A stretch of 64,000 nt of DNA from the NCBI RefSeq assembly GCF_900215155.1, contig NZ_LT907980.1, positions 620,001-684,000 of the forward strand, read 5' to 3'. The notes beneath the pieces were generated by a model. It was not told the origin of the DNA. It saw only the letters and a list, made by a program, of their open reading frames with translations, and did not search any database. Position 1 is the first letter of the stretch; every line of letters begins with the position of its first letter. Position numbers and translations under genes: made by a program. Source of the DNA: Marinobacter sp. LV10R510-11A. GTDB lineage: Bacteria > Pseudomonadota > Gammaproteobacteria > Pseudomonadales > Oleiphilaceae. Of this stretch, positions 1 through 64,000 are shown piece by piece.

Positions 1-114
1 TGCACCTTTGCAGGTGATGGCAGATAGCGTTTTATGAACTTCTTTGGCATTAGGAAGCTCTACCTTCAAGTAGACTAAACCTCCGGCGGCAAGGATGGCG
101 CCGACAGATAACAT
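1..114 (-). CDS. possible 5' end of a membrane protein, cut by the left edge
   Basis: On the minus strand a frame is open from about position 165 to the edge. Its first ATG is at 114 and gives 38 residues: a hydrophobic stretch (residues 1-17) and then a polar segment containing VELPNAKEVHK. This could be the signal anchor of a membrane or periplasmic protein transcribed divergently from comEC. I do not recognise the family, and no good Shine-Dalgarno precedes the ATG. All three plus-strand frames stop within the first 40 bases, so the edge is not the end of a plus-strand gene. It could equally be non-coding spacer. Confidence 0.22.
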   Translation of the reverse strand, partial: MLSVGAILAAGGLVYLKVELPNAKEVHKTLSAITCKGA

Positions 115-131
115 TATCGGGAGGACAAGGA

Positions 132-2639
132 TTGTCCGAAAGCTCTCATAATTGCCCCAGCCTCTTTAATTGGCGGGGCTCAGCAGTGCGTTTTATAGCA
201 TTCTCTGCAGGAATCCTCAGAGCACTCGTCAAAGTGCAATTCACAGTACTTGGCATCTTCGCATTTTCCTGCGGCGTCATCTTACTTTATAGGCTAGCGG
301 TGTTGCCACCTCCAGTGTTGCTGCTCGGGGCCACACTTCCAGCTTTATTTTGGTTTTTGCCGATACGCCAGCTATTTTCAGCAGCTTTTTGGTCTATTGC
401 GATCGGTTTTTCATTGGGTGTTTTTTGGGCAGGGCTTTCGGCTCATGAACGCCTTGAGGAGCGGCTTCCCGCTGGTCTAGAAGGTGAAAAAGTTCATGTT
501 TCCGGATATGTCTGTGACCTCCCGGTTGCTGGCAGTTTTGACAGCATCCGTTTCAGCTTCTGTGTAACCCGCTGGTACGGGAATTCCCTGATCCCGGAGG
601 CCAATACCTCTCTGCCGAAAAAATTACGCCTGGCTTGGTATGGCCAGCCTGAAGGGCTTCTTCCAGGCCACCGGTTGCGCCTTGAGGTTGTGCTCAAACG
701 GCCTCACGGCACTTTGAATCCCGCAGGTTTTCGTTACGAGGACTGGCTATTCCGTAAAGGCTATCGCGCAACGGGTAGCGTACGCAGTGCGGTTCCAGAC
801 CCGTCCATATTCTGTACACCCGCGTGCCAGTATCATCGAATTCACGCCCAGTTGGCGAATTGGGTAGACGAACAATTCGCCGATGCCCGCCATCACCCTT
901 TGATTGCCTCATTATTGATAGGCAACCGCGGATACCTGTCTACCGAGCATTGGGACGTTTTTAAAGCAACAGGAACCATTCATCTGGTGGCTATCTCTGG
1001 CCTGCATTTGGGCCTGGTTGCTCTGGGTGCCGGGTTTGTTGCGCGCAGGCTGTTGCTGACAGTGTCTTCTTATCGCTTGAGTGAACGCTCTGTGCGCGTG
1101 GCCGTGTTTTTTGTGGTGCTGCTGTGCTGCCTACTCTATGCGTTAGCGGCGGGGTTTACGGTGCCAACCCGAAGAGCACTGATTATGGTGGCGGTCGGTA
1201 GTTGGTTCCTGCTAAAGGCCCGGCAGGTGTCGGTTTGGCATTCCCTTGTGATAGCTCTTGGGCTGGTTCTTTTGCTTGATCCTCTTGCGCCGCTGGACCA
1301 AGGGTTTTGGTTATCTTTTGGCGCAGTTTCTATGCTCATTTGTGTGTTCGCTGGTCGTTTGGGCGGCACAGGTTGGCTGGCCGGCCTGCTTCTCGCCCAA
1401 GGCGCAGTATTTGCGGGGCTCTGGCCGATCCTTGAGTTAGTCGGCCAAGGTCAGCCGGTTGCCGGCTTGCTTGCCAATATATTTGCCATCCCCTGGGTTT
1501 CTCTGGTTGTGATGCCAGCACTTATTGTTGGCGCGCTTCTGGTTGCGCTGTTTCCGGCGTTGTCGGGCTTGGTTGTGCCGCTTCTTGATGCGGTGCTTGG
1601 ATGGATGTGGGGTTTTCTTAGTTGGGTTGCCAGTATGAGCTGGCCCAGCCTTGATGGAAGCGCACCAGAGATTGCGGGGTTTGCTGTTTTGATGTTGCTG
1701 ATTGCGACGATACCTATCCGAGCGTTTCGCGTTGCCGGGATTGCTCTTGTACTGGCGTGGGCCACTGCCGCGAGCTTGCCAGGCGAGTCTGAAAACCCAA
1801 GGCTTGTTGGGCCGGAAGTAAGGGTGTGGGATGTTGGCCAAGGGCTCTCAGCCTTAGTGCGGGCGGGCGATGAAGTGTTGCTCTATGACACAGGGCCTGA
1901 AGTGAAGGGTGTGTTTTCCTCCGTAGAATCGGTTCTGTTGCCTAACCTGCGGGCCTTGGGTATCAGCCGCATCGACACGCTAGTTATAAGCCATGCCGAC
2001 AGCGACCACTCTGGCGGGATTGACCTACTTTTGAGGGAATTTGATGTCGGCCGGATCCTGACCGGTGAGCCTGACGCAATTCGTAAGAAGCTCGAGCAGG
2101 GCAGTAAGGTGAGTATCCAGAGCTGTGCAGGCGAAGGAATGCTGGGAGGTGAGCTGTCGCTGCACTTTTGGCAGGCCAAAGGTGGCTTTGAGGGCAACGA
2201 TGCATCTTGTGTTCTAAGTATCCGGCACGAGCCGGCCGCAATGGAATGGATTTTTCCAGGTGATATTAGCGCCCGCATCGAATCCCGCTACCTGAAAGAG
2301 TTCGCAAGCCAGTTGCCATCTAGCAAGCCTTATGAGCGTGTTGTTATTGCACCTCACCATGGCAGTAAAACTTCATCCTCTGAAGCTTGGGTCAGCGGGC
2401 TTAGCCCGAATTTGGTGATCTACACCGCCGGATACCGACACAGGTATGGCCATCCGCATAAAGACGTAACAGCGCGTTACCAGAGAGTGGGTGCTGAAGC
2501 ACTCAGTACCGCTTGCTCGGGCGGTGTGGTTATGACATTGGCTGCTGATGGCGCCCTAACAACCCAAGAGGCCCGCCATAACGCGCCCTTCTGGATCAGC
2601 GGCCCGGGCCTGACCAGAGATCATTGTAAAATACCGTGA
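132..2639 (+). CDS. comEC: ComEC/Rec2 DNA-uptake channel protein
   Basis: Inner-membrane channel that carries single-stranded DNA into the cytoplasm during natural transformation. At 835 residues it has the full ComEC layout: N-terminal membrane segments and soluble DUF4131-type region (about 30-230), the multi-helix Competence domain (about 245-530), and a C-terminal metallo-beta-lactamase-like domain (about 565-810) with the metal motif H621-A-D-S-D-H and a later APHHGS. The start is TTG, supported by GGGAGG 7 nt upstream; a GTG 18 codons later is the alternative. It heads the plus-strand run into exbB/exbD/msbA, the same neighbourhood as in pseudomonads. Nothing looks truncated, so transformation may be possible if pilus genes exist elsewhere. 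Confidence 0.95.
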   Translation: MSESSHNCPSLFNWRGSAVRFIAFSAGILRALVKVQFTVLGIFAFSCGVILLYRLAVLPPPVLLLGATLPALFWFLPIRQLFSAAFWSIAIGFSLGVFWAGLSAHERLEERLPAGLEGEKVHVSGYVCDLPVAGSFDSIRFSFCVTRWYGNSLIPEANTSLPKKLRLAWYGQPEGLLPGHRLRLEVVLKRPHGTLNPAGFRYEDWLFRKGYRATGSVRSAVPDPSIFCTPACQYHRIHAQLANWVDEQFADARHHPLIASLLIGNRGYLSTEHWDVFKATGTIHLVAISGLHLGLVALGAGFVARRLLLTVSSYRLSERSVRVAVFFVVLLCCLLYALAAGFTVPTRRALIMVAVGSWFLLKARQVSVWHSLVIALGLVLLLDPLAPLDQGFWLSFGAVSMLICVFAGRLGGTGWLAGLLLAQGAVFAGLWPILELVGQGQPVAGLLANIFAIPWVSLVVMPALIVGALLVALFPALSGLVVPLLDAVLGWMWGFLSWVASMSWPSLDGSAPEIAGFAVLMLLIATIPIRAFRVAGIALVLAWATAASLPGESENPRLVGPEVRVWDVGQGLSALVRAGDEVLLYDTGPEVKGVFSSVESVLLPNLRALGISRIDTLVISHADSDHSGGIDLLLREFDVGRILTGEPDAIRKKLEQGSKVSIQSCAGEGMLGGELSLHFWQAKGGFEGNDASCVLSIRHEPAAMEWIFPGDISARIESRYLKEFASQLPSSKPYERVVIAPHHGSKTSSSEAWVSGLSPNLVIYTAGYRHRYGHPHKDVTARYQRVGAEALSTACSGGVVMTLAADGALTTQEARHNAPFWISGPGLTRDHCKIP

Positions 2640-2711
2640 CATTGCGGGTGTGGCCTCGACCTGCAGCTATGCTAAAGTAGCGCGGCTTGTTAACAATCAG
2701 GGAGATCAAGC

Positions 2712-3338
2712 GTGTTCGAGTTGTTGAAAGCTGGTGGCATTCTGATGGTGCCAATTGTTGTCTGTTCCATCCTGGCGCTTGCGATCATTTTGGAGCGTTT
2801 TTGGAGCCTTCGGGCGTCTCGTGTATCGCCGCCTCAGACCATTAATGAACTTTGGCGCTGGATCAAGAAAAAAGACCTTAACGCCCGTAAGCTGAAGGCA
2901 TTGCAGAGCTCATCGCCGCTGGGTCGTGTGCTTGCGGGTGGTCTCATGAATGCCAAGCATGGCCGTGAGATCATGAAGGAGAGCATTGAGCACGAGGCCA
3001 GCCAGGCTATTCACGAGCTGGAGCGTTTTCTGAACCCGCTGGGCACCATTGCGACCATAACGCCACTGCTTGGTCTTCTGGGCACAGTGATTGGCATGAT
3101 CAAAGTGTTTGCTGAAATCCAGCTTGCAGGTGTCGGGGATGCGGGCAATCTTGCCGGGGGCATCTCGGAGGCCTTGATTACCACCGCTTCTGGCCTGAGT
3201 GTTGCCATTCCAGCGCTGATTTGTCACCGGTATTTTATTCGTCGGGTAGACGAACTGGTGGTGGGCATGGAACAGGAAGCCATCAAGCTGGTTGAAGTTG
3301 TACACGGTGACCGTGAAATCGACGTGGAAGGGGCCTAA
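2712..3338 (+). CDS. exbB: ExbB/TolQ/MotA-family proton channel subunit
   Basis: Inner-membrane subunit of a proton-driven energy transducer, partner of the ExbD-like protein encoded 5 nt downstream. The 208 residues show an N-terminal membrane segment (about 5-27), a cytoplasmic region, and the two helices of the MotA/TolQ/ExbB domain (about 105-185) with the typical PLLGLLGTVIGMI stretch. The start is GTG with GGGAGA upstream. This is a second pair besides the tolQR genes at 38.7 kb. Position between comEC and msbA-lpxK is shared with pseudomonads, but no TonB-like protein lies nearby, so the energised partner is unknown. Confidence 0.9.
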   Translation: MFELLKAGGILMVPIVVCSILALAIILERFWSLRASRVSPPQTINELWRWIKKKDLNARKLKALQSSSPLGRVLAGGLMNAKHGREIMKESIEHEASQAIHELERFLNPLGTIATITPLLGLLGTVIGMIKVFAEIQLAGVGDAGNLAGGISEALITTASGLSVAIPALICHRYFIRRVDELVVGMEQEAIKLVEVVHGDREIDVEGA

Positions 3339-3343
3339 ACGCC

Positions 3344-3769
3344 GTGAAGTTCACACGCCAGAGAAGTCAGGAAGTCGGGGTAGACCTTACGCCACTGATC
3401 GATGTGGTTTTCCTGCTGCTGATTTTCTTTATGGTCTCTACGACCTTTACGCGGGAAAGTCATTTGCAAGTGGAATTGCCAGAAGCCAGCGGTGAGCCAG
3501 CATCTGCTTCCGAAGTGAAGCAGATAGACGTTGTGATTAACGCGGAAGGCCAGTACATCCTGAACAACAACGCCCTCGTGAATAACCGGCGTGAGACCCT
3601 TGAACGGGGTGTGAGTGAGTTGGCTGAAGGTGATTACACTCTGCCATTCGTGATCACTGCCGACGCCCGTACCCCCCATGAGTATGTGGTCAGAGCCATG
3701 GACGTCGCGGGTCGTTTGGGTTTTTCCGGGCTGAGCATTACCACAGAACGTGAGGCCGAAAGCCAGTGA
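3344..3769 (+). CDS. exbD: ExbD/TolR-family transducer subunit
   Basis: Single-pass inner-membrane partner of the upstream ExbB-like channel. The 141 residues contain the characteristic segment DLTPLIDVVFLLLIFFMVST (residues about 15-34), where the Asp of LIDVVF is the proton-conducting residue of the family, followed by a periplasmic domain. Start is GTG. The stop overlaps the msbA start by 4 nt (GTGA), so translation is probably coupled and exbB-exbD-msbA-lpxK form one operon. Coupling to lipid A export genes hints at an envelope role rather than siderophore uptake; that is inference. Confidence 0.9.
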   Translation: MKFTRQRSQEVGVDLTPLIDVVFLLLIFFMVSTTFTRESHLQVELPEASGEPASASEVKQIDVVINAEGQYILNNNALVNNRRETLERGVSELAEGDYTLPFVITADARTPHEYVVRAMDVAGRLGFSGLSITTEREAESQ

Positions 3770-5544
3770 GTCATGCAGGATCGCCACCAGACCCGAAGAA
3801 AGTCCAATCTGGCGACAGCTGGGAGACATACAAACGCCTGCTGGCTTATGTAAAACCTTTTTGGTTGGCATTTTCTCTCGCGGTTTTAGGCAACGTTATT
3901 TACGCGGCTGCCTCCACGGGAATGGCCGCAGCCATGGAGTATGTAATAGCTGCTATTGAAAATCCCACCCAACAAAACCGAATTCTGCTCACTGCCTTAA
4001 TTGTAGGCATATTCACGTTTCGTGGTGTCGGAACATTTTTGAGTCAGTATTTCATCAGCTATGTCGGTCGGCACGTCATTAACGCGCTCCGCAACGACGT
4101 GTTCAACCGTTTGATGACGCTCCCATCCCGTTACTTTGACGAACATGCAGCCGGAAGATTGGTGTCCAAGCTAACCTTCAACGTTGAGCAGGTAGCGGAA
4201 GCCACTACGAATGCCGTAACGATTACTCTTAGGGAAGGTCTTACGATTGTCGGCCTGCTCAGTTTCATGCTGTACACCAACTGGAAGCTGACCCTGATTT
4301 TCCTAGCTGTTGGGCCTTTGATTGGAGTGGTCGTCAGTTATGCCAGCAAGCGCTTCCGCAAGATCAGTCAACGCATTCAGAGCTCTATGGGCGACATAAC
4401 CCACGTGGCTTCTGAGTCTATTATCGGGTATCGGGTGGTACGGACGTTTGGTGGCGAAGAATATGAAAAGCAGCGTTTTCAAAAGGTTAACGATCGCAAC
4501 CTAAAACAAAGCCTTAAGATGGCCTCTACCCAGGCTATCAGTATTCCGGTGATCCAGACTCTGGTGGCGGTGGCCATTGCAGCGCTCGTATGGACCATGC
4601 TGGCCCCGGAAATACGAGGCGAGATGACAACAGGCCAGTTGGTCGCGTTTATTACCGCGGCCACCACCATGGCCAAACCCATTCGCCAAGTAACATCCGT
4701 CCATTCGCAGATCCAGAAGGGCGTGGCTGCAGCGTACGATGTGTTCGAAACCATTGACGAAGTTCCCGAACAAGATCCGGGCTCCTATGCTCCTGAGCGT
4801 GTTGAGGGGAACATTGAATTTGATGACGTGTCGTTCCGTTACCGCGATCAGCTCGACAACGTATTGGAAGGCATCTCCGTCGATATTCCCGCAGGCCAGA
4901 GTTTGGCGCTGGTAGGGCGTTCGGGTAGTGGCAAATCGACGATGGTTAGTTTGCTACCCAGGTTCTATGAGTATACCGGTGGCGATATCCGGATTGATGG
5001 GCGCTCGCTTAAGGATTTTTCACTGAAAGCACTGCGAGCCCAGATTGCACTGGTTACCCAGAGCGTTGTGCTGTTTAACGATTCGATTGCGGCCAATATA
5101 GCCTACGGTGCGCTTCGGGAATGCAGCCAGGAAGAAATACGCGAAGCTGCGGGCAAAGCCCATGCATTGGAGTTTATTGATCGCATGCCGGATGGCCTAG
5201 ACACCATGATCGGGGATAACGGTGTGATGCTCTCAGGTGGCCAGCGGCAACGGTTGGCGATTGCCAGGGCATTGCTGAAGGATGCGCCCATATTGATTCT
5301 GGATGAGGCGACCTCCGCGCTGGATACTGAATCTGAGCGGTACATTCAGGAAGCCCTGGAAACCGTAATTCAAGGCCGGACGACCCTGGTTATCGCCCAC
5401 CGGCTTTCTACCATCGAAAATGCTGACAGAATTCTGGTTATGGACGATGGCCGCATTGTTGAATCCGGGCGCCATGACGAACTTATTGCCAAGAATGGCG
5501 CTTATGCCCAGTTACATCAAATGCAGTTCAGTGAGCACTCATGA
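3766..5544 (+). CDS. msbA: MsbA lipid A flippase (ABC exporter)
   Basis: Homodimeric ABC exporter that flips lipid A-core from the inner to the outer leaflet of the inner membrane using ATP. The 592 residues comprise a six-helix exporter domain (about 20-330) and a nucleotide-binding domain with Walker A GRSGSGKST (about 384), signature LSGGQRQR (about 488), Walker B ILILDEATSALD (about 506) and switch histidine in IAHRLST. GTG start inside the exbD stop; its TGA overlaps the lpxK ATG by 4 nt. The msbA-lpxK pair is a classic lipid A unit, which supports MsbA over a generic drug exporter. Confidence 0.95.
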   Translation: MSHAGSPPDPKKVQSGDSWETYKRLLAYVKPFWLAFSLAVLGNVIYAAASTGMAAAMEYVIAAIENPTQQNRILLTALIVGIFTFRGVGTFLSQYFISYVGRHVINALRNDVFNRLMTLPSRYFDEHAAGRLVSKLTFNVEQVAEATTNAVTITLREGLTIVGLLSFMLYTNWKLTLIFLAVGPLIGVVVSYASKRFRKISQRIQSSMGDITHVASESIIGYRVVRTFGGEEYEKQRFQKVNDRNLKQSLKMASTQAISIPVIQTLVAVAIAALVWTMLAPEIRGEMTTGQLVAFITAATTMAKPIRQVTSVHSQIQKGVAAAYDVFETIDEVPEQDPGSYAPERVEGNIEFDDVSFRYRDQLDNVLEGISVDIPAGQSLALVGRSGSGKSTMVSLLPRFYEYTGGDIRIDGRSLKDFSLKALRAQIALVTQSVVLFNDSIAANIAYGALRECSQEEIREAAGKAHALEFIDRMPDGLDTMIGDNGVMLSGGQRQRLAIARALLKDAPILILDEATSALDTESERYIQEALETVIQGRTTLVIAHRLSTIENADRILVMDDGRIVESGRHDELIAKNGAYAQLHQMQFSEHS

Positions 5545-6578
5545 CATCCTTGGTAGATCGGCTATGGTATGGCAAAGGCCGGCCATTGTTTTTGTTATCA
5601 CCGCTTTCATGGTTATACCGCGCCGTTGCTGAAGCACGTCGACGCAAAGCGATCAAAGCGCATACCCATAAGCTACCGGTACCGGTTGTGGTTGTGGGTA
5701 ACATCACCGCCGGAGGCACCGGCAAATCCCCATTAACGGCTTGGCTTGTGGGTACCATGCAATCGGCAGGCTGGCGCCCCGTTGTGCTCAGTCGCGGCTA
5801 TGGTGGCAATTCTTCTGATTACCCGTTGCTGGTCACCGAAGATACCTTGCCGTCCCTTGCAGGTGATGAGCCCGTTATGTTGGCTCAGGCAACGGGTGTA
5901 CCCGTGGTGGTTGATCCGGATAGGTGTCGGGGCGCAGCATTTGCACTCGATAATGACCTGGGCGACGTTCTCATCAGCGACGATGGGCTTCAGCATTATC
6001 GGTTGCCTCGTGACATTGAACTTTCAGTGTTTGATGGCAGCCGTGGCGTAGGCAACGGCGCGTTGATCCCCGTGGGGCCTTTGCGCGAGCCTGTCAGCAG
6101 GTTGGATACGGTTGATTTTGTGGTTGTTAACGGAGCTGCCGCGGCTGACGACGAGGGCCGAGTACCGCCAGAAGCGCTATCTGGCATCAAGCATCCACAG
6201 ATGTATGCCATGGATCTTCAACCAACACGCCTTGTTAACCTAAAAACCGGTGAAACCCGATCGCCCGAAAGCCTTCAAGGCCAGAAAATTCGCTCTATAG
6301 CTGGCATAGGTAACCCGGCACGCTTTTTCGATACCCTTAAAGGGTTGGGTGCAAAACAAATCGCCGTGCCGTTTCCTGATCATCATCGGTTTCGCCCGGA
6401 AGATCTCGGTGCCGAATCCGGCCACATGCTGGTGATGACGGCCAAGGATGGCGTTAAATGCCGCAGCTTTGCACCGGATAATGCGTGGGTGCTTTATGTT
6501 GAAGCAAGGTTGCCAAAGGCGTTTTCAGAGTCTTTTCTTGAAAAATTGCGGGCGAGCTTCGGGGCGCCCACTTCTTAA
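5541..6578 (+). CDS. lpxK: tetraacyldisaccharide 4'-kinase LpxK
   Basis: Phosphorylates the 4' position of the tetraacyldisaccharide-1-phosphate precursor to give lipid IVA, at the cytoplasmic face of the inner membrane. The 345 residues include the membrane-associating N-terminus and P-loop ITAGGTGKSP (about 53-62), followed by RGYGG and SDDGLQHY, both typical of LpxK. ATG start overlaps the msbA stop (ATGA). Followed 19 nt later by the trm112-like gene and then kdsB, so lipid A and Kdo activation are encoded together. Confidence 0.95.
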   Translation: MTSLVDRLWYGKGRPLFLLSPLSWLYRAVAEARRRKAIKAHTHKLPVPVVVVGNITAGGTGKSPLTAWLVGTMQSAGWRPVVLSRGYGGNSSDYPLLVTEDTLPSLAGDEPVMLAQATGVPVVVDPDRCRGAAFALDNDLGDVLISDDGLQHYRLPRDIELSVFDGSRGVGNGALIPVGPLREPVSRLDTVDFVVVNGAAAADDEGRVPPEALSGIKHPQMYAMDLQPTRLVNLKTGETRSPESLQGQKIRSIAGIGNPARFFDTLKGLGAKQIAVPFPDHHRFRPEDLGAESGHMLVMTAKDGVKCRSFAPDNAWVLYVEARLPKAFSESFLEKLRASFGAPTS

Positions 6579-6597
6579 CTGTCAGTGAGATCGCATT

Positions 6598-6786
6598 ATG
6601 GATAAAAAACTTGTGGCCATGCTGGCTTGCCCTGTTTGCAAGGGTGAGCTGAAACTGAATCAGGCAAGAACGGAACTGACGTGTTTCCAAGATGCCATGG
6701 CCTTTCCTATTCGTGACGGTATCCCAGTAATGCTGGCCACCGAGGCCCGCACACTCACCACTGACGAACGTCTTCACAAAAACTGA
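6598..6786 (+). CDS. Trm112-family small zinc-ribbon protein (YcaR-like)
   Basis: A 62-residue protein of the Trm112/YcaR family, commonly found between lpxK and kdsB in gammaproteobacteria. It has the paired cysteines LACPVCKG (C11, C14), another cysteine in TCFQ, and the family ending [11 protein letters not shown]. Trm112 proteins activate methyltransferases in eukaryotes and archaea; the bacterial partner is not established. It sits 19 nt after lpxK and 27 nt before kdsB, so it is co-transcribed. Confidence 0.9.
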
Positions 6787-6813
6787 GCAAGCTCTCTGCA
6801 GGATCGAAACCCT

Positions 6814-7629
6814 ATGTCTTTTACGGTTGTGATTCCGGCTCGTTATGCCTCCATCCGATTGCCTGGTAAACCGCTGCTGGATATTGCTGGCAAGCCCATG
6901 ATTCAGCACGTTTGCGAACGTGCAGCACAAAGCCAGGCCAGCCGCGTTGTTGTGGCCACAGACGATTTGCGTATCCAGGCAGCCTGTGAGGCATTCGGTG
7001 CCGAAGTTGTCATGACGTCACCCAACCATGTCAGCGGTACCGATCGCCTGGAAGAGGTTGTGCGTAAGCTGGGGCTTGATGCGGATCACCGTGTTGTAAA
7101 TGTGCAGGGCGATGAGCCTTTGATCCCCGCAGAGCTGATTGATCAAGTGGCGGACAACTTGGAACGCTATCCGGAAGCTGCAATTTCTACACTCTGTGAG
7201 CGCCTTCACGACCTTGAGCAGGTGTTCAATCCCAATGTGGTAAAGGTTGTGTTTGATGTAGCGGGGATGGCCCATTACTTCAGCCGCGCACCCATTCCCT
7301 GGGCACGAGATCACTGGAGTGATATTGGCAAAGATAACCTGACAGCATCCAACGCCGGGGCAGCGCTTAAGGATGGTACCGGGTACTTTCGCCATATTGG
7401 CATTTACGGATACCGCGCCAGTGTGCTGAGCCAGTTTGTATCCTGGCCCCCCGCGCCTACCGAACAGGCGGAGTCGCTGGAGCAGCTTCGAGCTTTGTAT
7501 AACGGTGCTCGCATTCACGTTGAAGTGGCCTCCGGAACGCCACCGGCAGGCGTTGACACCGAAGCGGATTTACAGCGGGTCAGAGCCTGGATGGCCAAAT
7601 CGATTGAAGCAGGAGAAAACGGGGCATGA
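6814..7629 (+). CDS. kdsB: CMP-Kdo synthetase KdsB
   Basis: Activates Kdo with CTP to CMP-Kdo, the sugar donor for the inner core of lipopolysaccharide; cytosolic. The 271 residues start with the nucleotide-binding signature [16 protein letters not shown] and contain [11 protein letters not shown] and the substrate loop around PIPWARD. Length is slightly above the roughly 250 of E. coli KdsB. Its TGA overlaps the ATG of the phosphatase gene by 4 nt, which makes kdsB-PTP-murB translationally coupled. Confidence 0.95.
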
Positions 7630-8105
7630 GTAAACGCGCCAGTGTGCTTTTTGTGTGTCTTGGCAATATTTGCCGTTCGCCGACCGCAGAGGGCGTATTT
7701 CGCAAACTGGTGGAGCAGGCTGGTTTGCAGGAGCAAATTCATATCGATTCCTGTGGAACCGGTAACTGGCACATAGGCAAGGGGCCGGATCCACGGTCAC
7801 GGGAAGCCGCCGGTAATCGGGGCGTTGATATCAGCACGCTTAAGGCCCGGCAGTTTACCGAAAAAGATCTAAATATCTTTGATTATGTGGTGGTTATGGA
7901 TCGCCAAAATCTCGCCGATGTGAAAGATATCTGGCATCAGAATGGCGGCACAAAACCCACTCTGTTTCTAGAATACGGTCACTCGGGCGTCACTGAAGTA
8001 CCTGATCCCTATCACGGTGGGGAGGACGGGTTTGAACAGGTACTCGATCTAATTGAGGAAGCTGGCCAAGGCCTGCTCCAGAATATTCAGGGGCGTATGG
8101 CGTGA
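7626..8105 (+). CDS. low-molecular-weight protein tyrosine phosphatase
   Basis: Cytosolic phosphatase of the arsenate-reductase-like LMW-PTP fold. The 159 residues carry the P-loop CLGNICRS near the N-terminus (C11-x5-R17) and the general-acid loop VPDPYHGG near residue 122. Such enzymes (Wzb, Etp, YwlE type) dephosphorylate tyrosine kinases or arginine-phosphorylated proteins; no kinase gene is in the window, so the substrate is open. It overlaps kdsB (ATGA) and murB (GTGA) by 4 nt each, an arrangement also seen in pseudomonads. Confidence 0.92.
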
Positions 8106-9142
8106 GCCCGCAAGCAGCACTGCAGGCGAAACTAAAAGAGAGAGTCGAGCTTTCAGCGCTCAATACTCTAGGCGTATCCGCCACAGCGCGGTTTTATATA
8201 GATGTTACGAACTTAGATGATTTGCGTGGAGCATTGGCGTGGGCGCAAGTAAACGGCCACAAAACACTAGTGCTTGGCGGCGGCAGTAATCTGGTTTTTG
8301 CCGGTGACTTCGCAGGCCTTGTGATTCGTATACAGATGGCTGGTCGATATTGGGAGCAGGCAGATGAGACAGGCGCAACACTGGTTTTGGGTGCGGGTGA
8401 AAATTGGCATCATGCCGTGTTGTATGCTGCCTCAACAGGCTACCGGGGTATTGAGAACCTAGCACTGATACCCGGCACGGCTGGTGCTGCACCGGTGCAG
8501 AACATAGGTGCTTACGGCGTTGAACTGTGCGATACCTTGGTTTCGGTTACAGCTCTGGATCGTGAAACGAATGAACGTGTGTGCCTTGATAATGCAGCCT
8601 GTGGTTTTACCTACCGCGATAGCCTGTTTAAACGCTCGCCAGGCAGATACATCATTACCGCCATACGGTTACGATTGTCCCGGAAAAAGCCTTTGCAGCT
8701 TGGCTACAGGGATCTTGAAGAATACTTGGGAGAAACGTTGTCTCAGGAACTCGATCCTCTAAAGGTCGCCGAAGCTGTGATGGCCATCCGCCGCCGTAAA
8801 TTACCGGATCCGGATATTATTCCCAACGTTGGCAGCTTTTTCAAAAACCCAGTGGTGGCCGCCGAACAGTTCCATGAGCTGCAATCTGCACACCCAAGTG
8901 TTGTCGGCTATCCGCAGAACGGCACCGTAAAGTTAGCCGCAGCTTGGTTGATTGATCAAAGTGGATGGAAGGGTTACCGAAATGCCCGCGTAGGCGTTCA
9001 CAATCGCCAGGCGCTGGTGTTAATCAATCATTCAGGTGGAACAGGGCGGGATGTGCTTGAGCTGGCTTCGGATATTCGCCAGTCGGTACAGAAACGCTTT
9101 GGCGTAGAGCTAGAGATGGAGCCAGGTATTGTGGGTGGCTAA
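8102..9142 (+). CDS. murB: UDP-N-acetylenolpyruvoylglucosamine reductase MurB
   Basis: Flavoenzyme that reduces UDP-GlcNAc-enolpyruvate to UDP-MurNAc, the second committed step of peptidoglycan synthesis. The 346 residues match the E. coli (type I) form: FAD-binding stretch VLGGGSNLVF (about 57-66), LIPGTAGAAPVQNIGAYG, the catalytic serine in NVGSFFKNP and a C-terminal glutamate in LEMEPGI. GTG start overlapping the PTP stop by 4 nt; the end of the long plus-strand run. It converges on proS with 55 nt between stop codons and no clear terminator. Confidence 0.95.
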   Translation: MSPQAALQAKLKERVELSALNTLGVSATARFYIDVTNLDDLRGALAWAQVNGHKTLVLGGGSNLVFAGDFAGLVIRIQMAGRYWEQADETGATLVLGAGENWHHAVLYAASTGYRGIENLALIPGTAGAAPVQNIGAYGVELCDTLVSVTALDRETNERVCLDNAACGFTYRDSLFKRSPGRYIITAIRLRLSRKKPLQLGYRDLEEYLGETLSQELDPLKVAEAVMAIRRRKLPDPDIIPNVGSFFKNPVVAAEQFHELQSAHPSVVGYPQNGTVKLAAAWLIDQSGWKGYRNARVGVHNRQALVLINHSGGTGRDVLELASDIRQSVQKRFGVELEMEPGIVGG

Positions 9143-9197
9143 ATGCTCACGATTAAACCTCTAACCTAGCCGCCCATCTGACGATCAAAACCTGCCT

Positions 9198-10937
9198 TTA
9201 AAGACCTGTTTTCGGCGAAGCGTCGATAAGAACCTGCAGTGCTTCATCAATAGCAATGTCCTGCTTGTCCGCATCTCGGCGTCCCTTGTACTCAAGGGTG
9301 CCAGCCGTAAGCCCACGGTCCGAGATAACGAAGCGGTGGGGAATCCCCATTAGCTCCATATCCGCAAACTTTACGCCCGGGCGTTCTTTACGGTCGTCCA
9401 GAAGCACATCATAGCCAGCTTGCTGCAACTGCTCATAGAGTTTCTCGCCAGCTTCGGCGACCGCCGGAGTTTTGTGGGCGTTCAACGTGACAATAGCCAC
9501 TTGGAAGGGCGCAATGGCATCCGGCCAGATAATGCCTTTGTCATCGTGGTTCTGCTCGATGGACGCAGCCACGATGCGGGACACACCGATTCCGTAGCAG
9601 CCCATATCCATGATCACGGTTTTTCCGTTTTCATCGAGCACCGTGGCGTTCATGGCGGTGCTGTATTTATTGCCGAGTTTGAAAATGTGGCCAACTTCAA
9701 TGCCTCTGCGTATTTCCAGAGTGCCTTTGCCATCTGGGCTGGCATCGCCTTCTACCACGTCGCGAATGTCTTCAACACGACCCTGCGGTAGATCCCGCTT
9801 CCAGTTTACGCCGGTCAGGTGGACACCTTCTTTGTTAGCGCCGCACACGAAATCCGAAAGGTGGGCCGCGCTGCGATCCACAATAACGGGAATATTCAAA
9901 CTGACCGGGCCAATGGAGCCGGCTTTACACCCGATTGTCGCCTCGATCTCCTCGTCGGTGGCCATGGCCATGGTCAAGGGTTCTGCAACACCTGCCAGAT
10001 TTTCTGCTTTGATCTCGTTTAGCGTGTGATCGCCACGCAGGATCAACGCGACTAGCCCCGCATTGCCTTCTTCATCCGCTTCGGCTTTAACTAGCAGCGT
10101 TTTAACCGTGCGGGTGGCATCAATGCTCAGGAACTGCGAGATAGCTTCAATGGTGCGCTGATCTGGCGTTGCAATTTCTTTCAGTTCTTCCGCTGGAGAG
10201 GCTCGCTCGCCAGATGGCGCGACCGCTTCGGCTTTTTCGATGTTGGCGGCGTACTCGCTTTGTGTGCTGAACACGATATCGTCCTCGCCTGAGGAAGCCA
10301 GCACATGGAACTCATGGGAAGCACTGCCACCAATCGCGCCTGAATCTGCTTGTACCGGGCGGTAGTCTAGGCCTAGGCGATCAAAAATGGCGCAGTAGGT
10401 GCGATGCATAACCTGATAAGTTTCATCCAGAGATTCGGCATTCACATGGAAGGAGTAGGCGTCCTTCATGATGAATTCCCGGGCGCGCATGATCCCAAAT
10501 CGGGGGCGGCGTTCGTCGCGGAACTTGGTCTGGATTTGGTAAAAGTTGGCCGGCAGCTCCTTGTAGCTTTTCAGCTCATTGCGGACCAGGTCGGTAATCA
10601 CTTCTTCATGGGTGGGGCCAAAGCAAAACTCACGACCGTGACGGTCGTTCATTCGCAGAAGTTCACCACCATATTGCTCCCAGCGACCGGATTCTTGCCA
10701 GAGTTCCGCCGGTTGAACGGCTGGCATCAGAACTTCCTGAGCACCGCTTTTGTCCATTTCTTCGCGAACAATCCGCTCAACCTTGCGCAGCGTTCTCAAA
10801 CCCACGGGCAGCCAAGTATAAAGTCCGGCGGCCAGTTTCCGGATCATGCCTGCACGCAGCATTAATTGGTGGCTGATAACCTCCGCGTCCGAAGGCGTCT
10901 CTTTCTGGGTTGCAATCAGGTAACGGCTTGCTCGCAT
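9198..10937 (-). CDS. proS: prolyl-tRNA synthetase (bacterial type, with editing domain)
   Basis: Charges tRNA-Pro with proline. The 579 residues are the long bacterial ProS: class II catalytic core with [11 protein letters not shown] and the [13 protein letters not shown] motif 2, an inserted YbaK-like editing domain (about 225-405) that clears mischarged Ala-tRNA-Pro, and a C-terminal anticodon-binding domain (about 475-570). ATG start at 10937. It stands alone on the minus strand between murB and the Lrp-type gene. Confidence 0.95.
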
Positions 10938-11062
10938 TGTGGTTTCCGTTCAGTGATGTTTCATAGAATAAAGTGGTGATTATTGTACGGAGCCTGCGGC
11001 ACAAGGTACAGATGGCGAATGCGGTTATCCGGCAAGCGGGTGCGTGGCCATGATAAGGGGTA

Positions 11063-11560
11063 TCACGACAAATACCCTAAGGGCAGGGCAGTATGGTCGA
11101 TCACACGCCTTAAAACGAAGCTTGAGTGAACGCCGCTTACCCCTTGAATCCGGGTGATCCGGTTCAGCAGAAAGTGATGGTATTCGTCCATATCTGGAAC
11201 CACTACTTTCAGCATGTAATCAGCATCGTGACCGGTCACCAGATAACATTCCAGAACTTCGGGGTATTCAGCTACTTTTTCCTCAAACGCAGCGAAACGC
11301 TCAGGTGTGTGCCTATCCATCCCAATTAGAATAATAGCAGTTAATGAAAGGCCCAGTTTTTTGTGATCAAGGATTGTCACTGTGCGCACAATAATGCCCG
11401 CATCCTCCAGCGCACGCACCCGTCTCAAGCACGGTGACGGGGACAGCCCCACCTGTTCCGCGAGCTGCTGGTTGGTCAGGGAGGCGTCTTTTTGTATCTG
11501 TGCCAGGATGCGCCGGTCGGTTTTGTCGATTTGTATGAGTACTTCGTTTTTTAGGAGCAT
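11063..11560 (-). CDS. Lrp/AsnC-family transcription regulator
   Basis: DNA-binding regulator that senses amino acids. It has an N-terminal winged helix-turn-helix (about 6-60, with LAEQVGLSPSPCLRRV as recognition helix region) and a C-terminal RAM ligand-binding domain. I chose ATG 11560 (165 residues) because GGAA lies 9 nt upstream; an ATG 5 codons earlier (11575) has no Shine-Dalgarno and lies inside a palindrome that looks like an operator. It is divergent from leuA with 146 nt between starts, so control of leucine synthesis, and of itself, is likely. The closest functional match is Lrp, but a specific paralogue cannot be assigned. Confidence 0.9.
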   Translation of the reverse strand: MLLKNEVLIQIDKTDRRILAQIQKDASLTNQQLAEQVGLSPSPCLRRVRALEDAGIIVRTVTILDHKKLGLSLTAIILIGMDRHTPERFAAFEEKVAEYPEVLECYLVTGHDADYMLKVVVPDMDEYHHFLLNRITRIQGVSGVHSSFVLRRVIDHTALPLGYLS

Positions 11561-11570
11561 AAAATTGCGT

Positions 11571-11587
11571 TCCATATTGAATATGGG
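11571..11587. promoter_or_regulatory. palindrome upstream of the Lrp-type gene, likely autoregulatory operator
   Basis: CCATAT-TGA-ATATGG (11572-11586) is a perfect 6-bp inverted repeat with a 3-nt centre, AT-rich as Lrp-family sites usually are. It lies 11-26 nt upstream of the preferred start codon, in the leader of the regulator and in the divergent leuA intergenic region. Binding by the neighbouring regulator is inference. Confidence 0.45.
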
Positions 11588-11706
11588 AAATATATGACTA
11601 ATAAATTACCCTTTAATCTGCAATTTCGCAACCACATGCTTCAGAGAACGCGTTAAGCTAGATTCTATTAAGACAACCATCCGAACCCCTACGGAGTACG
11701 ACAGAC

Positions 11707-13428
11707 ATGGCTTTTGATCATCGCAAATACGCGGCCTTCCGGCCGGTAGCAAAAACCAACCGCCGCTGGCCAGATAAGGTCATCGAAAAAGCACCCACTT
11801 GGTGCGCGGTGGATCTTCGCGATGGCAACCAGGCGCTGGTAAAGCCCATGAATGTTGCCCAGAAACAACGCATGTTCGATTTGCTAGTAAAGCTGGGGTT
11901 CAAGGAAATCGAAATTGGTTTCCCAGCAGCCAGCCAGCCAGATTTCGATTTTTGCCGTAAGCTGATTGAAGAAAATCGGATTCCTGACGATGTGAAAATC
12001 CAGGTGCTGACCCAGGCCCGGCCTGAGTTAATTAAGCGTACTTACGAAGCATTAAAAGGTGCTCGGCGTGCCATTGTTCACGTCTATAACTCCACTTCAA
12101 CGGTACAGCGTGAACAGGTGTTCGGGCTGGATCGAGCGGGAATCCGAGATATTGCGGTGAACGGCGCTCAGGTGGTCAAAGATTTAGCTGCACAGCATCC
12201 AGATACCGAATGGACGTTCCAGTACTCGCCAGAGAGCTTTACCGGTACTGAACTGGACTTTGCTGTTGAAGTCCTCGATGCGGTATCTGATGTGTGGCGC
12301 CCGGACGAGGGGCAGCCGGTTATTTTCAACTTGCCAGCCACCGTTGAAATGTCCACACCGAATGTTTTCGCGGATCAGATCGAATGGGTGTGCGACAACA
12401 TTCGCCATCGGGAGCACATCAGCATCAGCGTGCACACGCATAACGATCGGGGTTGTGGCGTAGCCGCTGCTGAGCTGGCTGTTTTGGCCGGTGCAGATCG
12501 CGTAGAAGGTACGCTCATGGGCAACGGCGAGCGTACGGGCAACATGGATTTGGTGACCATGGCCATGAACCTGTATTCCCAGGGCATTGACCCTACATTG
12601 GATTTGTCTGGCATGGCGGAAATCACAGAGGTTGTGGAGGCCTGTACTGAAATCTCAACTCATCCGCGACATCCCTACGCCGGCGAACTGGTGTTTACCG
12701 CCTTTTCCGGTAGCCACCAAGACGCCATTCGCAAGTGTTTGGCGCGTAGAAAAGACGGCGATGCTTGGAATGTGGCGTATCTGCCCATCGACCCGTTTGA
12801 TCTGGGGCGCAGGTATGAAGAAGTGGTGCGCATTAATAGCCAGTCGGGCAAGGGCGGTGTCGCTTATATCCTTGAGCGGGACTACAACATCAGCCTGCCT
12901 CGCTGGTTGCAGATTGAATTCAGCAAGGTGGTTCAGAAGGCTGCGGAAACCAACGGCGGCGAGATCGACGCAGCGTCTATTCACCGTTTGTTCGAACAGC
13001 GATATCTGAAGGTACATGAAGACTGGGCATTGCGAGCTTACGATTTACACAGAGACGAGCAGGGAGTGTTTGCTGAGGTGGCGTTCGGCAACGAATCAGC
13101 CCCGGTACGTCTTGAAGGTCGAGGCCTTGGTGCTGTTGAGGCCGTATCGGCCGCACTGGAAAAACGCTTCGGATTTGCCATAGCGGTGGAGGCCTATGAT
13201 GAGTTTGCCCTGGGTGAGGGTACCCGGGCCAACGCTCTGGCCTGTATACGTCTGACCGCCGGAGGCAAACAATGCAGCGCCGCAGCTCTGGCGGAAGATA
13301 CAGCCTCGGCAACTCTGCAGGCACTGTTTTCCGCAGTCGCCCAAGCAGTGGGAGAGTTAGACAATAAGGTTGGAAAGGTAACTTACGCTGCCTTAAAAGA
13401 CCCAGTCAGCGACGGAATTGCTCGCTGA
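11707..13428 (+). CDS. leuA: 2-isopropylmalate synthase LeuA (long type)
   Basis: First committed enzyme of leucine synthesis: acetyl-CoA plus 2-ketoisovalerate to 2-isopropylmalate. The 573 residues are of the long class found in pseudomonads and actinobacteria: an HMGL-like TIM barrel with the metal/substrate motif VDLRDGNQAL (about 35-45) and HTHNDRG (about 245), linker, then a C-terminal LeuA allosteric domain that binds leucine for feedback inhibition. Start ATG with GGAG 11 nt upstream. The gene is divergent from the Lrp-type regulator and overlaps prpE at its 3' end by 23 bp. Confidence 0.95.
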   Translation: MAFDHRKYAAFRPVAKTNRRWPDKVIEKAPTWCAVDLRDGNQALVKPMNVAQKQRMFDLLVKLGFKEIEIGFPAASQPDFDFCRKLIEENRIPDDVKIQVLTQARPELIKRTYEALKGARRAIVHVYNSTSTVQREQVFGLDRAGIRDIAVNGAQVVKDLAAQHPDTEWTFQYSPESFTGTELDFAVEVLDAVSDVWRPDEGQPVIFNLPATVEMSTPNVFADQIEWVCDNIRHREHISISVHTHNDRGCGVAAAELAVLAGADRVEGTLMGNGERTGNMDLVTMAMNLYSQGIDPTLDLSGMAEITEVVEACTEISTHPRHPYAGELVFTAFSGSHQDAIRKCLARRKDGDAWNVAYLPIDPFDLGRRYEEVVRINSQSGKGGVAYILERDYNISLPRWLQIEFSKVVQKAAETNGGEIDAASIHRLFEQRYLKVHEDWALRAYDLHRDEQGVFAEVAFGNESAPVRLEGRGLGAVEAVSAALEKRFGFAIAVEAYDEFALGEGTRANALACIRLTAGGKQCSAAALAEDTASATLQALFSAVAQAVGELDNKVGKVTYAALKDPVSDGIAR

Positions 13429-15280
13429 TTTCTTCAAGTATTGCAGGGTCATCAATGGTGCTTGGCACCGCGTATTCCTCCCCATCGGCAATCTGCCGAA
13501 TAACCCGCCGCAGGATTTTTCCAGAGCGAGTCTTGGGCAGGCGATCCACCACCAGTGCTCGGCGGAAACAGGCAATTGCGCCGATTTTGTCCCGAACCAT
13601 CTCAACAAGCTCTTCCTCTAGCTCATCGTGATCAATGGTCGCGCCGTCTTTGATGAGCACGAGGCCCAGCGGAACCTGGCCTCTCATATCGTCGTGAGCG
13701 CCCACCACGCAGCACTCGGCAATGGCCGGATGAGCGGCAACCACTTCTTCCATTTCACCGGTAGAAAGGCGGTGGCCAGCTACGTTAATGACATCATCGG
13801 TGCGCCCCATAACAAAGACATAACCGTCTTCATCTATAAAGCCGCCGTCGCCCGAGCTGTAAAAGCCGGGAATAGGATTAAGGTAGCTGTCTAGGAAGCG
13901 TTGGTCATTCTCCCATACTGTCGTCAAACAGCCGGGGGGTAGCGGTAGCTTAATCGCGATCTGACCTTGTTCGCCTGCGGGCATCGGGCTGCCGCTGGGG
14001 CTCACAACCTGAACGTTATAGCCGGGTGAAGGCACGGTTGCGGAGCCGGGCTTAGTGGCCATGGTTTCTATGCCAACCGGGTTGCAGCAAATGGCCCAAC
14101 CGGTTTCGGTCTGCCACCAGTGGTCCAGTATGGGGAGCTGGGTGTGCTCCCTGAGCCACTCATAAGTGGGAGGATCCAGGCGTTCACCCGCCAGAAAAAT
14201 TTTCCGCAGGGAGCTGGTGTCGTAACGTGAAAGCTCGTCTGCCTCTGGGTCCTCCTTGCGCACCGCGCGAAAAGCGGTAGGCGCGGTAAACAGCAGGTTT
14301 ACCTTGTGGTCCTGCACTACCCGCCAGAAGGCGCCGGCGTCTGGTGTTCTGACGGGTTTACCTTCATAGAGCACGGTTGTGCAGCCGGCGAACAGCGGGG
14401 CGTACACAATATAGCTGTGGCCCACCACCCAGCCCACATCAGATGCAGCCCAGAATACGTCGCCGGGGCTGGCGTCATACACTAATTTCATACTGTACTT
14501 GAGAGCGACGGCATGCCCGCCGTTATCTCTCACCACCCCTTTAGGCTTGCCAGTGGTGCCGGAGGTGTAAAGCACGTAAAGCGGGTCGGTAGCCTTAACG
14601 GGCACCGGGTCGGCAGGTTCGGCACTGGCCATTAGGTCGCTCCAGTCGTGATCACGACCAGCCTGCATCTGTGCTTTTGCCTGTGGACGCTGGTATACGA
14701 CGCAGAAATCAGGCTTGTGGGAAGCCTGTTCAATGGCTTTATCAACCAAGGGCTTATATTCAATCACTTTGGTGACTTCGATACCGCAAGATGCGGTGAT
14801 AACCGCTTTCGGTTGTGCACCTTCAATTCGAACGGCAAGTTCATGGGCTGCAAACCCACCAAATACTACAGAATGAACAGCACCAATACGGGCGCATGCC
14901 AGCATCGCAATGACAGCCTCGGGGATCATCGGCATGTAGATGATAATCCGGTCGCCCTTGCTGACGCCCTGCGCTTTCAGGGCACCGGCAAAACGGGCAA
15001 CTTCGTCGGTCAGTTCGCTGTAGGTGTAGGTGCGCTTTGAACCCGTAACTGGAGAATCGTAAATAAGGGCTGTTTGCTCGCCCCGGCCAGCACGCACGTT
15101 GGCATCCAGGGCCACATAAGACGTATTGAGTGTACCGTCTGTAAACCACTCGCCGTGGCCGTTGTCGGTGGCTTGCCAGATGGTTTCTGGTGGCTTGATC
15201 CAGTCGATGTCGCCTGCCTTTTCACGCCAGAAGTCTTCCGGCTTATCAATCGATCTCCGGAACTCTGAGTGATAGTCCAT
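13406..15280 (-). CDS. prpE: propionyl-CoA synthetase PrpE (acyl-AMP ligase)
   Basis: Activates propionate, and usually acetate less well, to the CoA thioester through an acyl-adenylate. The 624 residues follow the acetyl-CoA synthetase fold: ACAS_N region, P-loop YTSGTTGKPKGVVRDNGGH (PrpE-type continuation, about 237), WWQTETGW motif, and the acetylation-sensitive catalytic lysine in PKTRSGKILRR near the C-terminus. The RDNGGHAVAL variant after the P-loop argues for PrpE over Acs. No methylcitrate genes are adjacent. Its end overlaps the end of leuA on the opposite strand. Confidence 0.88.
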   Translation of the reverse strand: MDYHSEFRRSIDKPEDFWREKAGDIDWIKPPETIWQATDNGHGEWFTDGTLNTSYVALDANVRAGRGEQTALIYDSPVTGSKRTYTYSELTDEVARFAGALKAQGVSKGDRIIIYMPMIPEAVIAMLACARIGAVHSVVFGGFAAHELAVRIEGAQPKAVITASCGIEVTKVIEYKPLVDKAIEQASHKPDFCVVYQRPQAKAQMQAGRDHDWSDLMASAEPADPVPVKATDPLYVLYTSGTTGKPKGVVRDNGGHAVALKYSMKLVYDASPGDVFWAASDVGWVVGHSYIVYAPLFAGCTTVLYEGKPVRTPDAGAFWRVVQDHKVNLLFTAPTAFRAVRKEDPEADELSRYDTSSLRKIFLAGERLDPPTYEWLREHTQLPILDHWWQTETGWAICCNPVGIETMATKPGSATVPSPGYNVQVVSPSGSPMPAGEQGQIAIKLPLPPGCLTTVWENDQRFLDSYLNPIPGFYSSGDGGFIDEDGYVFVMGRTDDVINVAGHRLSTGEMEEVVAAHPAIAECCVVGAHDDMRGQVPLGLVLIKDGATIDHDELEEELVEMVRDKIGAIACFRRALVVDRLPKTRSGKILRRVIRQIADGEEYAVPSTIDDPAILEEISEQFRR

Positions 15281-15369
15281 ACATTCTACCTCGTTGGGCC
15301 TGTTGTTATTCTATTGTGAGTGCTTCCAACTTTAGGCGCTTTAAGATAGTGATCCAGTAGACAATAGGC

Positions 15370-16749
15370 TTAGTTACTGGGGTTTTGAGGCCAGTTGTTA
15401 TCTGAATTGATAAATTTTACTTCGGCCGTGACGGTACCCTTTGCTACGTGTGCAGAAATCCGGTCGCCAGAGGCGACGTCTGATGCGTTGCGGATGATAT
15501 TGCCATGCTCATCACGAACAATGGCATACCCGCGCCCCAGAGTAGCCAGTGGGCTTACCACGTTGAGAGTCCCTGCTGTGTGTTCCAGCCTGTCTTGCAG
15601 CTGCGTCAGGATTCGTTGCATTGCCTTTTTCAGTTGTGAAGCAGAGCGGTCAAGGCCTTCGCGGCTATTTGCGAGCTGTTTGCCGGGGGATTGCATGGCA
15701 AGACGTTGCGCCAGGTGAGCGTTTCGCACCTGCGAACGATCCATGTTTTGTTTTATGGATTTCCCCAGGCGCAACTCCAGTTCGTCTAAGCGCTGAGCTT
15801 TTTCCAGCAGCTCGCGCCGGGGATCGCGAAGGCGCGCCCAGAGGTGTTCCAGCTTTGTGTTCAAGCGCTGGAACACCCGTTTGGCGGCGTTGGCAAGGCG
15901 GAGCTCACGATCGTTTATTTGTCGAAGCATCTCCCGCTGATCTGGTGACACTTTTTCAGCGGCTGCTGAGGGGGTGGGTGCCCGTAGATCCGCCACAAAA
16001 TCGGCAATGGTCACGTCGGTCTCATGGCCAACGGCGCTCACTGTAGGAATAGCGCAGGTTGCGATTGCACGGGCTACGGCCTCCTCATTGAAGCACCACA
16101 GATCCTCTATTGAGCCACCGCCACGGCCGATAATCAGTACATCGGCCACGCCGTGCGCTTGCGCCAGCTCAATAGCTCTCACTATTTCTGCGGTAGCGGG
16201 CTGGCCCTGAACGGTTGTGGGGTAAAGCGTGACCGGTATCGCCGGGCAGCGCCGTGCAAGAACCGTGAGAATATCGTGTATGGCTGCGCCGGTTGGGGAA
16301 GTGACTACGCCGATGTGTGCGGGCAGCGTGGGAATCGGCTTTTTTCGGCCCACCTCAAATAGGCCTTCTGCCTGCAGCTTGCGTTTTAGCTCCTCAAAGG
16401 CCAGCTGTAACGCGCCCAAGCCGGCGGGTTCGATGTGCTCGACAATGATTTGGAAGTCGCCCCGGTTTTCGTACAGGGTCACCTTGCCACGAATGCGAAC
16501 CTTATCGCCTTCTTTTGGTATGGTACGAATACGCTGGTTCATTCCCCGGAACATGGCGCAACGAATCTGGCACTTGGGATCCTTCAGAGAAAAATACCAG
16601 TGGCCAGATGAGGGCCGGGAAAAGCCCGACAGTTCGCCTTCAACCCACACCTGCATAAAGCTGGATTCCAGCAGGTGTCGGGCCTGATGGTTCAGCTCGC
16701 TGACTGTCAGCGCTCTGGGCCGGGTGTCCTGAAACACATCATTCACCAA
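15370..16749 (-). CDS. xseA: exodeoxyribonuclease VII large subunit
   Basis: Catalytic subunit of ExoVII, which degrades single-stranded DNA from both ends in mismatch repair and recombination. The 459 residues have the N-terminal OB-fold (about 10-105), the catalytic core with the IGRGGGSIEDLW motif (about 206) and GHETDVTIADFVADLRAPTP, and a coiled-coil region (about 265-395) that binds XseB. It is divergent from guaB, as in many gammaproteobacteria; xseB is not in the window. Confidence 0.95.
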   Translation of the reverse strand: MVNDVFQDTRPRALTVSELNHQARHLLESSFMQVWVEGELSGFSRPSSGHWYFSLKDPKCQIRCAMFRGMNQRIRTIPKEGDKVRIRGKVTLYENRGDFQIIVEHIEPAGLGALQLAFEELKRKLQAEGLFEVGRKKPIPTLPAHIGVVTSPTGAAIHDILTVLARRCPAIPVTLYPTTVQGQPATAEIVRAIELAQAHGVADVLIIGRGGGSIEDLWCFNEEAVARAIATCAIPTVSAVGHETDVTIADFVADLRAPTPSAAAEKVSPDQREMLRQINDRELRLANAAKRVFQRLNTKLEHLWARLRDPRRELLEKAQRLDELELRLGKSIKQNMDRSQVRNAHLAQRLAMQSPGKQLANSREGLDRSASQLKKAMQRILTQLQDRLEHTAGTLNVVSPLATLGRGYAIVRDEHGNIIRNASDVASGDRISAHVAKGTVTAEVKFINSDNNWPQNPSN

Positions 16750-16845
16750 AAAGCTCCTAACCGGCTTATACGCAATAGCCGAAAAATATGAGTGTAAAGT
16801 GGCGGAAATTCAATCGCATGCGGCTTGATACAGGAAATTGCGCAG

Positions 16846-16874
16846 TTTACTGACCTGCGACACCTCTTTATAAT
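16846..16874 (+). promoter_or_regulatory. sigma-70-like promoter for guaB
   Basis: TTTACT (16846-16851), a 17-nt spacer, and a perfect TATAAT (16869-16874), about 110 nt upstream of the guaB start in the xseA-guaB intergenic region. Spacing and -10 box are ideal; the -35 matches at four of six positions. Confidence 0.65.
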
Positions 16875-16984
16875 AGCTCGATTACGCATTTTACTTTGCG
16901 GCTGCACCCTCATCTTCCTCATCTTCAGGTTGATAGGTGCCGCACCGAAGGTTCAAATTTAGCACGTTCAAAAGGCCTATCCCA

Positions 16985-18448
16985 ATGCTGCGAATTGCCG
17001 AAGAAGCTCTCACATTCGATGACGTTCTGCTGGTACCCGGTTATTCCGAGGTTTTGCCCCACGAGGCAGATCTGCGCACCAGGCTGACCCGAACCATTAC
17101 GTTGAACATACCGCTGGTGTCGGCGGCCATGGACACGGTAACCGACGCAGAGTTGGCGATTGCCATGGCCCAAGAAGGCGGCATTGGCATTATGCACAAA
17201 AACATGAGCCCAGATCAGCAGGCCGCTGAGGTGCGCAGGGTTAAAAAATTCGAAAGCGGTGTGGTAAAAGATCCGATTACCGTCAAGCCGGAGAATACCG
17301 TACGCGAACTGGTTGAAATCACCATAGCCAATAATATTTCAGGCTTGCCGGTCGTCGACGGTAGCGAGCTGATTGGTATTGTGACCGGTCGGGATATCCG
17401 TTTTGAGAGCAGCATGGATACGCTAGTCCGTGAAATCATGACGCCTAAAGAAAAACTGGTTACCGTTAAGGAAGGCGCCGACCTGGAGTCAGTGAAGGAG
17501 TTGCTGCACCGTCACCGCATCGAAAAAGTACTGGTGGTGAATGACGACTTCCAGCTTCGGGGGCTGGTTACCGCTAAAGACATCCAAAAAGCCAAAGACT
17601 ACCCGTTAGCATGCAAAGACAACCAGGGTCGCCTGCGCGTGGGCGCTGCGGTTGGCACCGGCGGCGATTCCGAAGCCCGTATCATTGCGCTAGCCGATGC
17701 TGGGGTGGATGTGATTGTAGTGGATACCGCCCACGGCCATTCTCGCGGTGTGATTGAGCGTGTTAAGTGGATCAAGAAGAATTACCCGGATTTGCAGGTG
17801 ATAGGCGGGAATATTGCCACCAGTGAAGCGGCTATTGCGTTGGCCGATGCCGGCGTGGATGCGGTAAAAGTGGGTATCGGCCCCGGCTCTATCTGCACTA
17901 CCCGCATTGTGGCTGGCGTGGGCGTGCCGCAAGTGTCGGCTGTGTCCAACGTTGCGGAAGCGCTGAAAGGCCGTGATATTCCATTGATTGCGGATGGCGG
18001 CGTGCGCTTCTCCGGTGATATTGCCAAGGCCATCGTTGCTGGCGCCCACTGTGTGATGATCGGCAGTCTGTTGGCGGGCACAGATGAAGCGCCCGGCGAA
18101 ATCGAACTTTATCAGGGTCGTAGCTATAAAGCTTACCGTGGTATGGGTTCACTGGGCGCCATGGGGCAGGGGTCAAGCGACCGCTACTTCCAGGACGCCA
18201 GCAAGGGTATTGAGAAACTGGTGCCAGAAGGCATTGAAGGTCGCGTTGCTTGCAAAGGGCCAATGCGTAATATTATCCACCAGCTGATAGGTGGCCTGCG
18301 TGCGTCCATGGGCTACACAGGTAGCGCAACCATGACAGACATGCGCACTAAGCCCCAGTTTGTGCGCATTACCGGTGCTGGCATGCGTGAAAGCCATGTG
18401 CACGATGTAACCATCACTAAAGAAGCCCCGAACTATCGCGTAAGTTGA
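16985..18448 (+). CDS. guaB: IMP dehydrogenase GuaB
   Basis: Oxidises IMP to XMP with NAD, the committed step to guanine nucleotides. I take ATG 16985 (487 residues) because the protein then begins [19 protein letters not shown], the usual start of the family, with AAGG upstream; the reading frame extends 16 codons further up to a GTG without family support. A TIM barrel is interrupted by two CBS domains (about 92-205). The catalytic cysteine is in GPGSICTTR (about 303) and the flap follows. It precedes guaA by 33 nt, so guaBA is an operon. Confidence 0.96.
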
Positions 18449-18481
18449 GAACAGACAGCTTAATTTTTTCCCGAGGATTCC

Positions 18482-20059
18482 ATGGCTCACAATATTCACG
18501 ATCACCGTATTCTGATTTTAGATTTTGGTTCTCAATACACTCAGCTGATTGCACGTCGTGTGCGTGACATTGGCGTGTACTGTGAAGTTCGTGCGTTCGA
18601 CATCACGGATGAAGAGCTGCAGGCGTTCAACCCCAAAGGCATTCTGCTGGCGGGTGGCCCAGAATCCGTCACAGAGCTGGGTGGTCCGCGCGCGCCAGAA
18701 GGGTTGTTCGAGCTTGGTATTCCGGTGCTGGGGATCTGTTACGGCATGCAAGCCATGGCCGAGCAACTGGGTGGTCGGGTAGCCAGCTCTGAGAAGCGGG
18801 AATTCGGTTATGCTCAGGTGAAGGTGCGCGCCAAAGGCCCGCTGCTCCAAGACATCACCGATCACCTTACTGCGACGGGCGAATCTCTTCTCGACGTCTG
18901 GATGAGCCACGGTGATAAAGTTGTTGCCATGCCGGAGGGCTTCGAGCTGCTGGCATCCACCGAAAGTGCGCCCATCGCGGCAATGCAGGATTTGTCTCGC
19001 AACCTTTATGGCCTGCAGTTTCACCCAGAAGTGACCCATACGCTGCAAGGTAAGCGCATTCTAGAACACTTTGTTCTGTCGATCTGTGGTTGCGAAGCAC
19101 TGTGGACACCGGCCAAAATTGTCGATGACGCGGTACGGAAAATTCGTGAGAAGGTAGGGAGCGATAAGGTTCTACTGGGCTTGTCTGGTGGCGTCGATTC
19201 ATCCGTCACGGCAGCGCTTTTGCACAAGGCCATTGGTGACCAGCTTACCTGCGTGTTCGTAGATAATGGCTTGTTGCGTCTGAACGAAGGCGACCAGGTG
19301 ATGGACATGTTCGGCAGCAGCATGGGCGTAAAAGTGATTCGTGCCGATGCCGAAGAACGCTTCCTTACTAACCTTAAAGGCGTTAGCGACCCGGAGCAAA
19401 AGCGCAAGGTTATTGGCAACACGTTTATTGATGTGTTCGACGAAGAAGCCACCCGTATTCAGAATGTGAACTGGCTGGCCCAGGGTACTATTTATCCGGA
19501 TGTGATCGAATCGGCGGCTTCCAAGACTGGTAAGTCTCACGTGATCAAATCCCACCACAACGTGGGTGGCCTGCCAGAAACCATGAAACTGAAGTTGGTA
19601 GAGCCTCTGCGTGAACTGTTTAAAGACGAGGTTCGCCGTATTGGCTTAGAACTTGGCCTGCCTTACGACATGGTTTACCGCCACCCGTTCCCGGGGCCGG
19701 GCTTGGGCGTGCGTATTCTGGGTGAAGTAAAGAAAGAGTACGCAGACATTCTGCGTCGCGCCGATGCTATCTTCTTGGAAGAGTTACACCGCGCTGACTT
19801 TTACCACAAAACCAGCCAAGCGTTTGCAGTATTCCTGCCCGTGAAATCTGTAGGTGTTGTCGGTGATGCCCGCCGTTACGAGTGGGTTGTCGCCCTTCGT
19901 GCCGTTGAAACCATCGATTTCATGACAGCTCGCTGGGCGCACCTTCCATACGATCTGCTTGAAACGGTTTCTAACCGCATCATCAATGAGATTAGCGGTA
20001 TCTCCCGCGTAACCTATGACGTGTCCTCTAAGCCGCCTGCGACCATCGAGTGGGAGTAG
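18482..20059 (+). CDS. guaA: GMP synthase (glutamine-hydrolysing) GuaA
   Basis: Converts XMP to GMP with glutamine and ATP. The 525 residues contain the class I glutamine amidotransferase domain (catalytic cysteine in GICYGMQ, about 86, and FHPEVTHT), the ATP-pyrophosphatase domain with the P-loop LSGGVDSS (about 234-241) and the C-terminal dimerisation domain ending PPATIEWE. Second gene of guaBA. In pseudomonads tadA follows closely; here almost 10 kb separate them. Confidence 0.96.
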
Positions 20060-20161
20060 CCGAATACGGGATCTAAGCTATTATAATTATCGAAGGCAGC
20101 TTTCCAAAAGCTCAACGTTGCAGCAACATAATCGTTTTCGGGATGGCTAAAGGACACTTAG

Positions 20162-21094
20162 ATGGGTGATGGGGAAACCGATCGTAATATCTCCTCCGAA
20201 AAGAAAGCCAAGAAATCTGCGGACGATCAAGAGGCTCGTGCCAAGGCTCAGGATCGTGAATCCCGGGAACAGACACCCACGTCTAGCGAGAAATCACTGA
20301 CTCCGAAAGAGCGTGATACCGTATCCGAGCATGGCAATCTATCGCCGTTGACTCTCTATTCTATTGTCCTGCGCGAGGGCGAAGACGAGCTACAACGCCC
20401 GAAAATTTCACTCTGGTGGTCAGGTGTGGCAGCGGGAGTCGGGATTTCGACCTCGGTTCTCGTTGAAGGGATTATCCGCTCCAATCTAGGCGCAGATCAC
20501 CCCTACTTAACGTTGATTGAAAGCCTGGGCTACACGTTCGGGTTTGTTCTGGTGATCCTGTGTCGGCTTCAACTGTTCACTGAAAATACCATCACGGTGG
20601 TGCTGCCGGTTCTTGCCGAGCCTACGCGTAACCGGTTTTATTGCACCGCGCGCCTTTGGGGAATTGTGCTTACGGCCAATTTGTGTGGCACGTTTTTAAC
20701 CGCCACCATCGGCGTTCACGGAGGCATTTTTACCGCAGACACCCTCTCGGCGATTCTGGAGATCTCGCACCACTTGGCAACGTTGACTCCCACTGAGACA
20801 TTTTTACGGGGGATTCCAGCAGGATTTTTCATAGCGGCAATGGTGTGGATGCTGCCTTCGGCGAAGGGATCCCAAGTGTTGGTTATCATCATGTTTACAT
20901 GGCTGATCGCGGCGGGTGGCTTTACCCACGTGATTGCCGGGTCAAATGAAATTTTTACTCTGGTGCTCAATGGCGACATGAATATCTTCACCGCCTTGAT
21001 CTACCATATTTCTCCGGTACTCCTTGGCAATATTCTCGGCGGGACAGGTTTATTCGCGATGCTGGCCTATGGTCAAGTTCATGAAGAAATGTGA
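20162..21094 (+). CDS. formate/nitrite transporter (FNT) family channel, YfdC-like
   Basis: Inner-membrane channel of the FNT family, which moves small monovalent anions such as formate, nitrite or hydrosulfide. The 310 residues have a long, strongly charged, lysine/glutamate-rich cytoplasmic N-terminus (about 1-75) and then six hydrophobic helices (about 80-305). Length and the charged head resemble E. coli YfdC, whose substrate is not established. AAGG lies upstream of the ATG but further away than usual; a TATAAT at 20082-20087 could be its -10 box. No formate or nitrite enzyme gene is adjacent; ndvB follows 74 nt later. Confidence 0.82.
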   Translation: MGDGETDRNISSEKKAKKSADDQEARAKAQDRESREQTPTSSEKSLTPKERDTVSEHGNLSPLTLYSIVLREGEDELQRPKISLWWSGVAAGVGISTSVLVEGIIRSNLGADHPYLTLIESLGYTFGFVLVILCRLQLFTENTITVVLPVLAEPTRNRFYCTARLWGIVLTANLCGTFLTATIGVHGGIFTADTLSAILEISHHLATLTPTETFLRGIPAGFFIAAMVWMLPSAKGSQVLVIIMFTWLIAAGGFTHVIAGSNEIFTLVLNGDMNIFTALIYHISPVLLGNILGGTGLFAMLAYGQVHEEM

Positions 21095-21157
21095 TGCGGC
21101 ATACGTGGAGGGCGCTAATTGAGTATGAATATACGATAGTTTAGGCGGGTCGCCACT

Positions 21158-21171
21158 AGGAGAATCTCATA
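21158..21171 (+). promoter_or_regulatory. Shine-Dalgarno of ndvB, facing an ATA instead of ATG
   Basis: AGGAG at 21158-21162 is followed by six bases and then ATA (21169-21171), which opens the frame that carries the family's N-terminal sequence. No ATG, GTG or TTG is in frame between the upstream stop (TAG 21157-21159) and TTG 21238. Either ATA is used as a start, or the start codon has been lost. Confidence 0.5.
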
Positions 21172-24100
21172 GGCAAGATAGATTTTGGGTTTACCGCACG
21201 CACGCAGAACCTTCCGTTCGATGACCGGGATACGGAGTTGTTACGTGCGGAACTATTTAGTATCGAACAACTGAAGCGCCACGCGGTTACGCTGGTTGCC
21301 CAGCACGGAATCGATGCGCATCCGGGGCCGGACAGGCTGCTGCCACGACTAGCAGACAATGCGCGTGTGCTGCTGGCGGCTTACGACGTAGTAACCGCTG
21401 CCGTCATGCCTGGCCAAAGGATCGTTCCGTCGGAAGCTTGGTTGCTCGATAATTTTTATCTCATCGAACAGCAGATCAATCTGGCGCGACGACATCTCCC
21501 CCGTGGCTACAGTCGACAGCTACCGCGGCTGGCGGGGGGGGCTGTCTGCCGGTTTTCCGCGCATCTACGATCTGGGCCTAGAACTGATTTCGCACATGGA
21601 CGGTCGCGTCGATATCGACAACACCACCCAATTCGTCGCTGCCTACCAGACCGCTGAACCGCTCCAACTTGGCGAGCTGTGGGCGTTTCCGATTATGCTG
21701 CGGCTCGCGTTACTGGAAAACCTTCGTCGAGTGGCGGTGCGAATAGCAAGCCGGCGAGAAGATCTCGATGCGGCCATCACTTGGGCGGATCGCATGCTTA
21801 CAACGGCCGAAAAGGAGCCCGGCCGCCTTGTTCATTTGTTAGCCGAGTTTGCCCAAGCTGACGTACCGTTGACGGCCCCCTTTGTAGAGGAATTCTACGC
21901 CAGACTGCAACTGCAGGGGCCAGCGCTTGCTTTTGTGCAGGCGTGGGTTGAACAAAAGCTGCATGAGCAGGGCGTGACCGCAAGCCAATTGTCTCAGGCC
22001 GCCAGCCGAACAGCTGCTGCTAATCAGGTGTCCATTGCCAACAGCATTGGCAGTCTGCGTTTCATCGGCGCAACGGATTGGAAGCATTTCGTTGAGACGC
22101 TCAGTGTCGTCGAAAAAATATTGAAAAAAGATCCGGCAGGGACACACGCAGGTCAGGATTTTGCTACCCGGGATCGTTATCGGCATGTTGTTGAGGATAT
22201 CGCTAGAGATAGCCCCCATCGCGAGTGGGAGGTAACACGCGAAGCCATTGATCTCGCTCAGGGAGCGGCAAAGCGACTTGGCCCCCATGATCGAAGTGCA
22301 CATGTGGGCTGCTACCTCATTGATCAAGGTCGCCCAAGCTTAGAGCAGGCCGTTGGCTGTTGTTTGTCGTGGAAGACGCGAGCCAGCCGGATGGGCGGGC
22401 CTCATCGCCTGTTTTTGTATCTTACCCCGATTCTGTTACTTACCTCTCTAACTGCAACACTGGTGCAGTTTCCGTTTGGTGGATTTGTACCGGGAGACTG
22501 GCGCTATTGGTTATTCGCTATAACCGGTTTTATTGGCGCCTCAGGGCTGGCGGTTTCTTTGGTAAACCGCGTTGTAACCACGTTCCTGCCGCCGGGCGGG
22601 TTACCGCGCCTGGATTTTTCGAAGGGTATACCAGATAGCGAACGCACTATGGTGGTCGTTCCTACATTGCTCTGCCGGACGCAGGACGTGGATGATCTGC
22701 TTGAAGCACTGGAAATTCGCTATCTCGGCAACCGTGATCGCAATCTGTTTTTTGCCCTTTTGACGGATTGCCATGATGCATCGCAATGTTCTCTGCCCGA
22801 GGATGAGCCGCTGCTTGAATACGCGCGTGTAGCGATTGATGTGCTCAACGCGACCTACAGCGACGATCGCCCTTGCATCTTCTATTTGTTTCATCGGCCT
22901 CGGGTTTGGAACCCAGTCGAGCGGGTATGGATGGGGTATGAGCGTAAGCGCGGCAAACTGGAGCAGTTTAATGCTCTGCTGAGGGGCGAGGGGCAAACGG
23001 CATTTTCGGAAAGAATCGGTGATCCATCTATCCTCGAGTCGATCAAGTATGTCATTACGCTGGATACTGACACCCAACTGCCACGGGATTCAGCACGCGC
23101 ACTGGTCGGTAATATGGCTCATCCGCTCAATCGGCCGGTCTACGATGCAAGCAAGGGGCGCGTCGTCGCGGGTTACGCGATCTTGCAGCCGCGTGCTTCG
23201 ATTAGTCTCACCAGTGCAGGTCAATCAAGGTTCACAAAATTGTTCGCGGGCGAAGCGGGCATAGATCCGTATACCCGTGAAATATCGGATGTTTATCAGG
23301 ACATCTTCGGAGAGGGATCGTTCATCGGCAAGGGTATCTACGATGTAGATGCGTTTCGCCAGGCCGTTGATGGTCGGTTTCCGAACAACCTCATTCTAAG
23401 TCATGACCTGCTGGAGGGTGGCTATGCGCGTTCGGCACTGGTGACAGATGTTGACCTCATTGAAGAGCATCCGGCCAGTTACACCCAGGAAACCAGCCGG
23501 AGGCACCGGTGGATACGCGGCGACTGGCAGCTTGCCGGTTGGTTGCGGTCGAGCGTACCCGGGCCGGGAAAAACACGGCAGCCAAACCCGCTTTCCGCCT
23601 TGTCTAGATGGAAAATCGCCGACAATCTACGCCGCAGCCTCGTGTCCCCGGCGCTGCTTTTTTTGCTGGTGGCTGGCTGGCTTCTAGGGCCGGGGCCTGC
23701 GTGGTTTTGGCTATTGCTGGTCGCCAGCATTGTGTTTGTGCCAGCGCTATTCGGAATTCTGATTGAATTCATCCGTAAGCCTGAAGAACGAAACTGGCGG
23801 CTGCATCTGATTCTGGCCAGTCAATCTGTGCTTCGCCCGCTCTTTGTGACCATGCTCGCGTGGGTTTTTCTGCCCTACGAAGCGTTGGTTTCTCTTGATG
23901 CGATTCTGCGCTCAGGTATACGCATGCTGTTTACTCAGCGCGGCTTGCTGCTTTGGCAGCTTAGATCTTACGGCGTTCGCAACGCTCGAAAAACACCGGT
24001 CGATTTTTTCAGGGAGATGTGGGGCGCGCCGACTGTGTCGGTGCTCTTGGCGATTGCATTGTGGCAGACCCGTTCGGCTGAGTGGATATACTGGACGCCC

Positions 24101-27100
24101 ACCCTTTTGGTGTGGCTGTTGTCGCCCATCATCGGTTGGTGGATCAGTACACCCTTACAGACACCGGATTCGAAGTTGACGGCCGACCAGCGGGCCTTCC
24201 TGCGCATGTCGGCTCGCCGCACATGGCGCTTTTTCACGGACTTTGTATCTCCGTTGGATAACTGGCTGCCTCCCGATAACTTTCAAGAATACCCGGTGCC
24301 AGTCATCGCATCCCGTACTTCGCCCACCAACATAGGTATGGCGCTGCTTGCTGATCTGGCAGCGTACGATTTTGGATACATTCACGCCGGTGAAGCCCTG
24401 AGCCGGATCGAGAACACGCTGCTGACGATGGAAAAGCTGGAGCGCTTCCGTGGCCACTTCTATAACTGGTATGACACCCGCACCCTACAACCGCTGCGCC
24501 CAAATTATGTTTCTTCAGTGGACAGCGGCAACCTCGCCGGTAGCCTGCTGACATTACAGGCGGGGCTGGCCGAGCTAAAAGATGCGCCAATACTGTCGGA
24601 AAATGCGTTTCAAGGGTTGCAGGACACCCTGCATGTGTTTACAAAATATGTATCTGCGACACTCGCCCAAGAGCTTTCGGACAAAATTAGCCTTCTTGAC
24701 GACACCCTCCGCGTGCTGATTATTTATGGGCCACCACAAACGTTGATCGCCACTGACAGCGCCCTAAGTGAGCTTCATCGTATTGGGGGCCTGGTTGCTT
24801 GGTTGCCCATAGATACCAATACCCGTTCCGAACTCTATTACTGGGCACGAGCTTTCGATCAACAATCCCTAGCGTTGCGAGACGATCTTCGCGAGTTAGC
24901 GCCGGAACCCGGGTATTTCGATACCATGCCGACACTGTTAACTCTGGCCGGGGCTGGCGGCCCAGGCTACAAGAGCGCGATTGAGCGGCTCAGGCGTATC
25001 GATAGTCTTGTAGGTCGATGCCGGGAACTGGCTGTGATGGATTTCGAATTCCTATACGATACCGCGCGCAGCTTGTTGACGATTGGCTACGATGTGGGTG
25101 AGCGGCGTCGGGATCCTTCGTGCTACGACCTGCTGGCATCCGAGGCGCGTCAGGCCAGTTTCCTTCTTATCGCGCAAGGACAGGTGCCACAGAAGCACTG
25201 GTTCGCACTTGGTCGATTGTTGACCAGTCATGGCGGCGACGTGAGCCTGATTTCTTGGAGCGGCTCGATGTTTGAGTACCTCATGCCGCAGTTGATCATG
25301 CCGAGCTATGAGAACACCTTGTTGGATCAGACCTGTAAGTCTGTGGTCTCGCGCCAGATCGAATATGGCCGACAGCGTGCGGTGCCTTGGGGTATATCCG
25401 AGTCCTGTTATAACGCCTCGGACATGCACCAAGTGTATCAGTACCGAGCGTTCGGCGTGCCCGGGTTAGGCCTCAAACGCGGGCTGGGGGACGATCTGGT
25501 TATTGCGCCTTACGCCAGCGCCTTGGCACTGATGGTGATGCCGCTGGAAGCCTGTCGAAACCTGCAGGTATTGGCGGAAAACGGTTTTCTGGGCAACTAC
25601 GGGTTCTACGAAGCGATTGATTACACCCCTTCACGGGTGCCGCAGGGCAAGCAGCATGCCGTCGTGCGCACTTTCATGGCACACCATCAGGGTATGAGCT
25701 TGCTCGCTTTCGAACATCTATTGCTCGATCAGCCTATGCAGCGCCGTTTCATGTCCGACCCCTTAGTTCGGGCGACACAGTTGTTGCTACATGAGCGGGT
25801 GCCGAAGCAAGGCGCCACCTTGTATCCACATTCGTCGGAAGTCAGTGCGGCTGCTCGTCCTCCCTCAGCCGAAGCCGACGCGATAATGCGTGTTTTTACC
25901 GACCTAAACACACCGCTGCCTGAAGTACATTTGCTATCCAATGGCAGGTATCATGTCATGGCGACCCATACTGGTGGTGGGTACAGCCGCTGGCAGGATC
26001 TGGCGGTCACCCGTTGGCGTGAGGATGCCACGGCCGACAACTGGGGCGCTTTCATCTATTTGCGCGATCGCGACACAGGACGTTATTGGTCAACGGCGTA
26101 TCAGCCAACACTGCGCAAGCCAGAGCATTATGAGGCGATATTTGTTAAGGCGCGCGCTGAATACCGCCGCCGAGATGAAGCTATTGATTCGCATACCGAA
26201 ATCAGCGTATCGCCGGAAGATGATGTTGAGATCCGCCGGGTGACACTCACTAATCAGTCTTCCAAGATTCGCCACATCGAGGTAACAAGTTACGCAGAGG
26301 TGGTGCTGGCACCTTTGAATGCTGACTTGGCCCATCGAGCTTTCAGCAATTTGTTCGTTCAGACTGAAATTCTGCCTAAACAGCAAGCAATTCTCTGTAC
26401 ACGGAGGCCACGAACACCGGGTGAGCAGGTACCCTGGATGTTTCATTTGCTGGCGGCACCTGACGCGAATATTGATCAACCGTCGTACGAGACCGACCGC
26501 AGCCGGTTCATTGGGCGGGGTCGTACGGCTGCCAATCCAACAGTACTGGATCACATTGATAAATTGCCTCGCAGCTCAAAAGGCCTGATTAATGAGGGTG
26601 CGCACCGCTTGTCGAACTCGGCGGGGCCTGTGCTCGATCCGATAGTGGCAATCCGCAGTACACTCACTCTAGAGCCTGACGAGTCGGCCTCTGTGCAGCT
26701 CATCTCCGGTGTCGCGGACACGCGAGAAGCGGCCCTGGCGCTGCTTGAGAAATACTGCGACAGGCATTTCATTGACCGCGCCTTTGAAATGGCCTGGTGC
26801 CAAAGTCAGGAGGTGCTGCGCCTTATCAACACGACGGAAGCCGATGCGCAGGTTTATGCTCGTTTGGCCAGTTCCGTAATATACGCTCATGCCCTGCGCC
26901 GCGCCGCGCCTAGCATGATTGCTCGCAATCAGTCGGGGCAGTCCGGGCTGTGGCGTTTCGCCATTTCCGGCGACTTGCCGATCGTTCTTCTGCGAATTGG
27001 CAACCTGAACCGCATTGATTTGGTGAAACAGATGCTGCAAGCCCATGCCTATTGGCGGATGAAGGGCTTGAGTGTGGATTTGGTGATTCTGAACGAAGAT

Positions 27101-29860
27101 TTTTCGGGCTATCGGGCGGATCTGCAGGATCGGATCATTGGTTTGATCAATACCGGGCCGGAAGCGGAAATCATCGACAAACCGGGCGGTGTGTTTGTGC
27201 GGCGCGCCGATGAGCTTTCCGAAGAGGATAGAGTGCTGTTCATGACGGTTGCTCGCGTCGTAATAACCGATACCGCCGAAACTTTGGCTGAACAAGTTGG
27301 GCGCCGTGCGTTGGTGGAGCGTGTTCCGGATCGTCCGCTACCTTTTGCGCAAACCGTTGTTGAGCCAGAAACCGAACGCGCTCAAGCCCTGCCGGCTCAC
27401 GAGCGCATTTTTTGTAATGGTTTGGGTGGGTTCACGCCGGACGGGCGCGAATACGTTATTACCCTTGAGCCGGGGCAGACCACACCGGCGCCATGGGTTA
27501 ACGTTATTGCCAGCCCTTACATAGGTACGGTCGTCAGTGAGAGTGGGGGTGTCTATACGTGGGTTGAGAACGCCCACGAATTCCGCCTTACCACCTGGCA
27601 CAATGATCCGTTGAGCGACAGCAGCGGCGAGGCGCTGTATATCCGTGATGAGGACACGGGTGCTTTCTGGTCGCCGACGCCAATGCCCGCTCCAACTCAC
27701 AGCCAGAGTGCTTCAGGCTACGTGTGCCGGCATGGGTTTGGTTATAGCGTATTTGAGCACGACGAAGCCGGTATCTACTCGGAGTTGGCGACTTACGTCG
27801 CCATGGATGCACCGGTGAAGCTTGTGGTCGTCAAACTACGCAACCATTCCAGTCGACCAAGGCGCATATCGCTTACTGGCTATTGGGAACTGGTGCTTGG
27901 TGAATGGCGTCACGCCAATTTGATGCACATAGTAACCGAGAAGGATCCACACAGCGGTGCGCTTTTTGCACGCAACGCCTATGGCCGTGAATGTGCCAAT
28001 CGAGTCGTCTTCGCCCACGTAAACCATGATGGTATAGGCGAGCGCGTGCAGACATTAACGGGTAACCGCAGTGAGTTTATCGGCCGCAACGGTTCGCTGA
28101 CGAGTCCCGCGGCGCTGCACCGTACGCATTTGTCAGGCAGGGTTGGTGCGGGGCTGGATCCCTGCGCCGCGTTGCAGACACAGATCGAATTGGCTGAAGA
28201 CCAAGAGCGCGAAATTGTGTTTGTATTCGGTGCAGCTAGCAACACCGATGAGGCGCAGCACTTCATTCAGCGCTTTAGCGGACCAGCGGGCGCCCGGGAG
28301 GCCCTGGAGTCGGTCTCGGAATACTGGAGCCATACTTTGGGTGCAGTGCAGGTGGAGACTCCGAACCCAGCGATGGATGTGTTCGTAAACGGCTGGTTAC
28401 TTTACCAGACCCTGTCATGCAGGCTTTGGGGCCGCAGTGGCTATTATCAATCTGGTGGCGCCTTCGGTTTCCGTGATCAGCTGCAAGACACCCTGGCACT
28501 GATTCATGCCACGCCTTTGCTTGCTCGTGAGCAGCTGCTTAGATGCGCAGGGCGCCAGTTTACTCAGGGCGACGTACAGCACTGGTGGCATCCTCCCAGA
28601 GGACAAGGCGTGCGCACCCATTTTTCTGATGATTATTTGTGGCTGCCCTATGCCACGTGTCGTTATGTATTGGCCACCGGCGACACTGACGTTCTCGAGG
28701 AGCAGGTGCACTTCCTGGAAGGGCGTGAGTTGTATCCGGATGAAGAGGCTTATTACGACCAGCCCCAGCGTTCTGCGGAGTCGGCAAGCTTATATGAGCA
28801 TTGCGTGCGAGCTATCAAGCACGGGCTGCGTTTTGGTGTGCATCAGTTACCACTAATGGGTTGTGGCGACTGGAACGACGGCATGAACCTTGTTGGTCGG
28901 CACGGTAAGGGTGAAAGTGTTTGGCTGGCCTGGTTTCTGTATGAGAATTTGCAGCAGTTTGCCCGTTTGGCACATGAACGGGGCGACACAGGCTTCGCCG
29001 AATTGTGCAGCGGGCAGGCCGAACGGCTCGTAGGAAATATTGAAGCCCATGCCTGGGACGGCGACTGGTATAAGCGCGCGTGGTTTGATGATGGCACGCC
29101 TTTGGGGTCATCCGAAAACGACGAATGTCAGATTGATTCGATTAGCCAGAGCTGGGCAGTTCTGTCGGGCGGAGGCGATCCCAAGCGTGCCCGTCAAGCG
29201 ATGGCATCAGTAGACCAGCGACTGGTGCGCCGAGATGCTCAGTTGATCCAGTTGCTCGATCCACCCTTCGATAAATCCGTCCTTGAGCCGGGTTATATCA
29301 AGGGCTACGTTCCGGGCGTTCGCGAAAACGGCGGCCAGTATACCCATGCTGCAATCTGGGCCACGATGGCATTTTCCGAGCTGGGCGACCGAGAGCGCGC
29401 TTGGGAACTTTTCGATATGCTCAACCCTGTCAATCACAGCAGTGAGCCGGATGCGATGGAGCTCTACAAGGTCGAACCCTACGTTATGTGTGCTGACGTT
29501 TATGGCGCACCGCCGCATACAGGCCGAGGCGGCTGGACCTGGTACACGGGAGCTGCGGGTTGGATGTATCGGCTGGCCGTGGAAAGCCTTCTAGGCCTGA
29601 AACTGGAAAAGGATCATCTGATTATTACGCCGTGTGTGCCGGAACATTGGGATGAATACACCATCCATTACCGCTATCGCGAAACGCTTTACCACATCAC
29701 CGTTAAATGCAACGGCGAACAATCGGAGCAGGCAGGTCAGGTGATGCTCGATGGTGCTCGGGTCACGACGATAAGTGAAGATCGGGCAGGGGGTTTGCAA
29801 CATATAGTGCCCTTGATGGACGACCAGCGGGAGCACCATGTTGTCGTGCACGTGCGCTAA
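21169..29860 (+). CDS. ndvB: cyclic beta-1,2-glucan synthase NdvB, frameshifted near the 5' end
   Basis: Giant inner-membrane enzyme that builds, elongates and cyclises beta-1,2-glucan from UDP-glucose for the periplasm (osmoadaptation, host contact). Read as one protein it is nearly 2,900 residues, normal for the family. The frame from 21169 carries the N-terminal signature (RAELFSIEQLKRH, WLLDNFYLIEQQINLARRHL) and fails in a run of eight G (21534-21541). The next frame continues with LSAGFPRIYDLGLELISH and is open to 29860. Removing one G restores the family sequence RLAGG-LSAGFPR. Domains in order: N-terminal region, membrane helices and GT84 core with LDTDTQLPRD (near 23060), a glycoamylase-like middle (25,400-25,730), and the GH94 phosphorylase-like part with GCGDWNDGMN (near 28,870). 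Truly broken, phase-variable or a sequencing slip: undecided. Confidence 0.85.
21534..21541 (+). repeat. ndvB: eight-G homopolymer at the ndvB frameshift
   Basis: Eight consecutive G follow GGC within the codons for RLAGG. Seven G would keep the conserved N-terminal frame and the 2.8-kb-residue downstream frame in register; eight put them out of register by one base. G runs of this length are prone to slippage in vivo and to miscounting in sequencing. Confidence 0.85.
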
Positions 29861-29939
29861 TGCCAGATTGCTTGGTAATAACTGTAAATAATGGTATTTT
29901 CGTGGCGCTTATATAGCCTCGCGCATAGGCTATCCGCAC

Positions 29940-30470
29940 GTGAAATCTGCTAGCAGAGCCGCCGCCATGCCCGAATCAGAGAAAAACGACGAATACTGGA
30001 TGGCGCGTGCGCTGGAGTTGGCGGCCAAGGGCGCTTTATTAGGTGAAGTTCCTGTAGGTGCGGTTATTGTTCGCAATGGTGAAGAGCTGGGCGCTGGGTA
30101 TAACACACCTATTACCGGGTGTGATCCTACTGCTCACGCTGAGATATGTGCATTGCGTGATGCGGCAGCGAGAGCTGAGAATTACCGGCTGACCGGAGCA
30201 ACCCTCTACGTTACGTTGGAACCCTGCACCATGTGTGTGGGTGCCATTGTTCATGGCCGCATTAGCCGGCTTGTTTACGGCGCCTGCGAACCCAAAGCGG
30301 GTGCGATAGAATCTGCACGCCGAACTCTGGATGAACCCAACCTGAACTGGCAAGTAGAGGCGGTGGGTGGCATTCTGGTGGATGATTGCAGCCGGATGAT
30401 CAGTGACTTTTTCAGCCGCCGGCGGGCCGAAATCCGGCAGCGGCGCAAACAGGATTCATGGAAGGAGTAA
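29940..30470 (+). CDS. tadA: tRNA(adenine34) deaminase TadA
   Basis: Zinc enzyme that deaminates A34 to inosine in tRNA-Arg(ACG), essential for decoding. The 176 residues contain the HAE motif (TAHAEICAL) and the PCTMC motif (EPCTMCVGAI) that hold zinc and the catalytic glutamate. The GTG at 29940 gives nine extra residues; ATG 29967 (MPESEK) is an equally good start, and neither has a strong Shine-Dalgarno. It ends 6 nt before galE, whose Shine-Dalgarno lies in the tadA tail. Confidence 0.93.
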   Translation: MKSASRAAAMPESEKNDEYWMARALELAAKGALLGEVPVGAVIVRNGEELGAGYNTPITGCDPTAHAEICALRDAAARAENYRLTGATLYVTLEPCTMCVGAIVHGRISRLVYGACEPKAGAIESARRTLDEPNLNWQVEAVGGILVDDCSRMISDFFSRRRAEIRQRRKQDSWKE

Positions 30471-30476
30471 GTCTGA

Positions 30477-31472
30477 ATGAAAGTATTGGTAACCGGCGGG
30501 GCCGGATACATTGGCAGCCATGTGGTGCGACAACTGGCAGAAGCCGGTCACGACATCGTTGTTTTTGATAATCTTTCGACGGGTTACCGCTGGGCCGTTA
30601 CCGCCGGTGAGTTGGTGGTGGGTGATCTGGCGAATGAGGCCGAGATCGATCAGGTCTTTTCAGAGCACGAGTTTGAAGCGGTTCTGCATTTTGCAGCCAA
30701 TATTGTGGTTCCGGAGTCCGTTACCAACCCGCTCAAGTATTACAGCAATAACACTCGCAATACCCTGAACCTGCTCAAAGCCGTCGATAAGCACAAAGCG
30801 CCGTATATGGTGTTTTCTTCAACCGCTGCAGTTTATGGCATGCCCGAGCAGACGGTTCTTACGGAAGATCTCCCGCTTGCCCCGATCAATCCTTACGGCG
30901 CATCCAAGATGATGAGCGAGCGGATGATTATCGATCTTGCAGCCGCTTCCAGTCTGAATTACGTGGTGTTGCGCTACTTTAACGTGGCAGGCGCCAATCC
31001 TGATGGGCTGCTCGGCCAGGCAACGCCGGAAGCGACTCATTTGATTAAGGTTGCCTGTGAGTGTGTAACCGGTCAGCGCGAAGGAATGAGCGTATTTGGC
31101 ACCGATTACGACACCCGTGATGGCACCTGTGTGCGTGATTATATTCACGTAGAAGATCTCGCCAGTGCCCATGTTATGGCTCTGGATTATATGGCCGGGG
31201 GCGGGGAGTCAAAAGTGATGAACTGCGGTTATGGCCGCGGGTTCACGGTGCAAGAAGTTATTGATGTGGTGCACAGACAATCTGGTGTCGATTTCCCCGT
31301 AGAGAAAGCGGGCCGTCGAGCTGGTGACCCAGACGCACTGATGGCAGACAATTCATTGATCAAAAAAACCCTGGGCTGGAAGCCTGCCTATGATGATCTG
31401 GAAACGATTGTTGGCACTGCTCTGGCCTGGGAAGCAATCTGGCAGAAGAAGAAAGCTGCGGCTAGCCAGTAA
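30477..31472 (+). CDS. galE: UDP-glucose 4-epimerase GalE
   Basis: Interconverts UDP-glucose and UDP-galactose. The 331 residues show the NAD motif GGAGYIGSH (about 7-15), the YxxxK pair in NPYGASKMM (about 138-145), and the substrate loop FNVAGANPDG. AAGGAG sits upstream of the ATG. With ugd directly after it and ndvB upstream, this patch gathers UDP-glucose users; co-regulation is inference. Confidence 0.92.
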   Translation: MKVLVTGGAGYIGSHVVRQLAEAGHDIVVFDNLSTGYRWAVTAGELVVGDLANEAEIDQVFSEHEFEAVLHFAANIVVPESVTNPLKYYSNNTRNTLNLLKAVDKHKAPYMVFSSTAAVYGMPEQTVLTEDLPLAPINPYGASKMMSERMIIDLAAASSLNYVVLRYFNVAGANPDGLLGQATPEATHLIKVACECVTGQREGMSVFGTDYDTRDGTCVRDYIHVEDLASAHVMALDYMAGGGESKVMNCGYGRGFTVQEVIDVVHRQSGVDFPVEKAGRRAGDPDALMADNSLIKKTLGWKPAYDDLETIVGTALAWEAIWQKKKAAASQ

Positions 31473-31511
31473 GAACCTGTTTTTAACATTTAAAATGTCG
31501 GGATTTAACGG

Positions 31512-32852
31512 ATGAACATTACGATTTTTGGTACCGGTTATGTAGGGCTTGTGACTGGAGCCTGCTTGGCCGATGTTGGCCATAACGTACTCTGCATGGA
31601 TGTTGATCAAGCAAAGATCGACAAGCTGAAGAACGGCCAGATCCCCATTTTTGAGCCTGGGCTCGAAAATATTGTAAAGCACACAGTGGAAGCAGGGCGC
31701 CTTGCGTTCACAACCGATGCAGAGGAAGCCGTTCAGCACGGCACGCTTCAGTTTATCGCGGTTGGTACGCCACCGGACGAAGACGGTTCGGCAGATCTGC
31801 AGTATGTAACGGCGGTAGCCAAGTCTATCGGGCAGTACATGGACGACTACAAGGTGATTGTAGACAAGTCCACCGTGCCAGTCGGCACTGGCGATAAAGT
31901 AAAGGCTGCGGTTCGTGCGCAGCTTGATCATCGTGGCCTGGAGCTTGAATTTGATGTGGTTTCCAACCCGGAATTCCTGAAAGAAGGCGCGGCGATCAAC
32001 GATTTCATGAAGCCGGACCGCATCATTATTGGCACGGATAGCGCTAGAGCTTCAGATGTACTGCGCGAAGTGTACTACCCGTTTAACCGCAGTCATGACC
32101 GCATGATTTTCATGGATATCCGGTCTGCGGAGCTAACCAAGTACGCAGCCAACTCTTTATTGGCCACCAAGATCAGCTTCATGAACGAAATTGCGAACCT
32201 GGCAGAGCGCTTGGGTGCGGATATCGAAGCGGTTCGTCGCGGCATAGGCTCCGACCCGCGCATCGGTTATCACTTTATTTATCCTGGTTGCGGCTACGGT
32301 GGTTCGTGCTTCCCCAAAGATGTGCAAGCGTTGGCGCGCACGGCGAGCGACTGCGGCTATGACGCGCGTTTGCTCAATGCCGTAGAGGCAGTTAACTACG
32401 CTCAGAAGCACGTGCTTTTCGACAAGATCAGCCACTATTTCGGTGGTGAGCTGAAGGGTAAAGTGGTGGCGATTTGGGGGTTGGCGTTCAAGCCAAACAC
32501 AGACGACATGCGCGAAGCCTCAGCTCGTACTCTGATGGAAAATCTCTGGAAAGCTGGCGCTAAAGTGCAGGCGTTTGATCCAGAGGCGATGGAAGAAACC
32601 CAGCGTATTTATGGTGACCATGAAGGCTTATCACTGTGCGGAACAAAGGAGCAGGCTTTGCGGGGTGCCGATGTGTTGACCATCTGTACCGAGTGGAAAG
32701 AGTTCCGTTCACCGGATTTTGCAACGATTGCCTCGGCGTTGCGTGAGCCGGTTGTGTTTGATGGCCGTAACCTTTACGAGCCGGAAATGCTGGAGCGTCA
32801 CGGCCTGATCTATTACGCCATTGGTCGTGGCCGTAACCAGTTTCATTTGTGA
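31512..32852 (+). CDS. ugd: UDP-glucose 6-dehydrogenase
   Basis: Oxidises UDP-glucose twice to UDP-glucuronate, a precursor for acidic exopolysaccharide and modified LPS. The 446 residues begin with the Rossmann motif [18 protein letters not shown], carry the catalytic cysteine in [14 protein letters not shown] (about 262) and the UDP-binding C-terminal domain. It follows galE by 39 nt. Its product is the likely substrate of the UDP-glucuronate epimerase-like protein at 52 kb. Confidence 0.94.
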
Positions 32853-32862
32853 GGGTATAACG

Positions 32863-33324
32863 ATGACTCAGAGCCAAGATCAGAATTACCGACTTCACGA
32901 ACGGCTGGCGGCAGATACCATCAGCCTCGGTCATAGCGGTTTATGTGAAATCCGGTTGATGAATGACCAAACCTGGCCCTGGGTATTGCTGGTGCCGGCT
33001 CTTGCCGGCATTCGCGAAATTTACGAGTTAAGTGCAGCCCAGCAACACCTGTTGATACAGGAATCCTCAGCGCTCAGTCGTGGCATGATGGAAGCATTCG
33101 GCGGCGATAAGATGAATGTGGCTGCACTCGGCAACATGGTGCCCCAGCTGCACTTGCATCATATTGTCCGATTTGAAGGTGATCCGGCCTGGCCCGGCCC
33201 AGTGTGGGGAAAGCAACCGCCGGTGCCTTATGATAAAAGCCGTCTCGAGGAGGTTAAGCGGTCTCTGGCTACCGGGTTGCCTCATGCTTGGCTAGACGTT
33301 GCGAGCCGATCAGAATCATCCTGA
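32863..33324 (+). CDS. HIT-domain protein (histidine-triad hydrolase family)
   Basis: Small cytosolic protein (153 residues) with the HIT fold. The triad region is [24 protein letters not shown], the form common in proteobacterial members; an earlier NVAALGN motif also matches. HIT proteins hydrolyse nucleotide phosphoramidates or dinucleotides; the substrate of this subgroup is not established. ATG 32863 is chosen over an upstream GTG (32821) because that would overlap ugd by 32 nt and add no family sequence. Its 3' end overlaps fabR on the other strand by 56 bp. Confidence 0.87.
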
Positions 33325-33892
33325 GCTCGGTTTTCAACTTTATTTTCAGCTCTTCCCGCTCTTTAGGCGTGGCATCCAGCGCATCCGCGCCTTGGTTGAA
33401 CACCAGAGTAACCATTGCCTCAGCAACCAGCCGCGCATCAGAAAGAGGCTTGCGCTGTTCTTCCGCCAAACGCCGCAGATCGTCCGCAAGCTCTGCTACG
33501 AAATGATCAATCTCGGCTTTAATGGCAGTCCGGAACGGCTTGGAGCCACCGGTGCGCTCCCGCAGCATTAGCCGGAACAGGTTGGCGTTGTCGCCAAGAT
33601 ACTCCATAAAGGTTTCTACAGAGGTAGAAATAGCGCTGCCATCCCGGGCAATCCGCTTGCGCGCCTGGCGCATAAGCTGTCGCAAAGCCACGCCGCCTTC
33701 ATCGACCAATACCAGCCCCAACTCATCAAGATCTGCGAAGTGGCGATAGAACGACGTTGGCGCAATTCCGGCCTCCCGTGCCACTTCCCGCAGGCTCAGG
33801 CTCCCAAACCCGCGGTCCGAGCTCAATTGGGCGAGGGCAGAGTCCATCAGGGAACGCCGGGTGAGAAGTTTCTGCTCGGCTCTGGTTGACAA
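33269..33892 (-). CDS. fabR: TetR-family regulator, FabR-like (unsaturated fatty acid control)
   Basis: DNA-binding repressor. The 207 residues start with a TetR helix-turn-helix (about 10-60) whose [24 protein letters not shown] is the FabR form, followed by the helical ligand domain. FabR senses the saturated/unsaturated acyl-thioester balance and represses fabA/fabB; those genes are not here. The orthologue call rests on the N-terminal sequence and length. Converges with the HIT gene and diverges from aspS. Confidence 0.82.
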
Positions 33893-34011
33893 GGTAGTGG
33901 CTCCAATAACACATGAGCGCAGTAGTCTAGCGGTCTGCTCCCTGAGAGGGAACCACCATGGGTTGTCGGAGCCAGATTATCCTCAGCCCTTGCCCGGGGG
34001 GGTAAACAAGC

Positions 34012-34040
34012 CTGATTTTCACCGCCATTATGTTTATAAT
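34012..34040 (+). promoter_or_regulatory. sigma-70-like promoter for aspS
   Basis: A perfect TATAAT (34035-34040) stands 17 nt after a weak -35 (CTGATT, 34012-34017) and 54 nt before the aspS start. The 202-nt fabR-aspS spacer holds no other recognised element. Confidence 0.5.
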
Positions 34041-34094
34041 AAGCCGCCTGCTTTTCAGACAATTACGTAAACATCAGATACAACGGGAACCGGT

Positions 34095-35900
34095 ATGCGC
34101 AGTCATTATTGCGGTGGGATCAACGAATCTCACATCGATCAGGAAGTTACACTTTGCGGATGGGTACACCGCCGCCGTGACCATGGTGGGGTTATCTTCT
34201 TGGATCTGCGAGATCGGGATGGCATATCCCAGGTTGTAGTAGACCCAGATACCCCCGAAAGCTTTGCACTTGCCGAAAAAGTGCGCAGCGAGTATGTGGT
34301 TAAGATCACAGGCTTAGTGCGTCGTCGTCCGGCAGGCACCGAGAACAGCAACATGCCCACGGGCCAGGTTGAAATGCTCGGCAAGGAAGTCACCATTCTG
34401 AACGCCGCAGCCACGCCTCCGTTCCCGCTGGATGAGCATGTAGATGTAGGTGAGGACGTTCGCCTGCGCTATCGCTTCATCGATTTGCGTCGCCCAGAGA
34501 TGCTGAACCGCCTACGCTTTCGTTCGCGGGTAACCAGCTACATCCGCAACTACCTCGACAGCAACGGCTTTATGGATGTGGAAACACCCATCCTAACCCG
34601 TGCCACGCCCGAAGGTGCCCGTGACTATCTGGTGCCGAGCCGTACTCACGAAGGCTCGTTTTTCGCGCTTCCGCAGTCGCCTCAGCTGTTCAAGCAAATG
34701 TTGATGGTGTCTGGCGTAGATCGCTATTACCAAATCGCCAAGTGCTTCCGAGATGAAGACCTGCGTGCAGATCGTCAGCCTGAGTTCACCCAGGTGGATA
34801 TCGAAGCATCCTTCGTTGACGAAGAAACGTTGATGAACCTGAACGAGGACATGATTCGTGCTCTGTTCAAAGACGTTATGCAAGTGGAACTGCCGGCATT
34901 CCCGCGCATGCCTCATTCCGAAGCCATGGATCGATTTGGCAGTGATAAGCCAGATTTGCGTATTCCGCTGGAGCTTCAAGATGTGGGTGATCTGGTCGCC
35001 GGCGTCGATTTCAAAGTATTTGCGGGCCCGGCAAATGACCCTCAGGGTCGTGTAGCAGCTCTGCGTGTACCCAAAGGTGGTAAGCTGAGCCGCAAGCAGA
35101 TTGATGAGTACACCAAGTTTGTCGGTATCTACGGTGCCAAAGGCTTGGCGTACATCAAGGTGAATGATCTGGCCAAGGGCGTGGAAGGCCTGCAGTCGCC
35201 AATCGTTAAGTTCCTTGGTGATGATGTTGCCATGGCCATTATCGAGCGCACGGGAGCTGAGGACGGCGACATCGTGTTCTTTGGCGCCGACAAAACCACG
35301 GTTGTAAATGAAGCTCTGGGCGCGCTGCGGGTTCGCGTTGGCCATGATTTAGACATGCTCACCGCTGCATGGGCACCCATGTGGGTTGTGGACTTCCCGA
35401 TGTTCGAAGAGTTGCCAGATGGCGGGTTTACGGCTATTCACCACCCGTTCACGGCGCCGAGTTGCAGCCCGGAAGAATTAGCGGCGAACCCGGCAACGGC
35501 TTTGTCCCGTGCCTACGATATGGTTCTGAACGGTACCGAGTTGGGTGGCGGTTCTATTCGTATACACAGTGGTCAGATGCAGCAGGAAGTGTTCCGCATT
35601 CTGGGCATTAGCGAAGAAGAGTCCCGCGCTAAGTTCGGGTTCCTACTTGATGCCCTCAAGTACGGGTGCCCGCCCCATGGCGGTTTGGCCTTGGGCTTGG
35701 ATCGTCTGATCATGTTGCTCACCGGATCCAGCTCTATCCGTGACGTAATTGCCTTCCCGAAAACCCAGAGTGCAACCTGCTTGATGACTCAAGCACCGGG
35801 TGAAGTGGATGAGAAGCAATTGCGTGAGCTGAACATTCGCCTACGCAAAAAGCCGGCAAAAGCGGCTGACGATCAGGCTTCTGAAACCGAAGAAACGTAA
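34095..35900 (+). CDS. aspS: aspartyl-tRNA synthetase, probably non-discriminating
   Basis: Charges tRNA-Asp. The 601 residues have the N-terminal OB anticodon-binding domain (about 1-105), class II core with [16 protein letters not shown] motif 2, the bacterial GAD insertion (about 290-420) and motif 3 GLALGLDR. In the OB domain [13 protein letters not shown] has His at residue 30 where E. coli has Leu (RRDLGS), and RRPAGTEN has a Gly at 81; the same residues mark the Pseudomonas aeruginosa enzyme, which also charges tRNA-Asn. If so, an amidotransferase GatCAB elsewhere must convert Asp-tRNA-Asn. Followed 12 nt later by ruvC. Confidence 0.95.
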
Positions 35901-35912
35901 GCAGGCACTGAT

Positions 35913-36440
35913 GTGACGACTATTCTGGGTGTCGACCCCGGCTCAAGGATCACCGGTTACGGGATTATCCGCGTCGAGGGCCGGCACATAGAATATATCG
36001 ACAGCGGCTGTATCCGCATGGGTGAGAAGCCCATGCCGGAGCGGCTGAAAATAATTTTTCAGAGCCTGGTGAGTTTGATCGGTGAATACCGGCCAGAGGA
36101 ATTTGCCATTGAGCAGGTGTTCATGGCCCGTAACCCAGATTCCGCACTCAAGCTTGGGCAGGCCCGTGGCGCAGCTATAGTGGGCGCCGCCACTAGTGGG
36201 CTGGCCGTTCATGAGTACTCCGCACGACAGGTTAAGCAGGCTGTGGTAGGCACTGGCGGTGCCGACAAATCCCAAGTACAGCACATGGTTCAGGTGTTGC
36301 TGTCACTCTCCCGCAAACCCCAAGAAGATGCAGCCGATGCCCTGGCAATCGCCCTGTGCCACGCACACATGAATCAAAGTATTGTGAGAGTAGCAGGCGC
36401 TGCGGGCAAAGCGCGTAGTGGGCGCGTGCGACAACAATAA
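35913..36440 (+). CDS. ruvC: Holliday junction endonuclease RuvC
   Basis: Resolves Holliday junctions made in recombination and repair. The 175 residues have the RNase H-like fold with the first acidic residue in [13 protein letters not shown] (D8), a catalytic glutamate in AIEQVF and the C-terminal [14 protein letters not shown]. Start is GTG (MTTILGV). First gene of ruvC-ruvA; no LexA box was found upstream. Confidence 0.95.
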
Positions 36441-36470
36441 GCTGCTCTGCGGAGCGGCAGGAGGCTTTCC

Positions 36471-37100
36471 TTGATAGGTCGTATCCGAGGTATTTTGATC
36501 GAAAAGTCACCCGGCCAGGCACTGGTTGAGTGCAGCGGCCTGGGTTATGAAGTTGATATCCCTTACACCACCTTCTTTCACCTGCCAGAAGCCGGGCAGG
36601 AAGTTACCCTTCATACACATTTTGCGGTCCGCGAAGACGCCCAAAGTCTCTTTGGATTTGCGTCACGGCTCGATCGTGACCTATTCCGGTTGCTGATTAA
36701 GGTTAACGGCGTGGGTCCAAAAATGGCCACCGGCATTTTATCTGGCTTGGATGCACAGCAGTTTATTCACTGTATTGAAGGGCGGGATATCAACTCACTG
36801 GTTAAGCTTCCGGGCGTTGGCAAGAAAACCGCTGAGCGCCTGTTAATCGAGATGACAGACCGTATCAAGCAGCTTGAAGGGCAGTTTATACCTGCGTCTA
36901 CGCGCACAGAGGGTTCCGCAACAGACACTTCCCAGTCTTCAGCTAACTCACACAAGCCCGTTGACGAAGCAGAGGCAGCGCTGATCGCTCTTGGGTATAA
37001 GCCCCAAGAGGCCGCGCGGGCCATTACCAGAGTTGCGGAAGAGGGCATGTCCAGCGAGGCCCTGATTCGTCTGGCCCTGCGCAATATGATCCCTGCTTGA
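36471..37100 (+). CDS. ruvA: Holliday junction DNA helicase subunit RuvA
   Basis: Tetrameric clamp that holds the four-way junction for RuvB. The 209 residues have the N-terminal OB domain (MIGRIRGILIEK), two helix-hairpin-helix motifs (LIKVNGVGPKMA about 72-83, LVKLPGVGKKTAERL about 107-121), a variable linker and domain III that contacts RuvB. The start is TTG with a strong GGAGG upstream, unusual but matching the family start exactly. ruvB follows after 139 nt. Confidence 0.95.
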   Translation: MIGRIRGILIEKSPGQALVECSGLGYEVDIPYTTFFHLPEAGQEVTLHTHFAVREDAQSLFGFASRLDRDLFRLLIKVNGVGPKMATGILSGLDAQQFIHCIEGRDINSLVKLPGVGKKTAERLLIEMTDRIKQLEGQFIPASTRTEGSATDTSQSSANSHKPVDEAEAALIALGYKPQEAARAITRVAEEGMSSEALIRLALRNMIPA

Positions 37101-37239
37101 TGACGTGATGTTAATGTGTCGCCTGTATAGCGCCAAACCTGTAGAGAGCGTAACGTGACACGCACAGGGCTGTTTGTACAATTGGGTCACTTTTGGTTTC
37201 AAGTGGCAGTCTATTGATTCCCGATAAGCGGATGAGTAA

Positions 37240-38271
37240 ATGATTGAGTCCGACAGACTGATCTCAGCCCGGACCGGTGACAACGAAGAGGTGCAGGATC
37301 GAGCTATCCGGCCCACGTTGCTTTCGCAGTATGTGGGGCAGCCCGTCGTACGGGAACAGATGGACATCTTTATGTCTGCGGCTCGTGGTCGCCGAGAAGC
37401 ACTGGATCATGTGCTGATTTTTGGGCCGCCAGGGCTGGGTAAAACCACGCTTGCGAACATTATTGCCAATGAAATGGGGGTGGCCATAAAAACCACCTCC
37501 GGGCCAGTGCTTGAAAAAGCCGGGGATTTGGCAGCAATGCTTACCAACCTTGAGGACGGAGATATCCTCTTTATTGATGAGATTCATCGTCTTAGTGCTG
37601 TAGTGGAAGAGATATTGTATCCGGCGATGGAAGACTATCAGCTGGATATCATGATCGGCGAGGGGCCAGCAGCACGCTCGATCAAGCTGGACCTGCCACC
37701 GTTCACCTTGGTAGGCGCAACCACCAGGGCTGGTCTGCTTACATCGCCCCTGCGGGATCGTTTCGGCATTGTGCAGCGCCTGGAGTTTTATAACACCGCG
37801 GATCTTACGCACATTATTATGCGTTCCGCGCGCTTGTCAGGCGTTGATCTTGATGAAGAAGGCGCCTACGAGATAGCGCGTCGTTCTCGGGGAACGCCCC
37901 GAATAGCGAACCGGCTGTTACGTCGGGTGAGGGATTACGCAGAAGTGCGGGCAGATGGCTATATAAACGCAGCAATTGCAGACCAAGCACTGAACATGCT
38001 GAAAGTGGATGGGCAAGGTTTCGATCATATGGATCGGCGGTTGCTGCTAGCGATGATTGAAAAGTTTGATGGTGGGCCAGTAGGCGTTGAAAGCCTTGCC
38101 GCGGCGATCAGTGAAGAGCGGGGTACGATTGAGGATGTGATTGAGCCTTTTCTGATTCAACAGGGCTATATCATGCGTACGCCCCGTGGTCGTATGGTGA
38201 CCTCTCATGCGTATCAGCATTTCGGTATTGTGAAGGAGAGTTCGGATTCTGCAGGAGGCCCCTTTGAGTGA
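37240..38271 (+). CDS. ruvB: Holliday junction DNA helicase motor RuvB
   Basis: Hexameric AAA+ ATPase that drives branch migration. The 343 residues carry Walker [10 protein letters not shown] (about 64-72), Walker [10 protein letters not shown] (about 109), sensor 1 GATTRAG, the arginine finger region and a C-terminal winged helix ending TPRGR. The 139-nt gap from ruvA contains an 8-bp TTGTACAA palindrome but no full LexA site. Its last 8 nt overlap the ybgC start. Confidence 0.96.
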
Positions 38272-38725
38272 CGGTCAAGCCCCGGCAACGTTCACATGGC
38301 CAGTCCGGGTATACATTGAAGACACAGATGCAGGCGGCATTGTTTTTCATGCGCGCTATCTGCATTACATGGAGCGCGCCCGCACAGAGTGGGTGCGTAG
38401 TTGCGGGGTAGGGCTTCGGGCAGGAATGGCCGAAAACATAAGTTATGTCGTGCAGCGCCTGTCGATTCACTATGCTGCGCCGGCCGTGCTCGATGACGAG
38501 CTCACCGTAACCGCAGAGCCGGTGGCATTTGGTCGGGTTTGGATGGAGTTTCGGCAACGGGTTGTCCGGGTGCGAGATAAAAAGCAGTTATGTGAAGCAG
38601 ATGTACGAGTTGCCTGTATAGCCCTCGATAGCGGGCGTCCAAGGCGTTTACCAGAAAACATGCGAGCGCTGCTCGAACAGTACAAGCAGCACCCTGAAAC
38701 AAAACACGAAATAGGCCAGGAGTAA
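38264..38725 (+). CDS. ybgC: YbgC-type acyl-CoA thioesterase of the tol-pal cluster
   Basis: Hot-dog fold thioesterase, first gene of the tol-pal cluster in many proteobacteria. The 153 residues include the motif [25 protein letters not shown], whose Asp is catalytic. The start is TTG (38264), backed by GCAGGAGG upstream, and overlaps the ruvB end by 8 nt. Known YbgC enzymes cleave short acyl-CoA; the link to Tol function is unclear in the literature. Confidence 0.92.
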
Positions 38726-38728
38726 GCG

Positions 38729-39466
38729 GTGGATTCGGAACTGTCAGTATGGAGTCTGATTTCAAATGCCGGTGTGTTGGTGCAATTGGTTATGTTGCTA
38801 CTTGCCGCCGCATCGATAATGTCTTGGGCGTTTATTTTTCAGCGCTTTCAGGTGTTTCGCAAAGCCCGGCAGGCGCAGCTCGCGTTTGAAGAGCGCTTTT
38901 GGTCCGGCATGGATCTGGGGCAGCTCTATCGCGAAGTGAGCGCTGAGCCGACACCCTTCTCTGGGATGGAAACGTTATTTCGTGCCGGCTTTAAAGAGTT
39001 TTCCCGGCTGCGCCAGCAAAGCCATGACGCAGATGCTGTCATGGAAGGAACCCAGCGAGCCATGCGAGTCGCATTTTCCCGTGAACAGGAGCGCTTTGAA
39101 GCCCATCTGTCGTTCCTTGCCACGGTGGGCTCCACAAGCCCGTATGTCGGTCTGTTCGGTACCGTGTGGGGCATTATGAATTCGTTTCGCGGCTTGGCTC
39201 AGGTTCAGCAGGCTACGCTGGCCACGGTGGCACCAGGCATTTCAGAGGCGCTGATTGCGACCGCCATGGGCCTGTTTGCCGCGATTCCGGCGGTTATTGC
39301 CTACAACCGGTTCTCTACCAAGTCGGATGCGCTTTTGAAGAATTTTGAAACCTTCGCGGAAGAATTTTCCAGCATTCTCCATCGTCGGGTTCATAGCGCT
39401 AATAGCAGCGCTAATAGCAGCGCCAATAACAGCGCCAATACCAGTGCCGATAAGGGTGCAGAGTAG
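38729..39466 (+). CDS. tolQ: TolQ proton channel subunit
   Basis: Inner-membrane stator of the Tol-Pal machine, which keeps the outer membrane attached and constricts it at division. The 245 residues have three membrane segments (about 15-38, 135-160, 170-195) with the SPYVGLFGTVWGIMNSF motif. GTG start 3 nt after ybgC. The last 24 or so residues form a low-complexity tail of SAN(S/N/T) tetrapeptides encoded by a tandem repeat, an addition relative to E. coli TolQ (about 230 residues). Confidence 0.94.
   Translation: MDSELSVWSLISNAGVLVQLVMLLLAAASIMSWAFIFQRFQVFRKARQAQLAFEERFWSGMDLGQLYREVSAEPTPFSGMETLFRAGFKEFSRLRQQSHDADAVMEGTQRAMRVAFSREQERFEAHLSFLATVGSTSPYVGLFGTVWGIMNSFRGLAQVQQATLATVAPGISEALIATAMGLFAAIPAVIAYNRFSTKSDALLKNFETFAEEFSSILHRRVHSANSSANSSANNSANTSADKGAE
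39395..39454 (+). repeat. tolQ: 12-bp tandem repeat (5 units) in the tolQ 3' end
   Basis: Five in-frame 12-bp units: two identical AGCGCTAATAGC, two AGCGCCAATAMC, and a diverged AGTGCCGATAAG. They encode SANS-SANS-SANN-SANT-SADK. In-frame units change length without breaking the protein. Confidence 0.85.
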
Positions 39467-39512
39467 TGACGATAGCCATGACGCTTACCTTTAACAGCCG
39501 GAGTACAGTGCT

Positions 39513-39959
39513 ATGAAAGGCATGGGGATGATGCCCGAAAATCGGCGTAAGCCGATGGCAGAAATTAACGTCGTTCCGTATATCGATGTAATGCTGGTGC
39601 TGTTGATTATTTTCATGGTCACGGCGCCTATGCTCATTCAGGGCGTGAAAGTGGATCTGCCGGAGACCTCATCTGACCCGATTCAGGCAGACAAAAACGT
39701 GGAATCCATCGTCGTGTCTGTCGATTCCAACGGCGCCTATTACGTTGAGGTTGGTGATAAGGGCAGCGACCCTATGTCTCTTGCGGAGGTTCGTGAGCAG
39801 GTAGCCAAAATCTTGTCTCAAAGGACATCCAGCGACATTCTCGTGCGCGGTGACGAAAACGTGGATTACGGCACGGTGGTGCGTTTGATGGCAGCTCTTC
39901 AGGGTGCGGGGGCAACCAGCATTGGTCTGATTACCGATACGCTCCCGGACAAAACGTGA
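39513..39959 (+). CDS. tolR: TolR stator protein
   Basis: Single-pass inner-membrane protein pairing with TolQ. The 148 residues hold AEINVVPYIDVMLVLLIIFM (about 16-35), with the essential transmembrane Asp in YIDVM, then a periplasmic domain. ATG start 46 nt after tolQ; the MKGMGMMPENRRKPM head is cytoplasmic. Confidence 0.95.
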   Translation: MKGMGMMPENRRKPMAEINVVPYIDVMLVLLIIFMVTAPMLIQGVKVDLPETSSDPIQADKNVESIVVSVDSNGAYYVEVGDKGSDPMSLAEVREQVAKILSQRTSSDILVRGDENVDYGTVVRLMAALQGAGATSIGLITDTLPDKT

Positions 39960-39981
39960 GATCAGGGCAGGCGGAATTGTT

Positions 39982-41013
39982 GTGATAGGCCACGAACGGG
40001 ACATTATCAGTACTGGAGTGCCGGCTTGGAAGTCACCAGTCGCGCTGTCGGTTGCGTTGCACCTTCTTATCGTCGGTGTTGCCCTTGCGGGTTGGTCGTG
40101 GTCGTCTCCCATTCATGAGCCGCCTCCCAACAGTGTGTCTGCTCGCCTTATTACCCAGCAGAAGCCCGAGCCTAGTCCGGTTGTTGAACCGGTAGAGCAA
40201 CCGGACCGAGAGCAGGAGCAAAAGGAGCTGGAGAAAAAGAAGCAGGCGGACGCGCAAAAACGCCAAAAAGAAGAAGCGGCGCGCAAGGCTGCGGAGCAGA
40301 AAAAACGCGAAGACGCCAAGCGAAAAGTTCAAGAGCAGGAGCGCGAGCAGGCCAAGGCCGAAGAGCGTAAGGTTCAAAAGGCACGTGAAGCAGAAGCGGT
40401 ACGCCAGAAGGCAGACGCTGAATCGAAAGAGCGGGAGCGCCAGAAGGCAGAAGCTGAAAAGCAGCGGCAGCAAGAAGCCAAGCGCAAGGCCGAAGAGGAA
40501 AAGCGGCGCCAGCAAGAACAGCGTGAGCGCGAAGAAGCCGAACGCAAGAAAAAAGAAGAGCAGGCGCGTAAGGAGGCAGAACGTAAGCGTCTAGAGGCTG
40601 AGCGCAGGCTCCAAGAGCAGCAGCTGAAAGCTCAGGCCGAGCAAGCAAACAAAGCCAGCGCAGAAGAGGCGCAACGCAAAAAACAGGCCGCCGCTGCCAA
40701 AGCTCGAGAAGCCCAAATGCTGTCTGAGAGCCAAAAATATCAAGCGTTGATCCGTGAACGCCTCAGTCAGGCTTGGTATCCGCCTTCTTCAGCGACAGAA
40801 GACATGACCGCTCGGTTGCAGATTACCTTGCTGCCAACCGGTGAGCTGGCTGGCGTAAAATTGCTGGCTAGCAGCGGAAACACGGCGTTTGATAACTCTG
40901 CGCTAGGCGCAGTAAAGTCTTTAAACCGGTACCCGGTGCCGTCTGAGCGGGACACGTTTGAAACCTATTTCCGCCAGTTTACCATTGAATTCAATCCTCG
41001 CAGATTGAGATAA
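39982..41013 (+). CDS. tolA: TolA energy-transducing protein
   Basis: Spans the periplasm to link TolQR to Pal and TolB. The 343 residues have an N-terminal membrane anchor (about 14-36), a long lysine/glutamate/alanine-rich helix (about 70-255) and a C-terminal globular domain (about 260-343) with YPPSSATEDMTARLQI. Start GTG. The helix is shorter than in E. coli (421 residues). The strongly biased composition produces long antisense open frames that are not genes. Confidence 0.94.
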   Translation: MIGHERDIISTGVPAWKSPVALSVALHLLIVGVALAGWSWSSPIHEPPPNSVSARLITQQKPEPSPVVEPVEQPDREQEQKELEKKKQADAQKRQKEEAARKAAEQKKREDAKRKVQEQEREQAKAEERKVQKAREAEAVRQKADAESKERERQKAEAEKQRQQEAKRKAEEEKRRQQEQREREEAERKKKEEQARKEAERKRLEAERRLQEQQLKAQAEQANKASAEEAQRKKQAAAAKAREAQMLSESQKYQALIRERLSQAWYPPSSATEDMTARLQITLLPTGELAGVKLLASSGNTAFDNSALGAVKSLNRYPVPSERDTFETYFRQFTIEFNPRRLR

Positions 41014-41029
41014 GGAAGCGGGTAACACT

Positions 41030-42340
41030 ATGATGCAGAAAGTTTTTTTCAGGCTATCAAAGGCGTTTTATGTGGCGGTTGCCCTGATGCTTCTAACTAC
41101 CAGCGCCCAGGCCGAATTACTGATCCGTGTTACCGAAGGAGCCGATTCCGCTATCCCATTATCAGTGGTGCCGTTTTCCGAAAGTGGCAGCATGCCAGCA
41201 GGGGATAAGCTGAGCAGCATTGTTCAGGCCGACCTGGCTATGAGTGGCGAGTTTCGTCCGCTATCTCCGGAGAAGATGCTGAGCCTGCCATCAAAGCGTG
41301 CAGACGTATATTTTCGAGACTGGCGCATGCTTGGCCAGCGATATGTGCTGGTAGGCGAACAAACCCGAAACGGCGATCGGGTGGAGGTTCGTTATGAGTT
41401 GTTTGATGTTAACCGTGAAGAGCGAATCCTTGGTGAAACCGCCGCAGCGCCAGCCTCAAATATGCGCTCACTGGCCCACCATGTCAGCGATAAAGTATAT
41501 GAGGCTATTACCGGCGTTCCCGGGGCTTTTTCTACCAAGCTGGCGTTCGTAACGCTCGATAGGGCAAACGGAACATCCCGTTATCGGTTGCAGGTGAGTG
41601 ATATAGACGGCAAGCGCGCCAGGGTTCGTCTTGAAAGCAAAGAGCCTATTCTGTCGCCAGCATGGTCACCGGATGGCAAAAAGCTGGCTTACGTTTCGTT
41701 TGAAACTGGCAAGCCCGTTATCTTTGTCCATCAGCTCAGTTCTGGGCAGCGCACAAAAGTGGCCGACTTCCCGGGCCTCAACTCAGCGCCGTCCTGGTCG
41801 GCAGACGGCCAGTCGCTTCTCATGACGTTATCGAAAGATGGTAACGCTGAGATCTACCAGATGAATCTTCAGACTCAGAAAGTAACAAAACTGACCGACC
41901 ATTGGGCGATTGATACCGAGGCAGCCTGGGATAGTTCCAATGAAGGCGTGTTCTTTACCTCAGACCGCTCTGGTGGCCCACAGATTTATTACATGGCAAA
42001 GCCCGGTGCTGAGCCACGGCGCATCACGTTTGGTAGTCGTTACAATGCGCGCCCGCGCCCGGACAACACAGGCGATTATGTGTATTACGTACACCAGCGA
42101 GATCGGGCGTTCTTGATCGCACGCACCAACCTTAAAAGCGAGGAGGAAACAGTTCTTACTCGTACAGAATCCGATGAGTCCCCCAGCGTGTCGCCGAACG
42201 GCCGCATGTTGATATATGCCACCAAGCACAGCGGTGAAAGCGTACTGACTGTCATCTCCGCCGACGGTGGCGCTGCATACAGCCTTCCCGCCTCGGAGGG
42301 TGACGTCCGCGACCCCGCTTGGGGACCTATTGTTCGGTAG
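41030..42340 (+). CDS. tolB: TolB periplasmic beta-propeller
   Basis: Periplasmic protein that binds Pal, TolA and the outer membrane side of the machine. The 436 residues start with a signal peptide ending SAQA (about 1-27), an N-terminal alpha/beta domain, and a six-bladed propeller with repeated WSPDGKKLAYVS and WSADGQSL motifs. Two ATGs (41030, 41033) compete. tolA ends 16 nt upstream. Confidence 0.95.
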   Translation: MMQKVFFRLSKAFYVAVALMLLTTSAQAELLIRVTEGADSAIPLSVVPFSESGSMPAGDKLSSIVQADLAMSGEFRPLSPEKMLSLPSKRADVYFRDWRMLGQRYVLVGEQTRNGDRVEVRYELFDVNREERILGETAAAPASNMRSLAHHVSDKVYEAITGVPGAFSTKLAFVTLDRANGTSRYRLQVSDIDGKRARVRLESKEPILSPAWSPDGKKLAYVSFETGKPVIFVHQLSSGQRTKVADFPGLNSAPSWSADGQSLLMTLSKDGNAEIYQMNLQTQKVTKLTDHWAIDTEAAWDSSNEGVFFTSDRSGGPQIYYMAKPGAEPRRITFGSRYNARPRPDNTGDYVYYVHQRDRAFLIARTNLKSEEETVLTRTESDESPSVSPNGRMLIYATKHSGESVLTVISADGGAAYSLPASEGDVRDPAWGPIVR

Positions 42341-42408
42341 TGGGTGATTGCAAAAGCATTCATCTGATAAGGCAAAAATCTAAGTCAACCAACGGAAAGG
42401 AATGAACC

Positions 42409-42978
42409 ATGAAGTTGTCAGCTCAAACCAAAGTAATTGCTCTTTTGTTCTCCGCAGGCCTTTTCGCCGGTTGTAGCACTACCGGTGAAAACATGGAAGA
42501 AGGCGGCTACGACTCCGATGTAGCGCCGATCGATCAGGATCAAGGCTCTACCGTTTATGGCGGTGGCGATCAGGATGGTGTTTCTTCGTCTTCCATGACT
42601 GAAGAGGAGCGCATGGAGATTCAGCAGCAGTCTGAACAGCAAGCCCTGCGCGAAATCACCACATTCTATTTTGATTTTGACACCTCCGAAATCAAGCCTG
42701 AAGCTCGCGACGGACTGATGGCTCACGCCCGCTATCTGTCCAACAACCCTGGCCAGAACGTGCGCCTTGAAGGCCACGCTGATGAGCGTGGCTCCAAGGA
42801 ATATAACCTGGCCATAGGCGAGCGTCGTGCCAATGCTGTTCAAAGCTTCCTGGTTGTGAATGGTGCTTCACGGGGCCAAATGGAAACCGTAAGCTATGGT
42901 GAAGAGAAGCCAGCGGTCATGGGCTCTTCAGAGAGCGCATGGGCACAGAACCGTCGTGTGGAACTGGTATTCGAGTAA
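42409..42978 (+). CDS. pal: Pal peptidoglycan-associated lipoprotein
   Basis: Outer-membrane lipoprotein that binds peptidoglycan and TolB. The 189 residues carry a lipoprotein signal with lipobox LFAGC (modified Cys22), a disordered acidic linker and an OmpA-like domain (about 78-189) with FDFDTSEIKPEA and GHADERGSKEYNLAIGERRA, whose Asp and Arg grip diaminopimelate. GGAAAGG upstream. Confidence 0.95.
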   Translation: MKLSAQTKVIALLFSAGLFAGCSTTGENMEEGGYDSDVAPIDQDQGSTVYGGGDQDGVSSSSMTEEERMEIQQQSEQQALREITTFYFDFDTSEIKPEARDGLMAHARYLSNNPGQNVRLEGHADERGSKEYNLAIGERRANAVQSFLVVNGASRGQMETVSYGEEKPAVMGSSESAWAQNRRVELVFE

Positions 42979-43005
42979 ACGCACACACAACATCAGGTTA
43001 AACCC

Positions 43006-43776
43006 ATGAGAAAACAGCTCATGGCGGCAGTGATTTTTCCGCTTGCCCTCGGGCAAGCGGAAATAACGCTGGCGCAGTCATCTACGTCCGCATACAAGAG
43101 CAATGCCTCAGAGGCCGAGCGCACGGCCAATACTAGTCAGGCCACGTCGGAGCTGTTCTACATGATCCAGCAGCTTCAGGGCGAGGTGCGGCGGCTTCAG
43201 GGTGAATCTGAAGAGCAACGACACCTTTTAAAACGACTGCAGAGCCAAGGCAGAGACAGATACATAGATCTGGATCAGCGCATTCTCGATCTTTCACAGA
43301 AAGTGTCGGCCCAGCCTCAGGCTGGCGAGGCTGCAGGTGGCGCAGCTGGAAACAAAAAGAGCACGGCTGAAGTGCGAGAGTATCGACAGCCCGAGGCCGA
43401 GGAGCGCAAAGCATACAAAGCCATTCAGGATCTTATTCATAGCGAGAAAGAATACGATCAAGCCATCAGTCAGCTTTATGAGTTTATCGATAAGTACCCA
43501 GAAGGGGACTTAACGGTGAATGCCTATTACTGGCTAGGTGAGGTGTATCTTGTAAAGCCTCAGCTTGAGCAGGCGCGCCAAGCTTTCTCTATTGTGGCAA
43601 CCCGTTATGGGGATCATCGCAAGGCGCCGGACGCCGTCTACAAGCTGGGGGTGACGCTGGATCGGCTCGACAAGAAAGCTGAGGCTCGTCGCCAAATGGA
43701 GCAGGTTGTTAATGACTATCCCGAAAGCGAAGCGGCCCGGTTGGCCAAAAAATTTCTGGGCTCTAGCCAAGGCTGA
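43006..43776 (+). CDS. cpoB: CpoB/YbgF periplasmic division coordinator
   Basis: Periplasmic partner of TolA that links peptidoglycan synthesis to outer-membrane constriction. The 256 residues have a signal peptide (cut near AQS, about residue 24), a coiled-coil (about 45-95), a linker and three TPR repeats (about 135-256). It closes ybgC-tolQRAB-pal-cpoB and is followed by the tRNA-Lys genes. Confidence 0.93.
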   Translation: MRKQLMAAVIFPLALGQAEITLAQSSTSAYKSNASEAERTANTSQATSELFYMIQQLQGEVRRLQGESEEQRHLLKRLQSQGRDRYIDLDQRILDLSQKVSAQPQAGEAAGGAAGNKKSTAEVREYRQPEAEERKAYKAIQDLIHSEKEYDQAISQLYEFIDKYPEGDLTVNAYYWLGEVYLVKPQLEQARQAFSIVATRYGDHRKAPDAVYKLGVTLDRLDKKAEARRQMEQVVNDYPESEAARLAKKFLGSSQG

Positions 43777-43820
43777 GAACCAGTAATTAGAGAAATATTT
43801 AAAAACATGGCGCGAAAGGG

Positions 43821-43848
43821 TTGATCGTCGGGGAAAAATCATTACTAT
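43821..43848 (+). promoter_or_regulatory. promoter of the tRNA-Lys genes
   Basis: TTGATC (43821-43826), 16-nt spacer, TACTAT (43843-43848), followed by a GC-rich GCGCCTCGC just before the tRNA. A GC-rich discriminator is typical of stable-RNA promoters under stringent control. Confidence 0.5.
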
Positions 43849-43861
43849 ATGCGCCTCGCTT

Positions 43862-43937
43862 GGGTCGTTAGCTCAGTTGGTAGAGCAGTTGGCTTTTAAC
43901 CAATTGGTCGATGGTTCGAATCCATCACGACCCACCA
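43862..43937 (+). tRNA. tRNA-Lys (UUU), copy 1
   Basis: 76 nt with a complete cloverleaf: acceptor GGGTCGT/ACGACCC, D arm GCTC/GAGC, anticodon stem GTTGG/CCAAT with loop CTTTTAA (anticodon UUU), T arm GATGG-TTCGAAT-CCATC, and encoded CCA. Confidence 0.97.
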
Positions 43938-44010
43938 TATCGATATTCCGGGGCAGTTTCTGAGCCGCCACGGAATCGATCAGGGTCTCCAGGCACTGGT
44001 CACAAGTTTT

Positions 44011-44086
44011 GGGTCGTTAGCTCAGCTGGTAGAGCAGTTGGCTTTTAACCAATTGGTCGATGGTTCGAATCCATCACGACCCACCA
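44011..44086 (+). tRNA. tRNA-Lys (UUU), copy 2
   Basis: 76 nt, identical to copy 1 except for one C for T in the D loop (AGCTGG versus AGTTGG). It lies 73 nt downstream in tandem; both are probably processed from one transcript ending at the terminator at 44120. Confidence 0.97.
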
Positions 44087-44119
44087 TATTTTGAAACTTA
44101 AAAAAGTTAAAGCTTAAAA

Positions 44120-44146
44120 GGCTGCAGAGATGCAGTCTTTTTTTTT
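44120..44146 (+). terminator. rho-independent terminator after the tRNA-Lys pair
   Basis: Stem GGCTGCA / TGCAGTC (one G-U pair) with loop GAGA, followed by nine T. Confidence 0.85.
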
Positions 44147-44270
44147 ACTTATTGGTTTACCTACGGCTGCGGCCAAAGTGGCTGTTGCGAAACACGGTAT
44201 AGTCCGTACAGTGCTACGGGTGTTTGTAATGATATACTCAGGCGCAGAAAGTAACTGAGAGTAGCTGTAG

Positions 44271-45332
44271 ATGACTAAAGCTGAAGACCGAATCCGTGTT
44301 CATGAACACTTGGCCCGTGCAGCGGAGCCGAAGCCGCTCAGCGCTGATGAGAAGGCGCGGCTTGAAGCTCGTATCAAGGTTGCCCTCAAGGAAAAAGACG
44401 CCGTGCTCGTGGCGCACTACTACACAGATCCAGATATCCAGCGCCTTGCTGAGGAAAGCGGTGGCTGTGTGGCAGACTCACTCGAAATGGCCCGTTTTGG
44501 GAATCAGCATCCCGCCACGACCGTGGTTGTGGCCGGCGTTCGTTTCATGGGTGAAACCGCCAAAATACTGAATCCTGAAAAGCGTGTTTTAATGCCCACG
44601 TTGGAAGCAACCTGCTCTCTCGATGTCGGGTGTCCAGCAGATGAGTTTCAAGCTTTCTGCGATGAGAACAGCGATCGTACTGTTGTGGTTTATGCCAATA
44701 CGTCGGCCGCAGTAAAAGCCCGTGCAGACTGGGTTGTAACGTCTAGCTGTGCTCAGGCAATCGTAGAAGATCTGGATTCTCGTGGAGAGAAAATTCTTTG
44801 GGCACCAGACAAGCATCTTGGCCATTACGTTCAGAAAACCACGGGCGCAGACATGCTGCTATGGGATGGTTCATGCATCGTGCACGAAGAGTTTAAGCAT
44901 CGCGGTTTGGAAGACCTTAAGGCCATTTACCCAGATGCAGCGGTTCTGGTGCACCCAGAATCTCCAGACGCGGTGGTTGAAATGGCGGACGTGGTTGGCT
45001 CAACATCGCAGCTGATTCACGCGGTGCAAACCTTGCCGAACCAGCAGTTTATTATCGCTACGGATAACGGCATTTTCTATAAAATGCAGCAGCTGGCGCC
45101 CAATAAAACCCTTATTGAAGCACCCACAGCCGGTAACGGCGCTACGTGCCGCAGTTGTGCCCAGTGTCCGTGGATGGCCATGAACGGCTTAGAAAACCTG
45201 CTTCATGTGATAGAGAATGGTGACCAAGAAGTGTTTGTGGATTCACAAACGCGAGAGGCCGCGCTAAGGCCTCTAAGGCGCATGCTGGATTTCACCGCGG
45301 GGATGAACCTTCAGGTGGCTGGTAACGCCTGA
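44271..45332 (+). CDS. nadA: quinolinate synthase NadA
   Basis: Condenses iminoaspartate with dihydroxyacetone phosphate to quinolinate for NAD synthesis, using an oxygen-sensitive [4Fe-4S] cluster. The 353 residues contain the three cysteine regions expected of the long form: [19 protein letters not shown] and [13 protein letters not shown] start with a poor Shine-Dalgarno. It stands alone and its stop is 2 nt from the stop of the convergent bepA-like gene. Confidence 0.95.
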
Positions 45333-45334
45333 AA

Positions 45335-46810
45335 TCAGCTGTTTCGGCTCGCTTGAAGGCGGTTGGTGATTTCACTCAGCCGCTCGCTTACCACTTGCCG
45401 CTGGGCTGAGCCTGCTGGCAGTTTCTCTTGAGCCTGCCTCAGCTGCCTTTGGGCCGACTCCAAATCTCCCATTAGTGCATCGTATTCCGCCCTGGCGCGG
45501 TGAACACCCACGATGTTTCTGGCCATGCCTTCGGCTTCTGCCAAACGTAACCACAGATACTCCTGCTGGGGCATTCTGCGGGTCAGTTGTTTGAGGTACT
45601 CAGCGGCCTGTGTGCCATTGCTGGCTGCAATTTCCACATCTGCAAGGGTTGAGGTAATAGGGTAGTTGCCCGGGTTTCGGCTAAGAGCCTCTTTTAGCAG
45701 CGATCGCGCCTCATCCAGTTTTTTCTCCTGAATCCGAATCTCTGCCAGTGTTACCTGGAACGTTATCCGCCCTGAGTTGCTGGCCAGCAACTCGTTGATA
45801 GTATCGGCCGCTTTTTCAAACTGATTGTTACTCAAGTAGGCGACCGCCAGCCCGTATCGGATCGCTTCGTTGCTTTGGGCATCCGGTTTGTTCGGATAGT
45901 TTTCGAAGGTGTCCACGGCAATTTCAGGCGAAGCCGCATAGTGCACCTGCAGGCGGCTGCGCATCAGATGGTATTCTTGGGCGTCTCGAATCGTCTTCTC
46001 AGGATACTGCGCCGCACGGTTACGGGTATCGGCAACCCGGTTCTGCGTCAGAGGGTGCGTTGAAAGGTACTCCGGCATGTTGTTTCCCTGTAGCCGGTTC
46101 TGCCGCATCATAATCTCGAACATTTCAGGCATGCCCTGGGGATCTAATCCGGCGGTCGCCAGAATATCTAGCCCCACCCGGTCGGCTTCCTGCTCGTGCG
46201 AACGGCTATACGCCAGCATATTCTGTATTGCTAGGGCCTGTGTGCCGGCGATGGCGGCTATGCCTATATCGGATTGCGTAACCGCAGAAAGCACAATGCC
46301 AGCAATCATTCCGGCAATGGTGAGGGGCGCACTGGTTTCCTGTTGTTCCAGCCGGCGGGCAAAGTGCCGCTGGCTAAGGTGGGCAAGCTCGTGGGCGAGC
46401 ACGGAAGCGAACTGCTGCTCCGTAGCAGCGTTAAGAAACAGGCCCCCGTTAACACCCACAATACCGCCGGGAACCGCGAAAGCGTTGATGGCGGGGCTAT
46501 CAATCAGTGCCAGGGTGAGATTGCGATTGTCCAGGGGGGCTGAGGGCACCAGTCGGTAGATAATGGCGCTGAGATAATCGTATACCAGAGGATCCGTTAT
46601 GCGCGGTGCAGATCGCCGGATCGAGACCATAACCTGCTGGCCTATATCACTTTCCTGTTGCCCCGAAATAAGGCCGCCCCCGGTGCCTCCAATGTTTGGC
46701 AGCCGGGTTTCCTGCGCAGTCGACACAGGGCTTGAAACCAGAGCAAACGCAAAAGTCATGGCGATCGACAGCTTCCGGTAACAGCCAAACTCCGTAAGAA
46801 CGTTAATCAT
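45335..46810 (-). CDS. bepA: M48-family periplasmic metalloprotease with TPRs, BepA-like
   Basis: Periplasmic zinc protease and chaperone for outer-membrane protein assembly (LptD, BamA quality control in E. coli). The 491 residues show a signal peptide (about 1-33, cut after STA), an M48 domain with HELAH (H140-E141-H144) and the third-ligand segment SHEQEADRVG (about 206), then TPR repeats (about 300-480). Length matches BepA (487). bamC lies 2.5 kb away on the other strand. Confidence 0.9.
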   Translation of the reverse strand: MINVLTEFGCYRKLSIAMTFAFALVSSPVSTAQETRLPNIGGTGGGLISGQQESDIGQQVMVSIRRSAPRITDPLVYDYLSAIIYRLVPSAPLDNRNLTLALIDSPAINAFAVPGGIVGVNGGLFLNAATEQQFASVLAHELAHLSQRHFARRLEQQETSAPLTIAGMIAGIVLSAVTQSDIGIAAIAGTQALAIQNMLAYSRSHEQEADRVGLDILATAGLDPQGMPEMFEIMMRQNRLQGNNMPEYLSTHPLTQNRVADTRNRAAQYPEKTIRDAQEYHLMRSRLQVHYAASPEIAVDTFENYPNKPDAQSNEAIRYGLAVAYLSNNQFEKAADTINELLASNSGRITFQVTLAEIRIQEKKLDEARSLLKEALSRNPGNYPITSTLADVEIAASNGTQAAEYLKQLTRRMPQQEYLWLRLAEAEGMARNIVGVHRARAEYDALMGDLESAQRQLRQAQEKLPAGSAQRQVVSERLSEITNRLQASRNS

Positions 46811-46901
46811 GTAATGCTATGTGCTCCTGATTCGAACCGTTCCTGTAACCGCAGATTTTGGTTGACGTTCCGATACAAAATCCTGATCTGCGGATTAACA
46901 G

Positions 46902-46918
46902 GTATTGTGATGCAATAC
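46902..46918. promoter_or_regulatory. inverted repeat in the bepA/tusA intergenic region
   Basis: GTATTG-TGATG-CAATAC is a perfect 6-bp inverted repeat with a 5-nt centre, between the divergent bepA-like and tusA-like genes. It directly follows a TTAACA that could be a -35 box for the tusA-like gene. Operator function is inference. Confidence 0.3.
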
Positions 46919-46981
46919 AGTATCACTGGGGGCATAATGCCGGCTTGCGAATTCCATGTCTTGTGATGGTGCACCTTTTAT

Positions 46982-47209
46982 ATGGTCGATCGTACACTGG
47001 ATACGTCTGGGCTTCGTTGCCCAATGCCTCTGCTGAAAACAAAATTGGAACTCAATGGCATGTCCCCTGGCGAAAAGCTTGAGGTGATTGCCACCGACGC
47101 GGGCTCCGCTCGCGACATCCCGGCCTTTTTGGCGTTGTCTCGCCACCGCTTGGTGAATTCCTCAGAAACTGATGGCCAGTACTGCTTTGTGATAGAGTGC
47201 GGCGGCTAA
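46982..47209 (+). CDS. TusA/SirA-family sulfur-carrier-like protein
   Basis: A 75-residue protein of the TusA family with the active-site motif SGLRCPMPLLK (Cys13, CPxP). TusA carries persulfide sulfur for tRNA thiolation and cofactors; distant members have other roles. It precedes the permease gene by 15 nt, a pairing seen in pseudomonads, so the two are probably co-transcribed. Whether this is the tRNA-thiolation TusA or a paralogue cannot be told from sequence. Confidence 0.85.
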   Translation: MVDRTLDTSGLRCPMPLLKTKLELNGMSPGEKLEVIATDAGSARDIPAFLALSRHRLVNSSETDGQYCFVIECGG

Positions 47210-47224
47210 TTTCCGGAGTCCTTG

Positions 47225-48304
47225 ATGGTCAAAATTTTACGCGGTCTCGCGCACAAATATTTTTCAGACGACGAAGCCGTCATTCTTTTCCTGATTCTGG
47301 TGATAGGCACAGTTTTTGTGATCTGGTTCGGCGCCATGCTTGCACCGGCGATTGCCTCCCTCATCGTTGCCTTTATTCTGCAGGGCCTGGTTACCCGACT
47401 TAACACCCTCGGCGTGCCCGAGGGCCTGGCAATACTTGGCGTGTTCCTGATATTTCTCGGTGTGCTGGTGGGGTTCATCTTTGGCCTGTTGCCGCTGATA
47501 TGGACTCAGGTCAGCAACCTCGCAGGCGAAGCCCCCCGTATCATCGGCGAGCTGCAATCCTATGTAGAGTTGCTGCCCGACGAGTACCCGCACATCATCT
47601 CAGCCCAAACGGTTAGCAGCCTTTACGGCCAGGTGAACACGGAAGTAGGGCAAATGACCCAGTGGCTTGTGTCCGTCTCAATATCCAGTATTCCCGACTT
47701 GGTCGCGTTGCTGATATACATGGTGCTGGTGCCGATTCTGGTGTTCTTTTTTCTGAAGGATCGGGAAGTTCTGCTTGGCGCCATCTCAAAGTTGTTGCCG
47801 CCCCAGCGCCCCATGATGTTGAAAATCTGGCATGAAGTGAACTTGCAGTGTGCCAACTATGTGCGGGGAAAAGCCCTAGAAATCATGATAGTTGGAGGCG
47901 CAACCTACATCGGGTTCAAGCTTATGGGTGTACCTTATGCGGCACTGCTTTCGCTTTTAGTGGGGCTGAGCGTTGTCATTCCGTACATCGGCGCTGCCGT
48001 GGTTACTATTCCGGTTGCAGTGATTGCACTGTTCGCCTTCGGTTGGGGCAGTCATTTCATCTGGGTGATGGTGGTATACGGAACTATTCAGGGCTTGGAC
48101 GGTAACGTGCTGGTCCCCGTGTTGTTCTCCGAAGTGAACAATCTGCACCCGGTTGTGATCATTATCTCGGTGCTGTTCTTTGGCGGTATTTGGGGGTTGT
48201 GGGGCGTTTTCTTTGCCATTCCGTTGGCGACTATGCTGAAGGCAGTATTCTTTGCCTGGCCGGTGAAGGGGCCTGCTTCCTTAACGACTTCAGACGAGGG
48301 GTAA
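47225..48304 (+). CDS. AI-2E/PerM-family permease
   Basis: Polytopic inner-membrane protein of the AI-2E transporter family. The 359 residues have about eight hydrophobic helices in the typical pattern: two near the N-terminus, a soluble middle, and a C-terminal bundle with the GNVLVPVLFSEVNNLHPVVIIISVL motif. Members include ion/proton antiporters and a proposed autoinducer-2 exporter; the substrate is unknown here. ATG 47225 has GGAG 6 nt upstream; a TTG immediately before it is less likely. Confidence 0.88.
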   Translation: MVKILRGLAHKYFSDDEAVILFLILVIGTVFVIWFGAMLAPAIASLIVAFILQGLVTRLNTLGVPEGLAILGVFLIFLGVLVGFIFGLLPLIWTQVSNLAGEAPRIIGELQSYVELLPDEYPHIISAQTVSSLYGQVNTEVGQMTQWLVSVSISSIPDLVALLIYMVLVPILVFFFLKDREVLLGAISKLLPPQRPMMLKIWHEVNLQCANYVRGKALEIMIVGGATYIGFKLMGVPYAALLSLLVGLSVVIPYIGAAVVTIPVAVIALFAFGWGSHFIWVMVVYGTIQGLDGNVLVPVLFSEVNNLHPVVIIISVLFFGGIWGLWGVFFAIPLATMLKAVFFAWPVKGPASLTTSDEG

Positions 48305-48369
48305 TTTAATTTCCTTGTGTCAGTTCGTGCCCAACATTACCATATCTAATTTACTCGGACGGAGCTTTT

Positions 48370-49248
48370 ATGATTACGGGTAGCCTTGTCGCACTGGTCA
48401 CGCCCATGCATCCAAACGGTGACATTCACTGGGAGGATCTGGACAAGTTGGTCGATTTTCATCTGCAGAACGGTACAGACGGTATCGTTGCTGTAGGAAC
48501 CACCGGTGAATCCGCAACGCTCGATCAGAAAGAGCACTGCCGGGTAATGGGCCATATCATCAAACGTGTTAACGGGCGGGTTCCTGTTATTGCCGGTAGT
48601 GGCGGTAACAGCACCCGTGAAGCCATCGAGCTGACCACCGAAGCCTACAAGCTTGGTGCAGATGCCTGCCTGTTGGTTGTGCCTTATTACAACAAGCCGA
48701 CTCAGGAAGGCCTGTATCAGCACTACAAAACCATCGCAGAAGCGGTGCCGGGGCTGAGCCAAATGCTCTATAACGTGCCTGGGCGCACCGCATGCGACAT
48801 GCTCAACGAAACCGTTCTGCGCCTGGCCGATATTCCAAACATTGTTGCCATCAAAGATGCCACCGGCAATATCCCCCGCGGTGCAGAACTGATCGATGCG
48901 CTGCACGGCAGGCTGGCTGTCTATTCTGGCGACGACGCCACTGCAGCTGAGCTCATTCTTGCGGGCGCTCAGGGTAATGTGTCTGTTACCGCGAACGTAG
49001 CGCCCAAAGGCATGGCCGAGATGTGCGCGGCAGCCATTGCGGGCAACCGGGAAGAGACGGAGCGTTTGAACGAGCTTCTGATGCCCCTGAACCGCAAGCT
49101 GTTCCTAGAAGCCAACCCCATCCCGGTTAAATGGGCGCTTCAGCGCATGGGTATGATCGGCGAAGGTATACGGCTGCCGCTGACTCCGTTCAGCGAGAAG
49201 TTCCACGCCGAGCTTGAAGAAGCTATGAAAGCCTCGGGTGTACTCTGA
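48370..49248 (+). CDS. dapA: 4-hydroxy-tetrahydrodipicolinate synthase DapA
   Basis: Condenses pyruvate with aspartate semialdehyde, the first step of the lysine/diaminopimelate branch. The 292-residue TIM barrel contains GTTGESATL (about 43-51), the tyrosine of LYNVPGRT (about 133) and the Schiff-base lysine in IVAIKDATGN (about 161). GGAG upstream of ATG. bamC and purC follow, the order known from many gammaproteobacteria. Confidence 0.96.
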   Translation: MITGSLVALVTPMHPNGDIHWEDLDKLVDFHLQNGTDGIVAVGTTGESATLDQKEHCRVMGHIIKRVNGRVPVIAGSGGNSTREAIELTTEAYKLGADACLLVVPYYNKPTQEGLYQHYKTIAEAVPGLSQMLYNVPGRTACDMLNETVLRLADIPNIVAIKDATGNIPRGAELIDALHGRLAVYSGDDATAAELILAGAQGNVSVTANVAPKGMAEMCAAAIAGNREETERLNELLMPLNRKLFLEANPIPVKWALQRMGMIGEGIRLPLTPFSEKFHAELEEAMKASGVL

Positions 49249-49295
49249 GTTTGCTGACACCAACCCTGAAACAGTCCCATACAGAGAGAAGGCCG

Positions 49296-50423
49296 ATGTC
49301 GGTTCTTTCAGGAACCCGTAAGTTTTTTGCACTCCGACCCTTGGCTATTGCATCCGGACTACTACTCGCTGTCGCGACGTCTGGTTGCAGCCTGATCGAA
49401 GATCGTTCTGAACGCTATGTGAACGCGAAGGAAGGCGACGCCTTGGCGCTGCCAGAAACAGCGGATTCGTCCCGCTTTTCTCAGGTAATGCCCGTTCGCC
49501 AGGTAAACTCAGCAGACGCCAGCAACATGTATCCGTCTGATATTCCTCGGCCACCGGATATGACCTCAGAAATTCTCGACGAGAACTACGCGGTTGAGGA
49601 ACTCGATAGCCGAGTTTGGCTGCTGGTAAACGATGTGCCGGGTCGCATCTGGCCTGCAGTAACGGCTTATATGAATGAGCAGAGCCTAGGTGTCGCCCAC
49701 GACAATCCACAACTGGGCCTGATGCAAAGTGAGCTGGCCAACTTTAGTATGCGCGCCCGTGAGCTTCTTGAGCTTTCCAGTGAGCCCGCCGAAGCGACCA
49801 CTGCCGAGCCTAAAGCGGTATTGCAGGTTCGCATTGCTCCTGGTGTTCGCCGTAAAACCACCGAGATCCAAGTGCGCAAGCTCACATCCGAGAACACGGC
49901 GGACGAAAGCTCGTCTTGGCCCAATGAGCTGATTTCCTGGCGTGGTGTGTCAGAACCTTCACCGGAACAGTTGGCGCTGCAGAAGCGCCTTCTTGCCGAT
50001 CTTGGCGAATTCTTGAAAGCCCGTGAAGAGAGCAAGTCATTCTCCCGTGCAGCTTCGGGTATGGTCACCAAGCCGTTGGTGAAGCTTGTCACTGAGAATG
50101 ATAAGGCGCAATCCATCCGCATGGATCTCGACTACGGCCGTTCGTGGGCCGAGGTGAACCGATCGCTCATCGAGTCAGAGGTTGTAGTGGTTGACCTCAA
50201 CCGCAGTGAAGGCTGGCTCTTTGTTGATGGTCGCACCGCCGATGAGCGCGATTCGGGCTGGTTCAGTTGGTTCAGTGATAAAGAAAAAGCCCGCCATACT
50301 CACACGGTTAATCTGGTTGAGAGCGATGGCCATGTGCAGGTTACCGCTGAAGAGGCCGAAGGCTACAGCGGTGACAGGCGTGCTGAAGATCTGCTCACAC
50401 AGCTGTTCGATTACCTATACTGA
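49296..50423 (+). CDS. bamC: BamC outer-membrane assembly lipoprotein
   Basis: Lipoprotein accessory of the BAM complex that inserts beta-barrel proteins. I take ATG 49296 (375 residues) because the signal peptide then has normal length, with lipobox AVATSGC (Cys31) and GAGAAGG upstream; a TTG at 49251 would add 15 residues. An unstructured stretch contacts BamD (about 32-95), then two helix-grip domains follow (NlpB/DapX). The dapA-bamC-purC order supports the call. Confidence 0.9.
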   Translation: MSVLSGTRKFFALRPLAIASGLLLAVATSGCSLIEDRSERYVNAKEGDALALPETADSSRFSQVMPVRQVNSADASNMYPSDIPRPPDMTSEILDENYAVEELDSRVWLLVNDVPGRIWPAVTAYMNEQSLGVAHDNPQLGLMQSELANFSMRARELLELSSEPAEATTAEPKAVLQVRIAPGVRRKTTEIQVRKLTSENTADESSSWPNELISWRGVSEPSPEQLALQKRLLADLGEFLKAREESKSFSRAASGMVTKPLVKLVTENDKAQSIRMDLDYGRSWAEVNRSLIESEVVVVDLNRSEGWLFVDGRTADERDSGWFSWFSDKEKARHTHTVNLVESDGHVQVTAEEAEGYSGDRRAEDLLTQLFDYLY

Positions 50424-50431
50424 TTAAGAAA

Positions 50432-50459
50432 GGGCGCCCGCAGCGCGGGCCCCTGTTTT
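50432..50459 (+). terminator. GC-rich hairpin between bamC and purC
   Basis: GCCCGC-AGC-GCGGGC (50436-50450), extended by GGG/CCC outside one bulged C, followed by a weak TGTTTTG. It may be a partial terminator or attenuator; read-through to purC is likely. It ends just before the purC Shine-Dalgarno. Confidence 0.5.
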
Positions 50460-50469
50460 GGAGACTATA

Positions 50470-51183
50470 ATGGAAAAGCGCGAAGAACTTTACGCAGGCA
50501 AAGCCAAATCTGTGTTCTACACTGACGATCCAGATCGTTTTGTTCTTGTCTTCCGGGATGATACCTCGGCATTTGATGGCGAAAAGAAAGAACAGCTGAA
50601 TCGCAAAGGTATGGTGAATAACCGTTTCAACGGGTTCATCATGGAAAAACTGGAAGCTGCGGGTGTACCAACACATTTTGAAGGTTTGTTATCTGCTACC
50701 GAAGCACTCGTCAAAAAGCTGGACATGATCCCGGTAGAGTGTGTGGTGCGGAACATCTCTGCTGGTAGCTTGTGCCGTCGCCTTGGTGTGGAAGAGGGGC
50801 AAGAGCTTACCCCGCCGACCTATGAGTTGTTTTTGAAAGACGACGCGCTGCACGACCCCATGGTAAATGAGTCTCTGGCGGTGAGCTATAACTGGGCGAG
50901 CGAAGCGGAGCTTGCCCGCATGAAAGAGCTAACTTACAAAGTAAATGACGTACTGAAAAACCTGTTTGATGAAGCTGGAATGCTACTGGTGGATTACAAA
51001 CTGGAATTCGGGCGTAGCGGTGGAGAGATTGTTTTGGGCGATGAATTTAGCCCAGACGGCTGCCGTATCTGGGATAAGGAAACCCGGAAAAAGATGGACA
51101 AGGATCGCTTCCGCCAAGGGCTAGGCGACGTTATCGAAACTTATGAAGAAGTTGGTCGCCGCTTAGGTATCAGCTTTAACTGA
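50470..51183 (+). CDS. purC: SAICAR synthetase PurC
   Basis: Joins aspartate to CAIR in purine synthesis. ATG 50470 gives 237 residues, the E. coli length, with GGAG 6 nt upstream. Family sequences visible are [25 protein letters not shown] and LVDYKLEFG. An in-frame TTG four codons earlier lies on the Shine-Dalgarno and is not the start. Confidence 0.95.
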
Positions 51184-51228
51184 TCATTACCGATAAATCC
51201 AAACAGACAAAAACGATACAGGTGCATT

Positions 51229-51951
51229 ATGCGTAAACTGACACTTGCGGTAGGAAGTTCTTTGATTTTGGCCGCCCCTTTGGCCCAAGCCGACATTGTT
51301 GGCCTTGGCGCCAGCGTGAGCTACTGGGATTCTGACTTGTCGGGGAGTATTGCCCAAGACAATCGTTCCGTAGACGTAGATGATCAGTTGCGACTGAAAG
51401 ATGATGGCAACGCGAACGCCAGTATCTATCTGGAACACCCAGTCCCCGTGCTTCCAAATGTGCGTCTGGCTTATACGCTGGTTCAGCAAAGCGGTAATGG
51501 TACGCTTGGTGGTTCATATGATGGTTTGAGTGGTGCTGTGCGCTCAGATCTCGATCTTGAGCAACTCGATCTTACCCTGTATTACGAAATCCTTGATAAC
51601 TGGGTAAACCTTGATCTGGGCCTAACGGTTAGGGACTTTTCCGGTGAACTTCTGATTATGGACAGCGGCGGTACACCAAGCAAAACCAAAGCAGATGCTG
51701 TTCTACCACTAGGCTATATCGCCGCCCGCTTTGACCTGCCATTGACCGGCGTAGCCGTTGGCGCTGAAGGCAACTTCATTGCCTTTGACGGCGACTCCAT
51801 GCGCGACTTCAATGTGTATGGCCAGTACAGCATTTCTTTGCTGCAGCTGCGCGCAGGCTATCGCCAGCTGGCTGTTGACTATGAAGATGGCAGCGACGTG
51901 TTTGACGTTAAAATCGACGGCCCGTTCATCAGTGCCGGCGTAACTTTCTAA
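51229..51951 (+). CDS. outer-membrane beta-barrel protein (TIGR04219-like)
   Basis: A 240-residue protein with a signal peptide cut after AQA (about residue 21) and alternating amphipathic strands ending in a terminal phenylalanine (GVTF), the usual outer-membrane barrel signal. The opening DIVGLGASVSYWDSDLSG resembles the TIGR04219 family, which has no known function. It follows purC by 45 nt and precedes a nucleotide-sugar epimerase. Confidence 0.8.
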   Translation: MRKLTLAVGSSLILAAPLAQADIVGLGASVSYWDSDLSGSIAQDNRSVDVDDQLRLKDDGNANASIYLEHPVPVLPNVRLAYTLVQQSGNGTLGGSYDGLSGAVRSDLDLEQLDLTLYYEILDNWVNLDLGLTVRDFSGELLIMDSGGTPSKTKADAVLPLGYIAARFDLPLTGVAVGAEGNFIAFDGDSMRDFNVYGQYSISLLQLRAGYRQLAVDYEDGSDVFDVKIDGPFISAGVTF

Positions 51952-51979
51952 CAAAGGCTTAGAATAAGGAGCGAAAGAC

Positions 51980-52987
51980 TTGAAGATTCTGGTCACGGGT
52001 ACCGCCGGCTTTATCGGTGCGCAGTTGGCGCATCGGTTGCTTGAGCGGGGAGACGAGGTCATCGGCGTTGACAATGTTAACGACTATTACGATGTCAGTC
52101 TCAAGGAAGCCCGGCTTGCACGCCTTACCGGTAACTCCGGTTTTACAGAAGTGCGTCAGGACATTTCAGATCGCTCTGTGATGTCAGAGATCTTCGCAAA
52201 GTACCGCCCCGAGCGTGTCGTACACCTTGCCGCCCAAGCAGGTGTACGATATTCGCTAGAAAACCCTAATGCCTACGTGGATGCCAATATCGTTGGCTTC
52301 ATGAATATCTTGGAAGGGTGCCGGCATAACCATGTGAAGCATCTGGTATACGCGTCCAGTAGTTCTGTATACGGTGCTAATGAAGCTATGCCGTTTTCCG
52401 TTCACGACAACGTGGATCACCCGTTAAGCTTGTATGCGGCGTCTAAAAAAGCTAATGAACTGATGGCCCACACCTATAGTCACCTGTACGATTTGCCCAC
52501 CACTGGCCTGCGGTTTTTTACAGTGTATGGCCCCTGGGGTCGCCCTGACATGGCGCTGTTCATCTTCACCAAAAACATCCTCGCCGGAAAGCCGATTGAC
52601 GTATTCAATCATGGCCAGCACAAACGGGATTTCACCTACATTGACGATATTGTAGAGGGTGTTATCCGTACGCTCGACCAAGTGGCTCTTGGCAATACCG
52701 AATGGAGTGGGGAAGCTCCTGACCCCAGTACCAGCAAAGCCCCGTATCGCATCTACAACATTGGCAGCAATAACCCCGTAGAGTTGTCTCGCTTCATCGA
52801 AATTATTGAAGAACGAACGGGCAAAAAAGCTCAAAAAAACCTGATGCCCATGCAGCCAGGCGATGTACCGGCTACCTACGCAAACGTCGATGGTTTGATC
52901 AACGATGTGGGCTACAAACCGGAAACCTCCGTGGAGGAGGGCATAGCCAACTTTGTGGATTGGTACCGCGAGTTTTACCAAGTCTGA
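51980..52987 (+). CDS. NAD-dependent epimerase, UDP-glucuronate 4-epimerase-like
   Basis: Extended short-chain dehydrogenase of 335 residues. NAD motif [19 protein letters not shown], active-site [13 protein letters not shown] (YxxxK), and the [20 protein letters not shown] stretch typical of UDP-GlcA to UDP-GalA epimerases (CapI/LpsL type). Start is TTG with AAGGAG 7 nt upstream. The ugd product UDP-glucuronate would be its substrate. Used for capsule or LPS sugars; the transferases are not in this window. Confidence 0.88.
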
Positions 52988-53014
52988 ACCCGCAAGCGTC
53001 TCCCCAGAATTAAA

Positions 53015-53036
53015 GCGCCCCTCCAAAGAGGGGCGT
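53015..53036. terminator. hairpin between the epimerase and glutaredoxin-like genes
   Basis: CGCCCCTC-CAAA-GAGGGGCG is a perfect 8-bp stem located between the convergent epimerase (ends 52987) and glutaredoxin-like (ends 53064) genes. T-runs are weak on both sides, so it is probably a shared two-way terminator of moderate strength. Confidence 0.65.
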
Positions 53037-53063
53037 GAATCAATACAAGCCGCTATTCCTGTC

Positions 53064-53459
53064 TCAGTCAGCTTTCCCAAAGCGTTGTTCTAGCCAAGCG
53101 TTGATATCACCGGATTCGTACATCCATTGTTCGCTGCCATCGTCATTCTTGATTCGCAGGCATGGCACTTTTATGTTGCCGCCACCTTGCTCAAGATCCG
53201 CACGGTGAGTTTCATTGTGTTGGGCATCGCGCTTTTCAATGTTCAGGTTCAGCCGCGCGATCTGCTTTCGGACCTTGACGCAGAATGGGCAAGTTTTGAA
53301 CTGGTATAACGCAAGCTGCTCGCAGGCAGTGTCCACTTTTTGCTGTTCCTCGGCACTGCGCTCTAGGGGCTTGCCGCCGCCCAGCTTTTCGCTCAACAGT
53401 ACAAAGGGTGTCAAAATAAGACGTAACGTCCGGAAAAAGTAACGAATAACCAGTCGCAT
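53064..53459 (-). CDS. membrane-anchored glutaredoxin-like protein
   Basis: A 131-residue protein with an N-terminal hydrophobic segment (about 5-25) and a glutaredoxin/GST N-terminal fold (about 45-131). Active site TCPFCVK (C58, C61), cis-proline in IKVPCLRI and GDINAWLEQRF at the end. It probably handles thiol-disulfide exchange at the inner membrane; partner unknown. Similar genes occur widely in marine gammaproteobacteria. Confidence 0.85.
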   Translation of the reverse strand: MRLVIRYFFRTLRLILTPFVLLSEKLGGGKPLERSAEEQQKVDTACEQLALYQFKTCPFCVKVRKQIARLNLNIEKRDAQHNETHRADLEQGGGNIKVPCLRIKNDDGSEQWMYESGDINAWLEQRFGKAD

Positions 53460-53578
53460 TAATCAGACCTTTTAGGGTTGGTGCATTAAGAAGGGGCTGT
53501 AGTATAAAGCAAAACAAGCACGGTTCGGGTATTCTGCCGCCGTGGATTGTAAGTGAGCGCTAGTTGAGGGGCTTTTAG

Positions 53579-53645
53579 ATGAAGTCGATTTCCCTGTGGA
53601 ATGTGCCCACACTACTGTTTCACTGGTTGTTGGTTCTACACACGC
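53579..53645 (+). pseudogene. 5' remnant of a cytochrome b561-like gene
   Basis: The first codons read MKSISLWNVPTLLFHWLLVL. The W-x-x-P-x-x-L-F-H-W pattern is the hallmark start of the cytochrome b561/hydrogenase b-type family, including the first haem-ligand histidine. GAGGGGC precedes the ATG, so the original ribosome site survives. After about residue 20 the frame runs into sequence that on the other strand encodes a cytochrome c' start, so everything after the first helix is gone. An 87-codon open frame continues by chance. Confidence 0.6.
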
Positions 53646-53781
53646 ACGCTTCTTTCCATGCGGCAAACGTAAAGTCGCTCTGGCGGGTTTTAATCTGGTC
53701 TTCCACATCCAATTGGGCCACAGCGGGGCTTGCTACGACAGCACTCAACGCGAAAGCCGCAAATAATCCTGATTTACGCAT
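53620..53781 (-). pseudogene. 5' remnant of a cytochrome c'-like gene
   Basis: Minus-strand frame of 53 codons beginning MRKSGLFAAFALSAVVASPAVAQ, a clear signal peptide, then LDVEDQIKTRQSDFTFAAW. The E-D-x-I/V-K-x-RQS pattern is the first helix of cytochrome c'. After this Trp the sequence changes to KEACVCRTNNQ and stops; the haem motif CxxCH and three helices are missing. GAGAGA lies upstream of the ATG. The stretch from 53782 to 53919 has a palindrome but no gene. Confidence 0.65.
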
Positions 53782-53831
53782 GCGTTTCTCTCGTATTTAT
53801 CAAACGAACAAAAGTGATTTCGCCAGACTAA

Positions 53832-53848
53832 TGATTTCATAGAAATCA
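53832..53848. promoter_or_regulatory. perfect palindrome upstream of the cytochrome c' remnant
   Basis: TGATTTC-ATA-GAAATCA has 7-bp perfect arms and a 3-nt centre, 51 nt upstream of the remnant's ATG. It looks like an operator left from when the gene was whole. It does not fit the FNR consensus spacing; the regulator is not identified. Confidence 0.45.
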
Positions 53849-53919
53849 ACCTGGTTATCTCATCATAACGTAAAGTTCAGGTAAAAGGCTGCAATAGTTC
53901 TTCGGCTTTTTTTGGGCAT

Positions 53920-53959
53920 AAAAAAGCCAGTTCTCGCGGAGGGCGCAAGCAACTGACTT
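53920..53959 (-). terminator. terminator of tRNA-Val
   Basis: On the minus strand: GTCAGTT and CTTGCG pair with CGCGAG and AACTGGC around the loop CCCTC, followed by six T. It lies 12 nt after the tRNA 3' end. Confidence 0.85.
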
Positions 53960-53971
53960 TTCTGGCAGAAA

Positions 53972-54048
<77 letters not shown>

Positions 54049-54067
54049 GCAATCTGCAACGGGGCGA

Positions 54068-54096
54068 AATATACTGACTCCGGGGTTTTTGGTCAA
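54068..54096 (-). promoter_or_regulatory. promoter of tRNA-Val
   Basis: On the minus strand TTGACC (54091-54096), exactly 17 nt, then TATATT (54068-54073), followed by the GC-rich TCGCCCCG. Near-consensus and well placed before the tRNA at 54048. Confidence 0.8.
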
Positions 54097-54102
54097 CCTC
54101 TT

Positions 54103-55050
54103 TTATCCGGTTTTGTGTTTTCTCAGGGAGGCTTTAAGGGCTTTGCTCAAGGCGCCCCAGCGGTTAACGATCAATGCAGCGAAGATTAACCCGCAGCCGG
54201 CCAGTTGCATGGGGGTCATGGTTTCACCGAACCAACCCGCTGCAAACAGAGATACCCAAACCGGTTCAAGCACCAGAATAACGGCGCCGTGGCTATGGGT
54301 GGACAGGCTTTGAGCATAGGTTTGCACAAGGAAACGCCCGGCTGTTCCCACGATGGCGCTGGCGAGCACCCACCAGATTAAAAACGGTGGAGGGTTGCCG
54401 AACGTTGGCTGCCAAGGTTCCAGCACCAAAGATTCAGCCAAAGTAACCAGCCCGACGGTAAGCAGCGCAATGGCCGTTAGGGGTAGGGCGGGAATGCGGT
54501 GTTTTTCGATTGTCTTACCGCGACTGACCACCGTGCGCTGGTTTGCAGCTCGGGTGTTCAAAGTGAAATACAGCGCAAAGATGGTTGCAGCCACCGCAAA
54601 GAATATCTGGCCAGACTCTGGCTGAAAACCATTGCGAAGGGAAAGCAAAGCCAGCCCAGCTACGGCTACCGGAATAGCAAACCAGGTGCTCGCTGGCTGC
54701 ACCTCTTTGAAAGCGAGGCGAGCGATGATCGGAACAATAACCACGCCAAGGCTGGTAATAAAGGCGCCTTCCCCCATGCTGGTGGCATGAAACAAACCCA
54801 TCACCCAGAAACTCATGGCTATACCGAATACCAACCCAACGCCTACACCACGCTTAAGCTGATCCGCGGTCAGGCGCGTCAATGGCCGCCAGGCGATCAC
54901 AGCTAAAAAGCCGCCTGCGACCAAAAACCGCAACGCCATAAACAATAGAGGTGGCATGAGCAAAACGGCTTCTTTTGAGAACATCCAGCTTATGGCAGCA
55001 AGCAGGGTTACGGTGACGAGAAGCAGGTCAGATTTGTGGGCGTCAGACAT
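54103..55050 (-). CDS. EamA-family (DMT superfamily) transporter
   Basis: Inner-membrane metabolite exporter of 315 residues with about ten hydrophobic helices in two EamA repeats (about 8-140 and 155-295). The second repeat has LEPVWVSLFAAGWFGETMTPMQ, a typical EamA signature. Such proteins export amino acids, nucleosides or drugs; no substrate can be assigned. It stands alone between tRNA-Val and the lipase operon. Confidence 0.9.
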   Translation of the reverse strand: MSDAHKSDLLLVTVTLLAAISWMFSKEAVLLMPPLLFMALRFLVAGGFLAVIAWRPLTRLTADQLKRGVGVGLVFGIAMSFWVMGLFHATSMGEGAFITSLGVVIVPIIARLAFKEVQPASTWFAIPVAVAGLALLSLRNGFQPESGQIFFAVAATIFALYFTLNTRAANQRTVVSRGKTIEKHRIPALPLTAIALLTVGLVTLAESLVLEPWQPTFGNPPPFLIWWVLASAIVGTAGRFLVQTYAQSLSTHSHGAVILVLEPVWVSLFAAGWFGETMTPMQLAGCGLIFAALIVNRWGALSKALKASLRKHKTG

Positions 55051-55112
55051 GGGATAGGGGCTTTAAAAGAGGTAAGAAAAGGTGATAGCCCAACAATGTA
55101 TAGTTAGCGAAC

Positions 55113-55143
55113 TAAAAAAGAAAGGTGGCTCTTCCATGAGCCG
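55113..55143 (-). terminator. terminator of the lipase operon
   Basis: On the minus strand GGCTC-ATGGAA-GAGCC, then ACC and a T-rich tract (TTTCTTTTTT). It lies about 56 nt after the lipase stop codon and also past the 5' end of the EamA gene. Confidence 0.7.
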
Positions 55144-55198
55144 GCGATATTTTCAAGAGCTTTCTTCGCGTAACGCAACACAAAGAAATCAGATCGCG

Positions 55199-56287
55199 TC
55201 AGTTGTTAAGTGTGGAGTACACAAGCGAAGACATGTCGGTCTGATCTGAACCAGGTACTTCAATGTACTGGTCTCCGGATCCCCATAGCTTCCACCAGGG
55301 GCGCTGGTTGTAGCTCCGGGTGGCAAAGTCGACCTGCAGGCCGTTCAGGGTGGCGTTGTTTACTACCGGTACTGAGATGTTGCCGGTTTCTGTGCCCAGT
55401 ACGCCACTGTGGGTCGCGCCTTCGTTCATCAATACCGGGTAATGGTTGTAGTAAAGCCCCGCAGGGCCGTTCTGGCTGGTTACTTTGCCGCCCATGCTCA
55501 GATTGCCAGAGCAGGAGTCTATGCCTTGAGCGGAGGTGGCACCGCAGGCGGAGTGGGTGGGTACAACGCCGTCGTCCTTACCAGAGATGAATGGTTTGGT
55601 GATGCCACCGTAGGATGATCCGCCTGCCACGAACCGCAGCCGTGGAATCGAGTTGGGGCTCAGGGCCAGGTTTCTGGCGGTGTTGGTTTGCAGATCATTC
55701 ACCACACCCAATTTGCCCGGTGAAGGCTCTATGCCGGTGAATGCTTGCACCGCTGCACGAAGGCCCCAGTTGTACCAAGTTGGGTTGTACGCGAGGGACA
55801 TGGCCAAGTTTGCCAACTCGGTTCCGCCACCGGCGCCGGAGTAGTCTATAGAGGCAAGGATTTTCAGTGGTGGCAAACCCTCGTTCTGCAGCCAGCGAGC
55901 CTGGTTTTCTAGCATGTAACGTGTCACCAGATCGCCGGTTGAGTGGGAAACGACGATACAAAAGTCATTGCACAGTCCCTGTTGACTTATTTCGCGAATC
56001 TGCTCGTAGGCCCGTTGTGCAATGGTGCCTTCCACCCGGCCATCGCTTGGCCAATCAATGCGGGCTTCCGAGCGGGACAGCCAGAATGTTTGCCAGTAGT
56101 CCTCACCTGCGTCTTTGATCGCCTGAAGGTTGGCGGGTGGGGTTGAAAGGTCTTCCATTTGGAATCCGTGAACCAGTATAACGTTGTGCCCGGCAAGCTG
56201 CGCTTGGGCAGTTCCGGCCATCATACTGCTGGTGAGCGCTGCCGCCAGCGCGATTTTACAGGCATTTCGGGGCTTTTTTGTTGTCAT
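55199..56287 (-). CDS. secreted triacylglycerol lipase (alpha/beta hydrolase) with atypical SHSTG elbow
   Basis: Exported esterase/lipase of 362 residues. A signal peptide ends at TAQA-Q (about residue 29). The oxyanion segment is ILVHGFQ (about 37-43); the nucleophile is S116 in S114-H-S-T-G118, where the usual first glycine of GxSxG is a serine. The acid is D238 or D239 (SGKDDGVVP) and the histidine H293 (ATHSGVLG) or H282. Four cysteines (106, 110, 248, 259) could form disulfides, which fits export. It is the second gene of an operon behind a membrane-anchored Ig-like protein. Substrate range cannot be read from sequence. Confidence 0.85.
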   Translation of the reverse strand: MTTKKPRNACKIALAAALTSSMMAGTAQAQLAGHNVILVHGFQMEDLSTPPANLQAIKDAGEDYWQTFWLSRSEARIDWPSDGRVEGTIAQRAYEQIREISQQGLCNDFCIVVSHSTGDLVTRYMLENQARWLQNEGLPPLKILASIDYSGAGGGTELANLAMSLAYNPTWYNWGLRAAVQAFTGIEPSPGKLGVVNDLQTNTARNLALSPNSIPRLRFVAGGSSYGGITKPFISGKDDGVVPTHSACGATSAQGIDSCSGNLSMGGKVTSQNGPAGLYYNHYPVLMNEGATHSGVLGTETGNISVPVVNNATLNGLQVDFATRSYNQRPWWKLWGSGDQYIEVPGSDQTDMSSLVYSTLNN

Positions 56288-56324
56288 GATTATTCCGTCT
56301 TTGCTTGGTTATTGTTGTGGTACC

Positions 56325-57434
56325 TCAGAACTTGTCAGCCAGCTGTTTCAGCAGAGCTGCACGCTGTCCTGATTCGGGATCTACCGCCGGAGTGTCATTA
56401 AGATCATCAAGATCCGGCGGTTCAAAGTCGTACCCGTCATCTGGGCCGAAGGCATAATGGGTTTGGTCACCGGGCCGGGCAGGCAGCTGCCGTATCTGTA
56501 AGTTGCGCAACTGAAACTTTCCGTTGAACGACTTGTTGGCAAGCACCGTCCCATGGGCTTTTAGCGAGAGGGTGTCGGAGGTGCGGTCGAGGCGCTTCTC
56601 AGCCTGAAGCTGAGCCACTGGTTGCTGCCCGTTATACAGCTGGGCAGATAACGCATAGAAGCCCGAATCCTGCGGTGAGAAGCTAACAGGAATAACCAGA
56701 TTGTTGTTACTTAGATAGGTGTCTTCCAACCCTTCAAAGTCCCCGAGATAGGGTTCGATGGTAAGGCTGGAGGCGTGCCGCACAGGCTTTCCATCAACGG
56801 TTGCCTCCACGATAAGCCGATATTCCCCAGGCTCTTCGTCGGTGGTCAGGCTGCCCTGGTAGTAGCCAGTCTGGTTATCCTGCTCCAGCGTTGTGCTTCC
56901 AACGGTGTCTCTGGATTCAGGGCGCTCAAGTGTCGCCCGAAGCGAATACCCCATCACTTGAGGGCCTTGTAACGAGGCGACAACAAGGATGTCTTCACCG
57001 CGCGTAAAGCGGAACTTATCGAGGGTAACCGTAAACTGACCGCCGTTTTCCAGGGGCAGTGCCACAGGCTCGTAGCGATTGCCACGGTACCCGTCTGCCT
57101 GGGCTTGGGTTAAAGGTACTGACCAGGGCGGATAACGAACGGACTCTGCATATTGGTCTGCTACTTTGGCCAACATAAACCCAACCGGATTATTCGAGGG
57201 CGGCTTTTGCTGAAAGCCCGCAGCCGCCTGAGAAGATCCAGGTGGGAACGTCGGCAGGGTGGGTTTGTATTGGCTTCCAGCCCCCACAGCTTTTGTGTTC
57301 CAACTAAAGCCGAAGCGATTGTCTTCTGACAACAGATATCCCGTACCGACCACAATGGAGGCTGCAGCTACAATGACTACGAGCGCCTTTGGGGGCATTC
57401 GTCTGTCCTTCTTTTTTGTTGTGTTGTTCGACAA
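56325..57434 (-). CDS. membrane-anchored two-domain Ig-like protein, possible lipase partner
   Basis: I do not recognise a characterised family. The 369 residues begin with a short basic head and one membrane helix (about 16-35), giving the anchor-in, body-in-periplasm topology of the Lif lipase foldases. The Lif motif and helical repeats are absent. Instead there is a proline-rich linker, a YPPWSVPL segment (about 101), one beta-sandwich (about 132-228; VTLDKFRFTRGEDILV ... GEYRLIVEATVDGK), a second (about 240-315; SGFYALSAQLYNG) and an acidic tail. It lies 37 nt upstream of the lipase in the same direction, so a role in folding, export or surface display of the lipase is likely. Possibly related to DUF4785/choice-of-anchor X proteins; unsure. 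Confidence 0.75.
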   Translation of the reverse strand: MSNNTTKKKDRRMPPKALVVIVAAASIVVGTGYLLSEDNRFGFSWNTKAVGAGSQYKPTLPTFPPGSSQAAAGFQQKPPSNNPVGFMLAKVADQYAESVRYPPWSVPLTQAQADGYRGNRYEPVALPLENGGQFTVTLDKFRFTRGEDILVVASLQGPQVMGYSLRATLERPESRDTVGSTTLEQDNQTGYYQGSLTTDEEPGEYRLIVEATVDGKPVRHASSLTIEPYLGDFEGLEDTYLSNNNLVIPVSFSPQDSGFYALSAQLYNGQQPVAQLQAEKRLDRTSDTLSLKAHGTVLANKSFNGKFQLRNLQIRQLPARPGDQTHYAFGPDDGYDFEPPDLDDLNDTPAVDPESGQRAALLKQLADKF

Positions 57435-57464
57435 ACCTAGTGCCGATTAGTCCTTACTGGCAAA

Positions 57465-57494
57465 AATATAGTCGATAAAAGTAAAGATATGTAA
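57465..57494 (-). promoter_or_regulatory. candidate promoter of the lipase operon
   Basis: On the minus strand TTACAT (57489-57494), 18-nt spacer, TATATT (57465-57470), 31 nt before the Ig-like gene start. It lies just downstream of the CRP-type palindrome. Confidence 0.4.
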
Positions 57495-57500
57495 GTTTCC

Positions 57501-57516
57501 TGTGATCGTCGTCACA
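57501..57516. promoter_or_regulatory. CRP/Vfr-type binding site upstream of the lipase operon
   Basis: TGTGATCGTCGTCACA matches the CRP consensus TGTGA-N6-TCACA at all ten fixed positions. It sits 8 nt after the yceI stop and 67 nt upstream of the Ig-like gene start, next to a plausible -35/-10 pair. Catabolite or Vfr control of a secreted lipase is reasonable. Confidence 0.65.
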
Positions 57517-57523
57517 AAGTCAC

Positions 57524-58141
57524 TCAAAACCAGCCAGAATCCTTTATCGCCTCAAAGCCAAACCTGAGAGTTACCTCATCCCCCACTAGAGCGGGATCGA
57601 GCCCGTAGGTCATACCCCAGTCACTGCGTTTGAGCGTTGCTTCAGCGCTAATGCCCAGAGTGTATTCCTCATGGCCAATAGGGTATTCGGCAGCCTTGTT
57701 CAGAGTAACATCCAGCTCAACCGGCTTTGTTTGCCCGAGTAGGTCCAAATCCCCAGTGACGACTCCAGTCGATTCCCCGGTTGTCTCAAAGCCCGTGACT
57801 GTGAACGTGATGTCTGGATATTTGCCGCTGTTGAGAAAATCTTTGCCAGTGACGTGGCTATCGCGCTTTTCATGATTGGTGAACACGCTTTTGCTTTTGA
57901 ACGCGAGCTCGCCTGATATCAACTCCTGGGTTTCATCGTCGTAAACGAATTCGCCTTCAACCTTCCGGAACATCCCCATGACCGGAGCGTAGCCAATGTG
58001 CATAATTTCGAAGACCATCGAGAAATGCTCGTCATCCACCTCGAATTTGGCGGGCTCGGCATTTGCTACGTTTGTAATAGGCGCCAGTGCTAAGCAGGCA
58101 ATAAACGCCGGTGTCAGGGAAAGCGATTTAGAGGGTTTCAT
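57524..58141 (-). CDS. YceI-family periplasmic lipid-binding protein
   Basis: Lipocalin-like periplasmic protein that binds isoprenoid or other polyprenyl/lipid chains. ATG 58141 (205 residues) has AAAGGAG 7 nt upstream and gives a clean signal peptide ending VANA (about residue 28). An ATG six codons earlier lies upstream of that ribosome site and is unlikely. The eight-strand fold is visible as FKSKSVFTNHEKRDSHVTGKDFLNSGKYPDITF and FEIMHIGYAPVMGMF in the usual YceI order. It overlaps the CDP-alcohol transferase gene by 14 nt, so the two are co-translated, hinting at a shared lipid. Confidence 0.9.
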   Translation of the reverse strand: MKPSKSLSLTPAFIACLALAPITNVANAEPAKFEVDDEHFSMVFEIMHIGYAPVMGMFRKVEGEFVYDDETQELISGELAFKSKSVFTNHEKRDSHVTGKDFLNSGKYPDITFTVTGFETTGESTGVVTGDLDLLGQTKPVELDVTLNKAAEYPIGHEEYTLGISAEATLKRSDWGMTYGLDPALVGDEVTLRFGFEAIKDSGWF

Positions 58142-58919
58142 AATGAAATCTCCTTTCATAAAGCCAATACACGTCCGTCATAAACGACCAGGCGAGTAAC
58201 AACAGGGCGGTTGCCAGCGTCAGGCTGGCGAACATGGGTGGAATGGGCGGTACAATAGCGACCATCAGCGTAACGATCTGCCATACACAGATGGTTTTGC
58301 GCCGGAAACTCTCGGGCAATGGGTGGTTTAGCCAATCCATCGCGAAAGCAGCGGCAACAAACAAGTAGCGCATAAGCCCGAGAGCGATAACCCAGGTGCC
58401 GGCTTTACCGCTCGCGGTCACGGCTACGCATAAACCCAGAATCAACAGCGCGTCCATTTCCATATCGAAACGGGCGCCGAAAGCACTGGCGGAGTGGGTT
58501 ACCCGGGCAAGCTTGCCATCGACGCCGTCGAGAATCAGTGCAATCAGAGCACCAACGGCGTAAATCCAGAGTGTGTAGGTCGATGTGGGATGCGCAGGTA
58601 TAAATGGGGCGCCAGCGACCAGGGCAACAATCAGGCTGCTCCGAAAGAGCGTAGCGCGATTTGCCCAGCCAAAATCTTTACCTCGGGGCCAGCGCGTGAG
58701 CACAGCGACACAAATGAAACCGTAAAGCAGGGCTGCTATGAGAAACATCGACCCGGATGATGAATATAATCGCGCAGCACCAACCATCCACAATGCGGTG
58801 AATACAGCGCCCCAGAGCAGGTCGACCCAGGGCGGTAATATGAAAGGTCTTGATTGCCCTCCAAAATCCATAACATTGCTCCAGCGTATAGGCTTGTGTG
58901 CATCGCCTTCAGGCGTCAA
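58128..58919 (-). CDS. CDP-alcohol phosphatidyltransferase family membrane enzyme
   Basis: Integral membrane transferase that joins a CDP-activated diacylglycerol (or similar) to an alcohol. The 263 residues contain the full catalytic motif D-G-x2-A-R-x8-G-x3-D-x3-D: DGVDGKLAR, then G and D at the right spacing in FGARFDMEMD. About six to seven hydrophobic helices surround it. It is not PgsA or PssA by length or context. It overlaps yceI and is divergent (84 nt apart) from the dehydrogenase that opens the pterin-like cluster. The alcohol acceptor is unknown. Confidence 0.88.
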   Translation of the reverse strand: MTPEGDAHKPIRWSNVMDFGGQSRPFILPPWVDLLWGAVFTALWMVGAARLYSSSGSMFLIAALLYGFICVAVLTRWPRGKDFGWANRATLFRSSLIVALVAGAPFIPAHPTSTYTLWIYAVGALIALILDGVDGKLARVTHSASAFGARFDMEMDALLILGLCVAVTASGKAGTWVIALGLMRYLFVAAAFAMDWLNHPLPESFRRKTICVWQIVTLMVAIVPPIPPMFASLTLATALLLLAWSFMTDVYWLYERRFHYETL

Positions 58920-59003
58920 TCGGTGCCGGGCATATACTAATGACTATAGTTTCCAAAGCACGTTAATGCATACCACAGTGAATTCTTTTCAGAGGAGTGC
59001 AGG

Positions 59004-60011
59004 ATGAGTTCCGGCCCAAGCTATTCATCACAACAATCCGAGTCCCGGGCCTTTTGGATAACTGGGCCCGGGGAAGGTCGTATTCTGGCAGCACCCGTAG
59101 CATCCGGCCAACCGGAGAACAACCAGCCCTGGGTGGTTGTGCAAACGCTTTGGTCTGGTGTCAGCCGGGGTACGGAATCTCTGGTATTCAACGGCCGGGT
59201 TCCGCAAAGTGAATACGATCGCATGCGGGCCCCGTTTCAGGAAGGCGCGTTTCCATGGCCGGTAAAATACGGCTATGCCAATGTTGGGCGAGTACTTGAG
59301 GGCCCGGCTGAGCTCATCGGTAAAACGGTGTTTTGTCTATTCCCCCATCAAGGGTGTTATTCCGTCCCAGCCAGCGCGGTGACACCTATCCCAGCTGGCG
59401 TTCCGCCGGAGCGGGCCATTCTTGCAGCCAATATGGAAACCGCGATCAATGGCCTTTGGGATGCCATGCCGGCCGTAGGTGATCGCATAGCCGTGGTGGG
59501 GTTGGGTGTGGTTGGCCTTCTTGTCAGTTGGCTCGCTAGCCGTATTCCGGGAACACGGGTAACGGTGATTGATACTAATCCCGCCCGTGCGTCGGTCGCA
59601 GAAGCTCTGGGGCTGACCCTTGCTTCGGGGTCTTTGGCAGATGATCACGATTTGGTTATTCACGCCAGCGGTCATGCATCTGGCCTTACAACCGCGCTGT
59701 CTCTGGCAGGTCAGGATGCAACCGTGCTGGAAATGAGTTGGTACGGCGATAGGTCTGTTTCTGTGCCACTTGGGGGCGCATTTCACTCACGCAGGCTTAC
59801 GCTACAATCCAGCCAGGTCGGCCAAATTCCGCCGGCACGCCAGCCCCGATGGACATACCGCAAACGCCTCGAGCTGGCGCTTGAGTTGCTTCAACACGAT
59901 ATTCTGGACCAACTGATTACGGGTGAGACGGCGTTTGAGCAGATGCCGGAAACCATGAGTCGGATTCTTTCGAACGGCAGTGATACGCTTTGCCACCGCA
60001 TAAAATACTAG
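59004..60011 (+). CDS. MDR-superfamily dehydrogenase lacking classical zinc ligands
   Basis: Medium-chain dehydrogenase/reductase of 335 residues. The N-terminal GroES-like part has SGVSRGTESLVFNGRVP where classical enzymes have a Cys-containing zinc site, and there is no structural zinc Cys cluster. The Rossmann part has AVVGLGVVGLLVSWLASR (about 163-180). This sub-branch resembles BchC-like dehydrogenases. AGAGGAG precedes the ATG. It opens a tight plus-strand run with the PTPS-like gene 9 nt later. Substrate unknown; oxidation or reduction of a side-chain hydroxyl is plausible. Confidence 0.85.
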   Translation: MSSGPSYSSQQSESRAFWITGPGEGRILAAPVASGQPENNQPWVVVQTLWSGVSRGTESLVFNGRVPQSEYDRMRAPFQEGAFPWPVKYGYANVGRVLEGPAELIGKTVFCLFPHQGCYSVPASAVTPIPAGVPPERAILAANMETAINGLWDAMPAVGDRIAVVGLGVVGLLVSWLASRIPGTRVTVIDTNPARASVAEALGLTLASGSLADDHDLVIHASGHASGLTTALSLAGQDATVLEMSWYGDRSVSVPLGGAFHSRRLTLQSSQVGQIPPARQPRWTYRKRLELALELLQHDILDQLITGETAFEQMPETMSRILSNGSDTLCHRIKY

Positions 60012-60020
60012 GAGCTTCTT

Positions 60021-60419
60021 ATGTTCAGCTTGACCGTCCGGGATCACATGATGATCGCGCACAGCTTTAATGGTGAGATCTTCGGCCCGGCGCAAAAGAC
60101 CCACGGTGCCACCTATGTCGTTGATATGACATTTGAGCGCCGCGAGCTTAATAGTGATGATCTGATTATTGATATTGGCTTGGCTTCAGAGGTTCTCAAG
60201 CAAGTGCTGAGCGAATTCAACATGCAGAACCTCGACGACATCGAAGACTTCCGTGGCCGCAACACCACCACCGAGTTCATGGCGAAGAAGGTGTTCGATC
60301 GCATGGCTACAGCCATCCACGAAGGGCGGTTGGGTGAGACGGCAAAAGCCGTCTGTGCGCTGAAGGTCACCTTGGCTGAGTCGCACATTGCTTGGGCCAG
60401 CTACCATGCTGGAATCTGA
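60021..60419 (+). CDS. 6-pyruvoyl-tetrahydropterin synthase/QueD-family homologue, zinc site altered
   Basis: T-fold protein of 132 residues. The family's three zinc histidines are normally one in AAH and two in HGH; here the first is in IAHSF (H14) and the pair has become THGAT (H28, then Ala30), so one ligand is missing, though H9 could substitute. QueD's catalytic Cys and the LDH motif are also not preserved, while NTTTEFMAK and LAESHIAW match the PTAEN and ET regions. A different reaction than QueD is therefore likely. It overlaps the glycosyltransferase gene by 14 nt. Confidence 0.82.
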   Translation: MFSLTVRDHMMIAHSFNGEIFGPAQKTHGATYVVDMTFERRELNSDDLIIDIGLASEVLKQVLSEFNMQNLDDIEDFRGRNTTTEFMAKKVFDRMATAIHEGRLGETAKAVCALKVTLAESHIAWASYHAGI

Positions 60420-62379
60420 CACGGCTCTGCACTTTATCGTGCCAGGCGATCCGAACCAGAACACGGGTGGTTATCGCTATGTGCGAAAACTGATCGAAGC
60501 GCTGAATCAGGCTGGCGCGACAGCGGAGGTAACGGGGCTGCCGGGTAGGTTCCCAAAGCCTGATGGCATCGCCACACACGGGATGGACAGCCTGCTCTCG
60601 CAGTTTGCTGACGGCTCCTGGGTAATTTTGGACGGGCTTGCGATGAGTGCAATGCCCAGCACCCTCGAAAAACATGCGCAGCGTTTGCGTCTTGTGGCTC
60701 TTATTCACCACCCGCTGGCAGACGAAACCGGGCTAAGCCTAAGCGAGCAGGATTGGTTTTTTGAACGCGAAGAAAAGGCATTAAGAATCGTTCGGGATGT
60801 TTTTACAACAAGCGCATTTACGGCGTCCCGACTAGCAGATTACGGCGTTGACGCCGGGCGTATTCAAACTGCCGAGCCGGGAGTGGAAAGCCCGGCTGGT
60901 AACGCGTTGGCAAGCGACACTGAGATTTTCGGCAAGAAGCATGAAGCCCAAGCGTCAAAGGCTCCGAAAATCCTCTGCGTTGCGCATCTTTCACCGCGCA
61001 AGGCGCAAGGCCATCTGGTAGACGCTCTTGCCGGCCTGAAAGGCCTGGAATGGCACTGTACCTTGGCCGGCTCCTGCGAGCGTGATCCGGTTTACGCAAA
61101 TGGCGTGCGGCAGCAGGTTCAAGAATCAGGTCTCGGCGGTCGAATTGATTTTGCAGAAGAAGTTGAAGAACAGCAGCTCGCGAGTCTCTACCGGGAAGCT
61201 GATCTGTTTGTGCTGCCGTCGTTGTATGAAGGCTACGGCATGGTGATTGATGAAGCCCTAGCGGCAAGGCTGCCCGTTATTTCATCCGATGGCGGCGCCT
61301 TGAAGCATACCGGGAACAGGCCGGGTGTCTTGTTGTACCGGGCAGGGGACACAGATGCTCTGCAAGCCAGCCTGCGAACATGGCTGGGCGACTCTGCAGC
61401 TTTGGAGCATGCCCGTGAACTTGCTGCGGCTGAATCCCGCAACATAAGAAGCTGGGCGGATACGGCAAGCCTGTTCCTGCAAGGGCTTGGCTATTTTGAC
61501 CAACGCCATCGCGCCACCTTCTTTGCAGACGAATGGCTACAGGCCCGCGAAGCCGCAGATCATTGTGCGCGTTCCGTGGAACTGACACAGCGGTTGGAAC
61601 AGTGGGCAGGGGATACCTTAAAGAGCAACCACCAAAACCCGGTCAGGATCGTTGATATAGGCACAGGTCGCGGCTCAAACGTCGCCTATCTTGCCCCTGC
61701 GTTTTCTTTGCCGCAGGAATGGCTGCTGGTTGATCAGGATAACGATTTGCTGGCTGCGGCCGCCAGAAAGGCGCACCAGCTGAATGTGTCGTTTAAGACT
61801 TTGCAGCGCCGTTTAATGCCGGAAGATTTTCAGGGATTTCTCCCCCAAGACACGTCTGTTGTAACAGCCTCGGCACTCATTGATCTGGTTTCTGAAGCTT
61901 GGCTGGCAGCGCTTGTGGCCGAGGTGATTTCAAAGCAAGCGGCTATTCTCGTTGTGCTGAGCTATACCGGCCGCTTTACGCTTTCGCCGGCCCATAAAGA
62001 CGACGCTCTGCTTCGGGAGCTGGTTAACCAGCATCAACATGGCGATAAAGGCACAGGTGCCGCGCTTGGGCCGGAAGCCGCCGCTGTGCTTGCAGACCAA
62101 CTGCGCATGAAGGGCTATGAGGTGCAGGTTGTTGAAACCCCCTGGCAGCTCGACAGCAAGGACGCCCAGCTGGCGACGATGCTCATGGCAGGCTGGGTAA
62201 CTGCAGCAAAACAACAAAGCCCGGGTGCTGAAGATGCCAGTGATCGGCTGGATGCCTGGTTTGCTGCCAGAAAGCAGCAACAGGTAGCGGGCGAGCTGGA
62301 AATCACCGTGCACCATCAGGATGTTCTTGGCCTGCCGCCTGGCTGCGCTGTCGAAAAAATACTCGAACGATCCGCATGA
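60406..62379 (+). CDS. fusion of a GT4 glycosyltransferase and a SAM methyltransferase
   Basis: A 657-residue two-domain enzyme. Residues about 1-385 are a GT-B glycosyltransferase of family 4 with LCVAHLSPRKAQGHLVDAL and the EGYGMVIDE nucleotide-sugar motif (E275-x7-E283). Residues about 400-650 are a class I methyltransferase with motif I VDIGTGRGSN (about 416). ATG 60406 is preferred; a TTG 18 nt upstream is in frame. It overlaps the PTPS-like gene by 14 nt and the next gene by 4 nt (ATGA). It would add a sugar and a methyl group to the same product. Confidence 0.85.
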   Translation: MLESDTALHFIVPGDPNQNTGGYRYVRKLIEALNQAGATAEVTGLPGRFPKPDGIATHGMDSLLSQFADGSWVILDGLAMSAMPSTLEKHAQRLRLVALIHHPLADETGLSLSEQDWFFEREEKALRIVRDVFTTSAFTASRLADYGVDAGRIQTAEPGVESPAGNALASDTEIFGKKHEAQASKAPKILCVAHLSPRKAQGHLVDALAGLKGLEWHCTLAGSCERDPVYANGVRQQVQESGLGGRIDFAEEVEEQQLASLYREADLFVLPSLYEGYGMVIDEALAARLPVISSDGGALKHTGNRPGVLLYRAGDTDALQASLRTWLGDSAALEHARELAAAESRNIRSWADTASLFLQGLGYFDQRHRATFFADEWLQAREAADHCARSVELTQRLEQWAGDTLKSNHQNPVRIVDIGTGRGSNVAYLAPAFSLPQEWLLVDQDNDLLAAAARKAHQLNVSFKTLQRRLMPEDFQGFLPQDTSVVTASALIDLVSEAWLAALVAEVISKQAAILVVLSYTGRFTLSPAHKDDALLRELVNQHQHGDKGTGAALGPEAAAVLADQLRMKGYEVQVVETPWQLDSKDAQLATMLMAGWVTAAKQQSPGAEDASDRLDAWFAARKQQQVAGELEITVHHQDVLGLPPGCAVEKILERSA

Positions 62380-63329
62380 ATTTGTTTCGCAATACAGGCA
62401 TTCGCATCGCATTGAAATGGCTGGTGACGGCTCTGATCATAGGTGCGGTATTGTTGTTCGTGGATGGCAAAACACTGATTCGCGAAGTTGCCCGCATTCC
62501 TCCATCTGCGTTGGTTTTTGGGCTTGTGTTAGGCGTTGGCCAAGTGTGTTTGTCGGCTTGGCGGTGGCGGTATACTGCCGGCCTTCTAGGCCTTCCGATA
62601 CCCTACATGCAGGCAGTGCGCGAGTATTATTTGGCAACCTTTACCAACCAGGTTTTGCCGGGCGGTGTTCTGGGTGATGTAAACCGGGCACTGCGTCATG
62701 GTGCGGATACTGACAACCGGGCGGCAGCTGCCCACGGTGTGGCTATCGAGCGTTTGTCCGGGCAAGTAGTGCTGGCGGCTGTGGTTGTAACTGGCCTCGC
62801 GTGGTTGTTTATCACAGGCAGAATTATCGGTAATGACGCCACCGGCTCAGGCTCTCTGGGCCATCTTTACTCGCTGCTTGCAGCCGTGGCCACTGTGGTT
62901 TTACTGGCGTGGTTTTTTGCCCGGAGGAGCGAGCGGGTATCCGTATATTTTGACACGCTGCGCGAAGATCTCACTCTGGCTTTGTTGTCATGGCCAGCCT
63001 TCCCGTTGCAGGTGCTAACCTCTCTGCTAGTCGTGGCAAGTTATCTGGCGGTGTTCCTTGTACTTGCAAACGGCGCGGGTTATTTGGCTGGCCTGCCTTC
63101 GGCGGTTGTAGTCGCGGCGCTGTGCAGTCTTCTTTTGCTCAGCATGGTGATACCGGTTACTGTTTCTGGCTGGGGCGTCCGCGAAGGCGCAGCGGTTATC
63201 TTGTGGCCCATGGTGGGCTTGCCCGCGGAGCAGGGCGTGGCTCTGAGTGTGGCATATGGCGTTTTAATATTTGTTTCCAGCTTGCCGGGCGCCTTGTTTG
63301 TGTTCAGTTCGCCGGCAAAGAAATGCTGA
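62376..63329 (+). CDS. flippase-like membrane protein (lysylphosphatidylglycerol synthase TM/UPF0104 family)
   Basis: Polytopic membrane protein of 317 residues with about eight helices and no soluble catalytic domain. Features of the family are the GQVCLSAWRWRY segment (about 49-60), YLATFTNQVLPGGVLGDVNRALRH (about 86-109) and SGWGVREGAAV (about 265). Relatives move lipid-linked molecules across the membrane, as in the MprF flippase half. ATG overlaps the upstream stop (ATGA), so it is translationally coupled to the glycosyltransferase-methyltransferase. Its 3' end overlaps the convergent reductase gene by 26 bp. Confidence 0.85.
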   Translation: MNLFRNTGIRIALKWLVTALIIGAVLLFVDGKTLIREVARIPPSALVFGLVLGVGQVCLSAWRWRYTAGLLGLPIPYMQAVREYYLATFTNQVLPGGVLGDVNRALRHGADTDNRAAAAHGVAIERLSGQVVLAAVVVTGLAWLFITGRIIGNDATGSGSLGHLYSLLAAVATVVLLAWFFARRSERVSVYFDTLREDLTLALLSWPAFPLQVLTSLLVVASYLAVFLVLANGAGYLAGLPSAVVVAALCSLLLLSMVIPVTVSGWGVREGAAVILWPMVGLPAEQGVALSVAYGVLIFVSSLPGALFVFSSPAKKC

Positions 63330-64000
63330 AATCCAGATCAAACAACATGTCAGTGCCCAGATTCACAAATCGAGACGCGGGCCGGAGCGCGTCATCCAAG
63401 AAGTCAATTTCTGGCAGGGAAAAAGCAGGCCTACCGCTGCCGATAATCATCGGTGCGACCATCACATGAAGGCGATTGAGCAAGCCAACTTCGAGGAAAG
63501 ATGAGATCGTCATGCCGCCGCCCTCTACGAAGATCTTTTTCAAACCAAGATCCGCAAGAACCTCAAGAATGAGTTTGGGGCTCACAGGCTCTATTCCATT
63601 GCCCAAACAGGGGATCTCTATTACGGCGCGCTCCCCATAGCCCTCAGCCATTCCAGGGGTATAGTCGCCGGCCACCAGTCGCAGTGTGGGTGCTGCTCCG
63701 TCCGTAAACAGGTGGTGGCTTTCCGGCACTCTGCGATTGCGATCAACAACCACTCTTACAGGATTTTCACCGCTGGTACAGCGCACGGTCAGCTGGGGGT
63801 TATCCGTTGCCGCCGTACCAGCGCCAACAACCACGGCATCCGAAAGCGCCCTTATGCGGTGCAGATGAACAATCCCATCGTTACCATTAATAAACCTGGA
63901 ATGCCCGGTAACCGTTGCGATACGGCCATCTAGGCTTTGCCCGAGCTGGCCGATAACGTGCAAGGGGGCGCCCGCAGCAAGTGGTGGGCATAAAGGTAGG
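63304..64000 (-). CDS. RibD C-terminal-type pyrimidine reductase, 5' end beyond the right edge
   Basis: Member of the RibD/dihydrofolate-reductase fold, which reduces ribosylaminopyrimidines or related compounds with NADPH. Motifs are HVIGQLGQSLDGRIAT, VVVGAGTAATDNPQLTVR, FVEGGGMTISSFLEVG and APMIIGSGRPAF. The frame stays open to position 64000, so the true start lies outside; the TTG at 63963 is not the start. No deaminase domain is visible in what remains. It converges on the flippase-like gene (26 bp overlap). Its substrate may be a pterin or pyrimidine made from GTP, consistent with the PTPS-like neighbour. Confidence 0.85.
   Translation of the reverse strand, partial: LPLCPPLAAGAPLHVIGQLGQSLDGRIATVTGHSRFINGNDGIVHLHRIRALSDAVVVGAGTAATDNPQLTVRCTSGENPVRVVVDRNRRVPESHHLFTDGAAPTLRLVAGDYTPGMAEGYGERAVIEIPCLGNGIEPVSPKLILEVLADLGLKKIFVEGGGMTISSFLEVGLLNRLHVMVAPMIIGSGRPAFSLPEIDFLDDALRPASRFVNLGTDMLFDLDFSISLPAN

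Follow-up and report, generated by a model that had tools for sequence, protein, structure and literature searches.

A recurrent gene cluster of Pseudomonadota and Actinomycetota appears to make a glycosylated, methylated and often membrane-anchored molecule from a GTP breakdown product

Results

The genes encoding an MDR-superfamily dehydrogenase, a PTPS-like T-fold protein, a GT4 glycosyltransferase, a methyltransferase, a flippase-like protein, a CDP-alcohol transferase and a stand-alone RibD reductase, located at the right end of the analysed stretch of Marinobacter sp. LV10R510-11A DNA (64,000 nucleotides, the window), form one block. The cluster appears to make a sugar-decorated, methylated, often membrane-anchored molecule from a breakdown product of GTP.

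Organization of the cluster in Marinobacter

Searches with Pfam and NCBIfam profiles located all the genes named in the original prediction, which had been read from the sequence of the window, in the predicted region (Table 1). The described 4-nt overlap between genes was present, as was the 14-nt overlap if the GT4–methyltransferase gene begins at the ATG at position 60406, which is probably its start. The RibD gene, read in the host contig, encodes 292 aa and extends to a position equivalent to 64182 of the window. Beyond the right edge lie genes for a nucleotidyltransferase (galU by eye) and an ShlB-type outer-membrane protein, and opgG/opgH. A GTP cyclohydrolase gene, expected just past this edge, was looked for in the host contig and was absent, and the profile search of the host genome found none next to the cluster. 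The two GTP_cyclohydro2 genes of this genome, one encoding a RibA and the other a fusion with DHBP synthase (RibBA), are located far from the cluster. Rfam models at gathering cut-offs detected only three tRNAs in seven loci (135,668 bases, with L003 representing the host genome and part of the window), and control by a riboswitch or other RNA was therefore dropped.

Table 1. Positions, strands and profile matches of the cluster genes in the window
Feature	Position	Strand	Profile evidence and remarks
YceI family, periplasmic lipid-binding-type	57524..58159	-	Pfam YceI 133.5 bits; mostly outside the originally predicted start of the cluster
CDP-alcohol phosphatidyltransferase	58128..58919	-	Pfam PF01066 55.7 bits
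MDR-superfamily dehydrogenase	59004..60011	+	ADH_zinc_N 20 bits, below cut-off 31.8
PTPS-like T-fold protein, SCO6650 type	60021..60419	+	Pfam PTPS (PF01242) 79.2 bits, cut-off 22.4
GT4 fused to class I SAM methyltransferase	60388 or 60406..62379	+	Glycos_transf_1 84.9 bits, Methyltransf_25 27.5 bits
Flippase-like LPG_synthase_TM membrane protein	62376..63329	+	Pfam PF03706 117.1 bits; sole domain found
Stand-alone RibD C-terminal reductase	63304..64000 (gene cut by window edge)	-	Pfam RibD_C 129.9 bits

Conservation and co-inheritance of the cluster

The PTPS-like gene was detected in 81 of the 151 genomes of the host family. It was accompanied by the CDP-alcohol transferase in 78, the flippase-like gene in 76 and stand-alone RibD in 77 of these 81 genomes, and each of the three genes was found in 0 of the 70 genomes lacking the PTPS-like gene. 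The same neighbours recurred across 127 loci of Pseudomonadota and Actinomycetota, examined in three groups (76, 27 and 24 loci, the last being actinobacterial). The gain and loss of the block in the 151 genomes and its recurrence across phyla put the grouping of these genes far beyond chance. The original prediction had called for such a survey and had named neighbourhoods not conserving the genes together as the outcome that would speak against it; the genes turned out to be conserved together as a recurrent, co-inherited unit in the two phyla, and this objection fell away. The neighbours also occur on plasmids: of 23 matching plasmid records 11 were examined, and 9 of these carried them; a plasmid of Rhizobium sp. 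SL42 carries the flippase, CDP-alcohol transferase, RibA, MDR, PTPS, GT4, methyltransferase and RibD genes in a single run.

The core common to nearly all loci consisted of the MDR, PTPS, GT4 and methyltransferase genes with either RibD or cyclohydrolase II. The fusion of GT4 with the methyltransferase, as described in the original prediction, is present in the window, but most loci outside Marinobacter carry two separate, mostly adjacent genes. The YceI gene is likewise present in the window, but as a neighbour of the cluster it was seen in 58 of 76 and 6 of 27 loci of the two proteobacterial groups and in 0 of 24 actinobacterial loci; since only some of the proteobacterial loci have it, it is a peripheral partner. 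Cytochrome b561 was noticed as a possible membrane partner in some lineages.

Both lipid genes, encoding the CDP-alcohol transferase and the flippase, were missing from 19 of the 80 loci outside Marinobacter, some of these 19 stretches ending at contig ends. OpgH was present in their stead in 9 of the 19, and in 7 it took the slot beside MDR. A run on a Rhodobacteraceae SC52 plasmid comprised PfkB kinase, MDR, PTPS, methyltransferase and RibD genes; the gene table, which declares itself incomplete, lists neither a GT4 nor a lipid gene up to 8 kb away. Together with the composition of the core, these loci favour a soluble secondary metabolite or cofactor for which, as in toxoflavin-type pathways, the cyclohydrolase II product would be the starting material; it would carry sugar and methyl groups but no lipid, and the CDP-alcohol transferase, flippase, OpgH and YceI would be envelope-related neighbours serving its export or housing. 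Such a product is possible but rather doubtful, since in the host family the CDP-alcohol transferase and flippase genes come and go together with the block and each of them was found in 23 of the 24 actinobacterial loci, which makes it hard to see them as mere neighbours.

The PTPS-like protein

The T-fold protein had been described as PTPS/QueD-like and bears the database name 6-carboxytetrahydropterin synthase. The PTPS domain is present, yet the protein is not a QueD/PTPS enzyme, as the catalytic Cys and one zinc ligand are lost. The catalytic-Cys position is occupied by Ala24 in the window and by Ala in all 106 family rows, whereas Cys was found in 16 of 18 HGH-type rows. The third zinc-His position is Ala30 in the window protein, with H14 and H28 retained; the 105 Ala residues at this position are partly so by construction, because the 106-row group was defined by the absence of His there, the 18 others being weak, QueD-level matches. 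Residues H14, H28, D51, D72, E85 and E120 are invariant. With QueD and PTPS-I, PTPS-II and PTPS-III (COG0720) the protein shares the T-fold domain, Glu120 and two of the three zinc-binding His residues, and it differs from them in the two Ala substitutions. The PTPS-III pattern (Glu for Cys with an intact HxH) does not occur in the window protein and was observed among 124 rows only in two outlying fusion-type loci (L104/L149 and L107/L150). The NCBIfam QueD equivalog model gave 40.0 bits with a cut-off of 89.25. An ordinary queuosine, biopterin or folate PTPS situated beside unrelated envelope genes, as the Pfam domain and the public annotation would have it, is highly improbable and was rejected on the grounds of the residue table, the model scores and the co-inheritance with the other cluster genes. 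Queuosine and folate genes were absent among the recurrent neighbour groups that were annotated, which form a subset of all groups.

The PDB entry 3d7j (SCO6650) matched residues 1–130 with 165 bits (E 6e-48), its HGA motif being aligned, and judged by sequence the window protein is a clear orthologue of SCO6650 of Streptomyces coelicolor over 130 residues. Sixteen sequences of the family, drawn from two phyla, share 44 invariant positions. The clustered sequences that match it at E 1e-15 or better number at least 8000, and members occurred in 37 of the 246 actinomycete genomes sampled and in 19 of the 299 sampled from the host phylum. Annotation as the queuosine enzyme (6-carboxytetrahydropterin synthase) is frequent and was seen in 14 of the 20 listed plasmid records.

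GTP cyclohydrolase II and creatininase-family partners

The GTP cyclohydrolase missing beside the Marinobacter cluster was encountered in its relatives, cyclohydrolase II being encoded in 54 of the 127 loci. A creatininase-family protein was encoded in 44 of the 127 loci, and fusions of cyclohydrolase II with RibD were identified in two lineages, with the MDR and PTPS genes following them directly in two loci. These three features are new findings of the present analysis.

The catalytic Tyr of cyclohydrolase II, Tyr105 of E. coli RibA in the RAY motif, was not present in all of these enzymes; for instance, the position is M in L179 and Y in L149, L134, L137 and L145. Loss of Tyr105 in RibA halts the reaction at the formamide. 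A cyclohydrolase is encoded in 21 of the actinobacterial loci, and in these a creatininase gene accompanied all 16 Tyr-less enzymes and none of the five Tyr-bearing ones, and the association between Tyr loss and creatininase was significant (Fisher p 5e-5). The simple rule that creatininase occurs only with a Tyr-less cyclohydrolase holds in actinobacterial loci, fails in proteobacterial ones and was not retained. A creatininase-family protein of Sinorhizobium is a formamidase acting on exactly the cyclohydrolase II formamide (PMC9478397). The creatininase partner has its family name in common with the BrbF formamidase (SMc02977), and one partner protein, from Salinicola, scored 19.4 bits with the ArfB equivalog (cut-off 180). 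The occurrence of cyclohydrolase II in the loci, its RibD fusions and the Tyr–creatininase pattern make the product of cyclohydrolase II the probable starting point of the pathway.

RibD, MDR and CDP-alcohol transferase

The only Pfam match of the full 292-aa RibD protein was RibD_C (residues 75–260, 128.5 bits), with no N-terminal deaminase domain. Residues S83, D85, G86, T123, D127, P129, E220, G221 and G222 were conserved in at least 95% of 100 rows, and the reductase motifs were kept in comparison with 6p8c and 2azn. Some actinobacterial loci were without RibD, which weakens a universal role for this enzyme. The best NCBIfam match of the MDR protein was BchC, with 50.4 bits, far below the cut-off of 291.25; this bacteriochlorophyllide dehydrogenase, the closest named MDR subfamily, converts a secondary alcohol to a ketone. 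A sequence search of the PDB with the MDR protein gave no match at E 1e-6, and among structural matches of its predicted fold polyol dehydrogenases seemed, tentatively, to lie nearest. The CDP-alcohol transferase possesses a complete motif (D131xxD134G135xxA138R139x8G148xxxD152xxxD156), the family motif being DxxDGxxARx8GxxxDxxxD, with the residues present in at least 95% of 108 rows. It scored 30.9 bits with the PgsA equivalog, under the cut-off of 109.1, and its PDB matches were limited to three weak ones with choline or ethanolamine phosphotransferases.

The RibD reductase motifs are those of riboflavin synthesis, and the cyclohydrolase II–RibD fusions point to a ribityl intermediate. Both would suit a branch of riboflavin synthesis ending in a ribityl-pyrimidine, lumazine or flavin-like product and not a pterin, with the T-fold protein as a binding or condensing protein. 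This is unlikely, however: the annotated subset of recurrent neighbour groups contained neither a deaminase nor a lumazine or riboflavin synthase, T-fold proteins of the PTPS-type family bind pterin-like rings, and we know of no role of MDR enzymes in flavin synthesis.

Proposed pathway

The reading preferred here is a dedicated, uncharacterised pathway leading from the cyclohydrolase II product through a pterin to a glycosylated, methylated, mostly lipid-anchored molecule; for all six steps together, we give it an even chance. The precursor is most probably 2,5-diamino-6-(5-phosphoribosylamino)pyrimidin-4(3H)-one, for which many relatives would rely on a cyclohydrolase II encoded in the cluster and Marinobacter on its housekeeping RibA (step 1). 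Where the cyclohydrolase is Tyr-less, the reaction should stop at the formamide, on which the creatininase-family protein would then act as formamidase. The stand-alone RibD reductase, where present, likely turns the ribosyl into a ribityl group (step 2); since it is devoid of the deaminase domain, it can leave the pterin 2-amino group in place. The MDR dehydrogenase may oxidise the 2'-hydroxyl to a ketone (step 3), giving the very 1-deoxy-ribulosyl intermediate which GTP cyclohydrolase I obtains via the Amadori rearrangement, and the PTPS-like protein may close the ring to a dihydroneopterin-3'-phosphate-like pterin (step 4). Decoration by the GT4 and the methyltransferase would follow (step 5). 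In most, not all, lineages a phosphatidyl group would be attached by the CDP-alcohol transferase to the side chain, which resembles glycerol phosphate, and the flippase-like protein would shift the lipid-linked product to the outer leaflet (step 6), with YceI or cytochrome b561 as a putative periplasmic or membrane partner in some of them.

A more far-reaching version, tentative and rather improbable, combines a second bacterial pterin route, independent of GTP cyclohydrolase I, with a glycosylated, methylated phospholipid that has a pterin phosphate as its head group and is flipped to the outer face of the membrane, perhaps a redox lipid acting with YceI or cytochrome b561. Such a route would employ cyclohydrolase II (or the formamide-stopping variant with the creatininase-family formamidase), RibD, a polyol-type MDR and a T-fold cyclase lacking the QueD active site, which together would restore the intermediate formed by cyclohydrolase I on its own.

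Discussion

One of the closest known systems is that of SCO6650 in S. coelicolor. The gene order of the actinobacterial locus L168 (MDR, PTPS, GT4, methyltransferase, flippase, creatininase and cyclohydrolase II) presumably fits the SCO6650–SCO6655 numbering, SCO6655 being taken as the cyclohydrolase II. Compared with such loci, the Marinobacter cluster is without cyclohydrolase and creatininase and contains RibD and YceI. Single S. coelicolor proteins have reportedly been studied, namely the structure of SCO6650 and the cyclohydrolase II paralogues (the latter by Spoonamore in 2006, a study cited in PMC3509567); to our knowledge, no pathway or product has been assigned to the SCO6650–SCO6655 proteins.

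The start of riboflavin synthesis (RibA, RibD and the archaeal ArfB or bacterial BrbF formamidase) draws on the enzyme families found here and agrees with the pathway in its predicted first two or three steps, whereas the cluster RibD is without the deaminase domain and the MDR, T-fold, GT4, methyltransferase and lipid genes are added. Toxoflavin-type pathways are secondary pathways begun by cyclohydrolase II and a RibD homologue and containing methyltransferases, and their start resembles that of the cluster; we know of no T-fold protein, GT4, CDP-alcohol transferase or flippase in them. In the searched literature of freely available journal papers, no description of this gene combination, of a pterin-lipid product or of SCO6650 was found.

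Of the original interpretation, the co-inherited unit and, in relatives, the link to a GTP cyclohydrolase were retained, while the adjoining cyclohydrolase in this genome, the QueD identity and the core role of YceI had to be given up. Under the preferred reading, four enzymes would lead from the product of cyclohydrolase II to a pterin, a concrete and testable route. The conservation of the cluster from marine Marinobacter to soil actinobacteria, with an apparently GTP-derived product, points to a widespread natural product of which the searched literature gave no description. If the preferred reading holds, an undescribed glycosylated compound that derives from GTP and is often lipid-anchored would be made by a large group of bacteria, the orphan SCO6650 protein would gain a pathway, and a mistaken queuosine-enzyme annotation could be corrected in many genomes.

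Organization and co-inheritance of the cluster

All genes named in the original prediction were found by gene calls and Pfam/model matches, in the order and orientation proposed there. The YceI and CDP-alcohol phosphatidyltransferase genes were located on the left side, divergently to the run of the MDR dehydrogenase, PTPS-domain, GT4-methyltransferase fusion and flippase-like genes (spacings of 9, -14 and -4 nt), and the gene for a RibD C-terminal domain protein converged on the flippase-like gene. The RibD gene crossed the edge of the window (bases 620001-684000 of the 4.44 Mb single-contig genome), and its full protein had 292 aa with RibD_C as the sole Pfam domain. The GTP cyclohydrolase gene expected just past the right edge was absent, and a nucleotidyltransferase gene (galU by eye), a gene for a ShlB-type protein and opgG/opgH were found there instead, the last pair a few kb away beyond the galU-like gene. 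The genome encoded RibA (Tyr kept) and RibBA, each away from the cluster and the latter beside a riboflavin-type RibD reductase domain, and the genome search revealed no creatininase-family gene.

Locations of PTPS-domain genes and of an adjoining gene pair without Pfam matches
Feature	Location	Strand	Remarks
PTPS-like gene of the cluster	window 60021..60419	+	
Two adjoining proteins, 362 and 369 aa	window 55199-57434	-	no Pfam match at E 0.001; lipase-like HSTG motif in the first (by eye)
Second PTPS-domain gene of the window's genome	G000:C1 near 464197 (locus L002, 850-1704)	-	284 aa; PTPS domain matched in part (total 47 bits)

The PTPS-like, CDP-alcohol transferase, flippase and RibD genes were each searched for in one constant panel of 151 genomes from the window's family. 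The PTPS-like gene was present in 81 genomes, accompanied by the CDP-alcohol transferase in 78, flippase in 76 and RibD in 77, and none of these three partners was detected in the 70 PTPS-less genomes at the cut-offs used. For the CDP-alcohol transferase, the co-occurrence with the PTPS-like gene gave a Fisher p of 5e-40, kinship being ignored. The cluster genes form one unit. Three genomes (G359, G379 and G401; loci L161, L162 and L163) kept an open PTPS-like frame with no usual partners within the surrounding 18.5 kb, and the CDP-alcohol transferase, flippase and RibD were found nowhere in them. The contig of G396 (L024) stopped shortly past the PTPS-like gene, and in genome G296 RibD was located about 2 kb downstream of it and the flippase was absent.

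Distribution and recurrent neighbours

Relatives of the PTPS-like protein were encoded in 323 stretches, the best 80 of which were retained. Strong matches (E below 1e-25) occurred in 12 of 274 genomes sampled from the class, and matches were also detected in 19 of 299 genomes sampled from the phylum (E 1e-12) and 37 of 246 from the actinomycete class. The 127 loci laid out comprised 76 proteobacterial contigs among the best 80 of 323 stretches, 27 proteobacterial regions (every strong class or phylum match except same-genus ones, and two weak ones picked for their neighbours) and 24 actinobacterial loci (four among the best 80 of 323 stretches and 20 of the 36 others from the actinomycete-class search). 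Neighbours were counted by a profile search, cut-short contigs being scored as misses.

Neighbour families of the PTPS-like gene in 127 loci
Family	Proteobacterial contigs	Proteobacterial regions	Actinobacterial loci
MDR	75/76	26/27	24/24
GT4	72/76	26/27	24/24
Methyltransferase	71/76	23/27	20/24
RibD	69/76	22/27	8/24
CDP-alcohol transferase	72/76	12/27	23/24
Flippase	64/76	10/27	23/24
YceI	58/76	6/27	0/24
Cyclohydrolase II	22/76	11/27	21/24
Creatininase	24/76	4/27	16/24
OpgH	33/76	7/27	0/24

GT4 and methyltransferase were fused in almost every Marinobacter locus and in a small number of others, and in the remaining loci they were separate neighbouring genes; such a natural fusion argues for a shared pathway.

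Among 23 plasmid records matching the PTPS-like protein, 11 were opened, and in nine of these MDR and PTPS stood in a row, joined by other cluster genes (Rhizobium sp. SL42, Methylosinus trichosporium OB3b, Microbacterium, Streptomyces fungicidicus, Thiodictyon, Rhodobacteraceae SC52, Agrobacterium, Neorhizobium and Palleronia). The 59-kb Microbacterium plasmid was mobilizable, with seven cluster genes. In the other two, both from Streptomyces (L188 and L193), the PTPS-like gene stood alone in unrelated surroundings, close to cupin, metallo-hydrolase, sigma-factor and BTAD-regulator genes, which represents a second, different context. The small clusters of two Rhodobacterales plasmids (L195 and L198) contained PfkB-type sugar kinases and, in L198, also an inositol monophosphatase near MDR, PTPS, methyltransferase and RibD. 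These genes hint that phosphate on the sugar chain is processed.

Active site of the PTPS-like protein

At E 0.001, the sole PDB relative by sequence was SCO6650 of Streptomyces coelicolor (3d7j). The 124 aligned PTPS rows were sorted by whether they had the third zinc-binding His: 106 lacked it (105 Ala, 1 Thr) and 18 had it. All 106 rows without the third His had Ala at the catalytic Cys position, with H14, H28, D51, D72, E85 and E120 invariant. The 18 His-bearing rows were weak, QueD-level matches from the class search, with Cys (16) or Glu (2) at the Cys position. The window protein failed the QueD model (40 bits vs the cut-off of 89) and, together with the Ala found throughout the family, this speaks against the PTPS chemistry assumed originally. 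SCO6650 itself reportedly lacks zinc and PTPS activity and retains a pterin-type pocket. Because 44 of 132 positions never varied among 16 sequences drawn from the two phyla, the protein is judged to be under strong constraint and is probably an enzyme, predicted to catalyse another reaction. Public records often name its members 6-carboxytetrahydropterin synthase (14 of the 20 plasmid records listed), with the term queuosine biosynthetic process, despite the loss of the active-site residues of QueD.

GTP cyclohydrolase II and creatininase as additional partners

De novo neighbour grouping and Pfam revealed two additional recurrent families, GTP cyclohydrolase II and creatininase. In two outlying loci the cyclohydrolase was fused to RibD_C and directly followed by genes for MDR, for PTPS and for GT4 or methyltransferase; the PTPS proteins of these loci had another type of active site, with Glu present and HxH intact. 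Of the 21 actinobacterial cyclohydrolase loci, 16 had Met, His or Leu at the catalytic Tyr position and every one of them contained creatininase (16/16), whereas the five with Tyr had none (0/5; Fisher p 5e-5). The L179 cyclohydrolase had Met at this position. Considering all 54 cyclohydrolase loci, creatininase was found alongside 19 of 19 non-Tyr and 21 of 35 Tyr enzymes. The pattern tracked clades in the tree and hence reflects few events; the Ile-type Halomonas cyclohydrolases and the Met/His/Leu-type actinobacterial ones, however, fell in separate clades. A formamidase of Sinorhizobium is described as acting on exactly the formamide to be expected from such cyclohydrolases (PMC9478397), and it shares the creatininase family with the cluster proteins. 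The one cluster creatininase tested failed the ArfB model. The cyclohydrolase II and creatininase neighbours, the RibD fusions, the Tyr-creatininase pattern and the Sinorhizobium formamidase are taken as good evidence that the pathway is entered from the cyclohydrolase II product and not through cyclohydrolase I and dihydroneopterin triphosphate.

Variation in RibD and the lipid genes

RibD was absent from 16 of the 24 actinobacterial loci, and searches of 14 of these genomes revealed distant homologues only (best 62 bits). Both lipid genes, for the CDP-alcohol transferase and the flippase, were absent in 19 of the 80 loci outside Marinobacter, some on short contigs. Nine of these 19 loci contained OpgH, in seven directly beside MDR, the usual slot of the CDP-alcohol transferase, and among the 80 loci OpgH and the lipid genes occurred together in L076 only. 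This exclusion is partly a matter of lineage because the 24 actinobacterial loci had no OpgH. In Marinobacter both were present, with OpgH some kb off. This leaves two readings, an optional lipid step or OpgH as a substitute partner at the envelope. An OpgH/MdoH glucosyltransferase gene was seen beside MDR in L134, L136, L137, L138, L139, L142 and L145 and in plasmids L190 and L197. A cytochrome b561-type gene adjoined or was near RibD in L134, L136, L137, L138, L142 and L145, and a cytochrome b gene was present in plasmid clusters L189, L194 and L196; Marinobacter-type loci have YceI instead.

Searches of an open-access library gave no description of the cluster as a pathway. The original prediction, in which these genes make, glycosylate, methylate and move a pterin- or pyrimidine-containing lipid-linked molecule, is right in outline, wrong on the chemistry of the PTPS-like protein and on the window's right edge, and a candidate reading in its lipid part. 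The cluster is real and widespread, and its predicted product may be lipid-linked.
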